DNA of 64,000 bases from a virus: positions 1 through 64,000 of the IMG/VR virus record IMGVR_UViG_3300027759_000079. One strand, written 5' to 3'. Below are positions 1 to 64,000 of the stretch, piece by piece. Numbering within the stretch: position 1 is the first letter of the stretch; each line of letters opens with the position of its first letter. The notes under the pieces are model-generated. The model was not told the origin of the DNA. It was given only the letters and a program-made list of their open reading frames with translations, and ran no database searches. The translations under genes and the position numbers were made by a program.

Positions 1-351
1 CGACAGAGCGCTGTCGAGGCTGTAAGTAGCAACTTTCAATTCGGATGTGGTTGGGAGAACTTGATTGGTTGGAAGACCACCAGCGACTGACTGAGAATAT
101 ACTGTGATATAGTCTTCGTCATTGATATCGAAGTAGAGGTCGAGCGGGATGCTGGGATTGTCATCGGCGTTGAATGGCAGAGTTGTGAACAAGTTGCTCA
201 GTGTAGGAGCGTTGTTGATAACTTCTGCAAGTACAGGTCCGATGAAGGAGGCGAGAGCAACTTGCGCGTCATAAGCGACGGTGCGGTTGCGGCTGGCCAT
301 AGCTTTGATAAGCTCAATCTGTTCTGGTGTGCGCTTTAATGTGATTTTCAT
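1..351 (-). CDS. Probable major capsid protein, N-terminal part (runs off window)
   Basis: The first 117 codons are visible; the gene continues past the left edge. It starts MKITLKRTPEQIELIKAM, with a helical N-terminal stretch followed by a strand-rich part containing PSIPLDLYFD and VYSQSVAGGLP. The main support is position: it is the last gene of a minus-strand series terminase, portal, protease/scaffold, decoration candidate, this gene, which is the usual head-gene order. An AAAAGG ribosome-binding site lies about 12 nt before the ATG. It would form the icosahedral shell and be cleaved or assembled around the scaffold encoded at 1042-2655. I recall similar N-termini in large-phage capsid proteins but could not check this. 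Confidence 0.6.
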   Translation of the reverse strand, partial: MKITLKRTPEQIELIKAMASRNRTVAYDAQVALASFIGPVLAEVINNAPTLSNLFTTLPFNADDNPSIPLDLYFDINDEDYITVYSQSVAGGLPTNQVLPTTSELKVATYSLDSALS

Positions 352-385
352 TATAAATTTTTTCCTTTTATATTTTATTGTTCAA

Positions 386-1006
386 TTACATACGCAGACC
401 GACGACGGCGAAATTGCCATTGAATTGATCAGCAACACCGTTAAGAGTTGTGCGTGAGCCTGTTCCGAGAACAAGGCCGAGTTTGCCAGCGTCACTGTGA
501 GCGCAGCCTGTAACTTTACCACCATTGGCGGAAAGTTTGAAGCCAGAGCCAACTGTGAGAGTACCGTCGATAGCGCCAGCGCCGAGCGAGAAGATACCGC
601 GAGTAGCAACTGGAACAGCTTGACCAGGGAGAACAGCCATCAGCTCTTCCGCTTTTTGGCGGTAGTAGAGAAGCTTTTCGCCGTTTTCATCTGTTTTAGC
701 AGTCTGACGGAGGGTGAGTCCGAGGCAGTTTGTGAGATCGCCAGAGGCGGCGGGGGTAACCTTGAGGTTAACCTTTGGGTATTGGGCAGCACCGATATGC
801 GGATAATCGGTTTTGCCGAGGTATGAGTCAGAAGCGTATGAAACTGGGTCTAAGTCAAAGTTACCTGCGGAAACTTTAACGAAAACACCTGCGTCACCGC
901 TGCCAACGCCTGTTGTGCTCTCGTTAACGGCAGCGTCAACAAGGGCGTACATATTGACCACGTCAAACTCGTTGAGTTGACGGAATGGTAAGAGACGAAT
1001 AGCCAT
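386..1006 (-). CDS. Putative head decoration / capsid-associated structural protein
   Basis: 206 residues, rich in Gly, Ala, Ser and Val, with no cysteine cluster or membrane segment and a repetitive beta-type sequence in the second half (GTLTVGSGFKL, GLVLGTGSRTT). It sits between the scaffold/protease gene and the capsid gene, where phages often encode a decoration or head-stabilising protein. The upstream sequence has an AGTAAATATATAA stretch and AAGGA before the ATG. The call rests on position and composition, not on a recognised family. A minor capsid or head-fibre protein is an alternative. Confidence 0.45.
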   Translation of the reverse strand: MAIRLLPFRQLNEFDVVNMYALVDAAVNESTTGVGSGDAGVFVKVSAGNFDLDPVSYASDSYLGKTDYPHIGAAQYPKVNLKVTPAASGDLTNCLGLTLRQTAKTDENGEKLLYYRQKAEELMAVLPGQAVPVATRGIFSLGAGAIDGTLTVGSGFKLSANGGKVTGCAHSDAGKLGLVLGTGSRTTLNGVADQFNGNFAVVGLRM

Positions 1007-1041
1007 ATTGTTTTCCTTATTATATATTTACTTGATTGTTA

Positions 1042-2655
1042 TTATTTAGAATAGCTTACGCTAATGTTTTCACGCGAAAAAGCTTGTGCAAACTTATCGC
1101 GGAAGTTGATTTCGACAGATGTTTGACTATCTGGCGCGGTGTTTGTGGCAACAGCGCTTTCGAGAGCGGCTGTAATGTCAGGTTTCTTGTCTTCTACCTT
1201 TGTTTCAACAACGGCAGTGACAGAAGCTTTGCTGACTTCTTTAAGACGAGCTTCAACTTGTTCAGAAATCTTCTTTTCGATTTCAGCGGCTTGCGCCTTG
1301 ATGAAGTCCTTGTTCTTGTGTTTCCATACAACACCAAATTTTTCTTTATAAGAAGCGAAAGCTTCTTCGACAGTGTCAAGAGCTTGAACTTCACCGATAA
1401 TAACCTTGCGGTCTTCATCAGAGAGTTCGTAAGCAGCGTCAAGTTCGCTAACGCGAGCATTGAGGCGAGCAACGGCTTCTTCTTGAGCTTTTTGTTCTTT
1501 AATTTTGTTTAGTTCTTCTTGAGTAGCAGCTAAAGAAGCTTTCATTTGTTCAACAGAAGCGACGGTTTCGTCATAAAGCTTCTGAGCTTGTTCTTTAGCG
1601 GTTTTCTCAGCAGCGAGTGACTCGCGGTATTCTGTGTCTTTTTGTTTGATAGCTTCTGTGAATTGGCTGGTCATTGAAGCGACAGCTTCTTCACCGAACT
1701 TTTTCTCAAGAAGAGCACTCTTGAGTTCTACGATAAGTTTTTCTAAGTCCATATGGTTTATATTTTTTACATTTTTTATCTCTAAAATGGAATTTGATTT
1801 TTTATTCATTAAAAACGCCATCACCTCGTGACGGTAATCTTTTGATGAATCTTGCATCTCTAAATCTTGTTGTTCTTCCTCTGGACTTTCGTCCTCAGAG
1901 TCTCGCAAAGAGACTGAAACGTTGGAATCAAAAGCCACTACACCATTAACTTGTGCAGCTGGATTTGTAGTGAATCCTCCTCCTAGTGGATAGATTTCTC
2001 CAACAATAACTCTATTAATAATTGTGCCATCTGGCAATCTTCCGTTACCATCTCTGCATTTTAAATATTTTGAATATTCTGCAACAGTTTCTGGGTCAGT
2101 AATGATGTCTGCTTCTTTTAAATTCTCACTTCCAACAGCCAAATAATAATTACTAAAACCAATCTCCCAACTTGCAGAAATTGAGTTTTTGAATGAATCG
2201 GCGGGATCAGAATTACGAATCATCAAAGAAGTAAATGACGAATCTACTGTTTTATAAATGACCCCTGCAACTGATAAGTAAAATGGTTCTAATGTTTTGC
2301 CAGCTTCTTCTTCTGTCATGGCAACATTGTCGCTTAATCTATTAAAACCGTAATTGGTAATATGACCAATAACACGTTTCTTATTATGCTCGATATTTAA
2401 GTATTTATTAAGAAATCTTTTGGCGATTTTAGCTGCTGTAGCTCCAGAAATACCGTCGCCATTATGGTTAACCATATTTGGGACAGCTAAATTAAAAGAT
2501 ACGCCTAATAAATCAGGATTATCTTCAAAATTAATATTTGGAGAGAGCTTTTTTAGCTCGTCAAGTGAGGCTTTTGAAATTTGAAAATCTTTGCTGCCGA
2601 CTTTGTGACAAGCGACAGAAATGTTATCTAATTTCGTCTTATACTTAAACGCCAT
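1042..2655 (-). CDS. Prohead protease fused to scaffolding domain
   Basis: 537 residues in two parts. Residues 1-230 look like a prohead protease-type domain (VIGHITNYGFNRLS and a beta-rich middle). Residues about 245-280 are very acidic (SLRDSEDESPEEEQQDLEMQ). Residues about 300-450 are a Lys/Glu/Ala-rich coiled coil typical of a scaffold. Such fusions let the scaffold assemble the procapsid and then degrade itself. It lies 3 nt downstream of the portal gene. A Met at about residue 303 (MDLEKLIVELKSALLEKK, ATG at 1752) begins the coiled coil and could be an internal start for free scaffold, though no good ribosome-binding site is visible there. The protease catalytic residues were not assigned. 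Confidence 0.6.
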   Translation of the reverse strand: MAFKYKTKLDNISVACHKVGSKDFQISKASLDELKKLSPNINFEDNPDLLGVSFNLAVPNMVNHNGDGISGATAAKIAKRFLNKYLNIEHNKKRVIGHITNYGFNRLSDNVAMTEEEAGKTLEPFYLSVAGVIYKTVDSSFTSLMIRNSDPADSFKNSISASWEIGFSNYYLAVGSENLKEADIITDPETVAEYSKYLKCRDGNGRLPDGTIINRVIVGEIYPLGGGFTTNPAAQVNGVVAFDSNVSVSLRDSEDESPEEEQQDLEMQDSSKDYRHEVMAFLMNKKSNSILEIKNVKNINHMDLEKLIVELKSALLEKKFGEEAVASMTSQFTEAIKQKDTEYRESLAAEKTAKEQAQKLYDETVASVEQMKASLAATQEELNKIKEQKAQEEAVARLNARVSELDAAYELSDEDRKVIIGEVQALDTVEEAFASYKEKFGVVWKHKNKDFIKAQAAEIEKKISEQVEARLKEVSKASVTAVVETKVEDKKPDITAALESAVATNTAPDSQTSVEINFRDKFAQAFSRENISVSYSK

Positions 2656-2658
2656 GAA

Positions 2659-4650
2659 TTACTTTACAGCAGAATGATACAAAATAGCCGCAGAATATTC
2701 GTCCAATAGAAATTCATCAGCAGTATCAGTGATTTCTTTCATTGGTTGAAGCTTTTCGATGTTGCCTAAATCTTGCACGCAAGCTTGTAGTCTAGTTGTC
2801 CATTCTTCTTTATTAGAAGCGGCAACAACTTTCTTACATAGCTCGATTATGCTCGATTTTTGTTGATCGTTAAGTTGATTTACGCCGAACTTTTCGGCAG
2901 TGAATGTTTCAGAAGCCTTCATGAAAGCATCAACTGCATAAACAGTAGATTGAATATCAGAAGTAGAGGCTTTTGACTTTGTTCCTAACGGTCTGCCAGA
3001 GGTAGAGTTCTTTGGTTTAGCCGTTGGTGTTCTAGAGATTTTATTAACTGGTTTTCCAACGGCAACAGGAGCAGATGGCTCTGGTGCGTTTGGATCTTCA
3101 GTCATTGGAACTCCGCCAACAAGAGGATTGTAGTGTCCTTTCTTTCTTTCTTCTACAAGCTTGTCTTGAGCTGGGCTTAACTCTTCTGGAGAAGGCAATT
3201 TGCCGTTAGCCATAGCTTCAATACCTTGTTCTGGAGTGATAATCGACAGTTCCATCAAACGGCTAACTGTACGCATATATTGAATCTCATCTTTAAGATC
3301 AATTTGTTTAAATTTAGCAGTAGGATAAGCTTTGAAACCTAAATCTTTTGAAATGCGAATGATTTCTGGTTGGAGAATATCGTTCAAAAAACAGTTGCGT
3401 GATTCTTTAAGGCGTTCCATGAAGAAACCAATCTTCGCGGTCTGTCCGTTATACTTGTCGTCGCCAACAAGAACGTTCATCAAGCCTTCTTTAATATCTT
3501 GATTAAGAATTTTGTATTTTTCTTCACCAACGACCTTCTTTAAATCAGGAATAATGAATTCAGCTTTTGTTGTATGGTCAGAAACTAGAACTCTGCCAAC
3601 GCTTTCATTCATGAACAGCGATTGCATTGCTGCCATGTTCGCTGGATTGATGCCGCCTTGATCTGGAGGCGCACCCATAGTGATAAGCAGCAATACATTC
3701 TCAACTGTGCGAGAAATAGCTTGGTCAATGTGTTTTAATTCCAGTTTCGCATTAACATCTTCCATAATTGGAAAGGTAAATGGAATTGCAAACGGTTCAT
3801 AGTCTTGTTTCTTATAGAAAGAGTATAGCAAGAATGATGGATCGAGTTTAATTTTTAATCCATCTCTAAAATAAGCTTTATCTTTAACCTTCTTCTGCAT
3901 ATCAGTAGGAAGAGCTTTAAATAATTCTCTATCAGCATCGTCTTTTGGATTTCTGAGTCTTTCTAACTCGTATTCAGAAAGAAGTTTTTCGTAAATAGCT
4001 TCTGAAAATGAAGCAGAAACCTTGGCAACAATTTCGTAAGGATTAATTAAGATGTAGCGAAGAGGAATTTTGTTATTAACAACTCCGTTTTCACTTAAAC
4101 CAGATAAAAGTTTAAAATCTTCTGCTTTGAATTTACCGTCGATACGATAATAGAATATGTTTCCACTGCGATAGTATTCGCGGAAGTATTGGTCTTTTAA
4201 TTTCCATAGTTTGATCTTCTCAAACCACTTGGTAAAGAACTCTCTGCTACGTGCAGTACCACCTTCAAGATAAATCTCTGTATTAGCGAACTCAGTAGCA
4301 ATGTCGATAGTGTTTCTAACTAAAGCGACGTTTGCATAAGCCTTTTGGCAAAGTAAAATAGCATCACGAATATCAACACCGTCTTTAGAGAACTGATAAG
4401 GAAGCATTCCTTGGCTCAAAAGAGCATAGCGGCGAATGTTGTGATCAGTTCCGTTTCTTGGAATCTTTGTGCTCTGCGCTGTGTCGGTAGCTCCTTGAAC
4501 TGGACGGCTATAAGAAGCTTTGGCAACTTCTGTGAAGTAAGATTCGCCTAAAAGCTTTGGCTCGTAGTCGTTATGAACAGCAAGCGAGATGCTTTCTGGC
4601 TTTTTAAACTTGCCCCAATAGTCCGACTTCTTGTTGTATGAACGCGACAT
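2659..4650 (-). CDS. Portal protein
   Basis: 663 residues. The gene lies directly between large terminase and protease/scaffold, the standard portal position. The sequence is mixed alpha/beta with a long helical middle, segments such as YRSGNIFYYRIDGKF and PLRYILINPYEIVAKV typical of portal cores, and a low-complexity Pro/Ser/Ala linker (about residues 510-560) before a helical C-terminus. The dodecameric portal forms the head vertex through which the terminase pumps DNA. A GTGTAA motif lies 19-24 nt upstream of the start with no Shine-Dalgarno next to the ATG, suggesting a promoter of its own. Confidence 0.75.
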   Translation of the reverse strand: MSRSYNKKSDYWGKFKKPESISLAVHNDYEPKLLGESYFTEVAKASYSRPVQGATDTAQSTKIPRNGTDHNIRRYALLSQGMLPYQFSKDGVDIRDAILLCQKAYANVALVRNTIDIATEFANTEIYLEGGTARSREFFTKWFEKIKLWKLKDQYFREYYRSGNIFYYRIDGKFKAEDFKLLSGLSENGVVNNKIPLRYILINPYEIVAKVSASFSEAIYEKLLSEYELERLRNPKDDADRELFKALPTDMQKKVKDKAYFRDGLKIKLDPSFLLYSFYKKQDYEPFAIPFTFPIMEDVNAKLELKHIDQAISRTVENVLLLITMGAPPDQGGINPANMAAMQSLFMNESVGRVLVSDHTTKAEFIIPDLKKVVGEEKYKILNQDIKEGLMNVLVGDDKYNGQTAKIGFFMERLKESRNCFLNDILQPEIIRISKDLGFKAYPTAKFKQIDLKDEIQYMRTVSRLMELSIITPEQGIEAMANGKLPSPEELSPAQDKLVEERKKGHYNPLVGGVPMTEDPNAPEPSAPVAVGKPVNKISRTPTAKPKNSTSGRPLGTKSKASTSDIQSTVYAVDAFMKASETFTAEKFGVNQLNDQQKSSIIELCKKVVAASNKEEWTTRLQACVQDLGNIEKLQPMKEITDTADEFLLDEYSAAILYHSAVK

Positions 4651-4668
4651 ATGATTATATAGTAAAAG

Positions 4669-4674
4669 TTACAC
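4669..4674 (-). promoter_or_regulatory. GTGTAA late-promoter-like motif before portal gene
   Basis: Reads TTTTAGTGTAACTTTTACTA on the minus strand, 18 nt before the portal ATG. It is one of eight GTGTAA motifs placed just upstream of genes in this window. The spacing to the start is longer than in most of the others. Confidence 0.4.
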
Positions 4675-4708
4675 TAAAAGTATCAAAAGTACTTTCATGA
4701 CTTTCATT

Positions 4709-6580
4709 TTACCTCACGAAGAACGGAGTAAAAGTTTGCGCCTGTTGTTCTGGACAATCCATCATATCAAAATAGACTTTCATCATCCAGTTGCCTAATA
4801 CTAAGCAAGAGTATGAGTCTTTGCGGGTTTTTTCTGCTCCGCTTTGTCTTTTAAGCTCTGGCGGAAGGTCAAAACTCTGGTGACCATTAGCTGTTGTTGT
4901 AGGAATGATTAGAGAACACTGCGCTTTAACCAATTCGATCAAATCAGATTGATGGTCAACGAAATCAACCATCTTTGCGTCGTTCGTTTGATTATCTTCT
5001 TGATCTCGGAAGAATTTAATCGTTTTAATTGGAATGGTCTTGTTTTTTTGAGCTGTGAAATCGTTATCAACAGCTTCAGCAGCGAACAGCATCTTTCTAT
5101 GATCGAAGTTAGATTGCAATAACTCGTTGGCGTAGCGAATCCAAGAGCTTGTTGGCACTCTAAGGTAACAGATACGAGTGTCTTTTAAGTTATACGCTCG
5201 TCTTGCTTTGCGAATCTCGTCTTGGTATTTTTCTGGCGAATCAAAATCAGCTTCAAACATTTTGATTTCAATTTTGCTTTGTTTAAATACTTCGCTTTCG
5301 TTCGCAGCGTTGATAAACTGTACGCCACCGTTATAGTCGCCGCACATTCCAACGATATTGAAGTTGTTCATCAAATAAGCTAAGTATTCGATGTGCTTTT
5401 TAAGATTAGTTCCTGATACAGCATAGTTGTGAACAAGAATTCCTTTACGATTAGCGACATCTAGCTTAATAAGATTAATAGCAAAGTCGTCAGACGATTC
5501 ATTTTCTGCCCACGAAGGATCGAAGCTTAAAATATAATCAGAACCTTTCTGTCCAGCCACTTCAATCGCCTGTCCTTCAAGCGGCTTGATCGTGCATTCG
5601 TGCATCTTGCTCAATTTAAAGTAACCAGAAGAATCATCCATGAATCTAGAACCGAATTCTCTTTGGAACTGCGACTCAGACATTGTTGACTTAGCTTGTG
5701 TCAGCAAACTCTCATCATAAAGACCATGAGGAGCTACATCATAAGAAAAATGCAATATAGCTCTAGTTGAATTACCTTTTCCATCCTTTTCTGGAAACTT
5801 GATAAGCGATTCATATTGCTTGTATAGCTTATACATATACTCAAACTGATAAGACGCAGAAGATAGTACAATAATTTTATTATTTGGCCATCTGAACCGC
5901 TCTTCTTCAGTCATATCTCCTTTAGCTATTAGCTGAGTCTCTAAATCATATACTTCTTTTCTCTCTGTTGGGTTCTGCACTACAGAAAGGAACGGAATAA
6001 TAACTTCGTTGAAGATTCTTTCTGGCATCAACAAGAATTCGTCGATCATCATACGGTGAAAGCGAAAACCACGAAGCTTTTCGCCATCGCCAAGAGGCAA
6101 GCAGGTAATTTTACTGCGACCAAACTCCATTGTCCATTCGTCAGAACTCTTAGACACTTTAGTGATAGCTTGCTTTAAGAAAATAGCATTTGGCTTGTCC
6201 GCGATTTCTTCAATCTTGCGGAAAATCATCTTTGCTTGACGAAATGTTTTACTTACGATGCCAATGTGAACACCTTGATTCAAAATCGCATCTAATGCAG
6301 CGAAAACCGCACAGGTAAAGCTCTTAGAAAGACCACGACTCCATACCATCATGGAATAGTCTGTTTCAAACATCGTTTTAATTGCGAGATGCTGAAACGG
6401 AAACGGCTTTACGCCACAAATAATCTCAGATGAGAATGAAATGTTACTGCGCAGAAATTTATATAGAAGAATCTTAGCTTCGCGCTCTTCTAGATATCCT
6501 TCTTTCTTTAAAATCTCTTCGTTTACTTTATTGCTGTTGTAAACGCTTTTTCTTTTTTGGTCGCCAACGATCCAAGCCAT
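4709..6580 (-). CDS. Terminase large subunit (packaging ATPase/nuclease)
   Basis: 623 residues from the chosen ATG at 6580, which has AAAAGGAT just upstream; the reading frame stays open 14 codons further up but without a site. Walker A variant WSRGLSKS is at residues 80-87 and Walker B MIDE at 178-181. The nuclease half begins with SFDPSW (acidic residue near 354), followed by GMCGDYNGG and a C-terminal KTRKDSY segment. It cuts concatemeric DNA and pumps it through the portal. Its first 58 nt overlap the end of the ERCC4-type nuclease gene upstream, so the two are probably translationally coupled. Confidence 0.9.
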   Translation of the reverse strand: MAWIVGDQKRKSVYNSNKVNEEILKKEGYLEEREAKILLYKFLRSNISFSSEIICGVKPFPFQHLAIKTMFETDYSMMVWSRGLSKSFTCAVFAALDAILNQGVHIGIVSKTFRQAKMIFRKIEEIADKPNAIFLKQAITKVSKSSDEWTMEFGRSKITCLPLGDGEKLRGFRFHRMMIDEFLLMPERIFNEVIIPFLSVVQNPTERKEVYDLETQLIAKGDMTEEERFRWPNNKIIVLSSASYQFEYMYKLYKQYESLIKFPEKDGKGNSTRAILHFSYDVAPHGLYDESLLTQAKSTMSESQFQREFGSRFMDDSSGYFKLSKMHECTIKPLEGQAIEVAGQKGSDYILSFDPSWAENESSDDFAINLIKLDVANRKGILVHNYAVSGTNLKKHIEYLAYLMNNFNIVGMCGDYNGGVQFINAANESEVFKQSKIEIKMFEADFDSPEKYQDEIRKARRAYNLKDTRICYLRVPTSSWIRYANELLQSNFDHRKMLFAAEAVDNDFTAQKNKTIPIKTIKFFRDQEDNQTNDAKMVDFVDHQSDLIELVKAQCSLIIPTTTANGHQSFDLPPELKRQSGAEKTRKDSYSCLVLGNWMMKVYFDMMDCPEQQAQTFTPFFVR

Positions 6581-7497
6581 GATTGATCCTTTTCTATGAA
6601 GTATTGAACGTCTGTTTCCCAAAGTTTTGGGCCGCAGACGAGAAGTTTAGGTATTAAAACTACGCTATTTTTCCTGCTGCCAGAAAAAACAAATTGACAG
6701 TTCTTGTGAAACTCTTGTTGCAGCAAACGCATATTATGATATACAAATTTTAGGTTAGATTTATGCGGAGTGAAGTCGTTATTGTTTTTGATCTGATCAA
6801 AACTAGACTCTACTACAACAAACAAGAAACAATCCATAGATTTGCATCTTTCGATCTCTCTTTTAAACCTATCAAAGTTTTCACCAACTAAAGTGCTCTT
6901 AAAATCATTCTCCGATTTTCTATCAACGAATGTTTTAGAGTAATTTTGCCCACCAGCAGTATAGTCTCCAAAATCTAACTTAACTTCTCTTTGATTTGAG
7001 AACTGCAACGGCTGTTGCTCTCTTGTATCAATGAAAATATTAACATTAGAGTAGTCAGAGTAAAAATCTTTGTGGATATTCTTCGTGAACATTGGCTTTG
7101 CGCCAATCTCTGAACAAACAGCAGAGTAAGAACCGTAATGCTTCTTGAAACAGTCGATACTTGGCAGTTCGCTTGTCTCAATTTCAATATGACTAGGCGC
7201 AACAACTAATTCTTTGTTAGCTACTCGTCTTTGAAGCAGTTGTTTGATGTACGGTTTAACAACTTCTGCTTTTTCAAAGTTGCACCACTTTAATAACTGC
7301 TCTCTGTTCTCGAAATCCTTTTCAAAATAAGACTCTTTATCCTTGAAGCTTAACTTTGTACCAGTTAAGAGGTTTTTCTTCGGGTAATGGGCACAGTAGT
7401 AGTCTCCAAGCGACATCTTATGCTTCTTCAAATGAGTATGAAGACTTCTTTCGCTTGGAAAATCTTGATTACATTCTTTGCACTTAAACGGCATCAT
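6523..7497 (-). CDS. C2H2 zinc-finger plus ERCC4-type nuclease
   Basis: 324 residues. The N-terminus is a classical C2H2 finger (CKECNQDFPSERSLHTHLKKH). After a helical linker, an ERCC4/XPF-type nuclease domain follows at about residues 150-280 with DTREQQP, FGDY and VDRKS, matching the family's (D/G)xRE...GDY...ERK pattern with Asp replacing Glu. Such nucleases cut branched or flapped DNA. The gene overlaps the upstream gene by 14 nt and the terminase start by 58 nt, so it belongs to the packaging operon. It may trim or debranch DNA before packaging. Start ATGATG at 7497/7494; either Met is possible. Confidence 0.75.
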   Translation of the reverse strand: MMPFKCKECNQDFPSERSLHTHLKKHKMSLGDYYCAHYPKKNLLTGTKLSFKDKESYFEKDFENREQLLKWCNFEKAEVVKPYIKQLLQRRVANKELVVAPSHIEIETSELPSIDCFKKHYGSYSAVCSEIGAKPMFTKNIHKDFYSDYSNVNIFIDTREQQPLQFSNQREVKLDFGDYTAGGQNYSKTFVDRKSENDFKSTLVGENFDRFKREIERCKSMDCFLFVVVESSFDQIKNNNDFTPHKSNLKFVYHNMRLLQQEFHKNCQFVFSGSRKNSVVLIPKLLVCGPKLWETDVQYFIEKDQSWLGSLATKKEKAFTTAIK

Positions 7498-8560
7498 CTA
7501 ATGATATACCCAAGATACGAGCTTTCCACTCCACCATGCTTTCAAGCTTGCCAGCTTCTTCTCTAACAAGAGTCTTTTGCATTTCGGCGATCTTGATCAT
7601 GTTAGCGCGCTCTTCTTCGTCTTGAAATAGCTGAACGATAGCCAAGATAGAAGCATTTTCCTTTTGTTTAGCATTGATACGTCCTGATCTATCGCCTTGA
7701 AGCTTTTTAATAAGACTTTCGACGCGACCTTCACACTGATGGTACTCACCACTCTTAGCTTTGATGATTTCGGCAAGACGAATACTCATTTCATTCTGCT
7801 CTTGAGTATCTTCAAACATTTTATTGAGCTTATCCAAGTGTCTTGAAGTAGTTTCTAAGTTGATGATTTCTTTGCACACGTTCATGTACAAATTAACTTC
7901 ATCAGCAGTAAGGTCTGGCTTGTCCCAAGTCATTCTAATGAACTCTTCTTCAAAAATATTACGATCTTCTTGCGATGTATAGCAGTTGATGATCTTTTGG
8001 AACCGCGAGTTAGCTAAATTGATAGTGAGCTTCTCAATACAGAATTTATGTTGGCGGTTTAATTTTTCTTTATTGATCTTTTCGCCAGTAGCTTGATTGA
8101 TTTTGTTAATAACACGCTCAACAGAACGCGGAACTAAGTATTTTAAACCAATAGCAGTTTCGGATTCAGGTTGACCTTCTACATTTGCCGTTCTAACGAA
8201 GTTTGCCACAGCTCTTTGCTCGACTCCAAGGTTAACGATTCTGCGATCAGGAAAAATAAGCTCCGCAATTCTTACGGCGGACAATCCAATAGCTGTTTGG
8301 TCAATGATAAACTCTTTTTGAGACTCTGTGAACTCAATGTCCGCTGCCTTTTCGTACTTAGATGTTTTGTAATTGATTTTATTGCTCGCCAAGAACGATC
8401 TGATAGCAATTCCTTGCTTAGATCGACCATCAAGCTTCTCGTTAGCAAAGAATTTGCGCGTGATAGTATTTAAATCAGGAAATTGCTTGGCTAAATCTTT
8501 AATCTGTTCCGCTTCTTGGTTAGTAAACGAAATATCTGTTGTTTCTTCTTTAGCTTCCAC
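7484..8560 (-). CDS. Unknown helical protein; candidate small terminase or packaging adaptor
   Basis: 358 residues, almost entirely predicted helical and highly charged. Helix-turn-helix-like segments occur near residues 28-58 and 80-105 (TESQKEFIIDQTAIGLSAVRIAELIFP). The start is GTG at 8560 with a strong GGAGG site 9 nt upstream. It overlaps the sigma gene by 11 nt and the ERCC4 gene by 14 nt. Location two genes before the large terminase plus a DNA-binding-like N-terminus make a small terminase possible, but no family was recognised and it is longer than typical TerS. Confidence 0.4.
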   Translation of the reverse strand: MEAKEETTDISFTNQEAEQIKDLAKQFPDLNTITRKFFANEKLDGRSKQGIAIRSFLASNKINYKTSKYEKAADIEFTESQKEFIIDQTAIGLSAVRIAELIFPDRRIVNLGVEQRAVANFVRTANVEGQPESETAIGLKYLVPRSVERVINKINQATGEKINKEKLNRQHKFCIEKLTINLANSRFQKIINCYTSQEDRNIFEEEFIRMTWDKPDLTADEVNLYMNVCKEIINLETTSRHLDKLNKMFEDTQEQNEMSIRLAEIIKAKSGEYHQCEGRVESLIKKLQGDRSGRINAKQKENASILAIVQLFQDEEERANMIKIAEMQKTLVREEAGKLESMVEWKARILGISLDDAV

Positions 8561-9257
8561 TTAAAATATCCTCCGATTGTAAAATTTTCAAAGCTACTTG
8601 CCTAAACAGCTTCTTAAGATTTTTGATTTGCTTATATCCAGCCTTCTTGCCCTTTTCATTTGTCTTGTAACCCATTTCTGCGGCTACTTTCTCTTCATCA
8701 GCACCATCAACAAAGAGTCTTGTATATACTCTATATTGTTTTGGAGCTAAGTATAATCGCATTTCTTCATGAAGGCGAGATGCACTAGATAAAATGTCAA
8801 AGTTCTGATCGCGCATTGAATGCACAGCATCAACATGGCCTTCAATAGAGACGCAAAGCTTAACATCGTATGCGCTCTTCTTTGTTTTCTCCCATTTCCT
8901 GTATAGTGGGCACTCAGAACACTGTCTTCCGCTTGGTGTTATAGAGCAAGCTGGTGGTTCGTTGCCTTGATTAAACTTACAGCCCAAACATGGGCGAGTA
9001 TAATTGGAATAGTTGTTACGAAGCAAGTTCTTAATCTGATTAGAAGTGATTCTAGCAATCCAAGGTTCAAGTGGACGATCTTGTTTCCACATATGCCACT
9101 TCTTTGAGATGTGAAAACGCACAATCTGTGCGACATCTTCGTAATCCATCCAACAAATAGCTTTGAGCTGCCAGATATATCTGTGCTTCTCAATGATTTT
9201 GTCTATTACATCCTTCTTATCGTCGTAAGTTATTTTACCCAGCTTTTGAGCTTCCAT
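8550..9257 (-). CDS. Phage-type RNA polymerase sigma factor with Cys cluster
   Basis: 235 residues from ATG 9257, the start with least overlap of the upstream gene. Residues about 38-85 (DYEDVAQIVRFHISKKW, PLEPWIARITSNQIKNLLRN) resemble sigma region 2. About residues 95-120 hold CLGC...C...CSECPLY, a likely zinc site. Residues about 170-225 (LAPKQYRVYTRLFVDGADEEKVAAEMGY ... YKQIKNLKKLF) resemble region 4. The layout recalls T4 gp55-like late sigma factors. It would redirect host RNA polymerase to late promoters; the GTGTAA motifs in this window are candidate targets. Neighbouring genes are structural. Confidence 0.65.
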   Translation of the reverse strand: MEAQKLGKITYDDKKDVIDKIIEKHRYIWQLKAICWMDYEDVAQIVRFHISKKWHMWKQDRPLEPWIARITSNQIKNLLRNNYSNYTRPCLGCKFNQGNEPPACSITPSGRQCSECPLYRKWEKTKKSAYDVKLCVSIEGHVDAVHSMRDQNFDILSSASRLHEEMRLYLAPKQYRVYTRLFVDGADEEKVAAEMGYKTNEKGKKAGYKQIKNLKKLFRQVALKILQSEDILSGS

Positions 9258-9612
9258 ATTTTTCAGGAGATAGGCCATCAATACCATCAGAGCGCTTTAC
9301 TTTGAATTTCTTAGCTTGCGCTTGCATGGGATTCCGTTGTAAATCTTCTAGATTGAAGGATTTAAACCCTCCATCCATTTCGATTTCAACGTCTAACGAC
9401 TCTATGTGTGGAAGCTCCTCAATGTCCGAAGAATCTTCGTCATCGTCTTCTATTTGCGAACTGCGAATAGCAGTTGGTTTCTGCTGGACTTTTGCCGTTG
9501 ACTGCTGAACAGCTTTCGAGCCAAAAGAGTTGCCGCATTTTGAGCAAAAGTTTGGTGCAAATCCAACATACTCATGTTTTGCACCGCACGATGAACAGAA
9601 AGTGATAGCCAT
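9235..9612 (-). CDS. Small zinc-ribbon protein
   Basis: 125 residues. The N-terminus has two CxxC knuckles (FCSSCGAKHEYVG, NFCSKCGNSFG) forming a zinc ribbon. The rest is acidic and probably disordered (DDDEDSSDIEELPH). It overlaps the sigma gene start by 23 nt, so the two are likely coupled. A role in transcription or as a sigma partner is a guess from position only. Confidence 0.6.
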   Translation of the reverse strand: MAITFCSSCGAKHEYVGFAPNFCSKCGNSFGSKAVQQSTAKVQQKPTAIRSSQIEDDDEDSSDIEELPHIESLDVEIEMDGGFKSFNLEDLQRNPMQAQAKKFKVKRSDGIDGLSPEKYGSSKAG

Positions 9613-9617
9613 AGTTA

Positions 9618-9959
9618 TTATTTAGATATGCGGTCAACCTTATCGTTAAGATTTTCCAGCTTTACTAATATCTTAGTTATATCTTTCTGTATTTCAACCA
9701 TTTTGTCCGTATTAACTGGCTTTCCTTCATCATCTACTATCTTTGAAAGGCGTCGAGAAATACTTTTTACTTCTGTATTAACGTAAGATATTTGCTCTGC
9801 CTGAACCTTCATCTCTAAAGCAACAGGATTAAAATCATCCTTCTTTACATACGTTGTATTTAGGTAATACAATACACAGGCGATCAAAATTCCGCCAAAT
9901 ACCTTAATAATATTTGCCCAACTATTCAACTGAGACGTTTTTGACGTTGCGCTGCTCAT
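9618..9959 (-). CDS. Single-pass membrane protein with coiled coil
   Basis: 113 residues. One hydrophobic segment (IIKVFGGILIACVLYYL, about residues 17-33) is followed by a heptad-like charged helix to the C-terminus. Its start lies inside the end of phoH (38 nt overlap). The topology could fit an inner-membrane spanin partner or a holin accessory protein, but nothing family-specific was recognised. Confidence 0.5.
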   Translation of the reverse strand: MSSATSKTSQLNSWANIIKVFGGILIACVLYYLNTTYVKKDDFNPVALEMKVQAEQISYVNTEVKSISRRLSKIVDDEGKPVNTDKMVEIQKDITKILVKLENLNDKVDRISK

Positions 9960-10701
9960 CTTTTATTCTATAACGAAGATTAATGTTATTAATCTTCTTT
10001 ACAACGAATTTTAAGATTTCGCTTCTTTTAATATCTTCTTCAGAGAACTCAAAAGTATAAATTCCTTTTTGAACGCAGTCTTCTCCAGTGAAAAGCTCAA
10101 AGAAATCAAGGAAACCGTTCTTAACTTTAATATCCGATTGCATAAAATCTCCGCATAAAAAGATTTTTGTGCCTTCTCCAATTCTAGTAATCAAGGTTGT
10201 AATCTCTTTAGCTGTAAAGTTTTGCACTTCATCAGCAATGATAATTTTATCAGTGAATGTACTGCCTCTCAGGAAGTTTACTGGTACTGCGGTAAGTCTT
10301 CCGTCGTCTTTAAGACGGTGAGCATCAGTAGCTTCGATAATTTCGTGAACTTTATCCTCAAGAGGAATCAAGTAAGGCGCGAATTTGTCGCCAACTGTTC
10401 CGGGCAGTGCGCCTAAAGACTTTTCTCCGCTCTCTGCGATTGTTCTGATGTAAATAATTTCTTTGTCATTGTTACTAATGAGGTTTAACGCTGCGTAAAC
10501 AGCCATAAATGTCTTTGATGTTCCCGCTGGTCCAGCGATGAAAGAGATTTTGGTCTGCTCGTTTAAAAGTATTTTTAATAAGTCTTGTTGCTTATCTGAA
10601 AACTTAAATTTTCTTTCTTTAAATTTGATTTCTTGTTTTAGTTGCGGAATTGTGATTCCCGCAGGTTTGGTTTTCTTATTCTTAGGGGCTTTTTTTGCCA
10701 T
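9922..10701 (-). CDS. phoH: PhoH-like ATPase
   Basis: 259 residues. Walker A GPAGTSKT is at residues 57-64 and the Walker B-like IIIADEVQNF and sensor-like FLCGDFMQSD follow, all typical of PhoH. A basic N-terminal tail (KKAPKNKKTKP) precedes the domain. PhoH proteins are common in large phages and are linked to RNA metabolism, but their exact role is unsettled. It is 6 nt downstream of the tail-tube candidate and in the late-gene cluster. Confidence 0.9.
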   Translation of the reverse strand: MAKKAPKNKKTKPAGITIPQLKQEIKFKERKFKFSDKQQDLLKILLNEQTKISFIAGPAGTSKTFMAVYAALNLISNNDKEIIYIRTIAESGEKSLGALPGTVGDKFAPYLIPLEDKVHEIIEATDAHRLKDDGRLTAVPVNFLRGSTFTDKIIIADEVQNFTAKEITTLITRIGEGTKIFLCGDFMQSDIKVKNGFLDFFELFTGEDCVQKGIYTFEFSEEDIKRSEILKFVVKKINNINLRYRIKDEQRNVKNVSVE

Positions 10702-10707
10702 AAAGTG

Positions 10708-11505
10708 TTAAACCATCTCTTCAATAATCTGCAATCCTCCTTTAGCGACTCCGTTGGAATCAACAGAGAGGGTTTGATTAGATAAAACGCCAGCTACCGA
10801 AAAAACAGTAGCATCTGACATCGTGATGGTGCAGGTTACTGTCGTGTTTGGCTGATAATCCGCTAGCCAGTCTGCATTACTCAGTCCATTTACTTGCAAG
10901 GACTTTGTAACTTTAGAAACGCTAACTTTTTCAGGATATTCCGAGCCAATCACAAAATTTGGAACTCTATCGACTTGAATATCGAAAGAAATATTTTCAT
11001 ATTGTGAAATTGGAGTAGCGGAAAAATTTGGAGCAGTGAATTGAACTGTTGTTGCTCTTAAAGGCGATAATAAAGTAATGCCGCTGCCAGTAGTGGCTTG
11101 CTGCTCCGAATGAACGTAGATTCCAGAGCCAGTTGCTAGTCCGTAAGAGTCAAATTGCAGCGCCGCAGATGCAACTTTCCACGGCTCAAATGATGCGGAG
11201 AAACTTTTCAAATAACACTTGTTAAATTGGTAATCTGGAACTTTAATCAGCGAACCAGTAACCGAATCTCCAGTTAAGTTGATAATCTTGTTGATTTCTC
11301 CAGAAACCAAAAGGACATTCGCGGAAATGCTTGAACTTTTTGGGCCAGTCTGGATATAGTAGTCCATTTGCTGACCAATTCTTCTAACTCTTTTTAAACT
11401 AGTTGTATTTGATGCGCTTAAACTAGTTGCGTATAAGATGTTGTCAGTGGCACTATCAGCGTTAGTAAAATACGCTCTGATTTTATCGTAAGTAACGTAA
11501 GCCAT
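10708..11505 (-). CDS. Putative tail tube (major tail) protein
   Basis: 265 residues, beta-rich and Ser/Thr-rich, no membrane segment or Cys motif. The N-terminal part (RIGQQMDYYIQTGP, CYLKSFSASFEPWKVASAALQFDSYG) resembles the pattern of tail-tube proteins that build a beta-barrel ring. A GTGTAAAATAA motif ends 9 nt before the ATG and there is no Shine-Dalgarno, as for other late genes here. Lambda-type tail-tip genes at 50337-62086 make a non-contractile tube expected. The call is from composition and context; another structural role is possible. Confidence 0.45.
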   Translation of the reverse strand: MAYVTYDKIRAYFTNADSATDNILYATSLSASNTTSLKRVRRIGQQMDYYIQTGPKSSSISANVLLVSGEINKIINLTGDSVTGSLIKVPDYQFNKCYLKSFSASFEPWKVASAALQFDSYGLATGSGIYVHSEQQATTGSGITLLSPLRATTVQFTAPNFSATPISQYENISFDIQVDRVPNFVIGSEYPEKVSVSKVTKSLQVNGLSNADWLADYQPNTTVTCTITMSDATVFSVAGVLSNQTLSVDSNGVAKGGLQIIEEMV

Positions 11506-11509
11506 CTGA

Positions 11510-11875
11510 TTATTTTACACTCTTTTTGAACTGTTTAAGATCAGCGTCGTCAATCATTGCGAGTCGTTTCAAAAACTTGACATTCTCTAGTTTTACGTTC
11601 TGCATAACAAGACGACTGCCGCCAGTGATGATTCCTTCTTCGTTAACATCGTAGATAAATAAGGTTGTTGACATTAAACCGATTCTCACGATTCTTGCTG
11701 GGCTTTTTGTGCCGTCCCAAAACATTAAAACGTCATCTTCTTTTAATCCAGAAGTCATTTTAAAGATAATGCTCTTGACAATGTTAATAATAAATTCTTT
11801 AAACAGCAACGAAGCAACGCCCGCTACTAAAAGTACCGAATTTTGAGAAACAAAAGAATTCATCTGATCTTCCAT
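11510..11875 (-). CDS. Membrane protein with MscS-like beta domain
   Basis: 121 residues. The N-terminal hydrophobic region (VLLVAGVASLLFKEFIINIVKSIIF, about residues 14-38) is followed by GLKEDDVLMFWDGTKSPARIVRIGLMSTTLFIYD and SRLVMQNVKLENVKF. This resembles the small beta domain of MscS channels, where a GD.V...G..G.V..I pattern precedes an IPN-like strand. It is far shorter than a full channel. Possible roles are a membrane-anchored structural subunit or a lysis modulator. GTGTAA motif upstream, no ribosome-binding site. Confidence 0.5.
   Translation of the reverse strand: MEDQMNSFVSQNSVLLVAGVASLLFKEFIINIVKSIIFKMTSGLKEDDVLMFWDGTKSPARIVRIGLMSTTLFIYDVNEEGIITGGSRLVMQNVKLENVKFLKRLAMIDDADLKQFKKSVK
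11515..11520 (-). promoter_or_regulatory. GTGTAA late-promoter-like motif
   Basis: Minus strand reads AGAGTGTAAAATAATCAG directly before the ATG at 11505; the gap is 9 nt and there is no Shine-Dalgarno. It matches the motif at 11884, 28556 and 40925. Confidence 0.5.
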
Positions 11876-11883
11876 ACTATTTT

Positions 11884-11889
11884 TTACAC
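11884..11889 (-). promoter_or_regulatory. GTGTAA late-promoter-like motif
   Basis: Minus strand AAAGTGTAAAAAATAGT lies directly before ATG 11875, an 8-nt gap. It sits in the 52-bp divergent region shared with the plus-strand gene at 11928. Confidence 0.5.
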
Positions 11890-11927
11890 TTTAACTGGAA
11901 AAACCACCTCTTGAACTACTATAAGCT

Positions 11928-12176
11928 ATGAACGGAAAAGGATCAAAACGTCGCCCATCTTCTATTTCTTCTGATGAGTTCGCAAACAGAATTGACGATA
12001 TCTTTAAAAAGAAAAATAAGGTGCAAGTGCCTGTTCTTCAAGACAAAGACGGTTACTTTATTAAAATTCCAAAAAAAATGCTCAAAAAGGCTGGACTTAA
12101 TGAAGGAGATAGTGTTGATTTCATTCCATCAGGAGACGGATATCTCGTTTCCAAAACTTTAAAACCAAATAAATAA
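11928..12176 (+). CDS. AbrB/MazE-like DNA-binding protein
   Basis: 82 residues. The C-terminal part (GYFIKIPKKMLKKAGLNEGDSVDFIPSGDGYLVSK) fits the swapped-hairpin AbrB/SpoVT/MazE fold: a strand, an IPK..L...GL..GD.V turn, then strands. The N-terminus is basic (KGSKRRPSS). Such proteins bind promoter DNA as dimers. It is the first plus-strand gene, divergent from the late genes at 11875, so it could control this switch region. No toxin partner was recognised beside it. Confidence 0.6.
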   Translation: MNGKGSKRRPSSISSDEFANRIDDIFKKKNKVQVPVLQDKDGYFIKIPKKMLKKAGLNEGDSVDFIPSGDGYLVSKTLKPNK

Positions 12177-12180
12177 TTTT

Positions 12181-12741
12181 ATGGGAATGTTCGACACAAT
12201 TATCGTTAGCGACACTCTTCCTTACTCAGAGGAAATGATTTGCCTTGGCCTGAACTCAAATGATGGCGATTTTCAAACTAAAGACTTAATTAACTGCTTA
12301 GAAACTTATATTTTACAAGACAAAAAACTTTTTGTCAAAAAATACAAAGTAAATGAATATGTTAAGCCTGAAAAATCATCTGATGGTTGGAATTTCGGCC
12401 ATATGGAAAGAAGCGGCGAATACCTTGAACAAGTTATTCATCATGGTAAGATTAATTTCTATACTAGTCATCTTGATGTGCTTGACGTTTGGGATACTTG
12501 GGAAGAATACGAAGCTACTTTCACTAACGGCATTTGCGAAAGCATAGTTTTATTTAAATTTACTAAAGAAGCAAATAAAGATAGAGTAGAAAGAGAGAAA
12601 AAGTGGAAAGAAGAACTTATCAGAGATCATAACCTTTGGTACAATAAGTATATTTTTTATACTCTTCCTTATCGCAAGTTCTCTCAATATAAATATAAGT
12701 TTTTCACAGCAATCGCTAACTTTTTCCACAAAATCGCATGA
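12181..12741 (+). CDS. Conserved phage-type protein of unknown function
   Basis: 186 residues starting MGMFDTIIVSDTLPYSEEM. It is Trp/Tyr-rich (GWNFGHMERSGEY, VWDTWEEYEATF), likely globular, with no metal or nucleotide motif. It follows the AbrB-like gene by 4 nt and shares an ATGA junction with the next gene. I recognise the MGMFDTI-type start from other phages but no function. Confidence 0.6.
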   Translation: MGMFDTIIVSDTLPYSEEMICLGLNSNDGDFQTKDLINCLETYILQDKKLFVKKYKVNEYVKPEKSSDGWNFGHMERSGEYLEQVIHHGKINFYTSHLDVLDVWDTWEEYEATFTNGICESIVLFKFTKEANKDRVEREKKWKEELIRDHNLWYNKYIFYTLPYRKFSQYKYKFFTAIANFFHKIA

Positions 12742-12917
12742 TCACAACCAATAAAGAAATCTACAAAGAAGATATTGCTGCCATGACTAATGCGGCTTAT
12801 CAAGAACTCGCAAAGCGCGACATTCATTTTAATTCTGTCGAAGAAGATGATGAATTTCACGATTTTTTAACGGCAACTCTTGACATTTGGTTTAATACTG
12901 ATCACTCTAAGGAATAA
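12738..12917 (+). CDS. Small acidic protein, unknown
   Basis: 59 residues, MITTNKEIYKEDIAAMTNAA... ending WFNTDHSKE. The ATG overlaps the previous stop as ATGA, and the next gene follows after 1 nt, so it fits a coupled operon. It is acidic and helical with no known motif. Confidence 0.6.
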   Translation: MITTNKEIYKEDIAAMTNAAYQELAKRDIHFNSVEEDDEFHDFLTATLDIWFNTDHSKE

Positions 12918-12918
12918 T

Positions 12919-13245
12919 ATGAAAAATTTAAAATTAAACGAAGACTATTTAAAGTACCCAACAGTAGAATCTGTTTTGCGTGAAATTATTAATGACGATA
13001 TGCTTGACACAATAGCTGTGGCGAGTATTAAATTCCATTTAGGATGCACCAAACAAACTTTAGATAGATATAAGTCGCAGAAAAATCTTGTAGATTGGGA
13101 AAAAGAAGACATGGAATATTACGAGCTTCTTTTAGCGGCATTTTGTCTTGTCGGCAATTACTATGGCATAGATACAGCGGAGTATAAACAAAAACCTACC
13201 AAAAAAAATGGAAAACCAAAAACTAAAAATTCCAAAAAGTCTTGA
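12919..13245 (+). CDS. Small protein, unknown, basic C-terminal tail
   Basis: 108 residues from ATG 12919 with AAGGA 5 nt before it; the frame is open 13 codons further up without a site. The body is helical with Tyr/Leu-rich stretches and ends in a Lys/Pro-rich tail (KPTKKNGKPKTKNSKKS), which could bind nucleic acid. A helix-turn-helix-like LGCTKQTLDRYKSQKN occurs near residue 44. Confidence 0.6.
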   Translation: MKNLKLNEDYLKYPTVESVLREIINDDMLDTIAVASIKFHLGCTKQTLDRYKSQKNLVDWEKEDMEYYELLLAAFCLVGNYYGIDTAEYKQKPTKKNGKPKTKNSKKS

Positions 13246-13417
13246 AGGTCACGTTTTGCGTTTGCAAAAAGACATTGACCACCTTCATGAGAAGATAGAA
13301 GAAGAAATCGAAATGACTGCGCTTATCCTTGACATAAAAGACAAGGATTCGCCAGAATATAATATTCTTTGGGACTTTTTACAAAATGATTCAAGATGGA
13401 TGATCGAATTTGAATGA
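13208..13417 (+). CDS. Small coiled-coil protein, unknown
   Basis: 69 residues (MENQKLKIPKSLEGHVLRLQ...), helical and acidic. It overlaps the previous gene by 38 nt and the phosphoesterase start by 4 nt (ATGA). Nothing family-specific is seen. Confidence 0.5.
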   Translation: MENQKLKIPKSLEGHVLRLQKDIDHLHEKIEEEIEMTALILDIKDKDSPEYNILWDFLQNDSRWMIEFE

Positions 13418-14049
13418 AAATTATCTGCATATCTGACACGCATGGTCTTCACGGATACATGAAAAACAAAATTCCAGATGGAGATATGATTATCCACTCT
13501 GGAGACTTCTGTAATCGTGGAGATTACTTTGAATGCGTTGAATTCTTTAATTGGTTTGGTGCTTTGCCACACAAATACAAGCTAGTTATTGCTGGCAACC
13601 ATGATATTTGGATGGAAAAAGCGAGCCGTTCTGAAATTAATGCAATTATACCGTCTGGTATTCATTATCTTCAAGATGAAGGCGTGACAATCGAAGGTTT
13701 AAACTTTTGGGGTTCTCCAGTTCAGCCAGAATTCTTTGATTGGGCATTTAATCGCAAGCGCGGATCAGCTATCCAGCAACATTGGGACTTGATTCCCAAA
13801 GATACTAATGTTTTGATCTCTCATGGCCCACCTATGTCTATCCTTGATAAAACTATTCAAGGTACTCACGTTGGATGCGCCAATTTATTCACCACAATCA
13901 CTGAACAACTTAAACTTAAGCTTCATGTCTTTGGCCATATTCACAATGGTTACGGCGTTGAGGTTAAAAACAATACAATGTTTGTTAATGCGGCTGTCTG
14001 TGGCGAAGACTACAAACCTACCAATGCTCCAAGAATTATTCAACTCTAA
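13414..14049 (+). CDS. Calcineurin-like metallophosphoesterase
   Basis: 211 residues with the five metal-binding blocks in order: SDTHG (residues 7-11), GDF (30-32), GNHD, SHGPP and GHIHNGYG. A two-metal phosphoesterase of this size could act on nucleotides, phosphoproteins or RNA ends; the substrate is not visible from sequence. It is coupled to the gene before it by ATGA. No signal peptide, so cytoplasmic. Confidence 0.9.
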   Translation: MKIICISDTHGLHGYMKNKIPDGDMIIHSGDFCNRGDYFECVEFFNWFGALPHKYKLVIAGNHDIWMEKASRSEINAIIPSGIHYLQDEGVTIEGLNFWGSPVQPEFFDWAFNRKRGSAIQQHWDLIPKDTNVLISHGPPMSILDKTIQGTHVGCANLFTTITEQLKLKLHVFGHIHNGYGVEVKNNTMFVNAAVCGEDYKPTNAPRIIQL

Positions 14050-14053
14050 AATT

Positions 14054-14653
14054 ATGACCGCACAAGAATATATCGCACAAGGCAAAGAAAAAACAGAAAA
14101 GAAAGTATGGTTTTGGCCTACTGGCTGGTATGTTATGCCGTATGCTTTGTCTAGAGGAGAGTGGAATATTTACGATGCTTACTTATCTGTCGAATATCCT
14201 GTTCAACGTTTCTTAAGAGAGACTTGTAGTAGCTGGAGGCATAGCATTTCGTTTAATTACCGCACTACTAAACGTACAATCAAGAATTACTTGCGCCATC
14301 CTCGTAAAGATTTCCGTGATGCTGTGTTTTCTAAACATGGTGACATGGATATGGTCGAAATGATCGTCCTTTTCCATCTTAACTGTGTCGTTGAGCTTGT
14401 CGAAAAAGAAAAATACTTTGAAACGTGTTGTAGCGTTATGGATAGTAAGAGCGAATTTGAGCTTGAGCTTAAAGAGGCTTATGATTACGCTAAGACTGGG
14501 CGCGCCAAGCTGCTTGATGAAGTTGATAATACTTTAATGAACATGGACAATGACGAGTTTCAAAAGTATCTTGAAGCAGATAAGTATTTAACAGAATGTG
14601 ATACAGTATTATGCGATTTCGTAGTTAAAAACCGTGAAAAGTTTTGGACCTAA
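14054..14653 (+). CDS. Unknown protein
   Basis: 199 residues from ATG 14054 (MTAQEYIAQGKEKTEKK). A Trp-rich start (VWFWPTGWYVMPYALSRGEWNIYDAYLS) precedes a helical, charged C-terminal half. It lies 4 nt after the phosphoesterase. No recognised family. Confidence 0.65.
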   Translation: MTAQEYIAQGKEKTEKKVWFWPTGWYVMPYALSRGEWNIYDAYLSVEYPVQRFLRETCSSWRHSISFNYRTTKRTIKNYLRHPRKDFRDAVFSKHGDMDMVEMIVLFHLNCVVELVEKEKYFETCCSVMDSKSEFELELKEAYDYAKTGRAKLLDEVDNTLMNMDNDEFQKYLEADKYLTECDTVLCDFVVKNREKFWT

Positions 14654-14654
14654 A

Positions 14655-14861
14655 ATGAAAAGCATAATTTTAAGAATAATTTGGGCGTTGCTAGCTATAC
14701 CAGCGTTCATTGCGCTTGGAGGCTTAACCTTTTTAGTTCAACTGAGCTTTAATCCCAAAGAAGCCGGGCATGATTTTGTTAAAGGCTTCAAAGAACTCGT
14801 TTTTTATGTTAAAAATGGATACTATCTTCCTTACGAAGAGGATTTAAATGATACAGACTAA
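14655..14861 (+). CDS. Small inner-membrane protein
   Basis: 68 residues from ATG 14655, 1 nt after the previous stop. One hydrophobic segment (IILRIIWALLAIPAFIALGGLTFLV, residues 4-28) with a charged C-terminal tail. It overlaps the HNH gene start by 14 nt. Function unknown. Confidence 0.55.
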   Translation: MKSIILRIIWALLAIPAFIALGGLTFLVQLSFNPKEAGHDFVKGFKELVFYVKNGYYLPYEEDLNDTD

Positions 14862-15435
14862 TACAATAATTGATGATTTAGTGATAGAAGAAGTGTTAGT
14901 TTATAAAATTTCTAATGAAGGCCGTAAAAACAAGCTTTTGTGTTCTAATATCTTAGATCACAAGATCTGCTATAGTTGTAAACAAATAAAAAATTTTTCT
15001 GAATTTCATAAAGATGTAAAAAGAAAAAATGGTCGGCATGGATTATGTAAAAAGTGCACTAAATCAAGAAATCCAAAAAATAAAGAAACAAAGAGACAAG
15101 CGAAGATTGATATGGTGAATTTTCTAGGTGGAATGTGTATTAGATGCGGTTATTCACATCCAGAAGGAATTGATTTTCATCATATTGATCCATCTAAAAA
15201 ATTATTTACAATCGGTGATAGTATAATATTCTATCCATTAAAAAGTCAAAAATGGATAGATGAATTACTAAAGTGCGTGCCGTTATGTAGAAACTGCCAT
15301 GCCGAATTTCACGCTGGTAGATACACTCTAGAACAATATTTACACAAATTACCAAAATTTAATGAAAACATTCAAAAACAGGATTTTACTGGGGATCAGC
15401 TTATACTTGGGTTTCAAATTGGCTGCTCTGATTGA
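14848..15435 (+). CDS. HNH endonuclease with zinc ribbons
   Basis: 195 residues. A first CxxC pair set (CYSCKQIKNF ... CKKC) precedes the HNH core: CIRCGY, DFHHIDPSKK, then CVPLCRNCHAEFH, in which His/Asn/His sit with structural zinc cysteines. HNH enzymes nick or cut DNA; free-standing ones in phages are often homing endonucleases, and this one lies in a run of accessory genes with two more at 16298-17557. No interrupted host gene is seen next to it. Confidence 0.85.
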   Translation: MIQTNTIIDDLVIEEVLVYKISNEGRKNKLLCSNILDHKICYSCKQIKNFSEFHKDVKRKNGRHGLCKKCTKSRNPKNKETKRQAKIDMVNFLGGMCIRCGYSHPEGIDFHHIDPSKKLFTIGDSIIFYPLKSQKWIDELLKCVPLCRNCHAEFHAGRYTLEQYLHKLPKFNENIQKQDFTGDQLILGFQIGCSD

Positions 15436-15467
15436 GCTATTTTTAGCATTTTTAATTAGAGGATAAC

Positions 15468-15956
15468 ATGAACAAATACATATTCGTTGATTTAGATGAA
15501 ACATTAATTCATACTGTTGGCTTACATACAGGTACGGATATACTTAATTACAAGAAGATATCTTTATCTAAACATGAGAGTTACAACAGTAGATTAAGAG
15601 GTTGTTCACTAGCCTTTTTAGAAGCTGCACGCAAAAAGGCCAAAGTCTTTATGCTAACAGTAGCAACTAAAGACTATGCGCTTGCCATGAACAAAGCCTT
15701 TTCTCTTGGATTTAAGGCAGAAGATATATACTCGCGTGAGGATGTTCGCCGAAAGCCAATTAAACCTCTTCAAATTGAACCGGGCACAGTGTGGTTGTTC
15801 GATAACCTTCCATCAAGCTATAATGATGAAAAGTGTGCATTTTTGGCACATTTGGGAAAGTTAAATTACGTTAAAGTTTTTGAGATGGATCATTATTCTG
15901 CGGATCAGCTTGATCCAGATGATCTTCTGTTACTTTTGGAAGAAGAAGTACAATAA
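15468..15956 (+). CDS. HAD-superfamily phosphatase-like protein
   Basis: 162 residues opening with FVDLDETLIHT, the DxDxT motif I of the HAD family (Asp8, Asp10, Thr12), with FMLTVATKD as motif II. VWLFDN near residue 108 may supply motif IV. Compact size suggests a small-molecule or phosphoprotein/5'-phosphate phosphatase. It has a good GAGG site 6 nt upstream after a 32-nt gap, so it may start a new translation unit. Confidence 0.75.
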   Translation: MNKYIFVDLDETLIHTVGLHTGTDILNYKKISLSKHESYNSRLRGCSLAFLEAARKKAKVFMLTVATKDYALAMNKAFSLGFKAEDIYSREDVRRKPIKPLQIEPGTVWLFDNLPSSYNDEKCAFLAHLGKLNYVKVFEMDHYSADQLDPDDLLLLLEEEVQ

Positions 15957-15966
15957 ACTATTCTCT

Positions 15967-16284
15967 ATGGAAACAAATAATAAAAAAAATAAAAAATGGC
16001 CCAAGTTCTGGGCTTTATTCATCGACGAAGACATAAACAAAAAAGCTCAGACGCTCCAATCATTGTCTGAACTTCTTAAAACAAGAATAGCTGTTCTTAA
16101 CGAAGCTATTCGTTTAGACTTAAAGTCTTTCTACAGCAGAAGAAACAAAAGATGGGTATTCTTTAAAGACCAGCAGTGGACCTTAAGCCCCGAATTAAAT
16201 ACATTAGGACTAAATATCTCTAAGGTAGGTAATAGACAAGCTGATTATAGAGTTATTCTTGATACTTTTAATAAAAAGAGTTAA
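15967..16284 (+). CDS. Small basic protein, unknown
   Basis: 105 residues from ATG 15967; the frame is open further up but runs over the HAD gene. Basic N-terminus (NNKKNKKWPKFW) and a helical middle, ending in a possible winged or ribbon-like part (RWVFFKDQQWTLSPEL). DNA binding is possible but not shown. Confidence 0.5.
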   Translation: METNNKKNKKWPKFWALFIDEDINKKAQTLQSLSELLKTRIAVLNEAIRLDLKSFYSRRNKRWVFFKDQQWTLSPELNTLGLNISKVGNRQADYRVILDTFNKKS

Positions 16285-16297
16285 ATAAGGTATTTAT

Positions 16298-16969
16298 ATG
16301 AGTCTAAATATAAAAAAAGAAACTCCAAAAGAAAAAGTCGCTATAACCGCTACAGTTGTTAAAGATTTTTTAGATCTTTTGGATAGGATTGGTGGAATAG
16401 AAAATTTTCCTGAATCCATAAAGGTTTGGAGAGCTTACCGTTACAAGTACGAAATAGAAGATTGTATTTCTGCCGAAGAAATAGCTACGCTATATAGATA
16501 TGATGATGATGGCAATGTTTTTAACATTAGAACAGGCAGACAAGTTGGGCATCTTTTTGCAAAGGATAGTAGTTTACGCATTGAGGTTCGTTATAAACAT
16601 TATAAATTTTTAGTTTCTTTGGCTAAAATTGTTTTTTGTTTAGTGCATAAACGTTGGGCCGAAAAGGGTTGCGATGTTGATCATAAAGACAATAATAAAT
16701 TGAATAATAGACCATCCAATTTAAGAGAAGGTACAAAATCAGATAACGGAAGTAATAGAAGACAATTAAAAAAAACTAAATCAGGTATAAAAGGTATTTT
16801 TAAGATAAAAACAGGCGTTAGCGCTACTGTTTCAAAAAATAAAAAAATATATTCAAAATATTTTGCTTATAATAAATACAATTCTGAAGAAGAAACTATA
16901 CTCGCTGCCAAAACTTGGCGTGATGCTACCGCTAAAGAACTTCACGGCGAATTTTTCAACGAAAACTAA
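16298..16969 (+). CDS. HNH homing endonuclease with AP2-like domain
   Basis: 223 residues. A strand-rich segment (YRYDDDGNVFNIRTGRQVGH) precedes the HNH_3-type core CDVDHKDNNKLNNRPSNLREG, followed by an AP2-like DNA-binding region (KSGIKGIFKIKTGVSATVSKNKK ... AAKTWRDATAKELHGEFF). This two-part order is common in phage homing endonucleases. It lies 3 nt before a second gene of the same kind, suggesting tandem invasion or duplication. Confidence 0.85.
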   Translation: MSLNIKKETPKEKVAITATVVKDFLDLLDRIGGIENFPESIKVWRAYRYKYEIEDCISAEEIATLYRYDDDGNVFNIRTGRQVGHLFAKDSSLRIEVRYKHYKFLVSLAKIVFCLVHKRWAEKGCDVDHKDNNKLNNRPSNLREGTKSDNGSNRRQLKKTKSGIKGIFKIKTGVSATVSKNKKIYSKYFAYNKYNSEEETILAAKTWRDATAKELHGEFFNEN

Positions 16970-16972
16970 TTT

Positions 16973-17557
16973 ATGAACGAAGATCATAAGCAAAATCAAG
17001 AATCTGAAGAGTTTTATATTACTTTTGAGCAGAGAGACGCTCTTTTGGAATATCTAAGTTACTTTTCCATCAATAAAGAACGATATATAAAAGCTTATCT
17101 AGATTATAAAAATAAATTAACCATAGAGTTTCTGCATGAAAACTATATTGTTGATTTTAAGGAAGGTAAGTTATTTAATAGAAAAAACAATAAAGAAATA
17201 GGCTTTAAACATGGAGATTATCTTAATTGTTTTATTAAGGGTAAATCTATCCGATTGCATATTGTAATTTTTGCTATGTATCATAATCGTTGGCCGCATT
17301 TAAATATGCTAGTTGACCATATAGATCGGAAGCGTTTAAATAATTCTATATCTAACTTACAAGAAGTCACTCCTGAAGGAAATAACAAGAATGCGAGTAA
17401 ATTTAACCATGGAATAAAGGTAGTTTATTTAAAAAATACAATAAAGTATAGGGTTACGAGATTTAAAACTTATATTGGTTCATATGATTCTTACGAAGAA
17501 GCCTTGAAAGTCTCTTTAAATTGCAAAAGAGAAGATTTAATAAAAAGGCTTAGTTAA
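16973..17557 (+). CDS. HNH homing endonuclease
   Basis: 194 residues. It contains LVDHIDRKRLNNSISNLQEV, an HNH_3-type core, preceded by a strand-rich segment (YIVDFKEGKLFNRKNNKEIG) and followed by a short DNA-binding tail with SYDSYEEALKVSLN. It is related in layout to the gene before it but clearly diverged. It is the last plus-strand gene before convergent hairpins. Confidence 0.8.
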   Translation: MNEDHKQNQESEEFYITFEQRDALLEYLSYFSINKERYIKAYLDYKNKLTIEFLHENYIVDFKEGKLFNRKNNKEIGFKHGDYLNCFIKGKSIRLHIVIFAMYHNRWPHLNMLVDHIDRKRLNNSISNLQEVTPEGNNKNASKFNHGIKVVYLKNTIKYRVTRFKTYIGSYDSYEEALKVSLNCKREDLIKRLS

Positions 17558-17561
17558 ATTT

Positions 17562-17637
17562 CCCCCCGCCCGGAAAGCGAGTTTTACTTTTAGTTGTTTT
17601 TAAGTTTTTTCTCTTTTTCTTAGAAAAGGGTGGGGGG
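17562..17637. terminator. C/G-tract hairpin between convergent operons
   Basis: CCCCCCGCCC at 17562-17571 can pair with GGGTGGGGGG at 17628-17637 over ten pairs including one G-U, around a T-rich loop. It begins 5 nt after the last plus-strand gene. A run of T lies in the loop, not after the stem, so it is not a canonical intrinsic terminator, but its place fits a transcription stop. Confidence 0.4.
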
Positions 17638-17650
17638 TATTAAGTTTATG

Positions 17651-17686
17651 TGGCGCAAAAGCGCAAGATTGCGCCATGTGGCGCAA
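17651..17686. repeat. TGGCGCAA inverted and direct repeats
   Basis: TGGCGCAA at 17651, its exact reverse complement at 17669 and a second direct copy at 17679. This resembles an operator or hairpin in the 238-bp gap between convergent genes. Confidence 0.4.
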
Positions 17687-17732
17687 GTAATTGAATTAAG
17701 ATGGTTTTAGTTGAATGTAGAGCGAGGAATTA

Positions 17733-17790
17733 CCATCCCCCCCCGCCGCCACACAAAAAACCCCCGCACTTTTTTTCAAAATGGGGGGGA
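17733..17790. terminator. Second C/G-tract hairpin at end of minus-strand operon
   Basis: A TCCCCCCCC run (17736-17744) faces GGGGGGGA (17783-17790), just after the stop of the minus-strand gene at 17796. With the hairpin at 17562 it brackets the convergent junction. The loop holds another C-run and a T7 run. Confidence 0.35.
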
Positions 17791-17795
17791 GTCTT

Positions 17796-17999
17796 TTAGT
17801 GAATATAGTCCATGAGCAAGTCATAGCCACACAAGTCAAACAGCATTTCAAGCTGCGCCTCTGTTAAGTCAACGCCATCGACAAAATGCGCCGACACGAT
17901 AAACGCGTCCGAATAATCGGGTGCATCATTGTGGTCAATTCCATCGAAATCAACCGATTTTAGATCAACTTCTTTTCCATCTATTGTAACGTTTTTCAT
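17796..17999 (-). CDS. Small acidic protein, unknown
   Basis: 67 residues, MKNVTIDGKEVDLKSVDFDGIDHNDAPDYSDAF..., very acidic. The pattern of an N-terminal beta hairpin followed by a helix with LTEAQLEMLFD is seen in many small phage proteins of unknown role. It is the last gene before the hairpins at 17733. Confidence 0.6.
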   Translation of the reverse strand: MKNVTIDGKEVDLKSVDFDGIDHNDAPDYSDAFIVSAHFVDGVDLTEAQLEMLFDLCGYDLLMDYIH

Positions 18000-18019
18000 A
18001 TGTAAAAAAAAATAAGGGT

Positions 18020-18256
18020 TTAACCCGATGAGTCAACAACGTAGCACAGTAATTTCTCAAAATTAAAAAACAACGTGTTGTTTCCGCTGTTGTCGAGGTT
18101 TTCGCGGTGCCATTGGCCGTCACGCATGATTGCGCGTTGCTCTGCCGTTGGATAAGAGCCACCACCGAAAGAGCCGAGGCTTTTGAAACCTTCGACCGAG
18201 CCGAGGAAGCGATTAACTTTGTGCGCTTGTTGCGTGTTTGGATTGATTAAGATCAT
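18020..18256 (-). CDS. Small protein, unknown
   Basis: 78 residues (MILINPNTQQAHKVNRFLGSVEG...), with a Gly/Ser-rich centre. Similar short proteins with a QRAIMRDGQWHR-type segment seem familiar from phages but no function is known to me. Confidence 0.5.
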   Translation of the reverse strand: MILINPNTQQAHKVNRFLGSVEGFKSLGSFGGGSYPTAEQRAIMRDGQWHRENLDNSGNNTLFFNFEKLLCYVVDSSG

Positions 18257-18298
18257 GGGGAAATAATACGCGCTAGGATGATGAACGCAAGCGAAATT

Positions 18299-18367
18299 CT
18301 ATTTTTTTGTGCGTTGTTTTGTAAGTAGCGTAAATAAAACAACTAAGAAGATAAGAAAAGAAAGCAT
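18299..18367 (-). CDS. Possible 22-residue membrane peptide
   Basis: ATG at 18367 encodes a peptide MLSFLIFLVVLFTLLTKQRTKK: a single hydrophobic segment with a basic tail. It starts 4 nt after the gp88-like stop. No ribosome-binding site is clear, so it may be chance. Confidence 0.25.
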   Translation of the reverse strand: MLSFLIFLVVLFTLLTKQRTKK

Positions 18368-18371
18368 TTTC

Positions 18372-19085
18372 TCATGCGTTGACGGACGTTTTAACCACGA
18401 AGCCGCTTTCATCTTGTTTTCCTTTACCCTTGGCATACAAGGCAACGACGACGTTTTTAGCATCGAGGAAACGTAGGTCGCTAGAATCTCCGTTGGCTAC
18501 GGTGTAACCGTTCCACGTCGTTGGATAGTTAGCCGAGTCAAACACTACCGCAACGTTGCCACCTGCGGCCAACACTTGCAACGCTTCGACCTCGTTTGAT
18601 TCACTGCGCGAGAATGTCAAATGGTAGTTAGCTGGCATTTCTCCGCGAGCGTGCGCTAATGCACGCGAAACGCTTTTCGTGTAGTCGTAGAACTGTACGT
18701 TGGGGAATTGCTGCATGACACCGAGACGCTCCCATGGTATGTCGCTAGTACCATTCAAGCGCACACAGTAAGTCATGCCCAACTTAGCTGCACGCTTCAT
18801 GCCGCGCACAATATCCTTGTTCAACTGCATGAAAAATGCTTTCTTGTCAGTGAAAAATAACCGTGTCTTGCGGATGCGTCCTAAGCGCACGTTACTCATG
18901 CGGCCACGTCCTGCGGTGAATAGGCAAACGGCAAGGCAACCTGCCGATGCGTTCACGCAAAGATTGCCGAAGCCTCCTTCGTTCGCGGGCGCAAGGTAAA
19001 GTATGTCAGTTAGGAACTTAAGAGCAAAACCCTTTGAGGTTTTCGCGTCTGAATTGCTGGCAAGTAAAGGAAGCGATTTAGTCAT
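18372..19085 (-). CDS. Gp88-family protein
   Basis: 237 residues from ATG 19085 (MTKSLPLLASNSDAKTSKG). The segment LYLAPANEGGFGNLCVNASAGCLAVCLFTAGRG with three spaced cysteines and RxxRT, then a Thr/Tyr-rich core (YCVRLNGTSDIPWERLGVM, FYDYTKS), matches the phage 'gene product 88' family whose function is unknown. The open frame continues upstream into the GTTCCACG array but that part is low-complexity and is not accepted as protein. Confidence 0.7.
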   Translation of the reverse strand: MTKSLPLLASNSDAKTSKGFALKFLTDILYLAPANEGGFGNLCVNASAGCLAVCLFTAGRGRMSNVRLGRIRKTRLFFTDKKAFFMQLNKDIVRGMKRAAKLGMTYCVRLNGTSDIPWERLGVMQQFPNVQFYDYTKSVSRALAHARGEMPANYHLTFSRSESNEVEALQVLAAGGNVAVVFDSANYPTTWNGYTVANGDSSDLRFLDAKNVVVALYAKGKGKQDESGFVVKTSVNA

Positions 19086-19173
19086 GCGGAAAAATTGACC
19101 GTTTCCGTGCATAAAAACGATTAAAAAATAATTAAAAATCTTCACTAAAAAAACGAGGTTGGCATGGCAAATT

Positions 19174-19365
19174 GTTCCACGGTGCGCGAATTGTTCCACG
19201 AAAAAGGCGCGCAGAATAACGGCGAAAAAAATAAAGTCAAACTTTTTTTTCAGAAAAAAATTGTTCCACGACGAAAAATTGTTCCACAGCCGGGCCGGGC
19301 CCGGTATGTTCCACGACCCCCAAATTGTTCCACGAAATTGTTCCACGCTGAAAAATTGTTCCACG
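19174..19365 (+). repeat. GTTCCACG direct-repeat array A (8 copies)
   Basis: GTTCCACG or GTTCCACA starts at 19174, 19193, 19263, 19281, 19308, 19327, 19340 and 19358, all on the plus strand, each preceded by an AAATT-like or AT spacer. Start-to-start steps are mostly 18-19 or 13. An all-G+C 16-mer interrupts it at 19290. It lies between the divergent gp88-like gene and the plus-strand operon and ends 39 bp before the -35 of the promoter at 19404. Confidence 0.85.
19290..19305. repeat. CCGGGCCGGGCCCGGT element, copy 1
   Basis: One of three identical 16-mers, all next to GTTCCACG arrays. It contains the palindrome CCGGGCCCGG and can also fold as a 6-bp stem with a 3-nt loop. All G+C in an AT-rich genome. 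Confidence 0.8.
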
Positions 19366-19403
19366 CTCTGAATAAAAAAAGATTAAAAAAGATTAAAAAA
19401 GTG

Positions 19404-19431
19404 TTGCTATCTGTAAAACATGAGTCATTAT
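19404..19431 (+). promoter_or_regulatory. Sigma70-like early promoter, leaderless geometry
   Basis: TTGCTA (19404-19409), 16 bp, CATTAT (19426-19431), then 7 nt to the ATG at 19439. The promoter at 21304 has the same spacing, shares GTGTTG and TCATTATC, and has the same 7-nt gap. No Shine-Dalgarno fits between -10 and ATG. Confidence 0.55.
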
Positions 19432-19438
19432 CAGTCTT

Positions 19439-19633
19439 ATGAATCAAACATCTACTGTCTTCGTTGTTCTCTCTCCCTCCGCGATTTCTCTTCGCCTTTG
19501 TTTCTTGGGGCATGGCTCCACGAAAGAAGAAGCGATGGCCGACGCCTTCGGCCCTAAGCCTTGGCCACGCTCTGCCAAGAGTGCCGTCTGCAAAGAAGTG
19601 AGCGAAGATGAATTTTTCGACCTCAAATACTAA
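19439..19633 (+). CDS. Small protein, unknown
   Basis: 64 residues (MNQTSTVFVVLSPSAISLRL...). It has a hydrophobic beta-like start, then GHGSTKEEAMADAFGPKPWPRSAKS and an acidic end. It is the first gene after the promoter at 19404 and begins 7 nt downstream of the -10. No family recognised. Confidence 0.55.
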   Translation: MNQTSTVFVVLSPSAISLRLCFLGHGSTKEEAMADAFGPKPWPRSAKSAVCKEVSEDEFFDLKY

Positions 19634-19634
19634 T

Positions 19635-19820
19635 ATGAATGAATACGAATTAGCCGAAATTTTCCTTGCAAACAATCTCTCCACAAGTAAAGTAATTGAA
19701 CACCTAAAAAAACATGAAATCTCTATTCCTCCTCGCCGCGTCTTTGATTGGGCTTTCGACATTGCAAGCTTCGCAGATTCCCAAACCAACGGAAATTCTC
19801 GTCACCATAAGCAAAAGTGA
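19635..19820 (+). CDS. Small protein, unknown, overlaps SleB-like gene
   Basis: 61 residues from ATG 19635, 1 nt after the previous stop. A helical, possibly DNA-binding N-terminal part (YELAEIFLANNLSTSKVIEHLKKHEIS) is plausible. Its last 107 nt overlap the next gene in another frame, so the C-terminal third may not be selected. Moderate confidence that it is expressed. Confidence 0.4.
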   Translation: MNEYELAEIFLANNLSTSKVIEHLKKHEISIPPRRVFDWAFDIASFADSQTNGNSRHHKQK

Positions 19821-20172
19821 AATCGTCGCCGCAACTTTGATTGCTGAAGCTGGCGGCGAAAAAGACTTTCGCGCAATGGCCGCAGTTGCCGAAGTAATTT
19901 ACAATCGCTCACTCGCCCGCAAAATCTCGCCCGCGCAAGTTTGCTTGCAACCAAAACAGTTCTCTTGCTGGAACAACAAAGATGTCGAAGGTGGAATTGA
20001 AAAAGCGAAGAAGCACAAGAAATGGTCAAACGCTCTCAAAATTGCTCAAAATTTAGGCTCGACAAATTACACGAAAAACGCACAGTTTTATCACACGATA
20101 CAAATTAATCCTTCATGGAATAAAAAAATGCTTGCAACCGTAACGATTGAAAATCATAAATTCTACAAATGA
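19714..20172 (+). CDS. SleB-like cell-wall hydrolase with signal peptide
   Basis: 152 residues. A signal peptide (MKSLFLLAASLIGLSTLQAS) is followed by a hydrolase_2/SleB-type domain: AATLIAEAGGEKDFRAMAAVAEVIYNRSL with the likely catalytic Glu in AEAGGE, and QFSCWNN. Family members are peptidoglycan glycosidases. Export by the signal peptide would let it act in the periplasm, as an endolysin or a wall-remodelling enzyme. It sits in the early-type cluster far from other lysis candidates, and couples to the next gene by ATGA. Confidence 0.8.
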   Translation: MKSLFLLAASLIGLSTLQASQIPKPTEILVTISKSEIVAATLIAEAGGEKDFRAMAAVAEVIYNRSLARKISPAQVCLQPKQFSCWNNKDVEGGIEKAKKHKKWSNALKIAQNLGSTNYTKNAQFYHTIQINPSWNKKMLATVTIENHKFYK

Positions 20173-20447
20173 AAATCCAACCTACTACCGTCAACTTGTC
20201 TTACAAAACTGGCACGATTGCCAACGTCACCATTCAACAAATCACCAACGCTCTTGGCTTTGAACCTCGCAACAGTAGCGACGGCAAATCTTGCGCCATG
20301 TGGGATTTCTCTGTTGAGCTAAATGGCGAAACTCACGACTGCTCAATCTGGGACTGGAAAGGATCTAGTTCCGAAAAATATTTTTCTTGCTTCATGCCGT
20401 TTCAAATTCAGGATGAAGTCGAGAAATTGCTAAAACAACAAAACTAA
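20169..20447 (+). CDS. Small protein, unknown
   Basis: 92 residues (MKIQPTTVNLSYKTGTIANVT...). Four Cys and four Trp residues (CAMWDFSVELNGETHDCSIWDWKG). The start codon overlaps the hydrolase stop as ATGA, so the two are coupled. Unknown family. Confidence 0.6.
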   Translation: MKIQPTTVNLSYKTGTIANVTIQQITNALGFEPRNSSDGKSCAMWDFSVELNGETHDCSIWDWKGSSSEKYFSCFMPFQIQDEVEKLLKQQN

Positions 20448-20478
20448 AACAAAAAACACTAGATAGGAAATTGCTAAA

Positions 20479-21000
20479 ATGAACACGAACATTGCTACGG
20501 AAATTCAGAAACTCACAAACACCGCTTTGCCAATCATGGAGAAGCTCGATGCTGCTAAGAGTCTTGAAAAACAGATTCGGAAACAAATTGTTGAACTCGC
20601 TGCTGAACGTAAGCAGGAAATCAAAGAAGCGTCTGACTTGGAGAAGCGCGTTGCCGCTGCCGTCGAACACGCATATGCTACCTCTGAGCCTCAGAAATAC
20701 AAAGGCAACAGTCACACGCTTTCCGCTGCTCGGAATTGGCTCGCCCAACTCACCAAAGCAAAGAAGAAGCCGAACATTAGCCAAGGCGTGCGTCAGTTGT
20801 TTGATAGGGAAAAAGCTGTGAGCCTCACGCGCTCGCGTGGATGGCTGCATGAAGAAGAACGCATCAAAATCGCATTCTATGCCCAAAATCTTCCGAAGGT
20901 TACTGACCGCGTTAATTGTGTACTTCACTTCACTCATATCGCAACAAAGTTCAACTGCTCTGTTATGACTGTGAGGAATTATTCTAATTACTCTGCATGA
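20479..21000 (+). CDS. Coiled-coil protein, unknown
   Basis: 173 residues. The first half is a long charged helix (IMEKLDAAKSLEKQIRKQIVELAAERKQEIKEASDLEKRV), the second half is basic with a helix-turn-helix-like end (THIATKFNCSVMTVRNYSNYSA). It could be a DNA-binding regulator. It is followed by a clear intrinsic terminator at 21081. Confidence 0.55.
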   Translation: MNTNIATEIQKLTNTALPIMEKLDAAKSLEKQIRKQIVELAAERKQEIKEASDLEKRVAAAVEHAYATSEPQKYKGNSHTLSAARNWLAQLTKAKKKPNISQGVRQLFDREKAVSLTRSRGWLHEEERIKIAFYAQNLPKVTDRVNCVLHFTHIATKFNCSVMTVRNYSNYSA

Positions 21001-21080
21001 TATAATTTTACGGACTATAATATAGGGAGAACCTATATAGGGTTTTTGGTATGTTGAACCCATTTTAACACCGTACTACG

Positions 21081-21115
21081 CCGCGCTATATAGTAATATA
21101 TAGTGCGGTTTTTTT
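21081..21115 (+). terminator. Intrinsic terminator
   Basis: CCGCGCTATATA pairs with TATATAGTGCGG across a 4-nt loop (12 pairs with one G-U), followed by seven T. It ends the operon 19439-21000. Confidence 0.85.
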
Positions 21116-21158
21116 GCTATATAATATATAGTGTCTAGTTGCAAGTTACTTGCGATAA

Positions 21159-21174
21159 CCGGGCCGGGCCCGGT
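21159..21174. repeat. CCGGGCCGGGCCCGGT element, copy 2
   Basis: Identical to copies at 19290 and 22959. Here it comes directly before array B, 1 bp from the first GTTCCACG. Confidence 0.8.
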
Positions 21175-21175
21175 T

Positions 21176-21266
21176 GTTCCACGACGACCAAAATGTTCCA
21201 CGGAAATGTTCCACGCAGAAAAAAATGTTCCACGAAATTGTTCCACGCTGCGCGCATTGTTCCACA
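21176..21266 (+). repeat. GTTCCACG direct-repeat array B (6 copies)
   Basis: Copies start at 21176, 21195, 21208, 21227, 21240 and 21259 with steps 19, 13, 19, 13, 19; the last is GTTCCACA. The double step of 32 bp is about three DNA turns. The array lies 38 bp upstream of the promoter at 21304. Confidence 0.9.
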
Positions 21267-21303
21267 CTACGCAAAAAATCTTTCGATAAAGTGAAAATAA
21301 GTG

Positions 21304-21331
21304 TTGATGAAAACAAAAGAGCGGTCATTAT
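21304..21331 (+). promoter_or_regulatory. Sigma70-like early promoter, leaderless geometry
   Basis: TTGATG (21304-21309), 16 bp, CATTAT (21326-21331), 7 nt to ATG 21339. Same geometry and shared GTGTTG and GTCATTATC as at 19404. Confidence 0.55.
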
Positions 21332-21338
21332 CTGAAAT

Positions 21339-21572
21339 ATGGAAAATAACACTACTCAAAAAACCGTCGCGGAGATCCGCGATGAAATCGACAATATCCG
21401 CTCCAAAATGTGCGGCCAGTTCGCTTACCTTGGAATGTTCGACAAAAGCTACTTCGACCTTTTCACGAAGGAGCAACTCGTCGAGCGTTTCGCTGACATT
21501 GCCAACGAATCAAAACAACTCAAAGATCAGTACGATCAGAAAATCAACGAAATGCTTAACGCAAAATCTTAA
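21339..21572 (+). CDS. Small coiled-coil protein, unknown
   Basis: 77 residues (MENNTTQKTVAEIRDEIDNI...), helical and acidic, with FDLFTKEQLVERFADIAN. It is the first gene after the promoter at 21304 and may be made from a leaderless message. No family recognised. Confidence 0.6.
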   Translation: MENNTTQKTVAEIRDEIDNIRSKMCGQFAYLGMFDKSYFDLFTKEQLVERFADIANESKQLKDQYDQKINEMLNAKS

Positions 21573-21573
21573 A

Positions 21574-21777
21574 ATGGAAAATCAAACTAGACACTTAACT
21601 CTCACCACGACGGAAATCGGCGTGCTTGAATCTCTCCTCTCAAATCCAGTAATCGGCTTATCGGACAAAAATCGCATTGCTTTCCGCGATTATCTCGTCG
21701 ATGCTGCTCACTTCAATAAGCGGTACGAAATTTGCCGCACTGAATCCACTACCTTCAAATTTTACTCCCATGAATAA
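21574..21777 (+). CDS. Small protein, unknown
   Basis: 67 residues from ATG 21574, 1 nt after the previous stop, MENQTRHLTLTTTEIGVLES.... Its stop overlaps the start of the next gene by 8 nt. Predicted helical; unknown. Confidence 0.55.
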   Translation: MENQTRHLTLTTTEIGVLESLLSNPVIGLSDKNRIAFRDYLVDAAHFNKRYEICRTESTTFKFYSHE

Positions 21778-22063
21778 TGAACTAAAAAATACCATCGAGA
21801 AGATCGTCGCGTCTAAAGGCGCGGCTATCGTCTCTTTCAACTACAACGGCAAGAAACGCAACGGCGTGATCGGCTTCAGCTCAGAGAAGAAAGGACTTGG
21901 CCCGCGAGTGTGGGGCGAGCATCTTTCCTCTGCTATCGTCGAGCATAACGGTAAACTGTTCTTGTCGATGCAGACGAACAACGAAGAAACTCCAACAGGT
22001 CACGCTTTCAAATCGTTCGACCTTTCCAAGATCGAAAACTTCAGTCATAAATCCAAAAAATAA
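21770..22063 (+). CDS. Small protein, unknown
   Basis: 97 residues from ATG 21770; the frame extends upstream over the previous gene but a Met at 21770 sits in the normal coupled position. It is beta-rich at the start (GAAIVSFNYNGKKRNGVIGFSS) with a basic tail. It precedes the DUF932 gene by 6 nt. Confidence 0.6.
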   Translation: MNNELKNTIEKIVASKGAAIVSFNYNGKKRNGVIGFSSEKKGLGPRVWGEHLSSAIVEHNGKLFLSMQTNNEETPTGHAFKSFDLSKIENFSHKSKK

Positions 22064-22069
22064 AATCCC

Positions 22070-22834
22070 ATGAAAATGTTAAACTTAGCCGTATCAGGCG
22101 CAGATCATGCGTCTGTTCCTCTCGATCAAATCAACCTAGTGCCAACGCCACAAGCGACGAGCACTTTTCAACCTATCGCTCACAGTGTCCTCATCGACAT
22201 TTTCCGCGATCAACTCAAAACCGCTGGCTTGTCTGTTCTCTCGGAACACCACACGCTGGCCCGCTACGGTCAACGCTACTTCGGTCTTTTTCAAATCGAC
22301 ATGAAGCGCGAAGGCGCGAGTTCGGGAACGGTTGTTGGATTGCGTAACGCTCACGACAAGAGCTTTCCTGCTGGCATTTGCGCGGGGAACGCTCCGTTCG
22401 TGTGCTCAAACCTCTGCTTCCATAATGAGGTCGTGCTTGGTCGTAAGCACACCACGCATATCATGAAGCACTTGCCCGAAATCGTCTCGCGTGCCATTGG
22501 CAAGCTTGGCGATATGTGGGTCAAGCATGAGAAGCGGGTCGAAGGTTATTCCAACACTGTCCTCACTGACGAGCAAGCTGGTCACCTGATTCTCAAAGGT
22601 TACCGCGCTGGCGCGATTGGCAAAGGTATGATCGTGGACGTTCTCGATCAGTGGGAAAAACCTCTGCATGAGGAATTCGCACCGCGTAACTTGTGGTCGC
22701 TGCACAATGCGTTCACGGAGGTTTATAAAGGCAACCTCGTCGCCTTGCCGAAACGCTCGGAGGCGTTGCATAGCATCTTTGATCCGTTCGCAGGTCTTAC
22801 TGTGGACATGAGTCCCATCGAGATCGCTGTATAA
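22070..22834 (+). CDS. DUF932 protein
   Basis: 254 residues. The segment VVGLRNAHDKSFPAGICAGNAPFVCSNLCFHNEVVLGRKHT matches the core of DUF932 proteins (LRNSHDKS.. then CxN.F), which are common on plasmids and phages and have no settled function. It ends the plus-strand operon before the terminator at 22854. G+C is higher here than in the flanking late genes. Confidence 0.85.
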   Translation: MKMLNLAVSGADHASVPLDQINLVPTPQATSTFQPIAHSVLIDIFRDQLKTAGLSVLSEHHTLARYGQRYFGLFQIDMKREGASSGTVVGLRNAHDKSFPAGICAGNAPFVCSNLCFHNEVVLGRKHTTHIMKHLPEIVSRAIGKLGDMWVKHEKRVEGYSNTVLTDEQAGHLILKGYRAGAIGKGMIVDVLDQWEKPLHEEFAPRNLWSLHNAFTEVYKGNLVALPKRSEALHSIFDPFAGLTVDMSPIEIAV

Positions 22835-22853
22835 TATAATATAATATAGTCGA

Positions 22854-22888
22854 GGGGCTGCACCTTTATGGTGTGGCCCCTTTTTTTT
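22854..22888 (+). terminator. Intrinsic terminator
   Basis: GGGGCTGCACC and GGTGTGGCCCC form an 11-pair stem (two G-U) around a 5-nt loop, followed by eight T. It ends the 21339-22834 operon. Confidence 0.85.
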
Positions 22889-22898
22889 GAAAAAAAAT

Positions 22899-22957
22899 GT
22901 TCCACGACGCCTAAATTGTTCCACGAAAATGTTCCACGACGTGCAAAATGTTCCACA
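22899..22957 (+). repeat. GTTCCACG direct-repeat array C (4 copies)
   Basis: Copies start at 22899, 22918, 22931 and 22950, with steps 19, 13, 19. The last is GTTCCACA and runs straight into the third all-G+C 16-mer. It follows a terminator and precedes the iteron-like region, so no gene is obviously driven by it. Confidence 0.9.
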
Positions 22958-22958
22958 G

Positions 22959-22974
22959 CCGGGCCGGGCCCGGT
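22959..22974. repeat. CCGGGCCGGGCCCGGT element, copy 3
   Basis: Identical to the copies at 19290 and 21159. It sits immediately after array C as GTTCCACAG followed by the element, the same junction as in array A. Confidence 0.8.
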
Positions 22975-23055
22975 AGATGCAAAATCTTTGCGTTAATTTT
23001 ACTATAGCATTATATATACTATACTATAGCTATATCATTATTACATATTATATCA

Positions 23056-23184
23056 TTCACCTTTCATTATTATGTATTATATAGTTCAGCTTTCGTTTTT
23101 TAGTATTAAGAGAAAAGTGATTCACCTTTTAGTATTAAGCAGTAAGTGATTCACCTTTTGTTATTACGAGAGAAGTGATTCACT
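23056..23184 (+). repeat. Iteron-like 29-bp tandem repeats in AT-rich DNA
   Basis: Three near-identical 29-bp units at 23098, 23127 and 23156 each read TTTTnnTATTAnG... and end AGTGATTCACY. Two degenerate units before them place TTCACC/TTCAGC boxes at 23056 and 23085. Box steps are 29, 36, 29 and 29 bp. The DNA before them (22985-23060) is almost all A/T. This is the usual make-up of an origin or a regulator-binding region. Confidence 0.6.
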
Positions 23185-23198
23185 ATTGATACTATTAC

Positions 23199-23217
23199 CA
23201 TGATAAAAAATATCATG
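23199..23217. repeat. CATGATA-AAAAA-TATCATG inverted repeat
   Basis: A perfect 7-bp inverted repeat with a 5-nt A loop directly after the iteron-like units and before the tRNA genes. It could be a protein-binding palindrome or a weak hairpin. Confidence 0.45.
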
Positions 23218-23246
23218 AATACGAAATAGGCGGGTGTTGACATATG

Positions 23247-23321
23247 TGGTGTCCTCAGAAAGAATCGAACTTTCATTGAGGCTTTAGAAGAGCCTTGTAT
23301 TATCCGTTATACGATGAGGGC
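23247..23321 (-). tRNA. tRNA-Arg(UCU)
   Basis: Anticodon stem AGGCT/AGCCT with loop CTTCTAA gives anticodon TCT. D stem GTAT/ATAC and T stem GAAAG/CTTTC with loop TTCGATT are well formed. The acceptor stem has one C-A mismatch at the second pair. CCA is encoded. AGA is favoured in AT-rich genes. Confidence 0.85.
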
Positions 23322-23324
23322 AAA

Positions 23325-23401
23325 TGGCGGGATGGACGAGACTTGAACTCGCGGCCTTCTGCGTGACAGGCAGACGCTCTAACCAATTGAGCTACCACCC
23401 C
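23325..23401 (-). tRNA. tRNA-Asp(GUC)
   Basis: Anticodon stem TCTGC/GCAGA with loop CTGTCAC gives anticodon GTC. Acceptor GGGGTGG pairs with CCATCCC with one G-U; CCA is encoded. It is 3 bp from the Arg tRNA, so the two are co-transcribed. Confidence 0.9.
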
Positions 23402-23407
23402 AAATTA

Positions 23408-23578
23408 TTAACTTTGTTGTTGTTTGAGTTTATCTCGTTGCAATTTTCTCATCTCGTTCTGAAATTTGCGATCTTTCTTTTCATCATACTTAAGAGCTTT
23501 GTCAAACTCTAATTTATACTTAGCATAAATGAATCGCAGTGTATTCATTGTAGATGATGCTTCTTCTGGTAAAGCCAT
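23408..23578 (-). CDS. Small charged protein, unknown
   Basis: 56 residues (MALPEEASSTMNTLRFIYAK...KLQRDKLKQQQS), strongly helical and basic at the C-terminus. It ends 7 bp before the Asp tRNA. Unknown. Confidence 0.5.
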   Translation of the reverse strand: MALPEEASSTMNTLRFIYAKYKLEFDKALKYDEKKDRKFQNEMRKLQRDKLKQQQS

Positions 23579-23587
23579 ATTAATGTA

Positions 23588-23854
23588 TTAGTCGGCAGTT
23601 AAAAAAAATGAATTTCTTGGATGTGGATGATCTTTATCCATTATGCCATAAGCAATCTTTTCTGCTTGCTCATAGTTATCTGCTTCGATAGGAATTTTGT
23701 TTGGATTAAAATAGACTATACAATCCCCAACAATAGCCGCATTGCGCGAAACAAATCTACCTTCGCCCATCTCAACGACTCTTTGAACAGATTGATGAAT
23801 AATACTGTTAATTCTGCACCCTTTAACTTGGTATATATTTATATTGTATTTCAT
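23588..23854 (-). CDS. Small protein, unknown
   Basis: 88 residues from ATG 23854 (MKYNINIYQVKGCRINSIIH...). It is beta-rich, with a helical YEQAEKIAYGIMDKDH near the end. It lies 1 nt after the gene at 23856. No family recognised. Confidence 0.5.
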   Translation of the reverse strand: MKYNINIYQVKGCRINSIIHQSVQRVVEMGEGRFVSRNAAIVGDCIVYFNPNKIPIEADNYEQAEKIAYGIMDKDHPHPRNSFFLTAD

Positions 23855-23855
23855 C

Positions 23856-24041
23856 TTAATGAATAAGGAAGTAATCTTTACTGTGAGAGTTAATCTCAAA
23901 TGATGAGAGATCGTTTGTTTCTACAATGTGACGTAATTTCTCTAATACTTTCTTCTCGGCTTCTTCTTTAGAAGATGCGTCAAGCAGATCATAAAAATTA
24001 ACAGAGAAAGCATAAGATGTTTTGGTTCTAGATTTAGACAT
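23856..24041 (-). CDS. Small protein, unknown
   Basis: 61 residues (MSKSRTKTSYAFSVNFYDLL...). A basic start then an amphipathic helix with SSKEEAEKKVLEKLRHIVE. Three nt from the next gene. Confidence 0.5.
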   Translation of the reverse strand: MSKSRTKTSYAFSVNFYDLLDASSKEEAEKKVLEKLRHIVETNDLSSFEINSHSKDYFLIH

Positions 24042-24044
24042 AAG

Positions 24045-24200
24045 TTAGTTGTTTAGTTCAAGTAAAATTTTGTTCGTTTTCTTTGGCACAGCTACCACAG
24101 GAGTAAGTTCATCAGTCCAGACGTTCCAGACTGTAACGGTTTGTTCTAGCTGCTCAGGAGAGAAGGTTTGCAGTTTTTCGATTAGTTGTTTATATGTCAT
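24045..24200 (-). CDS. Small protein, unknown
   Basis: 51 residues from ATG 24200 (MTYKQLIEKLQTFSPEQLEQ...). The frame is open further up but that stretch lacks typical codons and a site. The N-terminal LIEKLQTFSPEQLEQTVTVW pattern is common in small phage proteins of unknown function. Confidence 0.5.
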   Translation of the reverse strand: MTYKQLIEKLQTFSPEQLEQTVTVWNVWTDELTPVVAVPKKTNKILLELNN

Positions 24201-24325
24201 GTTAGTAATTAGTTTATCAAAAGTTTTCGCGTGATTAAAGTATGCGCGACCCACTTCCGGTTCCTCCCAGCCAAATTTGTGGTATCGGCGGATTGAGGAA
24301 AATGTTTGAAAGAGCGGCCTGATTT

Positions 24326-24362
24326 CCCGCCCCACCTAGTATTGTCAGGCGTGGGGGGCGGG
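24326..24362. repeat. CCCGCCCC/GGGGCGGG hairpin in a 238-bp gap
   Basis: An 8-bp stem of pure G+C with a 21-nt loop. It lies in the gap 24201-24438 downstream of the RuvB-like gene. No T-run follows on either strand, so it may be a pause or RNA-stability element. It recalls the C/G-tract hairpins at 17562-17790. Nothing else is seen in this gap. Confidence 0.4.
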
Positions 24363-24438
24363 AGTCAGATGACCTCAACAAAGATGAGTGTGAGAATTTT
24401 TTTGGACTCGTCAATAGTTTTTCTGCTTTTTTTTCTTT

Positions 24439-25377
24439 TTATTTTTTCTCAATAACAGCAGATAAAGCCTTGACACCTTCAGCAGTAATCTTTCGCGCAC
24501 CTTCGATCTTCATGTAGCCGCGCTGGAGGAGGAACAGTTCAACGTCGCGTTGAAGAGCGGAGCGAGAGATGCCAGTCACAGCACTTAGCATAGACAGCGA
24601 GCAGTCGCCGCGCTGATGAAGAGTTGTCAACACTTGAATCTCAGAGTTAGATAGACCAGAGGAGTTGATGCCGATCTTGTCGCAGAGAGCTGTCCAGTCA
24701 GAGGTGTCAAATGTTTTTTTATTTTTCATTTGGCAATACATCTCGACTTGCTTTGCGCGTTGGATAGCAGAGCGAGCGTTACCGCGAACAGTCTTGGCTA
24801 CGAGTTCAAGCACATTTTCTTTGAAATCAATTTCGGGAAATGCGCGTTTGATAATCTCGGCGGTTTCTTCAAGCGAGTACGCTTGAAAGTCAATCGAGAG
24901 CAAACGATCTTTCAGCGGAGTGAATAAACGATCTTGTTCAGTCGTTGCCAGCATAAAAGATTGCTGCTTAAAATTGAACTCGTACAGTCCATCTTTCCAG
25001 CTCACTTGCTTGCGCTCAGTCTTTTCTGTATTAAACGCCGAAAGTAATACAGTCATTAAGTCTTTGGGCAGAGCATGACACTCATCCAGTAGAACAGTAA
25101 CTTCGTTGTTTTGAATCACAGGAGCGAACACTTGTTCAAAGAACACTTGAGCGTTCTTGATCGTGCCGCAGTTGATCTCAAGGAATGGGCGAGCTTGCCC
25201 ATCTTTGCCAACGATAGAACGCGCCGCTTCTTTGGCGAACTCGGTCTTGCCCATTCCCTTTGCGCCAGTGAGCAAAAGAAAAGGAAAACGCTGTGATTGA
25301 TTTTGGGCGTCAAGATAAAAGTCGAACTTCTTCTTAACGTCAGTTTGGCCGATTAGGTTGGTGAAACGAGTTTTCAT
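24439..25377 (-). CDS. RuvB-like AAA+ ATPase
   Basis: 312 residues. Walker A GAKGMGKT, Walker B VLLDECHALP, sensor 1 MLATTEQDRLFTPLKDRL and sensor 2 GNARSAIQRAKQVEMY follow the RuvB order. The C-terminal winged helix (LSNSEIQVLTTLHQRGDCSLSMLSAVTGISRSALQRDVELFLLQRGYMKIEGARKITAEG) matches the RuvB C-terminal domain pattern. RuvB drives Holliday-junction branch migration with RuvA; no RuvA or RuvC is visible here. It may have its own junction-binding partner, possibly the AT-hook protein 1 nt upstream. Confidence 0.8.
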   Translation of the reverse strand: MKTRFTNLIGQTDVKKKFDFYLDAQNQSQRFPFLLLTGAKGMGKTEFAKEAARSIVGKDGQARPFLEINCGTIKNAQVFFEQVFAPVIQNNEVTVLLDECHALPKDLMTVLLSAFNTEKTERKQVSWKDGLYEFNFKQQSFMLATTEQDRLFTPLKDRLLSIDFQAYSLEETAEIIKRAFPEIDFKENVLELVAKTVRGNARSAIQRAKQVEMYCQMKNKKTFDTSDWTALCDKIGINSSGLSNSEIQVLTTLHQRGDCSLSMLSAVTGISRSALQRDVELFLLQRGYMKIEGARKITAEGVKALSAVIEKK

Positions 25378-25378
25378 G

Positions 25379-25606
25379 TTAGTTTAGTTGGGTCAATTTA
25401 TATTCAATAACAGGTGAGATTTCTTGTTTAACTTCACTGACAATGGGTGCAATCAAATTTACTGTCAAGCCCATTTTTTCTAGCCATACGCGAGAAACAG
25501 GAACAGGAATTTCCCCGAAACGTTTTAGGTCGGAGATCGACACGTTAACAAAAGAGGTGCCGCCAGCGGGACGACCTCTGCCTTTTTTTAGTGATGTAGT
25601 AACCAT
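25379..25606 (-). CDS. Small AT-hook protein
   Basis: 75 residues. KKGRGRPAGG near the N-terminus is an AT-hook, which binds the minor groove of A/T tracts, followed by VNVSISDLKRFGEIPVPVSRVWLEKMG. It is 1 nt before the RuvB-like gene, so they form a pair. A sigma70-like promoter ends 8 nt before the ATG. It could load the ATPase on DNA or regulate transcription. Confidence 0.65.
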   Translation of the reverse strand: MVTTSLKKGRGRPAGGTSFVNVSISDLKRFGEIPVPVSRVWLEKMGLTVNLIAPIVSEVKQEISPVIEYKLTQLN

Positions 25607-25614
25607 AGACCAGA

Positions 25615-25643
25615 ATTAAAAATCATTTTTAATCCATCGTCAA
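25615..25643 (-). promoter_or_regulatory. Sigma70-like promoter for AT-hook/RuvB-like pair
   Basis: On the minus strand: TTGACG, 17 bp, TTTAAT, then 8 nt to ATG. An AAAAAAAGATTAAAAAAG tract precedes it, as before the promoter at 19404. Array D lies 32 bp further up. Confidence 0.55.
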
Positions 25644-25674
25644 CATCTTTTTTAATCTTTTTTTAAAATAAAAT

Positions 25675-25733
25675 GTTCCACGATGTTACTAATGTTCCAC
25701 AAAAATGTTCCACAACGTGCAGAATGTTCCACA
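25675..25733 (+). repeat. GTTCCACG direct-repeat array D (4 copies)
   Basis: Copies start at 25675, 25694, 25707 and 25726 with steps 19, 13, 19. Only the first is GTTCCACG; the others are GTTCCACA. There is no all-G+C element here. Relative to the promoter at 25615 the array is inverted compared with arrays A and B. Confidence 0.85.
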
Positions 25734-25747
25734 CTAACTAAGCAGCT

Positions 25748-26290
25748 TTACTCGGTTTTCTTTTCTTTGGCTGAGATGATCTTGTTTTTCCATACCATCC
25801 AGCCAATGCCCAAGATAAACGACAGCACCACCAGTACGGTAACTACGTACTTGCCAACGAACGATTCTTGTTGCGGTTTAATTGCAATAGTTTCTATTGC
25901 AGGTACTTTGCCCATAGGTACTATATCTACTTCCTCATTATTTAGCTTATTACCATTCGTGTTCTCATTATTAGGAGAAATACTATTCGTGTTTGGAATC
26001 TTTTTATATGAATTTAAAATAGCTTCTTTAGTCTTCTCTTCTACTAACTTATTCAAATCACTTTCTTTTACCATGATATATTTCTCGGCATTAAAGTTGA
26101 CGATTGCCGGGCGCCCGGCAGAAGGCGTAGCTTCTACTGGCTGCTTATTTACAACCGGGCTGTTCGTGTTTGGTTTAACAAAGACTGGCGCATTTTTATT
26201 AGCTATTGTACCATCTGGCATCTTCATAAAGGAACTGCAACCACTTAACAATAAAGATAATAAGGCTATATTTAGACTTTTTTGATTCAT
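25748..26290 (-). CDS. Lipoprotein with C-terminal membrane anchor (u-spanin-like)
   Basis: 180 residues. The N-terminus is a lipoprotein signal (ALLSLLLSGC, lipid on Cys18). A long Pro/Asn/Thr-rich periplasmic part with repeated PNTNS-type motifs follows, and the C-terminus has a hydrophobic segment (VVTVLVVLSFILGIGWMVW) with a short basic tail. One protein tied to both outer and inner membranes is the layout of a unimolecular spanin, which fuses the two membranes at lysis. It is next to a nuclease gene. The architecture is clear; the function is inferred. Confidence 0.6.
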   Translation of the reverse strand: MNQKSLNIALLSLLLSGCSSFMKMPDGTIANKNAPVFVKPNTNSPVVNKQPVEATPSAGRPAIVNFNAEKYIMVKESDLNKLVEEKTKEAILNSYKKIPNTNSISPNNENTNGNKLNNEEVDIVPMGKVPAIETIAIKPQQESFVGKYVVTVLVVLSFILGIGWMVWKNKIISAKEKKTE

Positions 26291-26311
26291 GTTTAGGTTC
26301 CTATATTTAGC

Positions 26312-26728
26312 TTACTTCAGTTCACCTTTTGACTTTAGCATTTTAGCATTAGCCAAATGTAATTCTTTTACTTTCTCTTTGTTTTCTCCTTGATAAGCAA
26401 CAGCATAGTAATTAGAGATCATCCATTCATTTACTTCTATACCAGAAGGTGTCTTTAACTTAGCTAAGATGCGCCCAAATTTTTCATTAGGATCTAATTT
26501 AGTCTCTATATATACATACTCATCTTTAGATAATACTTCTTTTAGTTTCTCTTTAGATAACTGTCCTCTTACTTTCTCTTCTTTATCTGATGTTCTGCTC
26601 TCTGGAGTATCAATACCATCTAGTCGGATGCGCTGTGCGCGCAACCAAACGCCGAAACCAAGGTCGAAATCGACCTCAATAGTGTCTCCGTCAATGACTG
26701 AAATGATTTTTGCTTTATATTGATACAT
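26312..26728 (-). CDS. Staphylococcal-nuclease-like protein
   Basis: 138 residues: VIDGDTIEVDFDLG, RIRLDGIDTPE, then GRILAKL and a helical C-terminus, the order of SNase-fold nucleases. No signal peptide is visible, so it probably acts in the cytoplasm on host or phage nucleic acid. It is driven by a strong sigma70-like promoter at 26803-26831. Confidence 0.85.
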   Translation of the reverse strand: MYQYKAKIISVIDGDTIEVDFDLGFGVWLRAQRIRLDGIDTPESRTSDKEEKVRGQLSKEKLKEVLSKDEYVYIETKLDPNEKFGRILAKLKTPSGIEVNEWMISNYYAVAYQGENKEKVKELHLANAKMLKSKGELK

Positions 26729-26792
26729 ATTAAATAGTTACGTTATTTTAGGTGAGTCTCAAAGTGTTTTCCGGGTCAGGGTATTATACCAC

Positions 26793-27032
26793 TTATACAT
26801 CTATTGTATTCTTTTTTATTACCTTTGTCAACATTCTTTTTATCTTAGCCATTTCAATACTAGTCTTAGCTGTCTTAAAAAGCTCTTTGCTTGTGTCGTA
26901 TAACATACTACATAATTTTGATATTGTTGTGAAGATTCCCATGAACGCGCTCGCGCACAGCGCGATTGGCAACACTATAACTAACAACACTATAACTAGT
27001 GCTGTGTATGTAAATATATATCGAAATATCAT
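26793..27032 (-). CDS. Possible small membrane protein (holin candidate)
   Basis: 79 residues (MIFRYIFTYTALVIVLLVIVLPIALCA...), one long or two short hydrophobic segments and a basic tail. No ribosome-binding site is evident and its end contains a promoter, so it may not be a gene. If real, its place near a spanin-like gene would suit a holin. The rest of the gap 26729-27249 is T/C-rich repeats without a supported gene. Confidence 0.35.
   Translation of the reverse strand: MIFRYIFTYTALVIVLLVIVLPIALCASAFMGIFTTISKLCSMLYDTSKELFKTAKTSIEMAKIKRMLTKVIKKNTIDV
26803..26831 (-). promoter_or_regulatory. Consensus sigma70 promoter
   Basis: Minus strand TTGACA, 17-bp spacer, TACAAT. This is the best -35/-10 match I saw in the window. 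It points to the nuclease gene, about 75 nt downstream, and lies within the last codons of the doubtful ORF at 26793-27032. Confidence 0.7.
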
Positions 27033-27249
27033 AGGAGAAGTATATAGATTATATAGAAAGAGATACTATTATGCAAAGAAAATTTTGTTGATTTTAAATT
27101 AATTAAAAATGGGAATCGAGGTTGGTGCATTTTAAACAACAACTCATCTTACATATCTATCTCTTATCTATTCTTTCTCTATATTCTTCTTATATATCTT
27201 ATCTATGTATTTTGATGTATCTTACCCTAAGAAAAAGGGTATGAGAACG

Positions 27250-27606
27250 TTATTCTTTATCTACTAAATCACTGAGGTAATCGTTGCGGGACTTTTTGAC
27301 GCTTTTGGACGTTAAAACCTTGGTATTTTGGGGCTTTCTTTTTGTCTTAAAGGTTTTGGGCTTTTTCACTCCTAAAACCACTGCATTTTCCTTCAATTTT
27401 TTACTTACTTTTACCGCTTCTTTTTCATCAATAGGTGTAGGATCATATTGATCATCATTTTTGACCTCAAAACGATCAAATTCATCGTCCTTTTTTGAAT
27501 AATAAAACTCAGCTAATAATACTAGTATAACAGGTATAGAAATCAACGCTAAAAACATCAATTCTGATGTGGTTGGGGAGGCGTTAATGAGTAAAAGTTC
27601 GTCCAT
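27250..27606 (-). CDS. Single-pass membrane protein with basic tail
   Basis: 118 residues. A short N-terminus, one hydrophobic segment (LMFLALISIPVILVLLAEF, about residues 16-34), an acidic part, and a Lys-rich C-terminal half (KKPKTFKTKRKPQNTK). Topology is probably N-out. It might be a lysis accessory protein given the nearby spanin candidate, but this is a guess. Confidence 0.5.
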   Translation of the reverse strand: MDELLLINASPTTSELMFLALISIPVILVLLAEFYYSKKDDEFDRFEVKNDDQYDPTPIDEKEAVKVSKKLKENAVVLGVKKPKTFKTKRKPQNTKVLTSKSVKKSRNDYLSDLVDKE

Positions 27607-27678
27607 AAAAAAAGATAAGGTTAATAATTTGGAGCTTTTAGTTATATAAGGTTCTCTGTTGTTTAATTACACAAAGAA

Positions 27679-27716
27679 ATACCCCCAAATTAGCTTTATG
27701 GCACCTTTGGGGGTAT
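27679..27716 (-). terminator. ATACCCCCAAA/TTTGGGGGTAT hairpin
   Basis: A perfect 11-bp stem with a 16-nt loop 26 bp downstream of the gene ending at 27743. No T-run follows on the minus strand, so it is a partial match to an intrinsic terminator. Confidence 0.55.
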
Positions 27717-27742
27717 AGGATGTTGAGTTAAACGCTTGTAAA

Positions 27743-27937
27743 TTACTTAACAAGGCCCGCCAAACCACCTTGAGACGCCGCCAGCTTGTCTTTAACGACC
27801 TCCAAGATCATTTGGAGGCTCGCTTCCATGACCTTGTGTTCCTTTGGCGTTAAACGAGCTTGTTCATAAAGAGCAGCGACATTATTGAAAGCAACATCCA
27901 ATGTGAGTTGCGGTTGATTTTGTGTTTGATTTTCCAT
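27743..27937 (-). CDS. Small helical protein, unknown
   Basis: 64 residues (MENQTQNQPQLTLDVAFNNV...), with ALYEQARLTPKEHKVMEASL. Similar sequences are familiar from phages but without a function. Confidence 0.55.
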   Translation of the reverse strand: MENQTQNQPQLTLDVAFNNVAALYEQARLTPKEHKVMEASLQMILEVVKDKLAASQGGLAGLVK

Positions 27938-27960
27938 AGAAGTATATATACTAGTTTATA

Positions 27961-28545
27961 TTAAAGTTTGCCACGCATTTTGTCTATACATTTTTTGATA
28001 AAAGTCTTATCTTTTTGCATAGAGCGGAAGAAGAAGTAAGGAAACCAAATGATCTTTGGTATCTTTAACACCTTCAAGTTCTTACAGTTAATTACCTTAG
28101 GCATTTCGCCATCCCAAATGCGAACTACAACAGTTGAATTATCTTCAATAGAAACGTTATCAACTGTGCCATTTCTTGTTGGTTTTGTCCAAGGTGTCCA
28201 ATAGTTGTCGTATTGGCCGATCTCGATTGTGTATTCCTTACCTTTGCGCGTGAATAAAATATCTTTTAAATTCCATCCATCAATGCTACCTTTTAGGGTA
28301 ACGCCGTTGTTTAGTGGGTTTAAAGTCATGTTAGTGAACGAGTAATTAGAACCGCGAACAGCGTCAATGCAATCTTCTTTGCCGCCATTTACTGTTACTC
28401 CTGTTACTTGAACGTTGTCGCATTGCGAGAATTTCATAACATCATCCCATTCAGAAGGATTAAGTGGATTTTCCCATGCGTCAATTACAACGTCTTTTAA
28501 TTGAACGTGTGATTTATAGTTTGTGTCTTTTTTTCCAGAACTCAT
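27961..28545 (-). CDS. Right-handed beta-helix-like protein
   Basis: 194 residues. Short strand repeats (VQLKDVVIDAW, VQVTGVTVNGG, YSFTNMTLNPL, WNLKDILFTRKG, GTVDNVSIEDNS) suggest a pectate-lyase-type beta-helix, as in tailspikes and depolymerases. The C-terminus has an aromatic stretch (IIWFPYFFF) and basic residues. It is short for a spike. A GTGTAA motif without ribosome-binding site lies 10 nt before the ATG, so it is probably a late protein. Confidence 0.5.
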   Translation of the reverse strand: MSSGKKDTNYKSHVQLKDVVIDAWENPLNPSEWDDVMKFSQCDNVQVTGVTVNGGKEDCIDAVRGSNYSFTNMTLNPLNNGVTLKGSIDGWNLKDILFTRKGKEYTIEIGQYDNYWTPWTKPTRNGTVDNVSIEDNSTVVVRIWDGEMPKVINCKNLKVLKIPKIIWFPYFFFRSMQKDKTFIKKCIDKMRGKL

Positions 28546-28555
28546 AGACTCTAAT

Positions 28556-28561
28556 TTACAC
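28556..28561 (-). promoter_or_regulatory. GTGTAA late-promoter-like motif
   Basis: Minus strand TTAAGTGTAAATTAGAGTCT ends at ATG 28545. The gap is 10 nt; no Shine-Dalgarno. Confidence 0.5.
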
Positions 28562-28807
28562 TTAAAATGTTTCGGGGCTATTTAGCATAGCATCAAGTTC
28601 ATTTAATCTAGCTTGTAATGTATCTGCGCGATCTCTTTCTAGTTTTATCATGTGGTTAGCTGTTAATAAATCTAAATTTAGATTATGTAAGCGAGTTGTT
28701 ATTTCAGTGAGTTCCGTTTCCAACTCTCTTGCAAGGTCGGCTCTTACAATCCATTCGCCTTCCCATTCTTCCCATTCTTCTTGTGTTGTGCGCGGTGCTG
28801 GGTTCAT
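28562..28807 (-). CDS. Small coiled-coil protein, unknown
   Basis: 81 residues. Trp-rich acidic start (EEWEEWEGEW), then a long coiled coil (RELETELTEITTRLHNLNLDLL ...). Unknown. Confidence 0.5.
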   Translation of the reverse strand: MNPAPRTTQEEWEEWEGEWIVRADLARELETELTEITTRLHNLNLDLLTANHMIKLERDRADTLQARLNELDAMLNSPETF

Positions 28808-28811
28808 TTGT

Positions 28812-29009
28812 TTAAAACGTTAATTTCCTAGCTTCTTTAATGATTTGATTCATTCTTTGACCGTCTAATGCGCGGCAAGAACCAATATAATTTGGGCGAA
28901 ACTCGCCACCAGAGTCGCATTCTTCTGTGATCTCAAGCAAATCAATAAACTCTTTCCATAAGTTGTTTAACTTCTCTTCTTTAGTATTAGACTGGAGTGT
29001 TTGTTTCAT
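28812..29009 (-). CDS. Small protein, unknown
   Basis: 65 residues (MKQTLQSNTKEEKLNNLWKE...). Helical, acidic, with two Cys. Four nt before the coiled-coil gene. Confidence 0.5.
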   Translation of the reverse strand: MKQTLQSNTKEEKLNNLWKEFIDLLEITEECDSGGEFRPNYIGSCRALDGQRMNQIIKEARKLTF

Positions 29010-29019
29010 GTGTTTTAAA

Positions 29020-29328
29020 TTATTTTAAACGGAAGGTTTTGAGGGAAATGTTTTGGCTGGCAGCGTTAAAGAAACGGTCAATGAAGTCGTTTCTTGGTTC
29101 GATAGACACGATCATAAAACGAGCATCTTCAAAATTCATGTCCATATTAACTCCAAATACTGCCACAGGTTCGCCGCCTTCATCTTTGTCGAAAGCGAGA
29201 GAAGTTTTACCTTGTGCGCCCATGTGACAAAGCTCGTCGATCAGCTCTATTCTTTCTTTACGGTATTTAATCATGCCGTAATACATAGAATAAAAACGAA
29301 ATCGCATACGTTGAAGGAAGTTTTTCAT
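29020..29328 (-). CDS. Unknown protein
   Basis: 102 residues with a basic aromatic start (MKNFLQRMRFRFYSMYYGMIKYRK) and a beta-rich centre (PVAVFGVNMDMNFEDARFMIV). No known family. Confidence 0.5.
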   Translation of the reverse strand: MKNFLQRMRFRFYSMYYGMIKYRKERIELIDELCHMGAQGKTSLAFDKDEGGEPVAVFGVNMDMNFEDARFMIVSIEPRNDFIDRFFNAASQNISLKTFRLK

Positions 29329-29363
29329 GTTATTAGTTTAGTTTTAGGAAGTTTTTAATAGTA

Positions 29364-29693
29364 TTAGTTTGTAAAGACGTTGCCAATGAATTTTTTGTCT
29401 TTGAAATACTTTGCGGCGATCTTGTTGAACTGAAAATATGAATCAAGCATAGAGATTGGAAGCGCAGCACCAGATAACGCGATGGCGCGATCATAAGCAA
29501 TCTTTTTAGCCAAGTTCTTATCAAAAATGTCACCGATATTAACGTTGCATAACGACCAACCAATGCTGTAATAACCTTCAAGAGATTTTGTTTCAGTAGC
29601 GGCGAACACGCCAACTCTCTGACCTTTTCGATTATAGTGGTAAATATGCAGTCCTTTTGGGAATTGCATAGTTTCTTTTTCTTTGTTATTCAT
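29364..29693 (-). CDS. Unknown protein
   Basis: 109 residues (MNNKEKETMQFPKGLHIYHYN...). The body (GWSLCNVNIGDIFDKNLAKKIAYDRA) looks globular. It ends with KKFIGNVFTN. It lies just before the Leu tRNA. Confidence 0.5.
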   Translation of the reverse strand: MNNKEKETMQFPKGLHIYHYNRKGQRVGVFAATETKSLEGYYSIGWSLCNVNIGDIFDKNLAKKIAYDRAIALSGAALPISMLDSYFQFNKIAAKYFKDKKFIGNVFTN

Positions 29694-29713
29694 GTGTTAT
29701 GTTTAGAGTAAAA

Positions 29714-29801
29714 TGGTAGCCGAGATGGGAGTCGAACCCATAATCCCTAAAGGGCAAGCGATTTTAAGTCGCTTATGTATAGCCAGTTCCATCACTCGGC
29801 C
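29714..29801 (-). tRNA. tRNA-Leu(UAA)
   Basis: Anticodon stem AGCGA/TCGCT with loop CTTAAAA gives TAA. A long variable arm and T stem ATGGG/CCCAT with TTCGACT loop fit Leu. Acceptor GGCCGAG pairs with CTCGGCT; CCA is encoded. Confidence 0.9.
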
Positions 29802-29852
29802 AAATTTGTTCTTCCCCTACCTTAGCAGAAGAAAAGCGTTTGTCAATACCTT

Positions 29853-30074
29853 TTAAGGATGTTTTGATTTTATTTCCTGAAATCTTTTGATAACTTCATC
29901 CAGTTTCTTTATCTCTGGTGAAGAATCTTCCATCCAAGAATTAACTGTGCGAAGTTCTGTTGCGTAAGGATATAAATCTTCTGCTATTGTTTGCCATTCA
30001 TCTTGAGTCAAGAGCAGTTGGTGAATCAACTGTGCTGACTTGTCAGGATTTTCTTTTACCCATTCTATATTCAT
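29853..30074 (-). CDS. Small protein, unknown
   Basis: 73 residues from ATG 30074, which overlaps the stop of the gene before it as ATGA. Helical, with QLLLTQDEWQTIAEDLYPYA and a basic end. Unknown. Confidence 0.55.
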   Translation of the reverse strand: MNIEWVKENPDKSAQLIHQLLLTQDEWQTIAEDLYPYATELRTVNSWMEDSSPEIKKLDEVIKRFQEIKSKHP

Positions 30075-30415
30075 CCTGCACTCCAAGTACGATGTTTCTC
30101 AGCGACCCATTCATAACCACTAGACTCGCAAACGATCCATTGAACATCATCAGGTATTTCTACGATTTTAACTGTGCAACATTCACCCGAAAATCTTTCT
30201 GAACCAATTTGTTCAAAGATTCTGATGAGAATAGGATCGTCGCGTAATAGTAAATATAAAGTAGCATTGAGTTCTTGAGGTAAAATAAGATATTCGCCCC
30301 AAGAAGGATTTTCGGTGACTGTATAAGATATACCTTTTTCTTTTAAGTAAAGCTCTTTAGCTTCTAATGATAAAGAGAAACCACCAACATCAGTGTTAAT
30401 TAGGATTTTTTGCAT
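30071..30415 (-). CDS. Unknown protein
   Basis: 114 residues from ATG 30415 (MQKILINTDVGGFSLSLEAK...). The frame extends through the Thr tRNA and is not accepted there. The sequence (KELYLKEKGISYTV ... RDDPILIRIFEQIGSERFSGECCTVKIVEIPDDVQWIV) resembles small phage proteins of unknown function. Confidence 0.55.
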   Translation of the reverse strand: MQKILINTDVGGFSLSLEAKELYLKEKGISYTVTENPSWGEYLILPQELNATLYLLLRDDPILIRIFEQIGSERFSGECCTVKIVEIPDDVQWIVCESSGYEWVAEKHRTWSAG

Positions 30416-30423
30416 ATATAAAA

Positions 30424-30498
30424 TGGAGCTTCCGACAGGAATCGAACCTGCAATCTCAGCTTTACAAAAGCCGTGCTTCACCATTAAGCTACAGAAGC
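30424..30498 (-). tRNA. tRNA-Thr(UGU)
   Basis: Anticodon stem CGGCT/AGCTG with loop TTTGTAA gives TGT. Acceptor GCTTCTG pairs with CGGAAGC (one G-U), discriminator T, CCA encoded. T stem GCAGG/CCTGT has one G-U. Confidence 0.9.
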
Positions 30499-30593
30499 TA
30501 ATTGATTTACCAGCGATTTCTTCTAGTAAAATAGTTTGGTCGATTCCATAAGTGACGTAGCACTATTATGAAGATCAGGATTGATAACATTAT

Positions 30594-30599
30594 GTGTAA
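30594..30599 (+). promoter_or_regulatory. GTGTAA late-promoter-like motif
   Basis: TATGTGTAATATATTAT ends directly at ATG 30608: gap 8 nt, no Shine-Dalgarno. The motif is plus-strand and near identical to 50309. Confidence 0.5.
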
Positions 30600-30607
30600 T
30601 ATATTAT

Positions 30608-30871
30608 ATGGATAGCCCCCGATTATTACAAGCAGATATACATAATAATTATAGCATTGTGTCTGGAGATTGGTCTAGTTACAAGACACAAATCACTGGA
30701 CTATACTCTGCTACTGGTTACGCTGCTTCTGGCAATGCAACTTTCGGGGACTTCTCCGATCATTTAGTTAGAGAATACAATCACAAGATCGAACGGTTGG
30801 GGATGCCAACAGGCTTATTCATTCGACCTTATGATGCTGGTTATAGATTAACTGGTATTGCTATCAGTTGA
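30608..30871 (+). CDS. Unknown, probably late, small protein
   Basis: 87 residues from ATG 30608 (MDSPRLLQADIHNNYSIVSG...). It is one of only two plus-strand genes in the 23-41 kb region and has the late motif right before its start. Ser/Gly/Tyr-rich, so perhaps structural. Its last 24 nt overlap the end of the convergent gene. Confidence 0.5.
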   Translation: MDSPRLLQADIHNNYSIVSGDWSSYKTQITGLYSATGYAASGNATFGDFSDHLVREYNHKIERLGMPTGLFIRPYDAGYRLTGIAIS

Positions 30872-31192
30872 TTTGCGTTCTTCTTTGCCTTTGATATAGG
30901 CAGACATTAAGACGCAGTAGTTGAGAATATCCAAGATAGCGTCCTCATAGCCTTCGTTTGCAACCAATAGCTTTCCATCTTGGGCAAACGTGCTAAGACG
31001 AGATACTTTGTCTATAATACGAATAAGGAAACCTTGCTCGGTAGTGCAGACGCCCATAGCCTCGCACCGCTGGAAGTTGGCGAACGGTACGTCGCCTTTA
31101 CTACCAGCGTAGTCGTTGTTTTTGGTCTGCATGATCTCAAATGCTCGCTTACAGAGCAGATGGTGATGCTCAAACAGGTCTTGTCTATTCAT
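30848..31192 (-). CDS. Nmad1/DUF1599-like protein
   Basis: 114 residues. The pattern FEIMQTKNNDYAGSKGDVPFANFQRCEAMGV, then IRIIDKVSRLS and EDAILDILNYCVLMSAYI matches the DUF1599 (nucleotide modification-associated) family, related in fold to MazG-type dNTP hydrolases. It probably acts on modified or unmodified nucleotides. Convergent with the gene at 30608. Confidence 0.75.
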   Translation of the reverse strand: MNRQDLFEHHHLLCKRAFEIMQTKNNDYAGSKGDVPFANFQRCEAMGVCTTEQGFLIRIIDKVSRLSTFAQDGKLLVANEGYEDAILDILNYCVLMSAYIKGKEERKSTDSNTS

Positions 31193-31214
31193 GGTTAATA
31201 AAAATTAATTTAAA

Positions 31215-31526
31215 TTACTCGCCTTTGATGACTTTTGATCTGACCTTAGAGAGCAGAGAGATAACGTCTTTAGAGTCCACGACAACAGGAACGTTGCGCT
31301 GAATCTTACCAGAGGCGTCTTTAAAGGCGTGAACGATTTGATAAGTCTCCTCTGTTCGCGCCGTCTCGGAAGTGAAACAATGCGCCGCCCATGCTGCGGC
31401 ATTGTCTAAGGCGAAATCATAAAAGTTAATGCAGTTGCGAAGCGTACCGTCTCGTTCAAGATTCCAAATCTCAAACCAGTCTCGGTTAGTTTCTACTCCA
31501 TTAGTAGTTAGTTGTAGTGTGTCCAT
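31215..31526 (-). CDS. Unknown protein
   Basis: 103 residues (MDTLQLTTNGVETNRDWFEI...). Alpha/beta, with WFEIWNLERDGTLRNCINFYDFALDNAAAWAAHCF. Four nt after the gene at 31530. Unknown. Confidence 0.5.
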   Translation of the reverse strand: MDTLQLTTNGVETNRDWFEIWNLERDGTLRNCINFYDFALDNAAAWAAHCFTSETARTEETYQIVHAFKDASGKIQRNVPVVVDSKDVISLLSKVRSKVIKGE

Positions 31527-31529
31527 AGT

Positions 31530-31826
31530 TTAATCGTGAAAAGATTGTTTAACAATATCGTGAGGATATTCAGTTTTATTAATAGATTGAAGTTCATTCG
31601 CTCTAGTAATCATATAGTGATGAATAAAATGGCGTGTTTCCCAATCTAATAGGCGACCTTCCTCTTGAGGAAGTCCTTGAAGAACTTCGTCAAGATTTAG
31701 GTCAAAGCTCAAGCACAAGGCTTGAATCTTACGATAAATGCCGATCTCTTTATACTTTAGTAGAGCAAAGGCAATATCGAGTTCAATCATATTGGCGTTT
31801 TCTAGTTTTTCGACGAGTGGGTTCAT
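31530..31826 (-). CDS. Unknown helical protein
   Basis: 98 residues (MNPLVEKLENANMIELDIAF...). Helical, with Leu-rich ALLKYKEIGIYRKIQALCLSFDL. Two nt after rIIB, so probably in one operon with it. Confidence 0.5.
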   Translation of the reverse strand: MNPLVEKLENANMIELDIAFALLKYKEIGIYRKIQALCLSFDLNLDEVLQGLPQEEGRLLDWETRHFIHHYMITRANELQSINKTEYPHDIVKQSFHD

Positions 31827-31827
31827 G

Positions 31828-32928
31828 TTAGAACGACTCTACAATCGACGCTTCAGCAGCGGTGATTCTTGTGTTATCGGACTTGAGAATACCTTCATTG
31901 GTATCATAGTCCAACTCAAAGATAATGTCAGCTAGTTCATCATAAGTAACATCGTAATTTGAGAGAGCAGAGGTCATGATATAGTTCAGTGATGGATAAA
32001 TACCTTTGTCGATATAGGTTGAGATAATAGCATCAACCTTTAGTTTGATAGCTTCTTGACGCCAATCAATCTCGCTGGAGTTGTCTTTATCACAGTCGCA
32101 GTGACCGCAATCACTATCGCAATCATAATCATCGTCTTCGCTATCGTCTGTGCTATACACAGGCTCGTTGATCTCTTTGCGCTCTGGAGTAATATCAGAG
32201 TGAACTTTATACTTGCTCACGCGCAACTTTTGGAAAGAGCAGTCAGTTGGAACGCTAACAGCATCGGCAGGATTAACTTCGACGACGAGCAAGCGTCCAG
32301 TTGGGCCAGCCCAAGATGTAGCGTAATCAAAGCTACCAACGTGCAAGCCAAAGGAGCAGTGATTGTCTTTGTTGTCGTCAACAGAGCGGCGAGCAACTTC
32401 AATCGTTGAGCCAAGAGTGTTCAAGATATGACCTGACTCGTTCACTTTGCCTTGAACAACGACGGTATCTTTATTGCCGCTGCTGGAATAAAAATCATTT
32501 TTAACTCCTTTGTAAGCGAGGAAATTTCCTTCTGGCGTGATTGGAAGCGACTTGTAGGACAAGAACGAATAGAGTTCGTTGACCGAGTTAGCCGAGACGT
32601 TAGACATGAGCTTGTCGATGAAGTTCAACAAAGGCTCGGCATCTTTAGCTCCAGCTTTCAACAGCTCAAGCAGTTTAGTGACAACGACGCCATTTAGTTT
32701 TTCTGTGCCGTAGAACACTTCACCATCGTTGACGCGCAACTTGCCGTGAGAGAAGTTGACGATCTTGTGCTCGATATTCACCAGAGCGGGAATATCGGCG
32801 TAATTCGCGTCGATCAAGGCTTTGCGTAAAGCAAAGAAGTTCGGGTTGGACTTCTCGACGGTGTAAGGACGACCATTAACGAAAACGGTAATGGAATCAT
32901 CGCGCATAATGTAGGCTGGCTTATTCAT
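31828..32928 (-). CDS. rIIB: RIIB-like protein
   Basis: 366 residues. Central LPITPEGNFLAYKGVKNDFYSSSGNK, then SGHILNTLGSTIEVARRSVDDNKDNHCSFGLHVGSFDYA and GRLLVVEVNPADAVSVPTDCSFQKLRVSKYKV match RIIB proteins of T4-like phages. An acidic Cys-rich insert (DDDYDCDSDCGHCDCDKD) follows, then a helical tail. RIIA/RIIB affect exclusion by lambda rex in T4; their biochemical role is not settled. It follows rIIA by 19 nt. Confidence 0.85.
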   Translation of the reverse strand: MNKPAYIMRDDSITVFVNGRPYTVEKSNPNFFALRKALIDANYADIPALVNIEHKIVNFSHGKLRVNDGEVFYGTEKLNGVVVTKLLELLKAGAKDAEPLLNFIDKLMSNVSANSVNELYSFLSYKSLPITPEGNFLAYKGVKNDFYSSSGNKDTVVVQGKVNESGHILNTLGSTIEVARRSVDDNKDNHCSFGLHVGSFDYATSWAGPTGRLLVVEVNPADAVSVPTDCSFQKLRVSKYKVHSDITPERKEINEPVYSTDDSEDDDYDCDSDCGHCDCDKDNSSEIDWRQEAIKLKVDAIISTYIDKGIYPSLNYIMTSALSNYDVTYDELADIIFELDYDTNEGILKSDNTRITAAEASIVESF

Positions 32929-32947
32929 ATTAGTAACTTAGTTTTGT

Positions 32948-35053
32948 TTAGTTTTGTTGTTTATCTATCAAGGAAATGTAATTAGCGAAATCTTTGATGG
33001 TTTTTTCGCCAAAATTGTAAGCATAGCTATTAGCAACTAACGATATAAGTGGGTACTTATTCATAAGAGCACTATGCTCGGCGTCAATTTTGCTTTTGTC
33101 AATAGTTTCTTTAACGAAAGTTTTGGTAATTTGAAATAATTCCATCATGTGTTTGTTATCGTTGTAGAAGCTAACGTCGGATTCACTGGCTTCCCCAAAG
33201 AACAGTTTCAAAGCATGATTTTTTTCGAGCACAGAGCTGATGTCTTTTACATAAGAATTTCTGAATTTAGAGCTGCGATAATTGATCTCGTTGTTTTTAG
33301 AGATAGACTCACTATGTAATTTTAATTGTTTTTTAATGTAATCTTCAACCAGAGTTGCGACATTGACCGCTTCATCGCTAATATCAGAATCATCGAAAAC
33401 TCCATAAACAATATCTTGGTCAACGATCTTTAATTCATTGAGCATTGTAAATAACTCATAAGAGTTGTTTTGACCAAACGTTTGTTTAGAAATCTCACAT
33501 ACAGGACGCTTATCTTTATATTCTAGTTTAACATAATAGAACTTACCTTCATCTGGAAGATTTGCGCCCGCGATATATGGACGATGACTATAAGCACCTT
33601 TGTTATATACAGTGCGAGCTTCTGAAGCCTTAGCCGCATCAAGTTTCAGTTCTTGAGTAGTAGAAGAAAGGAAAACACGTTTGCAAGTAGTATATGTAGT
33701 TAAGAACGCTTTAGCTTGTTCTGGAGTGAATACAAACACGCAGAAACCTCTTTTGTCTGCGTTTTCAGAATTTCTCTGAATCCAACGAGCTTTAGCAAAA
33801 AGGTTTTTCTTGTTGTCCGCTATAAGAATACAATGATTGCTATTAGAATAGAATACAGCAGGACTAGTTCCTTTTTTATCAACTTTATTAGCTGCTCGGA
33901 AATTATTGTTACGATTAACCCAATAAACAGTTTCAGCGTTATGAGCAAAGTTTGGCAGAACTTCGATCTTGTCACCATTAGCGGCGTTAAAGATCATTGG
34001 CATATCAGACGCGATATTCTGCAATACATAGTTATCGCTGACGCTATTAACTTTAGACATAAACTGTTCTACGTCGTTAATATCATCGAGAGACTTTTGG
34101 AAAACCGCTCTGATCTCAGCCTCAAAGTTAGAGAAGAACAAAACGATATTCTTTTTAGTGTGCTCGTTGTATTCTAAACTTTCTCTGGAGTGATGAAGCG
34201 AAAGCGCACCAACAGGAAAAAAGAAAACGAAGGATGAAGCAGCGTAAGAATTTCTGAGAGAGTTATAGATTGGGAAGACCTTGAGCTTATCAGAGAGAAT
34301 CTCAAGATTGAGTGGATAAGAGATGCCGCCCATAACAATCATTGGCCCATCTTGGCGACGATGATAATAACCGCTTTTATTCTGCATCTGCAACACGCCC
34401 CAAGTGTGATTCTTCATCAACCACTCGTAAGAGAGTTCTTTATCGTCAATGCCAGTGGCAACGAAAGGAGCGGACGAAAACTTTAATACTTTGTAGGCAG
34501 CTTCTGCGAACTTGGCAACGTCATCAACTTTGACTGCGACGGAAATCTCGACGCCGTTTGGCTCAGTGGTAGATTCTTCCGCGAGCTTGGTGAAGCGAGT
34601 GTCGCCGCCTTCGTCAACATAAACGGAGATGATAATCTTTTCGCCATCTTTGCAGGAAACAACGGTGAATGAGTCGGTATAAGACAAAGGAGAGAATCGA
34701 CCAATACCGAAACCGCCGATAGCAGAGTTGTCGCCACGTTTGGAGGAGCGACCATACTTGGTGTAAAGACCAAACAACTCTTGTTCAGAGAGGCCAGTAC
34801 CAAAATCACGCACAGAATAAGTAGAAGCGAGAGCAGTTGGAAAACTGATCTTGATTGGCGTGCTGCTGTTAGCGGCGGCATTAGCGTCAACAGCGTTAGC
34901 CCAAGTTTCGCGCACAGTGGCGAGAATGGTATCGGAGTAATTGTTACGAAGCAGAGATGAAATGTAGCGCATTTCGCTCGCATCAATGGTAGCGATTTCA
35001 GATTTGAAATCGTGTGACTCAACAACGTTTTTCTGGATGGATTTAACAATCAT
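32948..35053 (-). CDS. rIIA: RIIA-like protein with GHKL ATPase fold
   Basis: 701 residues. Residues about 50-105 hold the GHKL motifs: ANAVDANA (box N), RDFGTGLS (G1) and GGFGIGRFSPL (G2), as in Hsp90/MutL/histidine kinase ATPases. The remainder is long, beta-rich and lacks a kinase domain, as in T4 RIIA. Located directly before rIIB on the same strand as in T4. Its ATPase motifs look complete. Confidence 0.85.
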   Translation of the reverse strand: MIVKSIQKNVVESHDFKSEIATIDASEMRYISSLLRNNYSDTILATVRETWANAVDANAAANSSTPIKISFPTALASTYSVRDFGTGLSEQELFGLYTKYGRSSKRGDNSAIGGFGIGRFSPLSYTDSFTVVSCKDGEKIIISVYVDEGGDTRFTKLAEESTTEPNGVEISVAVKVDDVAKFAEAAYKVLKFSSAPFVATGIDDKELSYEWLMKNHTWGVLQMQNKSGYYHRRQDGPMIVMGGISYPLNLEILSDKLKVFPIYNSLRNSYAASSFVFFFPVGALSLHHSRESLEYNEHTKKNIVLFFSNFEAEIRAVFQKSLDDINDVEQFMSKVNSVSDNYVLQNIASDMPMIFNAANGDKIEVLPNFAHNAETVYWVNRNNNFRAANKVDKKGTSPAVFYSNSNHCILIADNKKNLFAKARWIQRNSENADKRGFCVFVFTPEQAKAFLTTYTTCKRVFLSSTTQELKLDAAKASEARTVYNKGAYSHRPYIAGANLPDEGKFYYVKLEYKDKRPVCEISKQTFGQNNSYELFTMLNELKIVDQDIVYGVFDDSDISDEAVNVATLVEDYIKKQLKLHSESISKNNEINYRSSKFRNSYVKDISSVLEKNHALKLFFGEASESDVSFYNDNKHMMELFQITKTFVKETIDKSKIDAEHSALMNKYPLISLVANSYAYNFGEKTIKDFANYISLIDKQQN

Positions 35054-35111
35054 GTTAGCAATTTGGTTAGTAATTTAATCTGCAACCACTCTACCACACT
35101 TTTCTTATCCG

Positions 35112-35360
35112 TCAAGTGGTTTTGATAACTTTTTTTAAGTTTTTTTGAGAAAGTTCCAAAGCCTTGTTTTCCAGCCACTTAACGTGCGAAGAATTTTCGC
35201 AGAAAACAGAAAGCACCGAATTTTTATCAGAAGTGTAGCTCGAAATCACGAACTCAACGTGAAATTTGAACTGCTTCAAAAACTGATCTGAAACTTGCTC
35301 GTAAATCCCATAGACTTCCGAGAGGTTTTTAGAGGAAAAAATTTGGTGTTTGGTGTTCAT
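35112..35360 (-). CDS. Small protein, unknown
   Basis: 82 residues (MNTKHQIFSSKNLSEVYGIY...), mixed alpha/beta with a basic C-terminus (ELSQKNLKKVIKTT). Unknown. Confidence 0.5.
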   Translation of the reverse strand: MNTKHQIFSSKNLSEVYGIYEQVSDQFLKQFKFHVEFVISSYTSDKNSVLSVFCENSSHVKWLENKALELSQKNLKKVIKTT

Positions 35361-35362
35361 TT

Positions 35363-35725
35363 TTAATTAGTTTTTAATCCGAATTTTGGGTCGTTCGCTT
35401 GCTGAATCATAGTAACGTAATCAATGAATTTTTCTAAGTGAATCCACACTTTACCGTGCTGCTCTATCTCTTTATCGCTGAAACCTTGTGAGATCATATT
35501 CTCCATTTGATTTTTATTCAGCACCAAAAACTCCACCGTGTTCTTCCTGTAATTTGGACAGATGATCGAGTAAAGATGCTCGGTCTGAACTTCTACGCCA
35601 ACGTATTTTTTTTCGCTGGCAGAATCTGCCAGAGGCATTGGTTCAGTTCTGAATCCGATTCGTGTTCTAAAAAGAAAATCAGTTGTTCTCTTTGCTACTA
35701 GGTCTATTTCTGTTTGTAGGTTCAT
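35363..35725 (-). CDS. Small protein, unknown
   Basis: 120 residues (MNLQTEIDLVAKRTTDFLFR...), with FLVLNKNQMENMISQGFSDKEIEQHGKVWIHLEKFID. It overlaps the end of the UV-endonuclease gene by 4 nt and the next gene by 2 nt spacing, so all are coupled. Unknown. Confidence 0.5.
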   Translation of the reverse strand: MNLQTEIDLVAKRTTDFLFRTRIGFRTEPMPLADSASEKKYVGVEVQTEHLYSIICPNYRKNTVEFLVLNKNQMENMISQGFSDKEIEQHGKVWIHLEKFIDYVTMIQQANDPKFGLKTN

Positions 35726-36627
35726 AAGTGATACTCTAAATTTAAAAGTTTGAAAATAGCTTTGTCTTTACCCTTGAGTTCCACGTCGAAGAAAACGTCT
35801 TTGCCGTAAGCGTTGGGCTTGCCAATCGGCATATCAGCGTGCTTGCGCGTGTCATTGACGCCCTCGGAAAAGTGGAATAAAGGAGCGGTGTTCCAAGTAG
35901 AATAAGCGAGATTGAAATCTTCTTCGTCGGTGGTGCCAGAGTTGCAAAATTCACGATGGAGAGAGTCGTAGGTTACAGGGATTCCGCTAGTGAGGAAAAA
36001 ATGTCTGTGCAAGTTAGCGATGTTCCATGAGCCAGCAACGTTGTCGTTGACTTCGACGACTAGACGCGACTTTACGTTGCGAGGTAGAGTATCGTAATTG
36101 GCGAGAAAGCGTTGGGAGATTTCTTCGCAGTCGCCATCTTGACGACAATGAATGTTGAGCGGCGAGCGATAGTCTTGAGGCAAGTCAAGCATATCAAATA
36201 GTTCGGCATGAGAAATTAAGTCGCGCACACTGTTCCTGATTGCGTCAGGATTTTGGCTAGTGAGCGTGATGTATTCGGAAGGATGAGCGGAAATTCTGAC
36301 GCCACTAGCTTTGATCTCGTTGGCGATTCTACGCAGAGCGTCACGCATATCAGGCCAATCAGGTAAGTCTTGCAGACGAAGATTAACGTCAGGATGATTG
36401 ATAACAGGCGTCAAACTAGAGGACAAACGATAGCCAGCAATGCCGTAGCTGTGGCAATGCTTGATGATTTGATGCGTGATGAAAAAATTATGGAGGATGC
36501 GTTTGCTAAGAACGCGAACAGCATCGGCTCGATTTAGAGAAAGGAATCGAGTGAGAGTCATAGTCTCAAACTTGAAGCCTTTGTGCTCGGCAAGGATTTC
36601 GGATATGCAACAGAGAGATAGTTTCAT
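35722..36627 (-). CDS. uvsE: UV-damage endonuclease (UvdE/UvsE family)
   Basis: 301 residues, close to the family's bacterial length. YRLSSSLTPVINHPDVN, ISAHPSEYITLTS, LNIHCRQDGDCEEISQRF and LVVEVNDN fit the TIM-barrel fold with metal-binding His/Glu residues of this enzyme, which nicks DNA 5' to UV photoproducts. It would allow repair of phage DNA in the light without host excision repair. Coupled with the gene after it by ATGA-type overlap. Confidence 0.85.
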   Translation of the reverse strand: MKLSLCCISEILAEHKGFKFETMTLTRFLSLNRADAVRVLSKRILHNFFITHQIIKHCHSYGIAGYRLSSSLTPVINHPDVNLRLQDLPDWPDMRDALRRIANEIKASGVRISAHPSEYITLTSQNPDAIRNSVRDLISHAELFDMLDLPQDYRSPLNIHCRQDGDCEEISQRFLANYDTLPRNVKSRLVVEVNDNVAGSWNIANLHRHFFLTSGIPVTYDSLHREFCNSGTTDEEDFNLAYSTWNTAPLFHFSEGVNDTRKHADMPIGKPNAYGKDVFFDVELKGKDKAIFKLLNLEYHL

Positions 36628-36669
36628 GTAAGAGAGCTAGATCATAAACCGTCTAGCTTGTCAATGGTT

Positions 36670-37173
36670 TTACTGGTCGAGATTGAACTTTTGCAGCTTA
36701 CCAATCTGCAAATTTAAACAGTCTGCTGGATAGTAATAGAGCTTGTGAGCAGGAGAAGATTCATCCAGTTCTCCTTTTTTACAGTTCAAAGATTGATTTA
36801 AAAATGATTTTTTATTCATGTAACCAAGAATCCAGCCTTTTGAATAGTCTTTAAGAATACTGGTGAATAAGTAGTAATCGCAGTTCTGTAAGGTGTTGAA
36901 CTGATAAACTGTGCAGTTGTAAGAAGGTTTAGGTCTAACTGTGCGTTCTTTGGCTTTGATTTCAAAACGTTTTCCTTTGTTTGATCGCCAATCAGAGTTA
37001 TAGTCTTCGTGAGAGATGATCTCGCCGCCGAGAGCTTCCTGAACCATTAAGTCAGAGATCATGGCGATTTTCCAGCCATCGCCGTCTCGGATGGAGTTTT
37101 TTAATTTTGGCTTATCTTCCGCTAATTCTAATGCGGTGGCGACTAGCTGCGGGTGTAGGTCTATTTCTATCAT
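36670..37173 (-). CDS. Putative PD-(D/E)XK-fold nuclease
   Basis: 167 residues. The block SDWRSNKGKRFEIKAKERT fits the D...ExK part of a PD-(D/E)XK active site, with the acidic residues and Lys in a strand. A helical start and beta-rich end surround it. No specificity domain is seen. It could be a restriction-like or host-DNA-degrading nuclease. Three tandem 31-nt-like repeats lie directly before the ATG. Confidence 0.5.
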   Translation of the reverse strand: MIEIDLHPQLVATALELAEDKPKLKNSIRDGDGWKIAMISDLMVQEALGGEIISHEDYNSDWRSNKGKRFEIKAKERTVRPKPSYNCTVYQFNTLQNCDYYLFTSILKDYSKGWILGYMNKKSFLNQSLNCKKGELDESSPAHKLYYYPADCLNLQIGKLQKFNLDQ

Positions 37174-37179
37174 TTATTT

Positions 37180-37270
37180 GTCCTAAAAGTGTTCATGTTT
37201 GATTTTATTTGGCCGCAAAACGTTCATGTTTGGTTCTAATGTATATATTATTTGCGATTTTTTGATTCGT
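37180..37270 (-). repeat. Three imperfect tandem repeats before a nuclease gene
   Basis: On the minus strand CAAACATGAAC occurs twice 31 nt apart, each followed 11 nt later by AAATAA, and a third weaker copy (CAAACACGAATC... AAATAA) lies further up. The last unit ends at the ATG of 36670-37173. This resembles a tandem operator. Confidence 0.45.
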
Positions 37271-37279
37271 GTTTGAAAC

Positions 37280-37354
37280 TGGAGCGACAGGTGGGGGTCG
37301 AACCCACGACAGCTTGTTTGGAAAACAAGGACTCTACCACTGAGCTACTATCGC
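37280..37354 (-). tRNA. tRNA-Gly(UCC)
   Basis: Anticodon stem CTTGT/ACAAG with loop TTTCCAA gives TCC. Acceptor GCGATAG pairs with CTGTCGC, discriminator T, CCA encoded. Only 7 nt separates its 5' end from the structured segment that follows. Confidence 0.9.
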
Positions 37355-37361
37355 TAAAATT

Positions 37362-37722
37362 GAATCCCCTACCATGCGCCTAGTAACCTTTCGGTTAACA
37401 CGGATAGAACCCGACATTCAATGCAGGTAGGGAAATTGCACACAGCCATTATTGTCATTGATGTTACTCAAGAGGACTACTGTGTATGTTAAAATAGAAC
37501 ATCCATCCATAGCGTCCTATGGAATCACCTGTTAGTTCAGGCTGAATACGTTTCGTAGCGTTATGATAGGCATTAATAGTCAGGGACTACTAAGAATTAT
37601 GCGTCAATAACACCGTGCTCGATAGAGGCATTTCGGATGAAGTTGGTTCCTCCTGCTGTATAAGTCCACCGAGAATTCTCAGCAGTTTAATGCACTTATA
37701 CACGCTATATTTATTATAGCGG
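37362..37722 (-). ncRNA. Candidate structured non-coding RNA next to tRNA-Gly
   Basis: No gene fits in 37355-37796. It holds many hairpins: CCCTACC (37368) with GGTAGGG (37425) closing a domain with TAACC-TTTC-GGTTA inside; ACACAG (37440) with CTGTGT (37480); CCATA-GCGTCC-TATGG (about 37507); CCTG-TTAGTT-CAGG (about 37528); GTATAAGT (37658) with ACTTATAC (37694); GCTATA (37704) with TATAGC (37715). The strand is assumed minus because the tRNA and genes around it are minus. No family was assigned. Confidence 0.5.
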
Positions 37723-37796
37723 ATGCAACACACAGAAAGGAAGATGGGAAAGAACAAAAAAGAACCTGCTTATTTTACATTAAATGTCAAGTGTTT

Positions 37797-38177
37797 CTAA
37801 TCTGTTTCTTGAAATTGTTTCCTCCATTCATCATACTTAATCTTAGCGGCGTCAATAGCTGGTCGAATACCTTTTGCGCCGTTACTAAACTCAATCCATT
37901 CATAGCAACCGCGATTCTCTTTCTCTACGCTAATTCCAATTTGAAATGGAAGATTGAAATATGTTTCATCAGTATCATCAGGATGATCTTCAACGGTATA
38001 ATAAGGTACGGAGCTTATACTTGTGCCTCCATTTTGAAGAAATCTTTCTAACCAATTTAGGCGACTTTCTGCTTTATCTAAATTTTCAAACGCTTGCTTG
38101 AGTTGCTTTTCAAGCATAATCATTTTTTCTTGGTTGTTCATAAAGATGCTATCCTTGCAGTTTTGTTTAGGTTTCAT
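37797..38177 (-). CDS. Unknown protein
   Basis: 126 residues. The ATG at 38177 overlaps the previous stop as ATGA; an alternative Met at 38141 has AAGGA upstream. A coiled coil (EKMIMLEKQLKQAFENLDKAESRLNWLERF) precedes a strand-rich part (YFNLPFQIGISVEKENRGCYEW) and a helical end. Similar to generic phage proteins; function unknown. Confidence 0.55.
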   Translation of the reverse strand: MKPKQNCKDSIFMNNQEKMIMLEKQLKQAFENLDKAESRLNWLERFLQNGGTSISSVPYYTVEDHPDDTDETYFNLPFQIGISVEKENRGCYEWIEFSNGAKGIRPAIDAAKIKYDEWRKQFQETD

Positions 38178-38311
38178 ACAAATCTGATATGTTTACAAAG
38201 CCATACAATTCCATATACTATGCCGACATTTACAGTAATAACGCCGATCATAAAAAAGAAAATGACTAGTTTAACAAACCAATCTGGAGCGCGTGGAAGA
38301 TTATCGAACAT
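38174..38311 (-). CDS. Very small membrane protein
   Basis: 45 residues (MFDNLPRAPDWFVKLVIFFF...): one hydrophobic segment of about 25 residues (LVIFFFMIGVITVNVGIVYGIVWL) and a short basic end. Its ATG lies 2 nt after the previous stop and its own stop overlaps the next start as ATGA, so coupling supports it. Confidence 0.5.
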   Translation of the reverse strand: MFDNLPRAPDWFVKLVIFFFMIGVITVNVGIVYGIVWLCKHIRFV

Positions 38312-38313
38312 AA

Positions 38314-38802
38314 TTAAACGTATCCTTGTTCATCAACTATTGCCATAAGAATCTTCTCTGCGTTCTCTTGAAAAGATGGATAAGCTAATGTGTTAAATGA
38401 TTCACCGTGTTTAGCTATAAACTTATCCCAGTCCTTTTTTTCTTCAAGAGTGAGAGGATTTTTTTTAGGACGAGCTTCTGACGCTTTACGAATAATATCA
38501 ATAAGTTTATCTTCAATCAAACGAGCAGCAGCAGTAAGCGGTGCTTTGTCTGGATAAATTTGCTGGCGAATAGAGGTACATCCTTTATCAATCTTAATAA
38601 GCCAGAAGCCTTCACGGAGACCATCGTAGGCATAGGGATCGTTTACAGGAACGAATTTCTTACCTACCTTACGGTAAACCCGTTGGTCTTCTTTAGCAGC
38701 AGCCCGTGCGGTTACATTATTAGTATCAAACTCATAGTTAAGCTGATCCCGTAAACGGCGACATTCGTTCTGATAGTATTCTAAATCTTTGTTCTTTTTC
38801 AT
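38314..38802 (-). CDS. Unknown protein
   Basis: 162 residues. Coiled-coil start (KDLEYYQNECRRLRDQLNYEF), a beta-rich part (KVGKKFVPVNDPYAYDGLREGFWLIKIDKG), then a helical end. No recognised family. Part of the small-gene operon 37797-40856. Confidence 0.55.
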   Translation of the reverse strand: MKKNKDLEYYQNECRRLRDQLNYEFDTNNVTARAAAKEDQRVYRKVGKKFVPVNDPYAYDGLREGFWLIKIDKGCTSIRQQIYPDKAPLTAAARLIEDKLIDIIRKASEARPKKNPLTLEEKKDWDKFIAKHGESFNTLAYPSFQENAEKILMAIVDEQGYV

Positions 38803-38808
38803 AGTTTT

Positions 38809-39102
38809 TTATAGTAATGCAGCAGCGCGAAATGTTAATGGTTTGCCTTTTTTAATTTCAAACGAAAATGGCTCTACTGGTTGACAATGATCGAAACGTT
38901 TAATGAATTTCCGCGCTTCTTTGGGTAATTCATATCTATCGCGTTTATCATCAGGACGATAAACTATATAACTTGTGCAAACGTAGGAATCACAGTCGTT
39001 ATTATTTTTAACGGCACGCTTAAAAGCATGAGCGATAGGACAATAATAACAACTTGATCGAAGGCCTTTGTCAATATCTTTTTGTGTAACTTTAATTTTC
39101 AT
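38809..39102 (-). CDS. Unknown Cys-rich protein
   Basis: 97 residues with CYYCPIAHAFKRAVKNNNDCDSYVCT, four Cys and a His suggesting a metal site. The style matches small phage proteins of unknown role. Overlaps the gene upstream by 4 nt. Confidence 0.5.
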   Translation of the reverse strand: MKIKVTQKDIDKGLRSSCYYCPIAHAFKRAVKNNNDCDSYVCTSYIVYRPDDKRDRYELPKEARKFIKRFDHCQPVEPFSFEIKKGKPLTFRAAALL

Positions 39103-39320
39103 TTTAAGTTTCCGCCGTAATAATCAAATGTTTTCTCAATAGCATCTAAAATGATAACGAGTTCGCCCAATTCGTGATGTTGATAATACTCAAGTTTCTT
39201 TTTCTTTTTGAGTTTAACTATATCTTCACGAATGTACAAGATGCTTTGTTTTAGAGAGCATCGTGTAATACCATCGGCTGTATCTGGATCAATTTCTACT
39301 TTCATATTAGTATTTTTCAT
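39099..39320 (-). CDS. Small protein, unknown
   Basis: 73 residues (MKNTNMKVEIDPDTADGITR...), with a Lys-rich stretch and EYYQHHELGELVIILDAIEKTFDYYGG. Familiar phage type, unknown function. Confidence 0.5.
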   Translation of the reverse strand: MKNTNMKVEIDPDTADGITRCSLKQSILYIREDIVKLKKKKKLEYYQHHELGELVIILDAIEKTFDYYGGNLK

Positions 39321-39321
39321 G

Positions 39322-39636
39322 TTATTTCAGTAAACTCATTTTTATGCCTAAAGCATCTGCACAAGAAAATTGATCACCTTTTTCAAAACTAAGTTGATTG
39401 AGTTTAAATGGTTTCAAGACTGTATCTCCGTTCCAATACAAAGCTTGAATTGAGATATATCCAAGTTTATTGAGTTTATTACGGAGCTTTGTAAATTCAG
39501 GATGATCTTTGACTCCTACCGAGTTTCCTTGAAGGACGATTTTACCAGAAAGATCGTGAAGAATCGCATACTTAATATCTTGTACAGAACAGAAGTATTC
39601 GTTCTTTAGTTTAAACTGTTTGATTGGGGTTTTCAT
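39322..39636 (-). CDS. Small protein, unknown
   Basis: 104 residues (MKTPIKQFKLKNEYFCSVQD...), beta-rich, with basic patches. It overlaps the gene upstream by 26 nt. Unknown. Confidence 0.5.
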   Translation of the reverse strand: MKTPIKQFKLKNEYFCSVQDIKYAILHDLSGKIVLQGNSVGVKDHPEFTKLRNKLNKLGYISIQALYWNGDTVLKPFKLNQLSFEKGDQFSCADALGIKMSLLK

Positions 39637-40228
39637 ATTTTGGAATCTCTGACCAAGGAACGTAATTTTGATCGAAAAAAGCAGTCTTAGCGTGTTCTTT
39701 ATTTAAAGTCTTTAACCATCCATTCCGAGTACCTCCTGTTGCGTGCAGTTCACCAGATTGACCAGTTTCTTCGCAGGTTCTGCCAGAAGCAGTCTCTGCA
39801 AAGTGAACGATACCATTAATGTAGTCCGAATAACGATCAATAATCCTTTGAAGATCAGGATACTTTCCAGTTTGAATAAGAGACATGACTTCTTCACTAT
39901 ACTCTTCACGATAGTAAAAACGAAGTGTGCCGTATTTCTCTTTGACCTGAGTAGCGATTATTTGTGGAGGCTCCACACTAAAGTAATAACCGTCTTCAGC
40001 TTGCCATTTGTATGGTTTGATGCCAAGACGTTTGCCATCTTCCTCATCTACTTGGACGCTTGTAGAGTAAGTATAGGTGAGAGCTTCGCACAGTACGTCG
40101 ATAAGATTATACCATCCATCGCCCACTTCAAGCCCCCAACACATACAAGTTTCGGTCATAGGTTTAGTACGATCACCAAACATTTTAGGGTATTTATCAA
40201 AGATTTTTTTTTGTAGTTCTGAGTTCAT
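39611..40228 (-). CDS. Unknown phage-type protein
   Basis: 205 residues. MNSELQKKIFDKYPKMFGDR, then MCWGLEVGDGWYNLIDVLCEAL, VKEKYGTLRFYY, and FAETASGRTCEETGQSGELHATGGTRNGWLKTLN are familiar from many phage proteins; the Cys pairs may bind metal. Function unknown. Confidence 0.65.
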   Translation of the reverse strand: MNSELQKKIFDKYPKMFGDRTKPMTETCMCWGLEVGDGWYNLIDVLCEALTYTYSTSVQVDEEDGKRLGIKPYKWQAEDGYYFSVEPPQIIATQVKEKYGTLRFYYREEYSEEVMSLIQTGKYPDLQRIIDRYSDYINGIVHFAETASGRTCEETGQSGELHATGGTRNGWLKTLNKEHAKTAFFDQNYVPWSEIPKYENPNQTV

Positions 40229-40230
40229 AA

Positions 40231-40443
40231 TTATTCCTCAACTTTATCAAGAGCGCATCTTGCTTCGGTACGAATCGCCTGTGCAAGCTCTTCTATGGTT
40301 TTATAACGACTATCGCCATGCTTCAACAGATTGCGAAGCATATTGTCAATTTCATATAACGCCATCCAAGCATCATTAGCTTGAGCAGCGCGCATATACT
40401 CATAAGTCTCTTCTGGTAATTTATATTCTAGTGTTGCTTTCAT
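40231..40443 (-). CDS. Small helical phage-type protein
   Basis: 70 residues (MKATLEYKLPEETYEYMRAA...), with WMALYEIDNMLRNLLKHG and an acidic end. Commonly seen in phages, unknown role. Two nt before the gene at 39611. Confidence 0.6.
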   Translation of the reverse strand: MKATLEYKLPEETYEYMRAAQANDAWMALYEIDNMLRNLLKHGDSRYKTIEELAQAIRTEARCALDKVEE

Positions 40444-40457
40444 AAGTTAATTTATAA

Positions 40458-40856
40458 TTATTCAAAAGCGAATTTGTGAAATGATTCTGGTAAGATAACG
40501 TTAGCAGGAATTTCTTTTCCTTTAAATAAAGCGGCAACATCTTCAACGCTGTATCCAGCAAGACCGCAACCAATCTTAGTTACCAAGAACTCAAGTTGAG
40601 GAAAGCAGTTAGCTGTTCCTAAAAACAAGTCGATTTGATATTCAATATCAGTAAGTACCAAAGTAATGATTTGATGATCTTTGGTTGGCAAAGCATAAGA
40701 TTGACCATAAAGACCAACGCCTTTCCCCCAAACCGCGCCGAATTTCTTGTGAGCAAGAGCAGCAGCTCCTGCACCATGAATTCCAGCAAAGTTGCTGCCA
40801 AACACGAAGATTTGATGAGGCTCAAGAGAAGTAATATTTTCGGGTGTGAATTTCAT
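40458..40856 (-). CDS. A1S_2505-type protein, macro-domain-like
   Basis: 132 residues. IFVFGSNFAGIHGAGAAALAHKKFGAVWGKGVGLYGQSYALPTKD and KIGCGLAGYSVEDVAALF match a phage/bacterial family with a macro-domain-like N-terminus that may bind ADP-ribose. A role in removing host ADP-ribosylation is possible but not shown. Confidence 0.65.
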   Translation of the reverse strand: MKFTPENITSLEPHQIFVFGSNFAGIHGAGAAALAHKKFGAVWGKGVGLYGQSYALPTKDHQIITLVLTDIEYQIDLFLGTANCFPQLEFLVTKIGCGLAGYSVEDVAALFKGKEIPANVILPESFHKFAFE

Positions 40857-40924
40857 TTACAAGAGAGATATCAAAGTGATTTTGGCGGGTATGTCAAGCG
40901 TTTTTGGGATTTTTTTTGAAAAAA

Positions 40925-40930
40925 GTGTAA
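40925..40930 (+). promoter_or_regulatory. GTGTAA late-promoter-like motif
   Basis: AAAAGTGTAAAATAAATTACA ends at ATG 40942: gap 11 nt, no Shine-Dalgarno. Confidence 0.5.
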
Positions 40931-40941
40931 AATAAATTACA

Positions 40942-41193
40942 ATGGAGATTTCTCCTGTCAATTCCATTTCTTTTGGGCCATCTGTTAAAGATGTCGCTTC
41001 GCTCTACGCGAAAAACTCGCCTGTCGCTCTAGTTTCTCCTCAGAGAATCGAACCTAATGGAATAGATCAGGAAGAGCTTTATGATTTAAAAAAGCTTTTA
41101 ATTCAAGCTATCGACAGTATGAATTTTAATTTAGCTATACAAGTTCTTGACAAGATCATCAAGATGCACAAAGATGCTGGCGCAATTTCTTGA
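40942..41193 (+). CDS. Small, probably late protein of unknown function
   Basis: 83 residues (MEISPVNSISFGPSVKDVAS...), Ser/Pro-rich start, helical end. A lone plus-strand gene that abuts the cyclase stop codon exactly, with the late motif before it. Possibly a structural or assembly protein. Confidence 0.5.
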   Translation: MEISPVNSISFGPSVKDVASLYAKNSPVALVSPQRIEPNGIDQEELYDLKKLLIQAIDSMNFNLAIQVLDKIIKMHKDAGAIS

Positions 41194-43242
41194 TTACTTG
41201 CTGGTTGCGTGATAAACACCGTCCCAATCTTTGGGTAAGTTTGTGGTTTTGAGTTCGGAGATTCTGCTTTCCAGCATCTCGTAATACTCAATCATCTTTA
41301 GATTTTCTGCTTTGAGTCTAGTCAGGTAGATCATTGCTTCGTCCCAGTTCATCGCGTAATAGAAATCCATCATCTTCTTGTGATGAGAAACAATCTTATT
41401 TGCCTTCTCATCGTTCGTGATTACGGTATAAATCTTAATCCCTTCCTTCTTCCCTTTGACCGCGATGTTGTCTAACTCTAAGAAATTAAAAGAGTTTTCG
41501 ATGCCTTTCACGGTTTGTTCGCCAATGACGATTCCAACGTGATAAGGTTTGCTTTGACCTTCCAAGCGAGATGAGAGATTGACTGCATCTCCAAGGCAAG
41601 TATAGTCAAAACGATTTTCTGAACCCATGTTTCCAACTACAACGGAGCCAGAATTGACGCCAACGCCAATGGAAAGTTGCGGTAATTTTTCCAACGCGAG
41701 TTGTTTATTTAGCTCATCGAGCTTGACGAACATCTCAACAGCGCACTCAATAGCTAATTCTTTGTGGCGCGCTACATCAACAGGCGCGTTCCAGAAAGCC
41801 ATAACTGCATCGCCAATTAGTTTATCAACAGTTCCATCTTTACTCATAACGAGCTTGAGCATAGGAGTCATGTAACGGTTAATCAAAGAAGTTAATCCTT
41901 GAGGATCAGTCTTGAAATGCTCGCTAAGTGCAGTAAAACCGCGAACGTCAGAGAAAAGGATTGTCAAGTTTTTCGTTTCGCCGCCAAGTTTTAATAGTTC
42001 TGGATTAGTTTGGAGCTTTTTGACCATTGCAGGAGCAAGATAGTGTTCAAACTGCTTTCTGATTTGCTGCTTCTGTTTAAACTCGTTGATGAAGCGCATG
42101 AACGCAGACACAGAGAAGCAGATGAAAAGGCTAAAGACTATCCAACTATAATCAAAAAGTAGTCCATTGCCAAAGGCTTTGGCGCCATAAATGACTGGCG
42201 CAACCATCAAACCGATGGATAATCCAGCGCAAACTAAGTAATTCAACCAAATGAACGCGACTATAACTAACAATGCAGCAAGAGTGCCATACAGAACCTC
42301 GTATAAATTGAATTCAGACGGTCTTTCGAGTCTTGAGTCATCTAGCAGCATTTGAGCGGCAAATAGCGGTATTTCGTAACCATTCTTGATATTAACCGAT
42401 GTTGCGACAGTGTTGGAAAGACCTTCTGCTGTTGGCGCAATCATCACGATCTTGCCTTTAACTGCTGACCAATCTTCTTTCGTGAATGAAAAAGACTCAA
42501 AGGTGTATTTGAAATTCAACCAAACTCGCCCATTCTCGTCAGTTTTAATTGTTTTAAATTTAGGAATACGAACGGCAGATACGCCAGCTTGATTAACTTT
42601 TGCTTGGTAACTTGGGTCATTTGAAGCTACGCGCAAAATTTCTAATGGCAGTGTTGGGTAAAACTCTTTGTTCACTTGAACGATCAGCGGTAATCTTCTT
42701 ACTACGCCATCAACTTCGGGCGCAGTTAAGAGCATACCAACGCCAGCAGCAGCTTCGCCAAGTTCTTTTGTCGGCCCAATCGCCGCAGAGTAATCAAATA
42801 GCCAATCATTGATGCCACTGCCAACAACTGCTACGCCTCTTGGCACAGGTGAGCCTTTTCCTTTATTTGCCGCAGATTGACTAATGATTACAGGATACTT
42901 GCCGAAAGTTTCTTTTAGTGCGGCGTCTCCATTGAATCGGTCACTCTCAGCAAAAATAATCGGCAATACGACAATCTCTGCTCCGTTATCAAATGCCTTT
43001 GTTATTGCGTCGGCTAAGATTTGTCTTGGAAAAGGCCATTGACCATGCTTCTCAAGAGTTTTCTCATCTATCTCTACTACAACAACACTTTCACTTTGGA
43101 CTTTCTCTTGAGTGATCTGATAGTAATCTAATGCTTTTAATCTCGCCGTCTCAATGAAGAATGGGTCTTGAACTCTTAAAGTTACTAGACAAATTAAAAC
43201 TAACAGTGATGCGATTGCTGTATAGATTCTATATTTCTTCAT
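41194..43242 (-). CDS. CHASE2-transmembrane class III adenylate cyclase
   Basis: 682 residues. A hydrophobic start (IASLLVLICLVTL) leads to a CHASE2-type sensor (about residues 30-300; VVVVEIDEKTLEKHGQWPFPRQIL is typical), three hydrophobic segments (about 313-390), then a class III cyclase domain (about 420-610). Catalytic residues appear complete: Asp432 (SDVRGFT) and Asp478 (IGDAV) for metal, Lys474 with Thr548 for adenine, Asn555 and Arg559 for the transition state. Thr instead of Asp fits class IIIb. It would make cAMP in the cytoplasm in response to a periplasmic signal. Last gene of the csgF-like operon; overlaps the FecR gene by 4 nt. Confidence 0.9.
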   Translation of the reverse strand: MKKYRIYTAIASLLVLICLVTLRVQDPFFIETARLKALDYYQITQEKVQSESVVVVEIDEKTLEKHGQWPFPRQILADAITKAFDNGAEIVVLPIIFAESDRFNGDAALKETFGKYPVIISQSAANKGKGSPVPRGVAVVGSGINDWLFDYSAAIGPTKELGEAAAGVGMLLTAPEVDGVVRRLPLIVQVNKEFYPTLPLEILRVASNDPSYQAKVNQAGVSAVRIPKFKTIKTDENGRVWLNFKYTFESFSFTKEDWSAVKGKIVMIAPTAEGLSNTVATSVNIKNGYEIPLFAAQMLLDDSRLERPSEFNLYEVLYGTLAALLVIVAFIWLNYLVCAGLSIGLMVAPVIYGAKAFGNGLLFDYSWIVFSLFICFSVSAFMRFINEFKQKQQIRKQFEHYLAPAMVKKLQTNPELLKLGGETKNLTILFSDVRGFTALSEHFKTDPQGLTSLINRYMTPMLKLVMSKDGTVDKLIGDAVMAFWNAPVDVARHKELAIECAVEMFVKLDELNKQLALEKLPQLSIGVGVNSGSVVVGNMGSENRFDYTCLGDAVNLSSRLEGQSKPYHVGIVIGEQTVKGIENSFNFLELDNIAVKGKKEGIKIYTVITNDEKANKIVSHHKKMMDFYYAMNWDEAMIYLTRLKAENLKMIEYYEMLESRISELKTTNLPKDWDGVYHATSK

Positions 43243-44426
43243 CTCTGAGTAATGTAAACTTTACTTTTTTCACCGTAGTTTAAAACGTAAGCTTGACCAT
43301 TAACAGTAACGGTAGAGTTAGCGTCGTATTTGGTGGTAAATTTGATTACACCTTTATCAGTAGATAGAGACAATGAAGCGTATTTTCCGTCAGTAGTAAA
43401 TCCGTTGTTAACAGTAGCTGTTGCTGATATTATATTATTTGTCTGAATTGGATTCGTGATTGAAGGCACTTCAACTTTAGGAGCTTCTTGAACTGTGGCA
43501 AAATTTGCAACAGTTGCAGGAACTTCAACTTTTGGAGCTTCAACTGTTGGAGCTTCTATTTTAGCGTCCAGTTTTATTTGAACAACCTCCGCTACTTGTT
43601 TAGGCGGAGGCGGAGCATCTGTTGTTGTGCTTGCGGCTTCTGTTACCGATTCAGAAGCAGTTTGTTGTGCTACTTGAGTTTTAGTATCTACAGTTTTCTT
43701 ATTTGATTTATCGTCTTTCTTGTCTTCGGCTTTATCTTTTTCAGACGAAACTTTTTTTATCTCTTTACTATTCTTAGTGATAGATTTATTACTCTCTACC
43801 AGAAGATTATTATTGATCTTAGATTCATCATTCAAATCTAGAATAACTGGTGCTGTTGGATTAGAGAAGGCAGAGGAGATAAACGTTGCTTGGTAAGCCT
43901 GATTCAAGACAACTGTACCACTAGAGTTGGTAACTTCAATCGAACCTACAACTGGCGGCAAACCAGTTAACGATGGAAGAGACGGCAAAAGAACAATTAA
44001 ACTTTTACCGTCTTCTCCTACGCTCATCGAGAAATCAGTTCCTCTAACTGATACAACAGCAGTTGGAGTTTTGATTTTTATATTTTCTCTACTATTCTTT
44101 GCTATTAGCCCAGAAGTATATCTCACTGTTCCCGATGCAGCTTTGATCGACAAAGAACCTTTGCCGCTAGATGGATCATAAACAAACTCGTCGATTTTTA
44201 ATTTAGAGAACTCTGTAATCTGGACTCTTGTATCGTCTTCAAAAGTAATGCCAACGCGAGATTGAAGTGTTTCGATAGTATCAAACATCTCAACCCCAAC
44301 GTTAGCTTTACCATCAATCTTGCTCTTATCTCTGGTAATTTGAGTTGGGCCAGTAGCCTCTACTATTTTACCAGATGAACCAAAAAGAGATAAAGCCGTT
44401 AATAAAAATATAACGGCAAATCTCAT
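43239..44426 (-). CDS. Secreted FecR-domain protein
   Basis: 395 residues with a signal peptide (FAVIFLLTALSLFGSSG). Residues about 25-200 form a FecR domain: GVEMFDTIETLQSRVGITFEDDTRVQI, ASGTVRYTSG and TPTAVVSVRGTDFSMSVG. A Lys-rich segment, a Thr/Ala/Pro-rich linker (KVEVPATVANFATVQEAPKVEVPS) and a C-terminal beta part (DKGVIKFTTKYDANSTVTVNGQAY) follow. FecR proteins pass periplasmic signals or bind ligands. In bacteria FecR genes often sit next to CHASE2 cyclases. It overlaps the curlin-like gene by 1 nt and the cyclase by 4 nt. Confidence 0.85.
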   Translation of the reverse strand: MRFAVIFLLTALSLFGSSGKIVEATGPTQITRDKSKIDGKANVGVEMFDTIETLQSRVGITFEDDTRVQITEFSKLKIDEFVYDPSSGKGSLSIKAASGTVRYTSGLIAKNSRENIKIKTPTAVVSVRGTDFSMSVGEDGKSLIVLLPSLPSLTGLPPVVGSIEVTNSSGTVVLNQAYQATFISSAFSNPTAPVILDLNDESKINNNLLVESNKSITKNSKEIKKVSSEKDKAEDKKDDKSNKKTVDTKTQVAQQTASESVTEAASTTTDAPPPPKQVAEVVQIKLDAKIEAPTVEAPKVEVPATVANFATVQEAPKVEVPSITNPIQTNNIISATATVNNGFTTDGKYASLSLSTDKGVIKFTTKYDANSTVTVNGQAYVLNYGEKSKVYITQR

Positions 44427-45142
44427 TAAGGAATCGGAGGTAAACTAGCAGCAGTTGTGCTTTGCTGAATGGTAACTGTATTGAAGCTGCCAGTCAAATT
44501 GTAGTTCAAAGTTTGCTTTTCTGAACCTGCTTGCTGGAAGTTCATTGTGTTTGAGCTTCCTAAAACAGTTACAACTTGACTATGACCACTGCCAGCAGCG
44601 TTGCCGCCCGGATTACCTGCCTGAGTTGTAGTTAATGTGTTGCTGGAACCAGTGATGAGATAATCTAATTTGTTATATTTACCATCATCAATTCCAACTT
44701 TCATTACGTTACTATTACCAGTAACAGCGAATTTAACATCGCCATTAACAGTGGTCGCTTTGTCGGTGCTGTTACCGATAGCGTCTTTGTTGAGCAAGAA
44801 TGTATTTGAGTTGCCAGTGAAAGTAAGATCAATATTGTTATTTGCTCCATTTGTGAACATCTTTAGGTTATTACTATTACCAGTAGTAATAGATTTAAGG
44901 GTCAAGTTGTTACCGATCATGGAGAAGTTAGCATCGTTATTGTCTCCAACTTGTCTCATCTCAAAAGTGAGATTGTCGGATGTTATTTCGCTGGGCGTGC
45001 CAGACGAACCAATTTTATTAACGCTACCAGTTTGAACAATAGTTGTTGTACCAGTAGTGGTGATTTGATTAATGTAGATTTGATTCTGCCCAAAGCAAAG
45101 GGCTGATAAAAATACATACAGGGCTAATAGTTTGATTTTCAT
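44426..45142 (-). CDS. Secreted curlin-like repeat protein
   Basis: 238 residues. A signal peptide (LLALYVFLSALCFGQ) precedes about nine degenerate repeats built on G.(S/N)N: QVGDNNDANF, TGNSNNLKM, TGNSNTFLL, TGNSNVMKV, TGSSNTLTT, LGSSNTMNF, TGSFNTVTI, with Gln at several QxG positions (MRQVG, TTQAG, FQQAG). This is the amyloid-repeat style of curlins (CsgA/CsgB), though more diverged. Its csgG and csgF neighbours support export as a fibre subunit. The start overlaps csgG as ATGA. A beta-solenoid surface protein is the alternative. Confidence 0.7.
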   Translation of the reverse strand: MKIKLLALYVFLSALCFGQNQIYINQITTTGTTTIVQTGSVNKIGSSGTPSEITSDNLTFEMRQVGDNNDANFSMIGNNLTLKSITTGNSNNLKMFTNGANNNIDLTFTGNSNTFLLNKDAIGNSTDKATTVNGDVKFAVTGNSNVMKVGIDDGKYNKLDYLITGSSNTLTTTQAGNPGGNAAGSGHSQVVTVLGSSNTMNFQQAGSEKQTLNYNLTGSFNTVTIQQSTTAASLPPIP

Positions 45143-45933
45143 TGTTTTTGAGGGGTTTTATATTTCCAGAATCTCGATTTCTCTCCTTGATCTACTATCT
45201 CTATTACTGCTTGTTCAATAGCACTTCTAACAGCTATTGTATTTGGTTCGTTGGCAGTTAATCCAAGTTCAGCTTCCACAGGAGTTACGCCGTGTTCGTA
45301 GAACTTGAATAGGTTGCCTGAAACCGCGACACTAGAAATTGTTTTAGTTACAGCTACGCTAAGTAGTATCTCACCTGTTTGTACGCTAACGAAACGAAGT
45401 GATACTGTAACAACGTCTTTGCGATATTGAGCACTAGATGATATGCCAAGAACGCTTGCGCCAGCGCCACCAGTAATTATGTTGGTGTCGTAGCCGATGA
45501 TACCACCTTCTGCAATGATGCCAGCAAACAGCATAGGAGAGAGCTTTTCAGCGTCTCTGCCTTGAAAGGTTTCTCTCGTTTGGTTGATTAGCTGCCGTTC
45601 TCTAATGATATTGTCTAAACTGGTGCGTTCTAACACCTGAAACCATTGACCGCTGCCAGCAACGCGCAAAGCGTCTATAAGCCAGCTTTCCGCGCCTTGT
45701 GTGACTGCGGACGAAAAAGAGGCGTAGGAATCTACAGTTTTGCGTTGACCAGTCTTATCGACGAAGGAATAGACGGCAATGCTAATTCTAGGACTCTCTG
45801 GAGGCGGTAAATTACGCAACTGCTGCTCCAAAGGTGGAGCTTGCAGTTTAGGCTTCTCTAATATAGCAGGTTTTTGCGGAAAAGATGAGCAACCTACTAG
45901 GAAAAGAAGTAAGAATGGAGTTAACCATCTCAT
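45139..45933 (-). CDS. csgG: CsgG-like outer-membrane secretion lipoprotein
   Basis: 264 residues, close to the 277 of E. coli CsgG. Lipoprotein signal with LVGC (lipid on Cys15). ISIAVYSFVDKTGQRKTVDSYASFSSAVTQGAESWLIDAL, QWFQVLERTSLDNIIRERQLI, and the two long strand-rich parts (GIIGYDTNIITGGAGASVLGISSS, DVVTVSLRFVSVQTGEIL) match CsgG, which forms a nonameric pore in the outer membrane. It should export the curlin-like product of the next gene. 2 nt from csgF and 4-nt overlap with the curlin-like gene. Confidence 0.92.
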   Translation of the reverse strand: MRWLTPFLLLFLVGCSSFPQKPAILEKPKLQAPPLEQQLRNLPPPESPRISIAVYSFVDKTGQRKTVDSYASFSSAVTQGAESWLIDALRVAGSGQWFQVLERTSLDNIIRERQLINQTRETFQGRDAEKLSPMLFAGIIAEGGIIGYDTNIITGGAGASVLGISSSAQYRKDVVTVSLRFVSVQTGEILLSVAVTKTISSVAVSGNLFKFYEHGVTPVEAELGLTANEPNTIAVRSAIEQAVIEIVDQGEKSRFWKYKTPQKQ

Positions 45934-45935
45934 CC

Positions 45936-46391
45936 TTATCCACCTCCTGGTTTGAGGACTCCAACAGGAAGCTGAATTTGTGTAGAGCTACCTGTTGCGG
46001 GGTCGTTGATATATAGCGTTACTAAATCGCCATTCTTCTGCCAAGTGACGGTTGCGCCACCTTGTAAATTAATAATGCCAAATGTTTCGCCGCTTGAATT
46101 GAAAATTTGATCTGTAACTTGAGAAGCAAGCTGAGAATAAATTCTTGCCTGTAAGTTATTTATGAAAGTATTAAGCGGAGTATTTGTAGCTTGAATCTTT
46201 TGTTGTTCAAGATCAGCTTTTAAGTTATCCTTAACAGCTTGTTTACGAGTTCTCGCTAAATTCTCTACTGTGAGAGCGTGTCCAGAGTAGTTAACTCCAT
46301 TAAAAAATGGAGACTTGAAGGCATGAACCATCTCGCTTCCATGCGAGCTGGAAATAAAAATAAATAAAATTAGAAAAAATGCCTTCTTCAC
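45936..46391 (-). CDS. csgF: CsgF-like curli assembly protein
   Basis: 151 residues, GTG start at 46391 (this is the start that follows the GTGTAA motif). Signal peptide (FFLILFIFISSSHG). The mature start MVHAFKSPFFNGVNYSGHALTVENLARTR resembles the CsgF N-terminus that plugs into the CsgG pore; the rest includes TPLNTFINNLQARIYSQLASQV and a strand-rich end (ETFGIINLQGGATVTWQKNGDLVTLYINDPATGSSTQIQLPVG), the usual CsgF order. It would couple fibre nucleation to the CsgG channel. First gene of the five-gene operon. Confidence 0.85.
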   Translation of the reverse strand: MKKAFFLILFIFISSSHGSEMVHAFKSPFFNGVNYSGHALTVENLARTRKQAVKDNLKADLEQQKIQATNTPLNTFINNLQARIYSQLASQVTDQIFNSSGETFGIINLQGGATVTWQKNGDLVTLYINDPATGSSTQIQLPVGVLKPGGG

Positions 46392-46402
46392 CTATCATAC
46401 AA

Positions 46403-46408
46403 TTACAC
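46403..46408 (-). promoter_or_regulatory. GTGTAA late-promoter-like motif before the csgF operon
   Basis: Minus strand AAAGTGTAATTGTATGATAG ends at GTG 46391: gap 11 nt. It overlaps the stop codon of the gene upstream, so part of the motif may be coding coincidence. Still it matches the other late motifs. Confidence 0.45.
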
Positions 46409-47065
46409 TTTTTTATCGGATTCTTTGAATTGATAGAAGTAATCGTCGTTATCTAAAGCGACCCACTTGCCTTTACCTTCGCAAGTGAACTCTTTATCAA
46501 AGACTTTCCAATCTGGCTTCTCTAATTTTTTAGCGATAAAAGCGCCACCATCTTTCCAAACAACTCTATTATTTGGCTGAAAGAATAATTGATTACATTC
46601 TTTACCTGTTGAGTCTTGAAGACCCCAAATAAGATGGCCGCATTTGTGTCCTCCAGCCATTTCAGAATAGCCAAACGCAGCATCAGGATTATCATGCCAG
46701 TCTATTGTAAATAAGTATTTGCCCTTAACCCATTCGTGATTCTTGAGTTGAACTTCAACAGCGGCGTTCTTATGATACTCATATCTTGTTACAGACAAGA
46801 CATTTGAATAACAATCCCAAAGTTGCAGCCAATCTAAAGGATAGTTAGAGTGTTTAGAATCTAGCGTCAGATATTGAATCGGCACTCTATCGTGTCTAGA
46901 ACCATACTCTGTCATTATTTGAAATGTAAGACAGCGACGAGTTAATGAGGTAACTCCGAAAACTTCACATGAAATATACTCTTTTTCAGCTTTAGTATGA
47001 TTATAAAGAAAGTCGCTGCTTAAATAAGCATGAAAAACAGGAATATTCGCATTTAAGTATGGCAT
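46403..47065 (-). CDS. Unknown phage-type protein
   Basis: 220 residues with YLTLDSKHSNYPLDWLQLWDCYSNVLSVTRYEYHKN, FTIDWHDNP and HKCGHLIWGLQDSTGKECNQLFFQPNNRVVWKDGG. Trp-, Tyr- and Cys-rich, cytoplasmic. Similar proteins occur in other large phages as far as I recall; function unknown. Its stop overlaps the late motif before csgF. Confidence 0.6.
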   Translation of the reverse strand: MPYLNANIPVFHAYLSSDFLYNHTKAEKEYISCEVFGVTSLTRRCLTFQIMTEYGSRHDRVPIQYLTLDSKHSNYPLDWLQLWDCYSNVLSVTRYEYHKNAAVEVQLKNHEWVKGKYLFTIDWHDNPDAAFGYSEMAGGHKCGHLIWGLQDSTGKECNQLFFQPNNRVVWKDGGAFIAKKLEKPDWKVFDKEFTCEGKGKWVALDNDDYFYQFKESDKKV

Positions 47066-47718
47066 TACTTAGTTTTACGCTTTTTTGCTGGTGCTTTGGA
47101 CTCTTTATTTTTATTTTTAATAAACTCGTTCATATCTTCTACCTTCATAATATCTAAATTGGTAGTGATATGATCATAGAATTCAGGGAAACATTCTTTA
47201 AATAGCTTAAGATTAATAACTGTTGACTCCATAGAAGGTCTGGAAAAGGAAGAGTAAAGAGCTTTAACCGCTAGTTCATCGCCTTGTATAACTGCTTCGC
47301 GCAATTCTGGACATAAGAAAAGACCAAGGAAACAATCTTTAAAGCTATTGACTAACATTCCAATAGATAGTTCAAATTGTTTTTGATTTACGAAGAATGT
47401 TTCAACTGGAATATTCCAGCTAACCATTGCGTCATCACCGTAATCAATACTGATCTTAAGAGTTTTTTCTTTTATCTTGGACCAAATAACCTCACCAAGA
47501 TAAGGCTGGCAAACAGCGAAAAATCCAGATAGTCTTTCTCTAATGTCCGCAGGAATCTCTGAATCAAATTGAGTATTGACTGCGATTTTAGTTAAATCGA
47601 CAATAGCTTCTTTAAAGTTTTTACGAGTAACTTTCTTTTTCAAGACAGATTCAAAATCTTTCTTTACTTTAGAAAATTCTGTAAACAAAATTGTTTCTTG
47701 TTCTTTGTAAGTCATCAT
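47065..47718 (-). CDS. Unknown protein
   Basis: 217 residues, mainly helical with a basic Lys-rich tail (KNKNKESKAPAKKRKTK). The stop overlaps the next start by 1 nt. Two start Mets are adjacent (MMTYKEQ). No family recognised. Confidence 0.55.
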   Translation of the reverse strand: MMTYKEQETILFTEFSKVKKDFESVLKKKVTRKNFKEAIVDLTKIAVNTQFDSEIPADIRERLSGFFAVCQPYLGEVIWSKIKEKTLKISIDYGDDAMVSWNIPVETFFVNQKQFELSIGMLVNSFKDCFLGLFLCPELREAVIQGDELAVKALYSSFSRPSMESTVINLKLFKECFPEFYDHITTNLDIMKVEDMNEFIKNKNKESKAPAKKRKTK

Positions 47719-47741
47719 TATTGGATTTCCTTATTTGCTCA

Positions 47742-48056
47742 TTAGCTTTTCCATCCAGTTTCAGATTGCTGAAAAGAGTGAAGGGTAATCATACAGTCGC
47801 AAACATAATCTTGCGTTGCAAGCCATCCGAGAACTCGCAACTTTTCAAGCCCAAAGCCAATATTCTTAACTTCCATTTCAAATCTTCTTGGAGTTTCGAT
47901 TGGAAGACCTTCTTCGGATAATGTAATAAGAAGCATTAGTTTTGTATCATCGAGATCATTTGTGGAAATAATCGAGGCTTTATAAAGCGTAAGTTCTTGG
48001 ATATTAAGATGCTTGCGCGACTTTTCTGTGAGGGCGAATGTAACTTCGTATTTCAT
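47742..48056 (-). CDS. Small protein, unknown
   Basis: 104 residues (MKYEVTFALTEKSRKHLNIQ...), alpha/beta. It overlaps the gene upstream by 4 nt (ATGA). Unknown. Confidence 0.55.
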   Translation of the reverse strand: MKYEVTFALTEKSRKHLNIQELTLYKASIISTNDLDDTKLMLLITLSEEGLPIETPRRFEMEVKNIGFGLEKLRVLGWLATQDYVCDCMITLHSFQQSETGWKS

Positions 48057-49042
48057 GTTAAGAAATCTTTAATTTTTTGAATTGCTGTGGTTTTTTCAAG
48101 GAAAGCTTGTTGGACAAACTGCCGTTGATGTTTAAGTTCTTGCTCGTAGTTCAATGATGAAACATAATTTGTCAAGCCTTTTGACAATCTTTTTTCATCA
48201 ATAATGATATTAGGAGATAAATTATACCCGCAGTTCTTAATAGTATTTTCGCATCCAGCGTCGAACAACATAACAACATCATTCATTAAAGACTCATAGA
48301 AACGATTCGCCAAGAAAGCGTAGTTTGAGTGAGTGTGTAGATCTTCAATGTAGATTGAGTATTTATATTTGCGTAAATCCTCTTCGTTCTTCTTCCAAGA
48401 CAATTTTTCAACATAACTGCATTTGCAGTTGATCGCTTGGAATTTCTTAACATTCTTTGGTGAACAAGAAAGAGAAACGCCTTCTGTTAAAAACTTCTCG
48501 AAAGAAACTTGGCGATGCTTACGGTAAGTGCCATAGTAAATGATACCGTCCTTATCGGCAGGATTCGTCGGATTGCGCGTATCCATAATCAAAGAATTAA
48601 GATTCACGGTAAGCCACTCAACAATAAAGTCGTTTAGCTTTTTGCCCGCGATGTTTTTATTGAGAATCCAGTGGCGATAACCGCTACGAGGATTATTGCA
48701 GATCATGTCATACTTTAATCCATGATTAATTACGCCATAGCGAAGAAGCTGATTGTCTTCAATGTCATGGTCGTTAACTAGCCAAACATACCTCGCGTTT
48801 GGATTCTTCGTCAAAATTTCGCGGTAAGGAACATGAGGCATATACGGTGACGCATACGCGCAAATGATTACGTCGTACTGGTTGGCTAAGATTTGTGGCA
48901 ATTTGTATTCGCCATCCAATAGGTCTGCGCCGAGTGCCTCGGCCAGAATCAAGCTGTTACGGCAATGAACGATTGATGTATCGTCAAACTCATTTGACAG
49001 CGGCTTTCTCTTGCTTGTGCTTTCGATGATTAAGATTTTCAT
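48053..49042 (-). CDS. GT-B-like glycosyltransferase
   Basis: 329 residues. A Rossmann-like start (KILIIESTSKRKPLSNEFDDTSI), WLVNDHDIEDNQLL and the C-terminal YSIYIEDLHTHSNYAFLANRFYESLMNDVVMLFDAG, which resembles the donor-binding end of GT-B glycosyltransferases. Phages use such enzymes to modify DNA bases or receptors. It overlaps the deaminase gene by 53 nt, which raises the thought of DNA-base glycosylation, but the substrate is unknown. Confidence 0.55.
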   Translation of the reverse strand: MKILIIESTSKRKPLSNEFDDTSIVHCRNSLILAEALGADLLDGEYKLPQILANQYDVIICAYASPYMPHVPYREILTKNPNARYVWLVNDHDIEDNQLLRYGVINHGLKYDMICNNPRSGYRHWILNKNIAGKKLNDFIVEWLTVNLNSLIMDTRNPTNPADKDGIIYYGTYRKHRQVSFEKFLTEGVSLSCSPKNVKKFQAINCKCSYVEKLSWKKNEEDLRKYKYSIYIEDLHTHSNYAFLANRFYESLMNDVVMLFDAGCENTIKNCGYNLSPNIIIDEKRLSKGLTNYVSSLNYEQELKHQRQFVQQAFLEKTTAIQKIKDFLT

Positions 49043-49415
49043 TAAATTTTGCGAATTCGCCTTGTTCGTTTGAGTAGTAAATTTCTTTGAAAATTACATC
49101 GCCCAAAAGCTTTTGGCAGTGTTTGCAAGGTTTACCCATAGCTATTTTTTCGTTTCTGTCAATACGAAATGTAACTAAAGTATTTTTCGAGTGATCGACC
49201 TTGCCAGATTTAATGACGGCGCACGCTTCGGCATGGATGCCGCTTCCTTCAAAATAACCGTACTTTCTGTTTATCGGGTGAGACTTGTTTGAGTTTCTTC
49301 CGATAGAAACGACACGATTCTTGTGCAGTATAAAAGCAAAATGACGACACCGGATTCCAGTGTCGTCATAGATAATTAGATTTTTTGCTAGGTTTACGAG
49401 ACGCTCAAACTTCAT
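48990..49415 (-). CDS. Cytidine/dCMP deaminase-like protein
   Basis: 141 residues. HAE at residues 61-63 and PCKHC at 96-100 form the zinc site of the cytidine-deaminase fold. Size is near that of phage dCMP deaminases but the surroundings differ. It may deaminate nucleotides or a nucleobase. It overlaps the glycosyltransferase-like gene by 53 nt and the next gene by 1 nt. Confidence 0.7.
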   Translation of the reverse strand: MKFERLVNLAKNLIIYDDTGIRCRHFAFILHKNRVVSIGRNSNKSHPINRKYGYFEGSGIHAEACAVIKSGKVDHSKNTLVTFRIDRNEKIAMGKPCKHCQKLLGDVIFKEIYYSNEQGEFAKFNENLNHRKHKQEKAAVK

Positions 49416-49795
49416 TAGAAGTTATATCTAATGCGGACTTCGCCGCCTGTGTCAAGGAATTTTGATGGCAATTTAGAATTTAAACGCTTGCCATTGCTTC
49501 CTTCAAACTTGAGTTTAACATCAACTTTGCTGATAGAGACTTTGGTTCCGAGTTCAAAAGTGTCCATGTTTTGACCTTTGTTAAAGGAATTGACATATTG
49601 ACGACCTTTGCCAACTTCGGCATAAACCCAAGGATAAGCTACGCCAACGCGAGCTTCATGGGAATATGTTTGGGTATTCCAGTTAGTAGCGGAGGTGTTA
49701 TTCTTGGACTCTAGATAAAATGGGATACCAGCGTGAGCTTTGGTAGCCAAAAGAGCTAGAGTTAACGAAACGATGAATAGTTTAATTTTGTTCAT
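49415..49795 (-). CDS. Small outer-membrane-like protein with signal peptide
   Basis: 126 residues from ATG 49795; a second ATG two codons up (49801) is also possible. Signal peptide (IKLFIVSLTLALLATKAHA, cleaved after AHA). The mature part is beta-strand-rich (ARVGVAYPWVYAEVGKG, TFELGTKVSISKVDVKLKFEGS) and ends with TGGEVRIRYNF, a terminal Phe as in outer-membrane barrels. It is short for a barrel. It might change the host surface, for example block superinfection. Confidence 0.5.
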   Translation of the reverse strand: MNKIKLFIVSLTLALLATKAHAGIPFYLESKNNTSATNWNTQTYSHEARVGVAYPWVYAEVGKGRQYVNSFNKGQNMDTFELGTKVSISKVDVKLKFEGSNGKRLNSKLPSKFLDTGGEVRIRYNF

Positions 49796-49820
49796 AATCA
49801 TTATAATTATTACATTAACT

Positions 49821-50306
49821 TTAATTTTTTCTATAAATAAGTTTTAAAAACAATTCGCTTTCTTGATTAACTTCCTCGAAACCATAAGATTTAATTAATT
49901 TTAAATAAGAGTCGAATCTTTTGCGCTTTTTGAATACATGAACAGTGATTTCTCGGTATTTGGATATTTCTAAGTAATTCGTGAAGGCTTGTTTGATCTG
50001 TTCGGTTTGATGGATAACTTTGGGGTCAGAGAACATATAAGTGAACTCTGCTGAGATGCTAGTGGTTTCTCGGAATACTAATGCGCCAAAGATTTTGCCT
50101 TTGTCATTTTTAAACACACAAGACGTTCTAAAGTTATTTTGTAGGTTTAAAGATATTTCCTTAAAGAATAAAGAAGGCGAGGCAATCGTTGTTATACCAA
50201 ATGAGGCTTGGGCTTTTACCGCTAATCTTAAAACGTCGGGTAAATCAGACAAACGCATTGGCATTACGGTAAATGCGTCTATTTTTATATGGTTTTTCTG
50301 ACTCAT
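49821..50306 (-). CDS. GNAT-like acetyltransferase fold protein
   Basis: 161 residues. VMPMRLSDLPDVLRLAVKAQ, an EISLNLQN... strand set, GKIFGALVFRETTSISAEFTYMFSDP and EITVHVFKKRKRFDSYLKLIKSYGFEEV fit the GNAT order (strand-helix, then QxxGxA-like loop is poor here). The acetyl-CoA-binding motif is not clear, so it may be a degenerate or structural use of the fold. Divergent from the tail-tip gene at 50337. Confidence 0.4.
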   Translation of the reverse strand: MSQKNHIKIDAFTVMPMRLSDLPDVLRLAVKAQASFGITTIASPSLFFKEISLNLQNNFRTSCVFKNDKGKIFGALVFRETTSISAEFTYMFSDPKVIHQTEQIKQAFTNYLEISKYREITVHVFKKRKRFDSYLKLIKSYGFEEVNQESELFLKLIYRKN

Positions 50307-50308
50307 GG

Positions 50309-50314
50309 GTGTAA
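50309..50314 (+). promoter_or_regulatory. GTGTAA late-promoter-like motif before tail-tip operon
   Basis: GGGTGTAATATAATCTAAAGG lies 22 nt before ATG 50337; here a Shine-Dalgarno-like AAGGAA is also present, so this message probably has a leader. Confidence 0.5.
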
Positions 50315-50336
50315 TATAATCTAAAGGTAAAAGGAA

Positions 50337-51899
50337 ATGTCAAGGGAATCTAATCATAAAGCTAATTCGGAGTTATTTTCGCTGGAACCAACAGCGTTGT
50401 TGGAATTCTTCGTGATTTATTATGATTACGTTAATATGCCAGATGAGAAGCTTTACATTCATGGCGGCACTAATGGAATAAACGGCTCAATCTATTGGCA
50501 AGGAGAAGAATATGTACCTTTTCCTATACAAAGTTCAGGTTTTGAGAGTAAAGGCGATGGTTCTCTTCCTAGACCAAAGTTAATGGTATCTAATCAGGAC
50601 TTTTTCATGTCCAACTTGATTAGAAGATACAACAATCTTGCTGGTGCCAAGATAGTTAGAAAAAGAGTATTCCTTAAGTTCTTGGATAACAGAAACTTTT
50701 CTGAACAGCGTAATCCTTATGGAACTGCCGATGCTAATGCTGGTTTAGAAGATCAAGTATTTTTCATTTTAAGAAAATCGAGCGAAAACAGAGCTGTTGT
50801 TGAATTTGAACTTAGCTCTCCACTTGAGTTAGAACACGTTACGTTTCCGAAACGTATCGTTATGGCTCGTTATTGCTCTTTTCATTACAGAGGTAACGGT
50901 TGTCGTTATATGGGTGCGCCAGTAGCTAATGAATACGACCAAAGATTATCTACGGTAATGGATTTACGAAATGGTATTCTTAAAAGAAAATACACTAATA
51001 CTGTATTACCTCCTTTAGCTGGTGATCCAGCTGTTGATGTTCTTGAAGATTATCCAGATTTCTTTGTGACAGATTTACGCGATTCTATTTACGTTAATTC
51101 TTCGGAAGAAGTTTTGTCTGATGTTGTTGTTTCAGTGGCGACTCAAAAATGTTTTACTGAGTTTTATGGGTTTTTCAAAGTTGATCGCGGAGAAAATGGG
51201 AGCTATTCTTTTGGGGTTGATGTCGATGATTCGGCGGAAGTATATATTGATGGAGTTAAAGTAGCTTATAAATATGGAACAGGCTCAATGAGAAACGAGA
51301 ATTTACCTAGTCTTTTTAACGTAGTTGTTTCTAGTCCAAATTTAGGAGTAGGCTACCACAATATTTTAATCAAACATTATAATTATTTAGGTGGAAATGG
51401 CCTTGATTTATATTATCAAACAGGAACTAATTTAGGAACAGCAACTTGGACAAAGATTCCAACTACTCGTTATTATTATGACGCGACAGATTCTGGAAAA
51501 CTTTCTTCAGGACAAAAATTTACATTTGACGCTTCCTTAAATAAATCAGTTGGAAATGATAGAGCTACTTTATTATCAGCAAAGAATGAATTAAGATGGA
51601 AGAACAATGGAAATGCTTATAAAGTTGGTGATTTCGTATATAGAGAAACGAGCAATATAAAAGTTTCTAAAAGTGATATTAACGAAGTCCCAAATTGGGA
51701 GCCGCTTATGAAAGTTTACGTTTGTTTGAAAAACCATACATCAGCGCCTAATAAAGATCCATTCTTTAATAAAGAACATTGGGTTGCTGATCAATGCTCT
51801 AAAACTCTTACTGGATGCAAAATGAGATTTGGAAACGAAGGATCGCTTCCTTTTGGCGGGTTCCCCGGTACAGAAGAATACAGCATTAACGGACAATAA
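50337..51899 (+). CDS. Minor tail protein L homologue with insertion
   Basis: 520 residues. Residues 1-190 match lambda gpL (GFESKGDGSLPRPKLMVSNQDFF, YCSFHYRGNGCRYMG) and the C-terminus matches its end (CSKTLTGCKMRFG...PFGGFPG). Cys180, Cys189, Cys487 and Cys494 fit the four iron-sulfur ligands of gpL. Between them about 300 residues are inserted: a PA14-like part (about 268-378; SVATQKCFTEFYGFFKVDRG...) and a CBM-like module (YKVGDFVY...VYVCLKNHTS, about 421-490). The insert may bind sugars on the host surface. First gene of the tail-tip operon. Confidence 0.8.
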   Translation: MSRESNHKANSELFSLEPTALLEFFVIYYDYVNMPDEKLYIHGGTNGINGSIYWQGEEYVPFPIQSSGFESKGDGSLPRPKLMVSNQDFFMSNLIRRYNNLAGAKIVRKRVFLKFLDNRNFSEQRNPYGTADANAGLEDQVFFILRKSSENRAVVEFELSSPLELEHVTFPKRIVMARYCSFHYRGNGCRYMGAPVANEYDQRLSTVMDLRNGILKRKYTNTVLPPLAGDPAVDVLEDYPDFFVTDLRDSIYVNSSEEVLSDVVVSVATQKCFTEFYGFFKVDRGENGSYSFGVDVDDSAEVYIDGVKVAYKYGTGSMRNENLPSLFNVVVSSPNLGVGYHNILIKHYNYLGGNGLDLYYQTGTNLGTATWTKIPTTRYYYDATDSGKLSSGQKFTFDASLNKSVGNDRATLLSAKNELRWKNNGNAYKVGDFVYRETSNIKVSKSDINEVPNWEPLMKVYVCLKNHTSAPNKDPFFNKEHWVADQCSKTLTGCKMRFGNEGSLPFGGFPGTEEYSINGQ

Positions 51900-51900
51900 T

Positions 51901-52263
51901 ATGAAATCTATAATTGATCACGCAGCCACATCTGACCTTGAAGTTTGCGGATTCATCTGCATGGAAGATGGCAAAGTGGTAACTGAGCCAGCAAAAAATA
52001 TCGCTATCTACGAAAATAACTTATTTGAGATTCACCCATTAGAGGTTGTAAAGAAAATCAGAAGCGGCAAGTTGATGGCAATCTATCATACTCATCCTTC
52101 ATCTGGAGAAGAGGAATCTAAGTTTGATAAATTTAATTGCGAAAATTCTTGTGTTCCGTATCTAATCTATAGCAAGCAAACAGAGAAGTTTAATCTTTTA
52201 ACGCCAAAGATTCCTCATGTTAGTAAAGAGTACATTAAAGTATTAAAGGAGATGTATGACTAA
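51901..52263 (+). CDS. JAB/JAMM-domain tail protein (gpK-like)
   Basis: 120 residues from ATG 51901. Glu14 in LEVCGF, then YHTHPSS (His63, His65) and SKFD (Ser73, Asp76) form a complete JAMM metalloprotease motif. In lambda the tail gene K has such a domain followed by an NlpC part; here only JAMM is present. It probably processes a tail protein or trims the host wall. The stop overlaps the next start by 8 nt. Confidence 0.8.
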   Translation: MKSIIDHAATSDLEVCGFICMEDGKVVTEPAKNIAIYENNLFEIHPLEVVKKIRSGKLMAIYHTHPSSGEEESKFDKFNCENSCVPYLIYSKQTEKFNLLTPKIPHVSKEYIKVLKEMYD

Positions 52264-55018
52264 TATATACTTGCATGGAGAATTGAGAAATCTTTACGGC
52301 GAACATTTTAAGCTGAACATTGAATCAGCGAAAGATACTTTTCGTGCAATCAATTCTAATAGAAAAGGTTTTATTACTACCGTTAAAAAATTAATGGGGA
52401 AAGGTGTTTATTATAGAATAATTATTGATGACGAAGTATTAAGTGATTCCAAAGAGCTGGGAATACAAAAAATCCCACAAGAAATACATATTGTTCCTGT
52501 GGTTTGGGGAGCTGGAAGTAACGGAGGAATGCAAATTTTATTAGCGGCGGTTCTAATTGCGACGAGTTTTATCGTTCCGACAAATTTTGCTTTTGCTATA
52601 AACGCTTTAAGAATGGTGGGAGCGGCTCTAGCTGTTCAAGGCGTTATGACGCTTTTGTATCCACCAGCAAAACCAGATTTTAATCAAGAAGTGTCTGCTG
52701 GTGGTAAATCTTATCTTTTCGGAAGCAAACCGGGCAACGCGTCTCAAGGCCAAGCTGTTCCAGTTGGATATGGCAGATTACTAATTCAATCTTCTCAAAT
52801 AAGCGCAACAGCTAACCATTATCCATTAGCAACAGACATTAAAAAATTAATGGCTCCTACTGATATGCCAGTAAGCGATTATACCGAAATTATCGCTAAT
52901 GACGAAGCTCCTTCTCCTTATGGGTTAAGCGTAGATGGATTCTCTACAAACCAAGCTACAGACCTAGGAGACAGTCAAATCTTCTCTTCTATCAATTTAG
53001 TTAATTCTTATATTAATATACTTACAACTAGCGTGGGCAAAGTAGCGAGTGATCCTGTTGAAGTTGTTGTGAAAACCAATGGAGAAGTAGTATCAAATCC
53101 AAATTTAGATACATACGATCAAGATATTAGTTACGAATGGAAAGAGATTTCTGCAACTACGCCCGGTGCTATTAAGATGGAAACTGCGTACGCTTTCAAT
53201 GATGGATTAGTCTATCGTTCTTATGATCCATTATCATTTAGATTAAAAACAAATTTAGGAACAGGAGATTTAAATACTCAGCCAAATTATTTCAATGTTT
53301 ATGAAAGCGGGTCGTTAGTAAAATGGGGTCCAACTGAATTTAATGATTTATCTATTGGAGATTGGGATAAAGATTACCTATTCAAGAAAAAAGAATTAAC
53401 AAATTATCAAGATCGTTATTTCTCTGCCGTAAGAGATTCGATGGGTAGAGCTGCGATTAGCGGAGCCTCTAGAGCTGGAAGCGTAGTGACGGTAACTACG
53501 CAAAACTCTCATGGATTTTTGAATAATATCAACGTCGATTTATTTGAATTAATAGGAACTGGAACAAATACCTCCTATGCTAACGGAACGCATTTGATAT
53601 CTGTTACAGGAACAGGAACAGGACAAACTAATTTTACATTTAGTATTTCTGGTGCAAGCGGATCTGAAGTATATTCGACATCAACAGGTTCTTATGCTGT
53701 AGCTACAGAACAGATAGCTCCTTTAAGCGGATCAACAGTAATTACTGGATTTTGGTCAGAAATACAAAACCCATCCAGTCAATATATATACAAAGCTTTA
53801 AAAATAAATACTGGAGTCATTCCATCTTTAGATCCTACAGGATGGAGCTTGGTGACATCTCCTTTAGCAGAAACAGGGTTTGACGCGTTAACTAATAGTT
53901 TTCCTGCATTTTCAACACAAGGTATTTATGTTGGAGACGTTAATCAAACAAATCTTCAAACTATAATTAACTCTGATGTAGATAGAAACTCAGTAGATAA
54001 CTATATGATGGAGTTTTATGGTTACTTATATGTAGAAATGAATCAAGATAAAGTTATTGACATTGTCGATGCACAATCAGGAGTAACTTACGAAATAACA
54101 AAAATAGGATCAACTGGTCAATGGGCAACTATCGGATTAACTGGATCAGGAAGTGCGCCGATTATGCCTGAACTTGGAATGACTTTTGTTAAAAATGCAA
54201 CAGCAGCTTTGACAGCAAGCAATGGAAAAGTTTATCCTGTAAGAAAATTTAACTTTAAAGTAGATTCTGATGATGCTGGCGATCTTCATATAGACGGACA
54301 GTTAGCTAGCTCGTATTACAATTCGCATGGATTTGCTTTAAATAATGTTCCAGCTCCAGCAATCGCGGATATACCATCGACAACAACTGAAATAATGTTA
54401 ACCGCAGGTTTCCATAGTTTAAATGCTAGATTCCAAGATGGAATTGGTTCTGACGGATTGAGTATTTATTATAGATCAAAACTTGATGGAGAGTCGTATT
54501 CACAATACGAAGTATTACCGTCTTCCGTTTTAAAGCATAGATCTTATAATGATTTGTCTCAAAAGAAAAATGTTAAATTCTCAAACAAGAGGACTTTGAT
54601 TGCGGCTTCTTCTATGGTGGCTGGTAAAAAATATAAAATTGTTACATTAGGAAGCGTTAACTGGAGTTCTATAGGAGCGAGTTCTCCAGCAATAGGAAGC
54701 GTATTTTACAGAAACAATACAGCGATAACTGGTTCTGGAGGATATGTATTTGAAGATTTGTTTAGTTATTCTCAGTATTCTTCTGCTGAATTTAACCGAT
54801 TAGTTAGATTCACGGCTGAAAGACCAAGCTCTGATTTATCTACATCTGCAAAATCTGGTTTGTCAATATATAAAGCAAAGTGGCAATGTATCGCTAAAAT
54901 CGGAACATCTAAAACCATCTATTCTTCGCCAGTAAAAATAGATGTAAAGTTCTTAAATTCCAATACTCAAAAATCATTACAGTCTTCTGTAAGCGATTCC
55001 AGACTGATAGGCGAATAA
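52256..55018 (+). CDS. Tail assembly protein I-like with PA14-like C-terminal part
   Basis: 920 residues. Residues 1-90 (TNIYLHGELRNLYGEHFKLNIESAKDTFRAI ... IHIVPVVWGAG) match lambda gpI, with a ubiquitin-like start and a hydrophobic stretch (ILLAAVLIATSFIVP) and YGRLLIQS. The remaining about 700 residues carry a VTVTTQNSHGFL segment, two YKIV.LG..NW-type modules (about 608-662 and 790-833) and a PA14-like region (about 660-742). It is far longer than gpI, so it is a fusion with host-binding domains. Confidence 0.7.
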   Translation: MTNIYLHGELRNLYGEHFKLNIESAKDTFRAINSNRKGFITTVKKLMGKGVYYRIIIDDEVLSDSKELGIQKIPQEIHIVPVVWGAGSNGGMQILLAAVLIATSFIVPTNFAFAINALRMVGAALAVQGVMTLLYPPAKPDFNQEVSAGGKSYLFGSKPGNASQGQAVPVGYGRLLIQSSQISATANHYPLATDIKKLMAPTDMPVSDYTEIIANDEAPSPYGLSVDGFSTNQATDLGDSQIFSSINLVNSYINILTTSVGKVASDPVEVVVKTNGEVVSNPNLDTYDQDISYEWKEISATTPGAIKMETAYAFNDGLVYRSYDPLSFRLKTNLGTGDLNTQPNYFNVYESGSLVKWGPTEFNDLSIGDWDKDYLFKKKELTNYQDRYFSAVRDSMGRAAISGASRAGSVVTVTTQNSHGFLNNINVDLFELIGTGTNTSYANGTHLISVTGTGTGQTNFTFSISGASGSEVYSTSTGSYAVATEQIAPLSGSTVITGFWSEIQNPSSQYIYKALKINTGVIPSLDPTGWSLVTSPLAETGFDALTNSFPAFSTQGIYVGDVNQTNLQTIINSDVDRNSVDNYMMEFYGYLYVEMNQDKVIDIVDAQSGVTYEITKIGSTGQWATIGLTGSGSAPIMPELGMTFVKNATAALTASNGKVYPVRKFNFKVDSDDAGDLHIDGQLASSYYNSHGFALNNVPAPAIADIPSTTTEIMLTAGFHSLNARFQDGIGSDGLSIYYRSKLDGESYSQYEVLPSSVLKHRSYNDLSQKKNVKFSNKRTLIAASSMVAGKKYKIVTLGSVNWSSIGASSPAIGSVFYRNNTAITGSGGYVFEDLFSYSQYSSAEFNRLVRFTAERPSSDLSTSAKSGLSIYKAKWQCIAKIGTSKTIYSSPVKIDVKFLNSNTQKSLQSSVSDSRLIGE

Positions 55019-55021
55019 TAC

Positions 55022-55915
55022 ATGAAAATACTTAATCCATATAGATTTTTCAAAGGAGCATTTGGCTCTGGAACTGACGCCGCCACTCCAAAATTAATAC
55101 CGCCCCGCGAACAAAACGGTCTTTTAAAATCAATATCTATATTTGAGTGTGTTGATTTGCTTTGCGAAGGTCCAATTTATGGATTGGTTGATCAATTTGG
55201 CAAAAAAATATATGGTTTAGATATGCTAAAAGGAATTTATTTGAACGATACTCCTGTTATGAATTATAAAGGAGAGTATAATTACAGAAATGTAATGATG
55301 GAAATCAACTTTGGAACTGAAAATCAAAAACCGTTAAATAATTTCAAAAAAGTATATATAGCTCGTCCAGCTAATTTTAAGTTACTAGGCCCAATCTCTA
55401 ATACAGATACAGGAGCTGAAGCTGCTTTGAACAATAGACCAGGTGGTAATTTCGTTAATTGGGCAAAAAGTAGTGATGGCTGGCCTAGCGAAAACCAAGA
55501 TCCTTTTGTATTTATTCATAAGATAAAGAATAAAGACGTTAAGAAGTTAAAAATTAGCTTATTAATAGAGCAGTTATTCGATACAGTGAGCGAGGGGAAC
55601 GATACAAACGGAGGATTGGGCACAAATAAAGCTACTAATTTAGAAATAAATATTAAATTTGGATTAGATGGCGGACTTATTCTTGGTAATAGAAATATAG
55701 TTATCAATGGTTTTGTCAATTCTCCATACGGATTAATGATCGGAGACGGCTCAAGCATGGGTGTTGGAGGAAGTCTTAATAGAAATATCGGAGTTGGAAC
55801 TATGTCAGGAAATGATGGAAATGGACCATCAGCGGGTGGTTCATTACCTAACGATACCACAAGAAATTATTGGGATGATTATTTAAGAGATCAATGGAAA
55901 GTAGGAGAACCGTAA
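55022..55915 (+). CDS. Tail tip protein J N-terminal-like
   Basis: 297 residues. SIFECVDLLCEGPIYGLVDQFGKKIYGLDMLKGIYLNDTPVMN and VMMEINFGTENQKPL match the N-terminal part of lambda gpJ. The rest of J is in the gene at 56495, so J is split with one gene in between. The C-terminal part is Gly/Ser-rich. Confidence 0.75.
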   Translation: MKILNPYRFFKGAFGSGTDAATPKLIPPREQNGLLKSISIFECVDLLCEGPIYGLVDQFGKKIYGLDMLKGIYLNDTPVMNYKGEYNYRNVMMEINFGTENQKPLNNFKKVYIARPANFKLLGPISNTDTGAEAALNNRPGGNFVNWAKSSDGWPSENQDPFVFIHKIKNKDVKKLKISLLIEQLFDTVSEGNDTNGGLGTNKATNLEINIKFGLDGGLILGNRNIVINGFVNSPYGLMIGDGSSMGVGGSLNRNIGVGTMSGNDGNGPSAGGSLPNDTTRNYWDDYLRDQWKVGEP

Positions 55916-55916
55916 T

Positions 55917-56480
55917 ATGTCTATTCAAAAAACACAAGCAGAGGTTGTAGCGTTAGGAATTAGCCCAAGAAATTATTCAGCTATACTATCTACTATATAT
56001 GATTTAAACGATAAAGCGGTAAGCAATTATGTTCCAACAGCTCCAAATACTATTGTATATACAAATTCTGTTGTTGGAGACGGAGCTTCATATAAAACGT
56101 TTAATGCGTTAGCTGCAAACTCATTTGTTAAAGGAAGTTCTATAACTGTTTCAGGAAGAGCTAGTTATTTTATTTATAGTGGATATACAACTATTTCTCA
56201 AAAAGCTGCTATTAAAGTAGTCGCTGAAATTGATTTCGGTCGTTCTTCGTCCACTTATCAAACTTATACTTGGGAAATGTTGGCGAGTGAAATTGTTACT
56301 GAAGGAAATAATGTAGGAACATTTTCTTTTCAAATACCATCCGAAATTACCAGTAAGCTAGCAGTAGCAGACGATCATTATTTAGCTATTTGGGCTACAT
56401 CGCCAGACAATGCGTTTGTAAAATTAACGGCAAGTGGAACTACTAATAATGCAAGAAAATTTGCAATAACAGCATCTTAA
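55917..56480 (+). CDS. Unknown tail-region protein
   Basis: 187 residues (MSIQKTQAEVVALGISPRNY...), beta-rich, Ser/Thr-rich, no family recognised. It separates the two J-like genes, so it is probably structural. It starts 1 nt after the previous stop. Confidence 0.55.
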   Translation: MSIQKTQAEVVALGISPRNYSAILSTIYDLNDKAVSNYVPTAPNTIVYTNSVVGDGASYKTFNALAANSFVKGSSITVSGRASYFIYSGYTTISQKAAIKVVAEIDFGRSSSTYQTYTWEMLASEIVTEGNNVGTFSFQIPSEITSKLAVADDHYLAIWATSPDNAFVKLTASGTTNNARKFAITAS

Positions 56481-56494
56481 AAATATAATAATTT

Positions 56495-59400
56495 ATGTCA
56501 GACGATCCAAACGAACCACAATCGACCGAGACAAGCCCAATTACACAGAATGAAATGCTATCTGCTGACATTGTGCTGCCTCCGTCTGTAAACGGAAGAG
56601 ATCGTTTCATTTTGATAGAAAAGAAATCGCCAGAAACTATTAATCCTTTGGTCAAAAGAGAAGTTAGCGTAGAAGCTGTAATTGAAGTTATAGATAGAAA
56701 TTTCTCTTATCCAATGGCCGCTCACGTTGGATTAAAATTTGATTCTAGAACGTTTTCTAGTATTCCTTCAAAAAAGTTTGATGTCAAAATGAAGAAGGTT
56801 AAAGTTCCTTCTAATTATTATCCGACAGGAGGCAACGGTTTAGATAGAAGATATGTTTATCCAAATCCCGATTATGACGCAGACCCAAATACATTAGACG
56901 TTGTATTTATGGTTGATCAAAATATGAATTTTGCAACCAGAGCTTTATTAAAAAGAAACTTAAAAGATATAATTTCTAAATTAATTTCTGGATATAAATA
57001 CACAAGAGCTTCTATCTGGCAAACATCGAACGGAACCAACACGACAATTAACGAAAAAACAGGAGATATAATTAATAACTTTACCTTTTTTTCAGATGAT
57101 GGAGCGTTCTTTGAAATTGAAACTCCTGATTCTGATGGGGCAAATAATACAAATCTTTACAAAAAATTGTTCGATGCTTTAAGCTCAACTCAAATTTCTA
57201 CAAATCCAGATGAAACTATTATTGCTAATTACTTTTTAAGAAAAACTCAATTTAGTATTACAGATACAGTAGGACAATCGAGCGAAGGATCAACTTTAAA
57301 ACACGTTTGGGAAAATACTGTTAGAAAGGTTATTTATTTTTCTGGATCAACTCCAGAAACAATGAGCGAAAATACTTATGATACGCTGTTATCTCATGCA
57401 AGAGAAAGCTGCATTAATATTTATTACTTTCATAACGATTCAGATTTTTCTGGCACAAGAACTTTAAGAGAACTCGCGGAGGACACAGGAGGAGCAAAGT
57501 TCTGTATGCTTCATGATTCAGACGTTAAATTAACTCAGTTCTGTGACAATAACTTTTACGACAGTAATAAGATATACTATGGAGATTGGGACGGAACATT
57601 TAAGATCGCTTGGACAGATAATCCTGCTTGGGTATTGTATGACATTATTACTGATCCTAACTATGGATTAGGTAATTATATTGATTCTAAAGCCGTAGAT
57701 AAGTGGACTCTTTATGATATTGGTCGTTATTGTGATTGCGTTGATGATGACGGAAGATTTAGAGGAGTTCCAGATGGCAAAGGCGGATTAGAGCCAAGAT
57801 ACACTTGTAACATTATCTTCTACAACAAAGATGAAGCTTACAATGTATTGAAAGATATTTCTGCTGTATTTAAAGGCATCTTGTATTGGACGACAGAAGG
57901 CTTTTCATTCTTTGCTGATATGCCGAAACAAGCTGTAATGCAGTTCGCCAATTCTTCAGTAAAAGATGGAGTTTTTAATTACGAAGATACTGCTAAAAAT
58001 TTACGTTACACATGTGTAGAAATTACTTATAACGATAGATATGATTTTTACAAACCAAAAGTAGAATACGTCGAAGATTCGGAAGGTATAGTCAAATATG
58101 GATTAAATCCGTTTAAAGTTAATGCCGCTGGATGCACCTCTAGATCAGAAGCGAAGCGCATAGGAAGATACGTTATGTCAACTTCTATGCACGAATCAGA
58201 AGTAGTAAACTTTACCGCAGGTATAGAAGGCTCTTATCTCCAAATCGGAGATTTATTTACGATAAGCGACGAAATTAAAAATGTCGCAAGAACGTTTGGA
58301 AGAATTCTCGATGTAGATTCAGCTAACAAAACAATCAAAATTGATGGTGAGTTCCAACAAGGATTATCTTCTGGTATATTTGTTCACATTCCATCTGGAA
58401 ATTATAAAGTATCTGATTTAAATGCGCTTAATGATTCTGATGGTAATTTTACTGGAACTTTAGAAAACATCAGAGCTAGACGCCAAAGTCAATTAAAACA
58501 ATTAAATATTAAACAAGTCCAAGATGATACATACGGATGCACTTTGACTGTTACTGGTAATTTCTTAATGGATTCTGTAATTACAGACGTTCATTTGGAA
58601 GAAGGAAGACTTTCTGGTGCTGTTACAACTGGAGATAGCGTTTTAACAGGAATCGTTTACAGATTTCCAGAAAATACAATAGCTGATGGAAATCCAACTT
58701 GGGACACTTTATCTTATCAACAAGTAACTGGAGTATTTAATGAAGTTGGGCTTGATGTTGACTTAATTGGAGAAGCTGGAACAGGTCAATTAATTGCTCC
58801 TGTGTCAAATAACTGGCTGGGCAAAATAGACTATAAGCTTAATGGATCGAATTCATTCTTTTATGCAAATGGCTCCGCTCAAGTAGAAGTAAATACTAAT
58901 GCTGTCGCTATTGCAGAAATATCTGCTACTAATGGTTCTAGAATTAACTCTGCAACAGTATCTAATTTAGATGATGTATGGGGTTCTTCTATATATACAT
59001 CTGCGGTAACTGGCAATGTAATAGCTATATTCACAAGAGGTCCGGTTGTTAGTAATTCATACGCCGCTTCTAACGCTAATTGGAAAAATCTTGCAGCAAC
59101 AGAGGTATTCAAAATTGGTAAAAATATATCTGCAACTTCGACTTCTTTCGGATATGCGGCTGCATTTGTCAAAGGTGGATACAGAATTATTGAAAGAGCT
59201 TCTAAAAATTTGAGTGATCAAGGAAGTTTGACGTTCTATTATAGAGATTTGTTAGCTTTAAGTAAGCTGCGCCCATACTACACAATCTCTCAGGCTGACA
59301 TTGGAAATAATCAAGCAACGAATCTTAAAGATTGGACATTTGATTTCGCATACAAAGTTGGAGACAGAGTAAAGAATAATGGAAATGTTTATTTGTGTGT

Positions 59401-62086
59401 TCAAGATCATAAATCGCCAACTACATTTGAAGTTGGGAATAAATGGACTGCTGGAAATTCTTTAGGATATTCAACATACGGATTCCCAAAAAACTTTTAT
59501 GTAAAACAAAGTGGTCAAAAAATACCGATCACAACAGAATTAACAACTGCTCATATTACTGGAACATTCCTTTCTTTAGGTATAAATAAAATTCATGTTG
59601 GAGCAGGACCACTTGGAGAAAGTAATTTAGCTACGCTAGCGGAAGGTTCCGGTTTAGGTTATAGCGGATTAGTATATGGAACTGGTTATCCTATTGGTTA
59701 TTATAATTTAAACGTAGATACATCAGCCAGAAACTTAGATTTACTTTCAGCTGGAAGCAGTTATGTGTTAAGTGGTTCAGGAGTTGAACCTAAATATTAC
59801 AAAACTATCGCTACAAAAGAAGAAGAGGCTAATCAGTATGCTATTGTTGGATTGCAGTATATGCCAGACAAAGAAAACTTTGTAGAGAGAGAAATTGCGG
59901 ATAATTCACCAAGCCAATACGTTACTTCGCCTTATGATAAAATCATAAAGCCAGATCCAGTATCAGCTATCACAAATACAGGTATATACGGAGGAACTGG
60001 ATTAGATGTTACTTGGCAGCAAGTAACAAGTACACCAATTAACGGTTATAAAATATATGTAAGCAGACCAGACTATTCAAATACTAACGATTCTGCTTTA
60101 ACCGAGTTTTTCGCAGTACCATCTGGGACTAACAAGGTTACTATCCCAATTAATCAAAAATGGGGACAATACGATATTGATGTTTATAGTCAAGGAATTA
60201 CTCCTTACAAATTTTTGTCTGATGGCGCTGCGTCAATCGCTATTCAAGTTTTACCAAATCCAACATTGCAGATTGGTGGAACAACGGTTAATTCTGTATT
60301 GGTTAGTGGAATTAAATTAGATACAGCTGATACAGATAGCTTAAGATATAATATTGGTTACAAATCTTCTGATTCCTGCTTTACTGGCGTTGGCGTAGGA
60401 AACTTTACATCAGCCGATTTAACATTTAGATGGAAGTATATTGATCCTACAGGCGGAATAATTTCTAACATTGATCAGATGAGGCGCAATCCTTTTATCG
60501 AGTTTCCTCCAAAAGTAACTTTGGAAATCATCAATGAAGGTGGCGCGGTTTTAGAGACTGTAAAACAATACCAAGGATTTTCTTACAGAATAGATGAAAA
60601 TGCTAATAAGAAATTAGTGAGCAAGGAGCAAAGTAACTATCAAAACGTACAAGCTTCTAGAAACTTAGGATTGAGAATCAAAATCGAAGATACCAATGGT
60701 AAATCTTTTACTGGAATTTATCAAGCGACAAACATTCCTCCTTCGTATAAAGAAATTGAAGTTATCGACTCTTACCAAGATTCGCCGTATCAAATTCTTT
60801 CTGGTATTTATGGAAATCAATCCTACCAAAGATTAGCTGTATGGTGCAGTGGCGCAAATAATATCGTTACTGGCTCTGGATTAAGAGATAGTGCTGGCGC
60901 TATGCTTAGAAGTGAAGACGAGAGAGATGTTTCTTATGGAGATATAGTATCTGCATTTTTAAGAGCGACAGGATTTAATGGAATTGAAGAAGGAGCAATT
61001 CCTTCTGTTGCTGGAATTACTATCAATTACAGAGGTGATGGAGATCCAGACTACGAGGCTTATGTCAATCTATATGGAGACTTACTGGACTTTTATAATA
61101 AGAATGTTGATAAATCAAAATCTAAAGAAAGTTTTGGATTAGAGCATTATACAGCTTATGGAATAAATGAAGGAAGAGAGGTGCCGAAAACCAAAAACAA
61201 TCCAATGGGAATTGCTGATTTAGACGCTGTGCCTACTGGCAAAATAGGATTCTCTGGAATTGCTATGACAGTTTTACCAGAAAAAGTTTCTTTTAACAAG
61301 ATTGTATTTAACTGTTCTTCACCTTTGTCAAATAAAGATGTTTATAAAGTGGATATATACACGGGAGATGTATCAGGTTTCGTTCCAGACGTATCGAAGA
61401 AAACGAACTATCATAGAGAGTATCTAATGACTGATACCAGAAGATTGCTTAACATCATAGAATTGAGCGACGAATCAATAAAGAGATCAACAGACTATTA
61501 CTATAAATTCTTACCTTACGATGATTTTGGCAGCGGTATCATGTCTGCTGTTTGTAGCGGTTATTTAGTTAACGAAGAGAGAGAAGCTATAACTAAATCT
61601 TATAAGAAGAAAACACTTAACGGAAACGCTGACGAAGGAGAAATCAGTGCAGCTGATATGACCGAAGATATTAGATACAAAATAGTATCATTAGGCACAA
61701 TCAACTGGAACGGAATTGGGCTTAATGCAGCTACAGTAGCAGAAATAAACGTAGAATTTGTTTACAACGGAGAAACTATAACAGGAAGCAACGGCGTAGT
61801 TCAAAGAATAGAAAAACCTGAAATCATCGCACCAGCAGAAATGGACATACTCCATGTTTTTAATACAAACAGTAATTCTACTGTAGTTGTCCCAGAAGAT
61901 GTTGTTGAAGGGTCGTCGTTAAATTTCGTGAACATTGGAGAACACGATATTTACGTCAACAATCCAGACGGAGATACAGCTAATGGTGAAAACATAACTG
62001 TATTGAAGCCTAACGAAAGAGTCGAATTATTTAAAATAAATGGACTCTGGATTGATCCAAGAGGCGATAATCTTTACTTAGATTAA
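56495..62086 (+). CDS. Tail tip protein J (central host-recognition fibre)
   Basis: 1863 residues. About residues 355-600 match lambda gpJ (TDNPAWVLYDIITDPNYGLGNYI, YCDCVDDDGRFRG, GCTSRSEAKRIGRYVM). Before that, about residues 135-350 form a vWA-like domain (LDVVFMVDQNMNFATRAL ... VRKVIYFSGSTPETM) whose MIDAS-like DQNMN is degenerate. Further on are a CBM-like module (about 952-990), an FN3-like part (about 1165-1240), a PDYEAYVNLYGDLL...HYTAYGINEGRE repeat (about 1517-1565) and a YKIV.LG..NW module (about 1727-1770). The far C-terminus probably contacts the receptor. Convergent with nrdB, overlapping 4 nt. Confidence 0.85.
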   Translation: MSDDPNEPQSTETSPITQNEMLSADIVLPPSVNGRDRFILIEKKSPETINPLVKREVSVEAVIEVIDRNFSYPMAAHVGLKFDSRTFSSIPSKKFDVKMKKVKVPSNYYPTGGNGLDRRYVYPNPDYDADPNTLDVVFMVDQNMNFATRALLKRNLKDIISKLISGYKYTRASIWQTSNGTNTTINEKTGDIINNFTFFSDDGAFFEIETPDSDGANNTNLYKKLFDALSSTQISTNPDETIIANYFLRKTQFSITDTVGQSSEGSTLKHVWENTVRKVIYFSGSTPETMSENTYDTLLSHARESCINIYYFHNDSDFSGTRTLRELAEDTGGAKFCMLHDSDVKLTQFCDNNFYDSNKIYYGDWDGTFKIAWTDNPAWVLYDIITDPNYGLGNYIDSKAVDKWTLYDIGRYCDCVDDDGRFRGVPDGKGGLEPRYTCNIIFYNKDEAYNVLKDISAVFKGILYWTTEGFSFFADMPKQAVMQFANSSVKDGVFNYEDTAKNLRYTCVEITYNDRYDFYKPKVEYVEDSEGIVKYGLNPFKVNAAGCTSRSEAKRIGRYVMSTSMHESEVVNFTAGIEGSYLQIGDLFTISDEIKNVARTFGRILDVDSANKTIKIDGEFQQGLSSGIFVHIPSGNYKVSDLNALNDSDGNFTGTLENIRARRQSQLKQLNIKQVQDDTYGCTLTVTGNFLMDSVITDVHLEEGRLSGAVTTGDSVLTGIVYRFPENTIADGNPTWDTLSYQQVTGVFNEVGLDVDLIGEAGTGQLIAPVSNNWLGKIDYKLNGSNSFFYANGSAQVEVNTNAVAIAEISATNGSRINSATVSNLDDVWGSSIYTSAVTGNVIAIFTRGPVVSNSYAASNANWKNLAATEVFKIGKNISATSTSFGYAAAFVKGGYRIIERASKNLSDQGSLTFYYRDLLALSKLRPYYTISQADIGNNQATNLKDWTFDFAYKVGDRVKNNGNVYLCVQDHKSPTTFEVGNKWTAGNSLGYSTYGFPKNFYVKQSGQKIPITTELTTAHITGTFLSLGINKIHVGAGPLGESNLATLAEGSGLGYSGLVYGTGYPIGYYNLNVDTSARNLDLLSAGSSYVLSGSGVEPKYYKTIATKEEEANQYAIVGLQYMPDKENFVEREIADNSPSQYVTSPYDKIIKPDPVSAITNTGIYGGTGLDVTWQQVTSTPINGYKIYVSRPDYSNTNDSALTEFFAVPSGTNKVTIPINQKWGQYDIDVYSQGITPYKFLSDGAASIAIQVLPNPTLQIGGTTVNSVLVSGIKLDTADTDSLRYNIGYKSSDSCFTGVGVGNFTSADLTFRWKYIDPTGGIISNIDQMRRNPFIEFPPKVTLEIINEGGAVLETVKQYQGFSYRIDENANKKLVSKEQSNYQNVQASRNLGLRIKIEDTNGKSFTGIYQATNIPPSYKEIEVIDSYQDSPYQILSGIYGNQSYQRLAVWCSGANNIVTGSGLRDSAGAMLRSEDERDVSYGDIVSAFLRATGFNGIEEGAIPSVAGITINYRGDGDPDYEAYVNLYGDLLDFYNKNVDKSKSKESFGLEHYTAYGINEGREVPKTKNNPMGIADLDAVPTGKIGFSGIAMTVLPEKVSFNKIVFNCSSPLSNKDVYKVDIYTGDVSGFVPDVSKKTNYHREYLMTDTRRLLNIIELSDESIKRSTDYYYKFLPYDDFGSGIMSAVCSGYLVNEEREAITKSYKKKTLNGNADEGEISAADMTEDIRYKIVSLGTINWNGIGLNAATVAEINVEFVYNGETITGSNGVVQRIEKPEIIAPAEMDILHVFNTNSNSTVVVPEDVVEGSSLNFVNIGEHDIYVNNPDGDTANGENITVLKPNERVELFKINGLWIDPRGDNLYLD

Positions 62087-63138
62087 AGCTTAATATCGAA
62101 AACAGATTCGTCCATCTTGTTATCTACGCCTTTAACGTAGGACGAGATTTCTGTTTCTTGAGGCGCGACTTGAATCTTCTTGCTGTCATAGAAGCTATTC
62201 AACCATCCAGAAAGAGGATTAGCTTTAACATTATAGATTTTCTTGTAACCCATAGAAGTTAAACGGTTATCAGCAAGCCATTCAACGTAGTTCTTAAGCG
62301 AATCAGAGGTTAAACCAATCAAGCTGCCGCGAGAGAAAAGGTAATCGGCCCATTCTTTTTCTGCGTCCACCGCCATACGATAAGCTTCGTAAACACGGTC
62401 TTCATTGTTCTTGGTTATTTCTTGAAAGCCTTCTTTTGGATTGTCGCGGAGAATTTTAAAGATATTCTGCGTGATAGCGACATGAAGATTTTCGTCTCTA
62501 GAGATCAGATTAATAATCTTTGCGTTCCCTTCCATCTTGCCGCGATATCCGAAATAGAACGAGCAAGCGAACGAGACATAGAAGGTAAGACCTTCGGTGA
62601 TTTGGGTAGCCAACAAAGCATCAAAGATCTGCTGTTTAGGATCGCTGCTCTTAGTATTCAAGAGCGCGTCATATCGGCTAGAAATAGCTTCTGCGCGTTT
62701 AACAATCTCTTTATCTTCTAAGATAGAATCAAAGAACTTAGTAGCATCAGGATGTACATTTTGGAGAATGTAAGTATAGCTATTGCTATGAATAGTTTCA
62801 AAGAAAGACCATACATTCATGCAAATTTCAAGCTCTGGATTGCTAACGTAATCAGCAAGAGAGTTGATGCTGCGCGAAAGCATAGAGTCAGTCATCGTTT
62901 GAAAACGAAGGTTGCTATCAAAAACGAAACGTTCTTCTGGAGACAAGTTCTTGTAATCAGCAGAATCTTTAGTAAGATTAACCTCTTGTGGCCGCCAAAA
63001 GAAGTTCATCTGTTGATCATAAAGATCATAGAACTTTGGATACTTCAAGCGGTCATAACGCTGAATAGCTAAATCTTCGCCAAGAAAGATCGGCTGTTTA
63101 AGAGAATCTGTGTTTATGGTGTTTAATACTGTTTTCAT
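62083..63138 (-). CDS. nrdB: Ribonucleotide reductase class I beta subunit
   Basis: 351 residues. Metal ligands fit R2: Asp84 (TMTDSM), Glu114 and His117 (ETIHSNSY), Glu182, Glu216 and His219. Tyr121, four residues after His117, matches the radical tyrosine. It supplies dNTPs for phage DNA synthesis with NrdA. It follows nrdA by 3 nt. The C-terminal tail (MDESVFDIKL) should bind the alpha subunit. Confidence 0.95.
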   Translation of the reverse strand: MKTVLNTINTDSLKQPIFLGEDLAIQRYDRLKYPKFYDLYDQQMNFFWRPQEVNLTKDSADYKNLSPEERFVFDSNLRFQTMTDSMLSRSINSLADYVSNPELEICMNVWSFFETIHSNSYTYILQNVHPDATKFFDSILEDKEIVKRAEAISSRYDALLNTKSSDPKQQIFDALLATQITEGLTFYVSFACSFYFGYRGKMEGNAKIINLISRDENLHVAITQNIFKILRDNPKEGFQEITKNNEDRVYEAYRMAVDAEKEWADYLFSRGSLIGLTSDSLKNYVEWLADNRLTSMGYKKIYNVKANPLSGWLNSFYDSKKIQVAPQETEISSYVKGVDNKMDESVFDIKL

Positions 63139-63141
63139 TTT

Positions 63142-64000
63142 TTATAAGGCGCAAGCTCCACTAGAGCAGTTATCTACTTCTTCTACTTCTGGTTCTAATT
63201 CTGTTTTTTTAACTTCTGTCGCTGAACCAAGTACGGTTTGTGTATCGCCGTCAAATGTGTTTGTATAGTAAAGATTTTTAATACCATACTTATAAGCCAA
63301 CAGGATATCACGAACAAGATCGGTTTGTGGCGGAACTTTGTTTGGATAATTCGCTGTATTGTAATACAAGTTTGTTGACATACTCATATCTACGAATTTT
63401 TGAATGGCAGCAGCTATTTTAAGATAGCCATCGTTGCTTGGCATTTCAGAAGCGATAGTGTAATGCTGTTTGTACTCTTTAATATTCGGTACAACGACAG
63501 AGATAACACCAGCTTTTGAACGTTTAAACGAGATTAGAGAGCGAGGAGGTTCAATGCCGTTTGTTGAAGACTGAATTACAGAACTAGATTCGACAGGCAT
63601 AATCGCCGTCAAAGTGCTGTGACGCATACCGTGTTGAGCGATTTCTTTGCGAAGACCTTCCCAATCAAAATGGAGTTTTTCTGTAACGAACTCATCAACG
63701 TTCTTGCAGTAAGTATCTATCGGCAAAATACCTTGAGAGAATTTGGTCAAATGGAACTTTTCGCACTTACCCTTTTCTTTAGCGACTTCAACAGAAGCTT
63801 TGATAAGATTATAGCTCACAGATTCCATAAGCGCGGCTACCTTATTAGGAGCTTGCTTATCAAAATACTTCATTTGACGCTCGGCCAACCAAGCGGCCAA
63901 ATTGGTAACACCAACACCAAGGCTGCGACGTTTCTTAGCAAAGTTTTCAGCAGCAGGAACAAAATAATTTTGATGGTCGATCAACTCTTCAAGCATACGG
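63142..64000 (-). CDS. nrdA: Ribonucleotide reductase class I alpha subunit, C-terminal part
   Basis: Runs off the right edge; about 285 residues are visible. MPVESSSVIQSSTNGIEPPR and LYYTNTFDGD fit the catalytic barrel. The tail ends EVDNCSSGACAL, with the two shuttle cysteines. First-base position inside the window is not a true start. Neighbour to nrdB in one operon. Confidence 0.95.
   Translation of the reverse strand, partial: RMLEELIDHQNYFVPAAENFAKKRRSLGVGVTNLAAWLAERQMKYFDKQAPNKVAALMESVSYNLIKASVEVAKEKGKCEKFHLTKFSQGILPIDTYCKNVDEFVTEKLHFDWEGLRKEIAQHGMRHSTLTAIMPVESSSVIQSSTNGIEPPRSLISFKRSKAGVISVVVPNIKEYKQHYTIASEMPSNDGYLKIAAAIQKFVDMSMSTNLYYNTANYPNKVPPQTDLVRDILLAYKYGIKNLYYTNTFDGDTQTVLGSATEVKKTELEPEVEEVDNCSSGACAL

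Follow-up and report, generated by a model that had tools for sequence, protein, structure and literature searches.

Bacteriophage T4 makes two small stable RNAs, species 1 and 2, annotated as rnaC and rnaD, which lie directly after tRNA-Arg (rnaD ends in ACCA, followed by AATT) and are released by host processing from the tRNA transcript; to our knowledge, these stable RNAs beside tRNAs are still without known function. Two other phage RNAs, GOLLD and ROOL, are defined by assembly into homo-oligomeric nanocages. Both lie near tRNA islands, and many RNAs of the GOLLD class are longer than 800 nt (PMC12286853). Theta (HDV-like) ribozymes also occur in phage tRNA regions (PMC10879173), and such regions counter tRNA-cutting defences (PMC11555353). 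Here we analysed a stretch of 64,000 nt (the window), taken from a virus record of 68,849 bases, in which a 442-nt gap (37355-37796) separates a tRNA-Gly(TCC) gene from a 126-aa ORF, and we conclude that the structured segment within this gap is not one RNA but four separately folding RNAs, termed beads A (96 nt), B (146 nt), C (53 nt) and D (75 nt) (Table 1). The T4 species 1 and 2 RNAs, small and stable products of a tRNA operon, are the closest known kind, and the locus shares with them a non-tRNA structured RNA inside such an operon; T4 has two of these RNAs, whereas the arrays considered here hold many families shuffled between phages. Judged against Rfam 15 and open-access papers, two of the four beads are predicted RNA families that were previously uncatalogued, and what appears to be new beyond the T4 precedent is the predicted existence of many exchangeable families of phage tRNA-operon stable RNAs.

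Table 1. Features of the gap and its borders.
Feature	Position in window	Strand	Description
126-aa ORF	37797-38177	-	Other border of the gap
Candidate promoter	37763-37790	-	TTGACA (37790-37785), 16-nt spacer, CAGGTT; TAGGTT or TAGATT in relatives
Bead A	37644-37739	-	7-bp closing stem CTTTCTG/CAGGAGG; hairpin GCTAT/ATAGC; long hairpin TGTATAAGT..ACTTATACA
Bead B	37496-37641	-	Closing stem CATCC/GGATG; at least 4 inner stems
Bead C	37438-37490	-	Stem TACACAG/CTGTGTG; inner hairpin TTGA(T)/(A)TCAA; conserved internal-loop letters
Bead D	37361-37435	-	Closing stem CCCTACCTGCAT/GCGCATGGTAGGG; P2 CGG/CCG; P3 TAACC-GAAA-GGTTA
tRNA-Gly (TCC)	37280-37354	-	ARAGORN; Rfam tRNA, 63.9 bits; downstream of the beads in the same array

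An earlier note on this DNA had described a structured non-coding segment of about 360 nt that begins 7 nt from the tRNA in a gap of 440 bp. We recovered the spacing and, to within 2 nt, the gap size, and found two of its stems where it had placed them (8 bp, GTATAAGT/ACTTATAC; 7 bp and closing, CCCTACC/GGTAGGG); the stems are RNA-like and tied to phage tRNA genes, as it had proposed, whereas the single RNA of about 360 nt does not survive the comparison of relatives, in which the beads are separate. The RNA strand, absent from that note, was assigned by folding: the segment reached a z-score of -3.1 on the minus strand, where 1 of 100 shuffles was as good, against -0.8 on the plus strand, which is not outstanding and identifies minus as the RNA strand. 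This strand is common to the beads, tRNA-Gly and both neighbouring genes. When the beads were folded singly on the minus strand, A, B and D gave z-scores of -3.5, -3.2 and -2.4, respectively, and C only -0.7. Every bead has its own closing stem, the units having been delimited by aligning relatives, and the four lie between the candidate promoter and tRNA-Gly with T-rich linkers between them, as between phage tRNA genes. The segment and bead D are each present in one copy in the window.

The linkers and the promoter stretch were compared with those of related arrays. In most gaps of eight arrays TTT occurs within four letters after the tRNA CCA, the next four letters being mostly TTTT, ATTT, CTTT or TTTA, and beads A and D end in CCA or TTCA ahead of a linker of this kind (AACCA and then ACTT for A, TTCA and then ATTT for D). 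The promoter stretch is near-identical among relatives and its TTGACA is invariant, but the call is tentative because a general sigma-70 scan did not list it. Together, the tRNA-like linkers, the bead ends and the candidate promoter suggest one transcript cut by tRNA-processing enzymes. Elsewhere in the window, a TTGACA-16-TAAGGT arrangement ahead of tRNA-Leu (29841-29846, minus strand) has a layout like that before bead A.

Using the 167-aa protein encoded beside the tRNA (36670-37173) as query, we retrieved 24 viral contigs (92-99% identity for 17) and compared 15 of them across the gap. Most match the gap over its full length, L012 keeps bead D and the tRNA alone (D-tGly), L013-L015 and L017 have different sequence in the middle of the gap, and in L013-L017 bead B is replaced by the unrelated bead E; among the viral contigs scanned, bead B occurs only in the window's close relatives. 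Beads A, C and D, traced in other phages by scanning viral contigs with short conserved pieces, recur in T4-type phages, in arrays that comprise as many as 29 tRNAs and numerous other beads of unknown kind. Bead A is found in the tRNA arrays of L030, L034, L043, L052, L053 and L055-L059, and bead C in related arrays mostly directly before tRNA-Asp; a genome scan with the bead C core also returned L061 and L062, chance matches inside coding sequence. L060 was likewise a chance match, and all three were discarded. The window order A-B-C-D-tGly gives way to A-F-E-C-tGly in L013, A-E-C-D-tTrp in L015 and I-G-J-A-E-C-tAsp in L030, while L026 has bead C alone, with tPro on one side and tAsp on the other, and L053 has D before tThr at the array head and A-E-C about 2 kb later. 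From one relative to another, individual beads appear, vanish, move or give way to others, and their order contradicts a single large RNA. A GOLLD- or ROOL-related ornate RNA of about 360-440 nt would suit the adjoining tRNA, the many stems and the location of GOLLD and ROOL near tRNA islands (PMC12286853), but its parts occur apart and in other orders, no Rfam match appears even at E up to 10 and many GOLLD members are longer than 800 nt (PMC12286853), and we regard it as extremely improbable.

Beads A-D and their relatives matched no Rfam 15 model, and permissive thresholds returned nothing but tRNA, tmRNA, chance matches and, elsewhere, an HDV-like candidate; searches of the window and relatives with E limits of 10 and 2 found no match to the GOLLD model, nor to the ROOL model. 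The earlier note could not match the segment, and the Rfam 15 covariance-model search agrees, recognising tRNA-Gly alone in the gap and flank. Of the two identities that the note had offered, a new class is supported by this result and by covariation, whereas kinship with GOLLD or ROOL found no support: the likeness is that of structured phage RNAs by tRNA islands (PMC12286853), and GOLLD and ROOL are one very large RNA each, whereas the beads are small separate units without an Rfam match. Models of the HDV family did not match beads A-D, nor A, F, E and C of L013. The likeness to theta ribozymes is one of structured phage RNAs next to tRNA genes, with a candidate in the related array L046. 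Sequence comparison of rnaC and rnaD with the beads gave chance matches only, and neither matched the bead D model. A DNA search of cultured phages with the whole gap, one array and bead D in three versions yielded, among the matches listed, tRNA-Asp or chance matches only, and thus pointed to no cultured carrier whose host is known.

The earlier note had staked its claim on conserved covariation among homologous phages, which is present in beads A and D. In bead A, all 29 of 29 pairs are kept in 12 sequences and 10 show double-sided changes, giving a covariation score of 0.421, where shuffles gave 0.250 and sliding no more than 0.149; its GCTAT/ATAGC hairpin carries about 75-90 extra nt in relatives (an extra domain in L002 and L007-L009). 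Bead D scored 0.556 against 0.188 in 13 sequences and 0.609 against 0.194 in shuffles for 15 model-aligned sequences, in which 15 of 17 varying pairs are doubly changed and P2 is invariant, the 13-sequence figure being the fairer because the larger alignment was fitted to the structure. Bead D is a new, well-supported motif with covariation, in which a closing stem and a hairpin accompany the invariant core GUCGGGUUC..UCCG.G ... CUAG. The window copy has the closing stem, P2, P3, the core (GTCGGGTTC..TCCGTG and CTAG in the DNA) and the covarying pairs, and matches the covariance model at 37367-37432 with 79.8 bits. In L092 and L096 nearly all letters of the closing stem and P3 are replaced while GUCGGGUUCAUCCGUG and CUAG are kept; core invariance is partly built in, since the seeds were found by a core pattern, which is not so for the stems. 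The match in L101 is weaker (31.5 bits), with CCGGG for CCGUG within the core and a longer loop, and was left out of the model. Pattern matches in L095, L100, L102, L110 and L112 had weak scores, the last three varying at third codon positions, and were rejected. For bead C, whose sequence is nearly constant across relatives with one double change, the predicted pairing is likely real; for bead B, which varies too little for covariation, pairing is predicted from folding energy.

Covariation also bears on whether the beads are decayed tRNA genes. Such decay might explain the odd tRNA-like units in the arrays, with T-arm letters and insertions, and the GGGTTC..TCC of bead D, which resembles a shortened T-arm, but the pairing register of bead D does not fit a T-arm, the stem layouts of A, C and D differ from that of tRNA, and compensatory changes preserve the pairing of A and D. 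Moreover, tRNA models gave no match on A, C or D and, in the segment and flank, matched only the known tRNA-Gly, and we consider decay very improbable.

Relatives of bead D are present in L031, L049, L053, L082-L094, L096 and L101, including at least three further phage contexts that are apparently unrelated. In L031, L053, L083 and L085-L087 bead D opens the array, ahead of tRNA-Thr; it lies exactly between tRNA-Met and tRNA-Thr in L101, an otherwise unmatched phage, and has no recognised tRNA nearby in L049, L082, L092 and L096, which fits a general stable RNA and not a strictly tRNA-related task. The position at the array head, together with a copy upstream of the terminase gene in L092, another in L082 that precedes an ORF by about 20 nt and an HDV-like ribozyme candidate in the same kind of array (L046, 5801-5864), would agree with beads that act in cis on their own transcript, D for example as a put- or antiterminator-like element that allows polymerase to traverse long untranslated tRNA arrays, or the beads as ribozymes or processing sites through which the adjacent tRNA is released. 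We think this unlikely, given that D is the last bead and not the first in the window and in L014, that it sits between two tRNAs in L101, that the gene behind it varies and that each bead has a closing stem of its own. REP-like mobile palindromic repeats, which would be selfish hairpins spreading in tRNA regions with no RNA function, would account for the movement of beads as units, their strongly palindromic character and a GIY-YIG-like ORF within one array (L043, 4655-5557; recognised by eye, with no Pfam confirmation), but they would not be expected to replace stems around invariant unpaired core letters, to be single-copy in the window (segment and bead D) or to be oriented in arrays as the tRNAs are, which makes them a distinctly improbable explanation.

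We instead favour the interpretation that the beads are probably passengers of a tRNA operon, whose minus-strand transcript would be processed into stable, predicted trans-acting RNAs. A tRNA-type RNA operon on the minus strand would run from the candidate promoter through A-B-C-D to tRNA-Gly, and host tRNA-processing enzymes would cut the long transcript in the T-rich linkers to release the small stable bead RNAs. Unpaired letters that stay invariant while the stems around them are exchanged suggest a core for binding or catalysis, through which the beads might, we suggest with less confidence, act in trans, each binding a host or phage factor; with similar caution, they may be retained, lost and swapped in the way of tRNA genes because only some hosts make them useful. 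The strand asymmetry of folding, the bead-wise turnover, covariation in A and D, the placement of D between tRNAs, the linkers and the T4 precedent argue for this operon, whereas bead D copies without a tRNA, a promoter outside the standard scan and the near-constancy of beads B and C, which leaves little or no covariation, weigh against it. As a first and tentative guess at their role, the beads could interfere with tRNA-directed host functions, including tRNA-cutting defences, because phage tRNA regions are known to counter such defences (PMC11555353). The anti-defence phage tRNAs that serve as model for this role are, like the beads, non-coding RNAs of tRNA-rich regions, but they are true tRNAs that replace cut ones, whereas beads A-D are not tRNAs.

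In these phages, predicted T4-like stable RNAs form recurring families, and the mosaic is a reason to treat phage 'tRNA arrays' as arrays of mixed RNAs. Because bead D has a covariance model, RNAs of its type can be found, classified and tested, and its invariant core in several apparently unrelated phages makes it a concrete target for biochemistry. More speculatively, tRNA super-arrays might constitute a shared pool of a dozen or more new RNA families with tRNA-like processing, exchanged across tail types, in which D would be a ligand- or protein-binding or catalytic fold that extends beyond arrays and some members would serve anti-defence.

The array records of 140 kb and 73 kb carry T4-type baseplate genes and the window carries lambda-like tail genes, and a gene block common to both (window 41194-46391, best pieces 74-77% identical) makes contact between the two lineages plain; the window terminase was not found in 19 array-phage records, many of which are fragments. 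A protein with CHASE2 and adenylate/guanylate cyclase domains (window 41194-43242, minus strand) is about 55% identical in array phages and about 40% in Methylophilales phage Melnitz and Pelagibacter phage HTVC008M. In eight arrays, about half of the spacers are long enough for other genes, and rough clustering of spacers gave 14 non-tRNA families, a count that is indicative only because the clustering merges and splits beads. Beads E, F, G, I, J, K and L are more uncatalogued structured units in the arrays, F having a conserved core around a variable arm, and bead H (L043, 6821-7164, plus strand, and relatives) is about 344 nt long with a tRNA-like opening (GTTGAGGAGGTTGGCCTAGAGG).

A 300-aa ORF whose start looks GIY-YIG-like by eye (IYKITN..KIYVG) occupies a tRNA-array spacer of L043 (4655-5557, plus strand) and is absent from the corresponding spacer of L042; a Pfam search returned nothing significant for it. 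One possibility is a homing endonuclease that contributes to the spread of array pieces, as segB of T4 lies in the T4 tRNA cluster. The array of L030 contains a complete tmRNA gene (8583-8953, minus strand) with the tag GINKALSNFFGFAEEMPLAA. The HDV-like (theta-type) ribozyme candidate of L046 (plus strand; core ACCUCCUCGUGGU..GGGACAA) scored 31.3 bits against the HDV-F-prausnitzii model, whose gathering threshold is 44, and lies just upstream of the tRNA array, the first tRNA of which is at 6237; a weaker HDV-like candidate lies between tRNA-Val and tRNA-Ala in L026 (10223-10297, minus strand). In the window itself, 32-bp repeats (22894-22956) and AT-rich 29-bp tandem repeats (23035-23183, about 2.6 and 3 copies) lie downstream of tRNA-Arg/tRNA-Asp.
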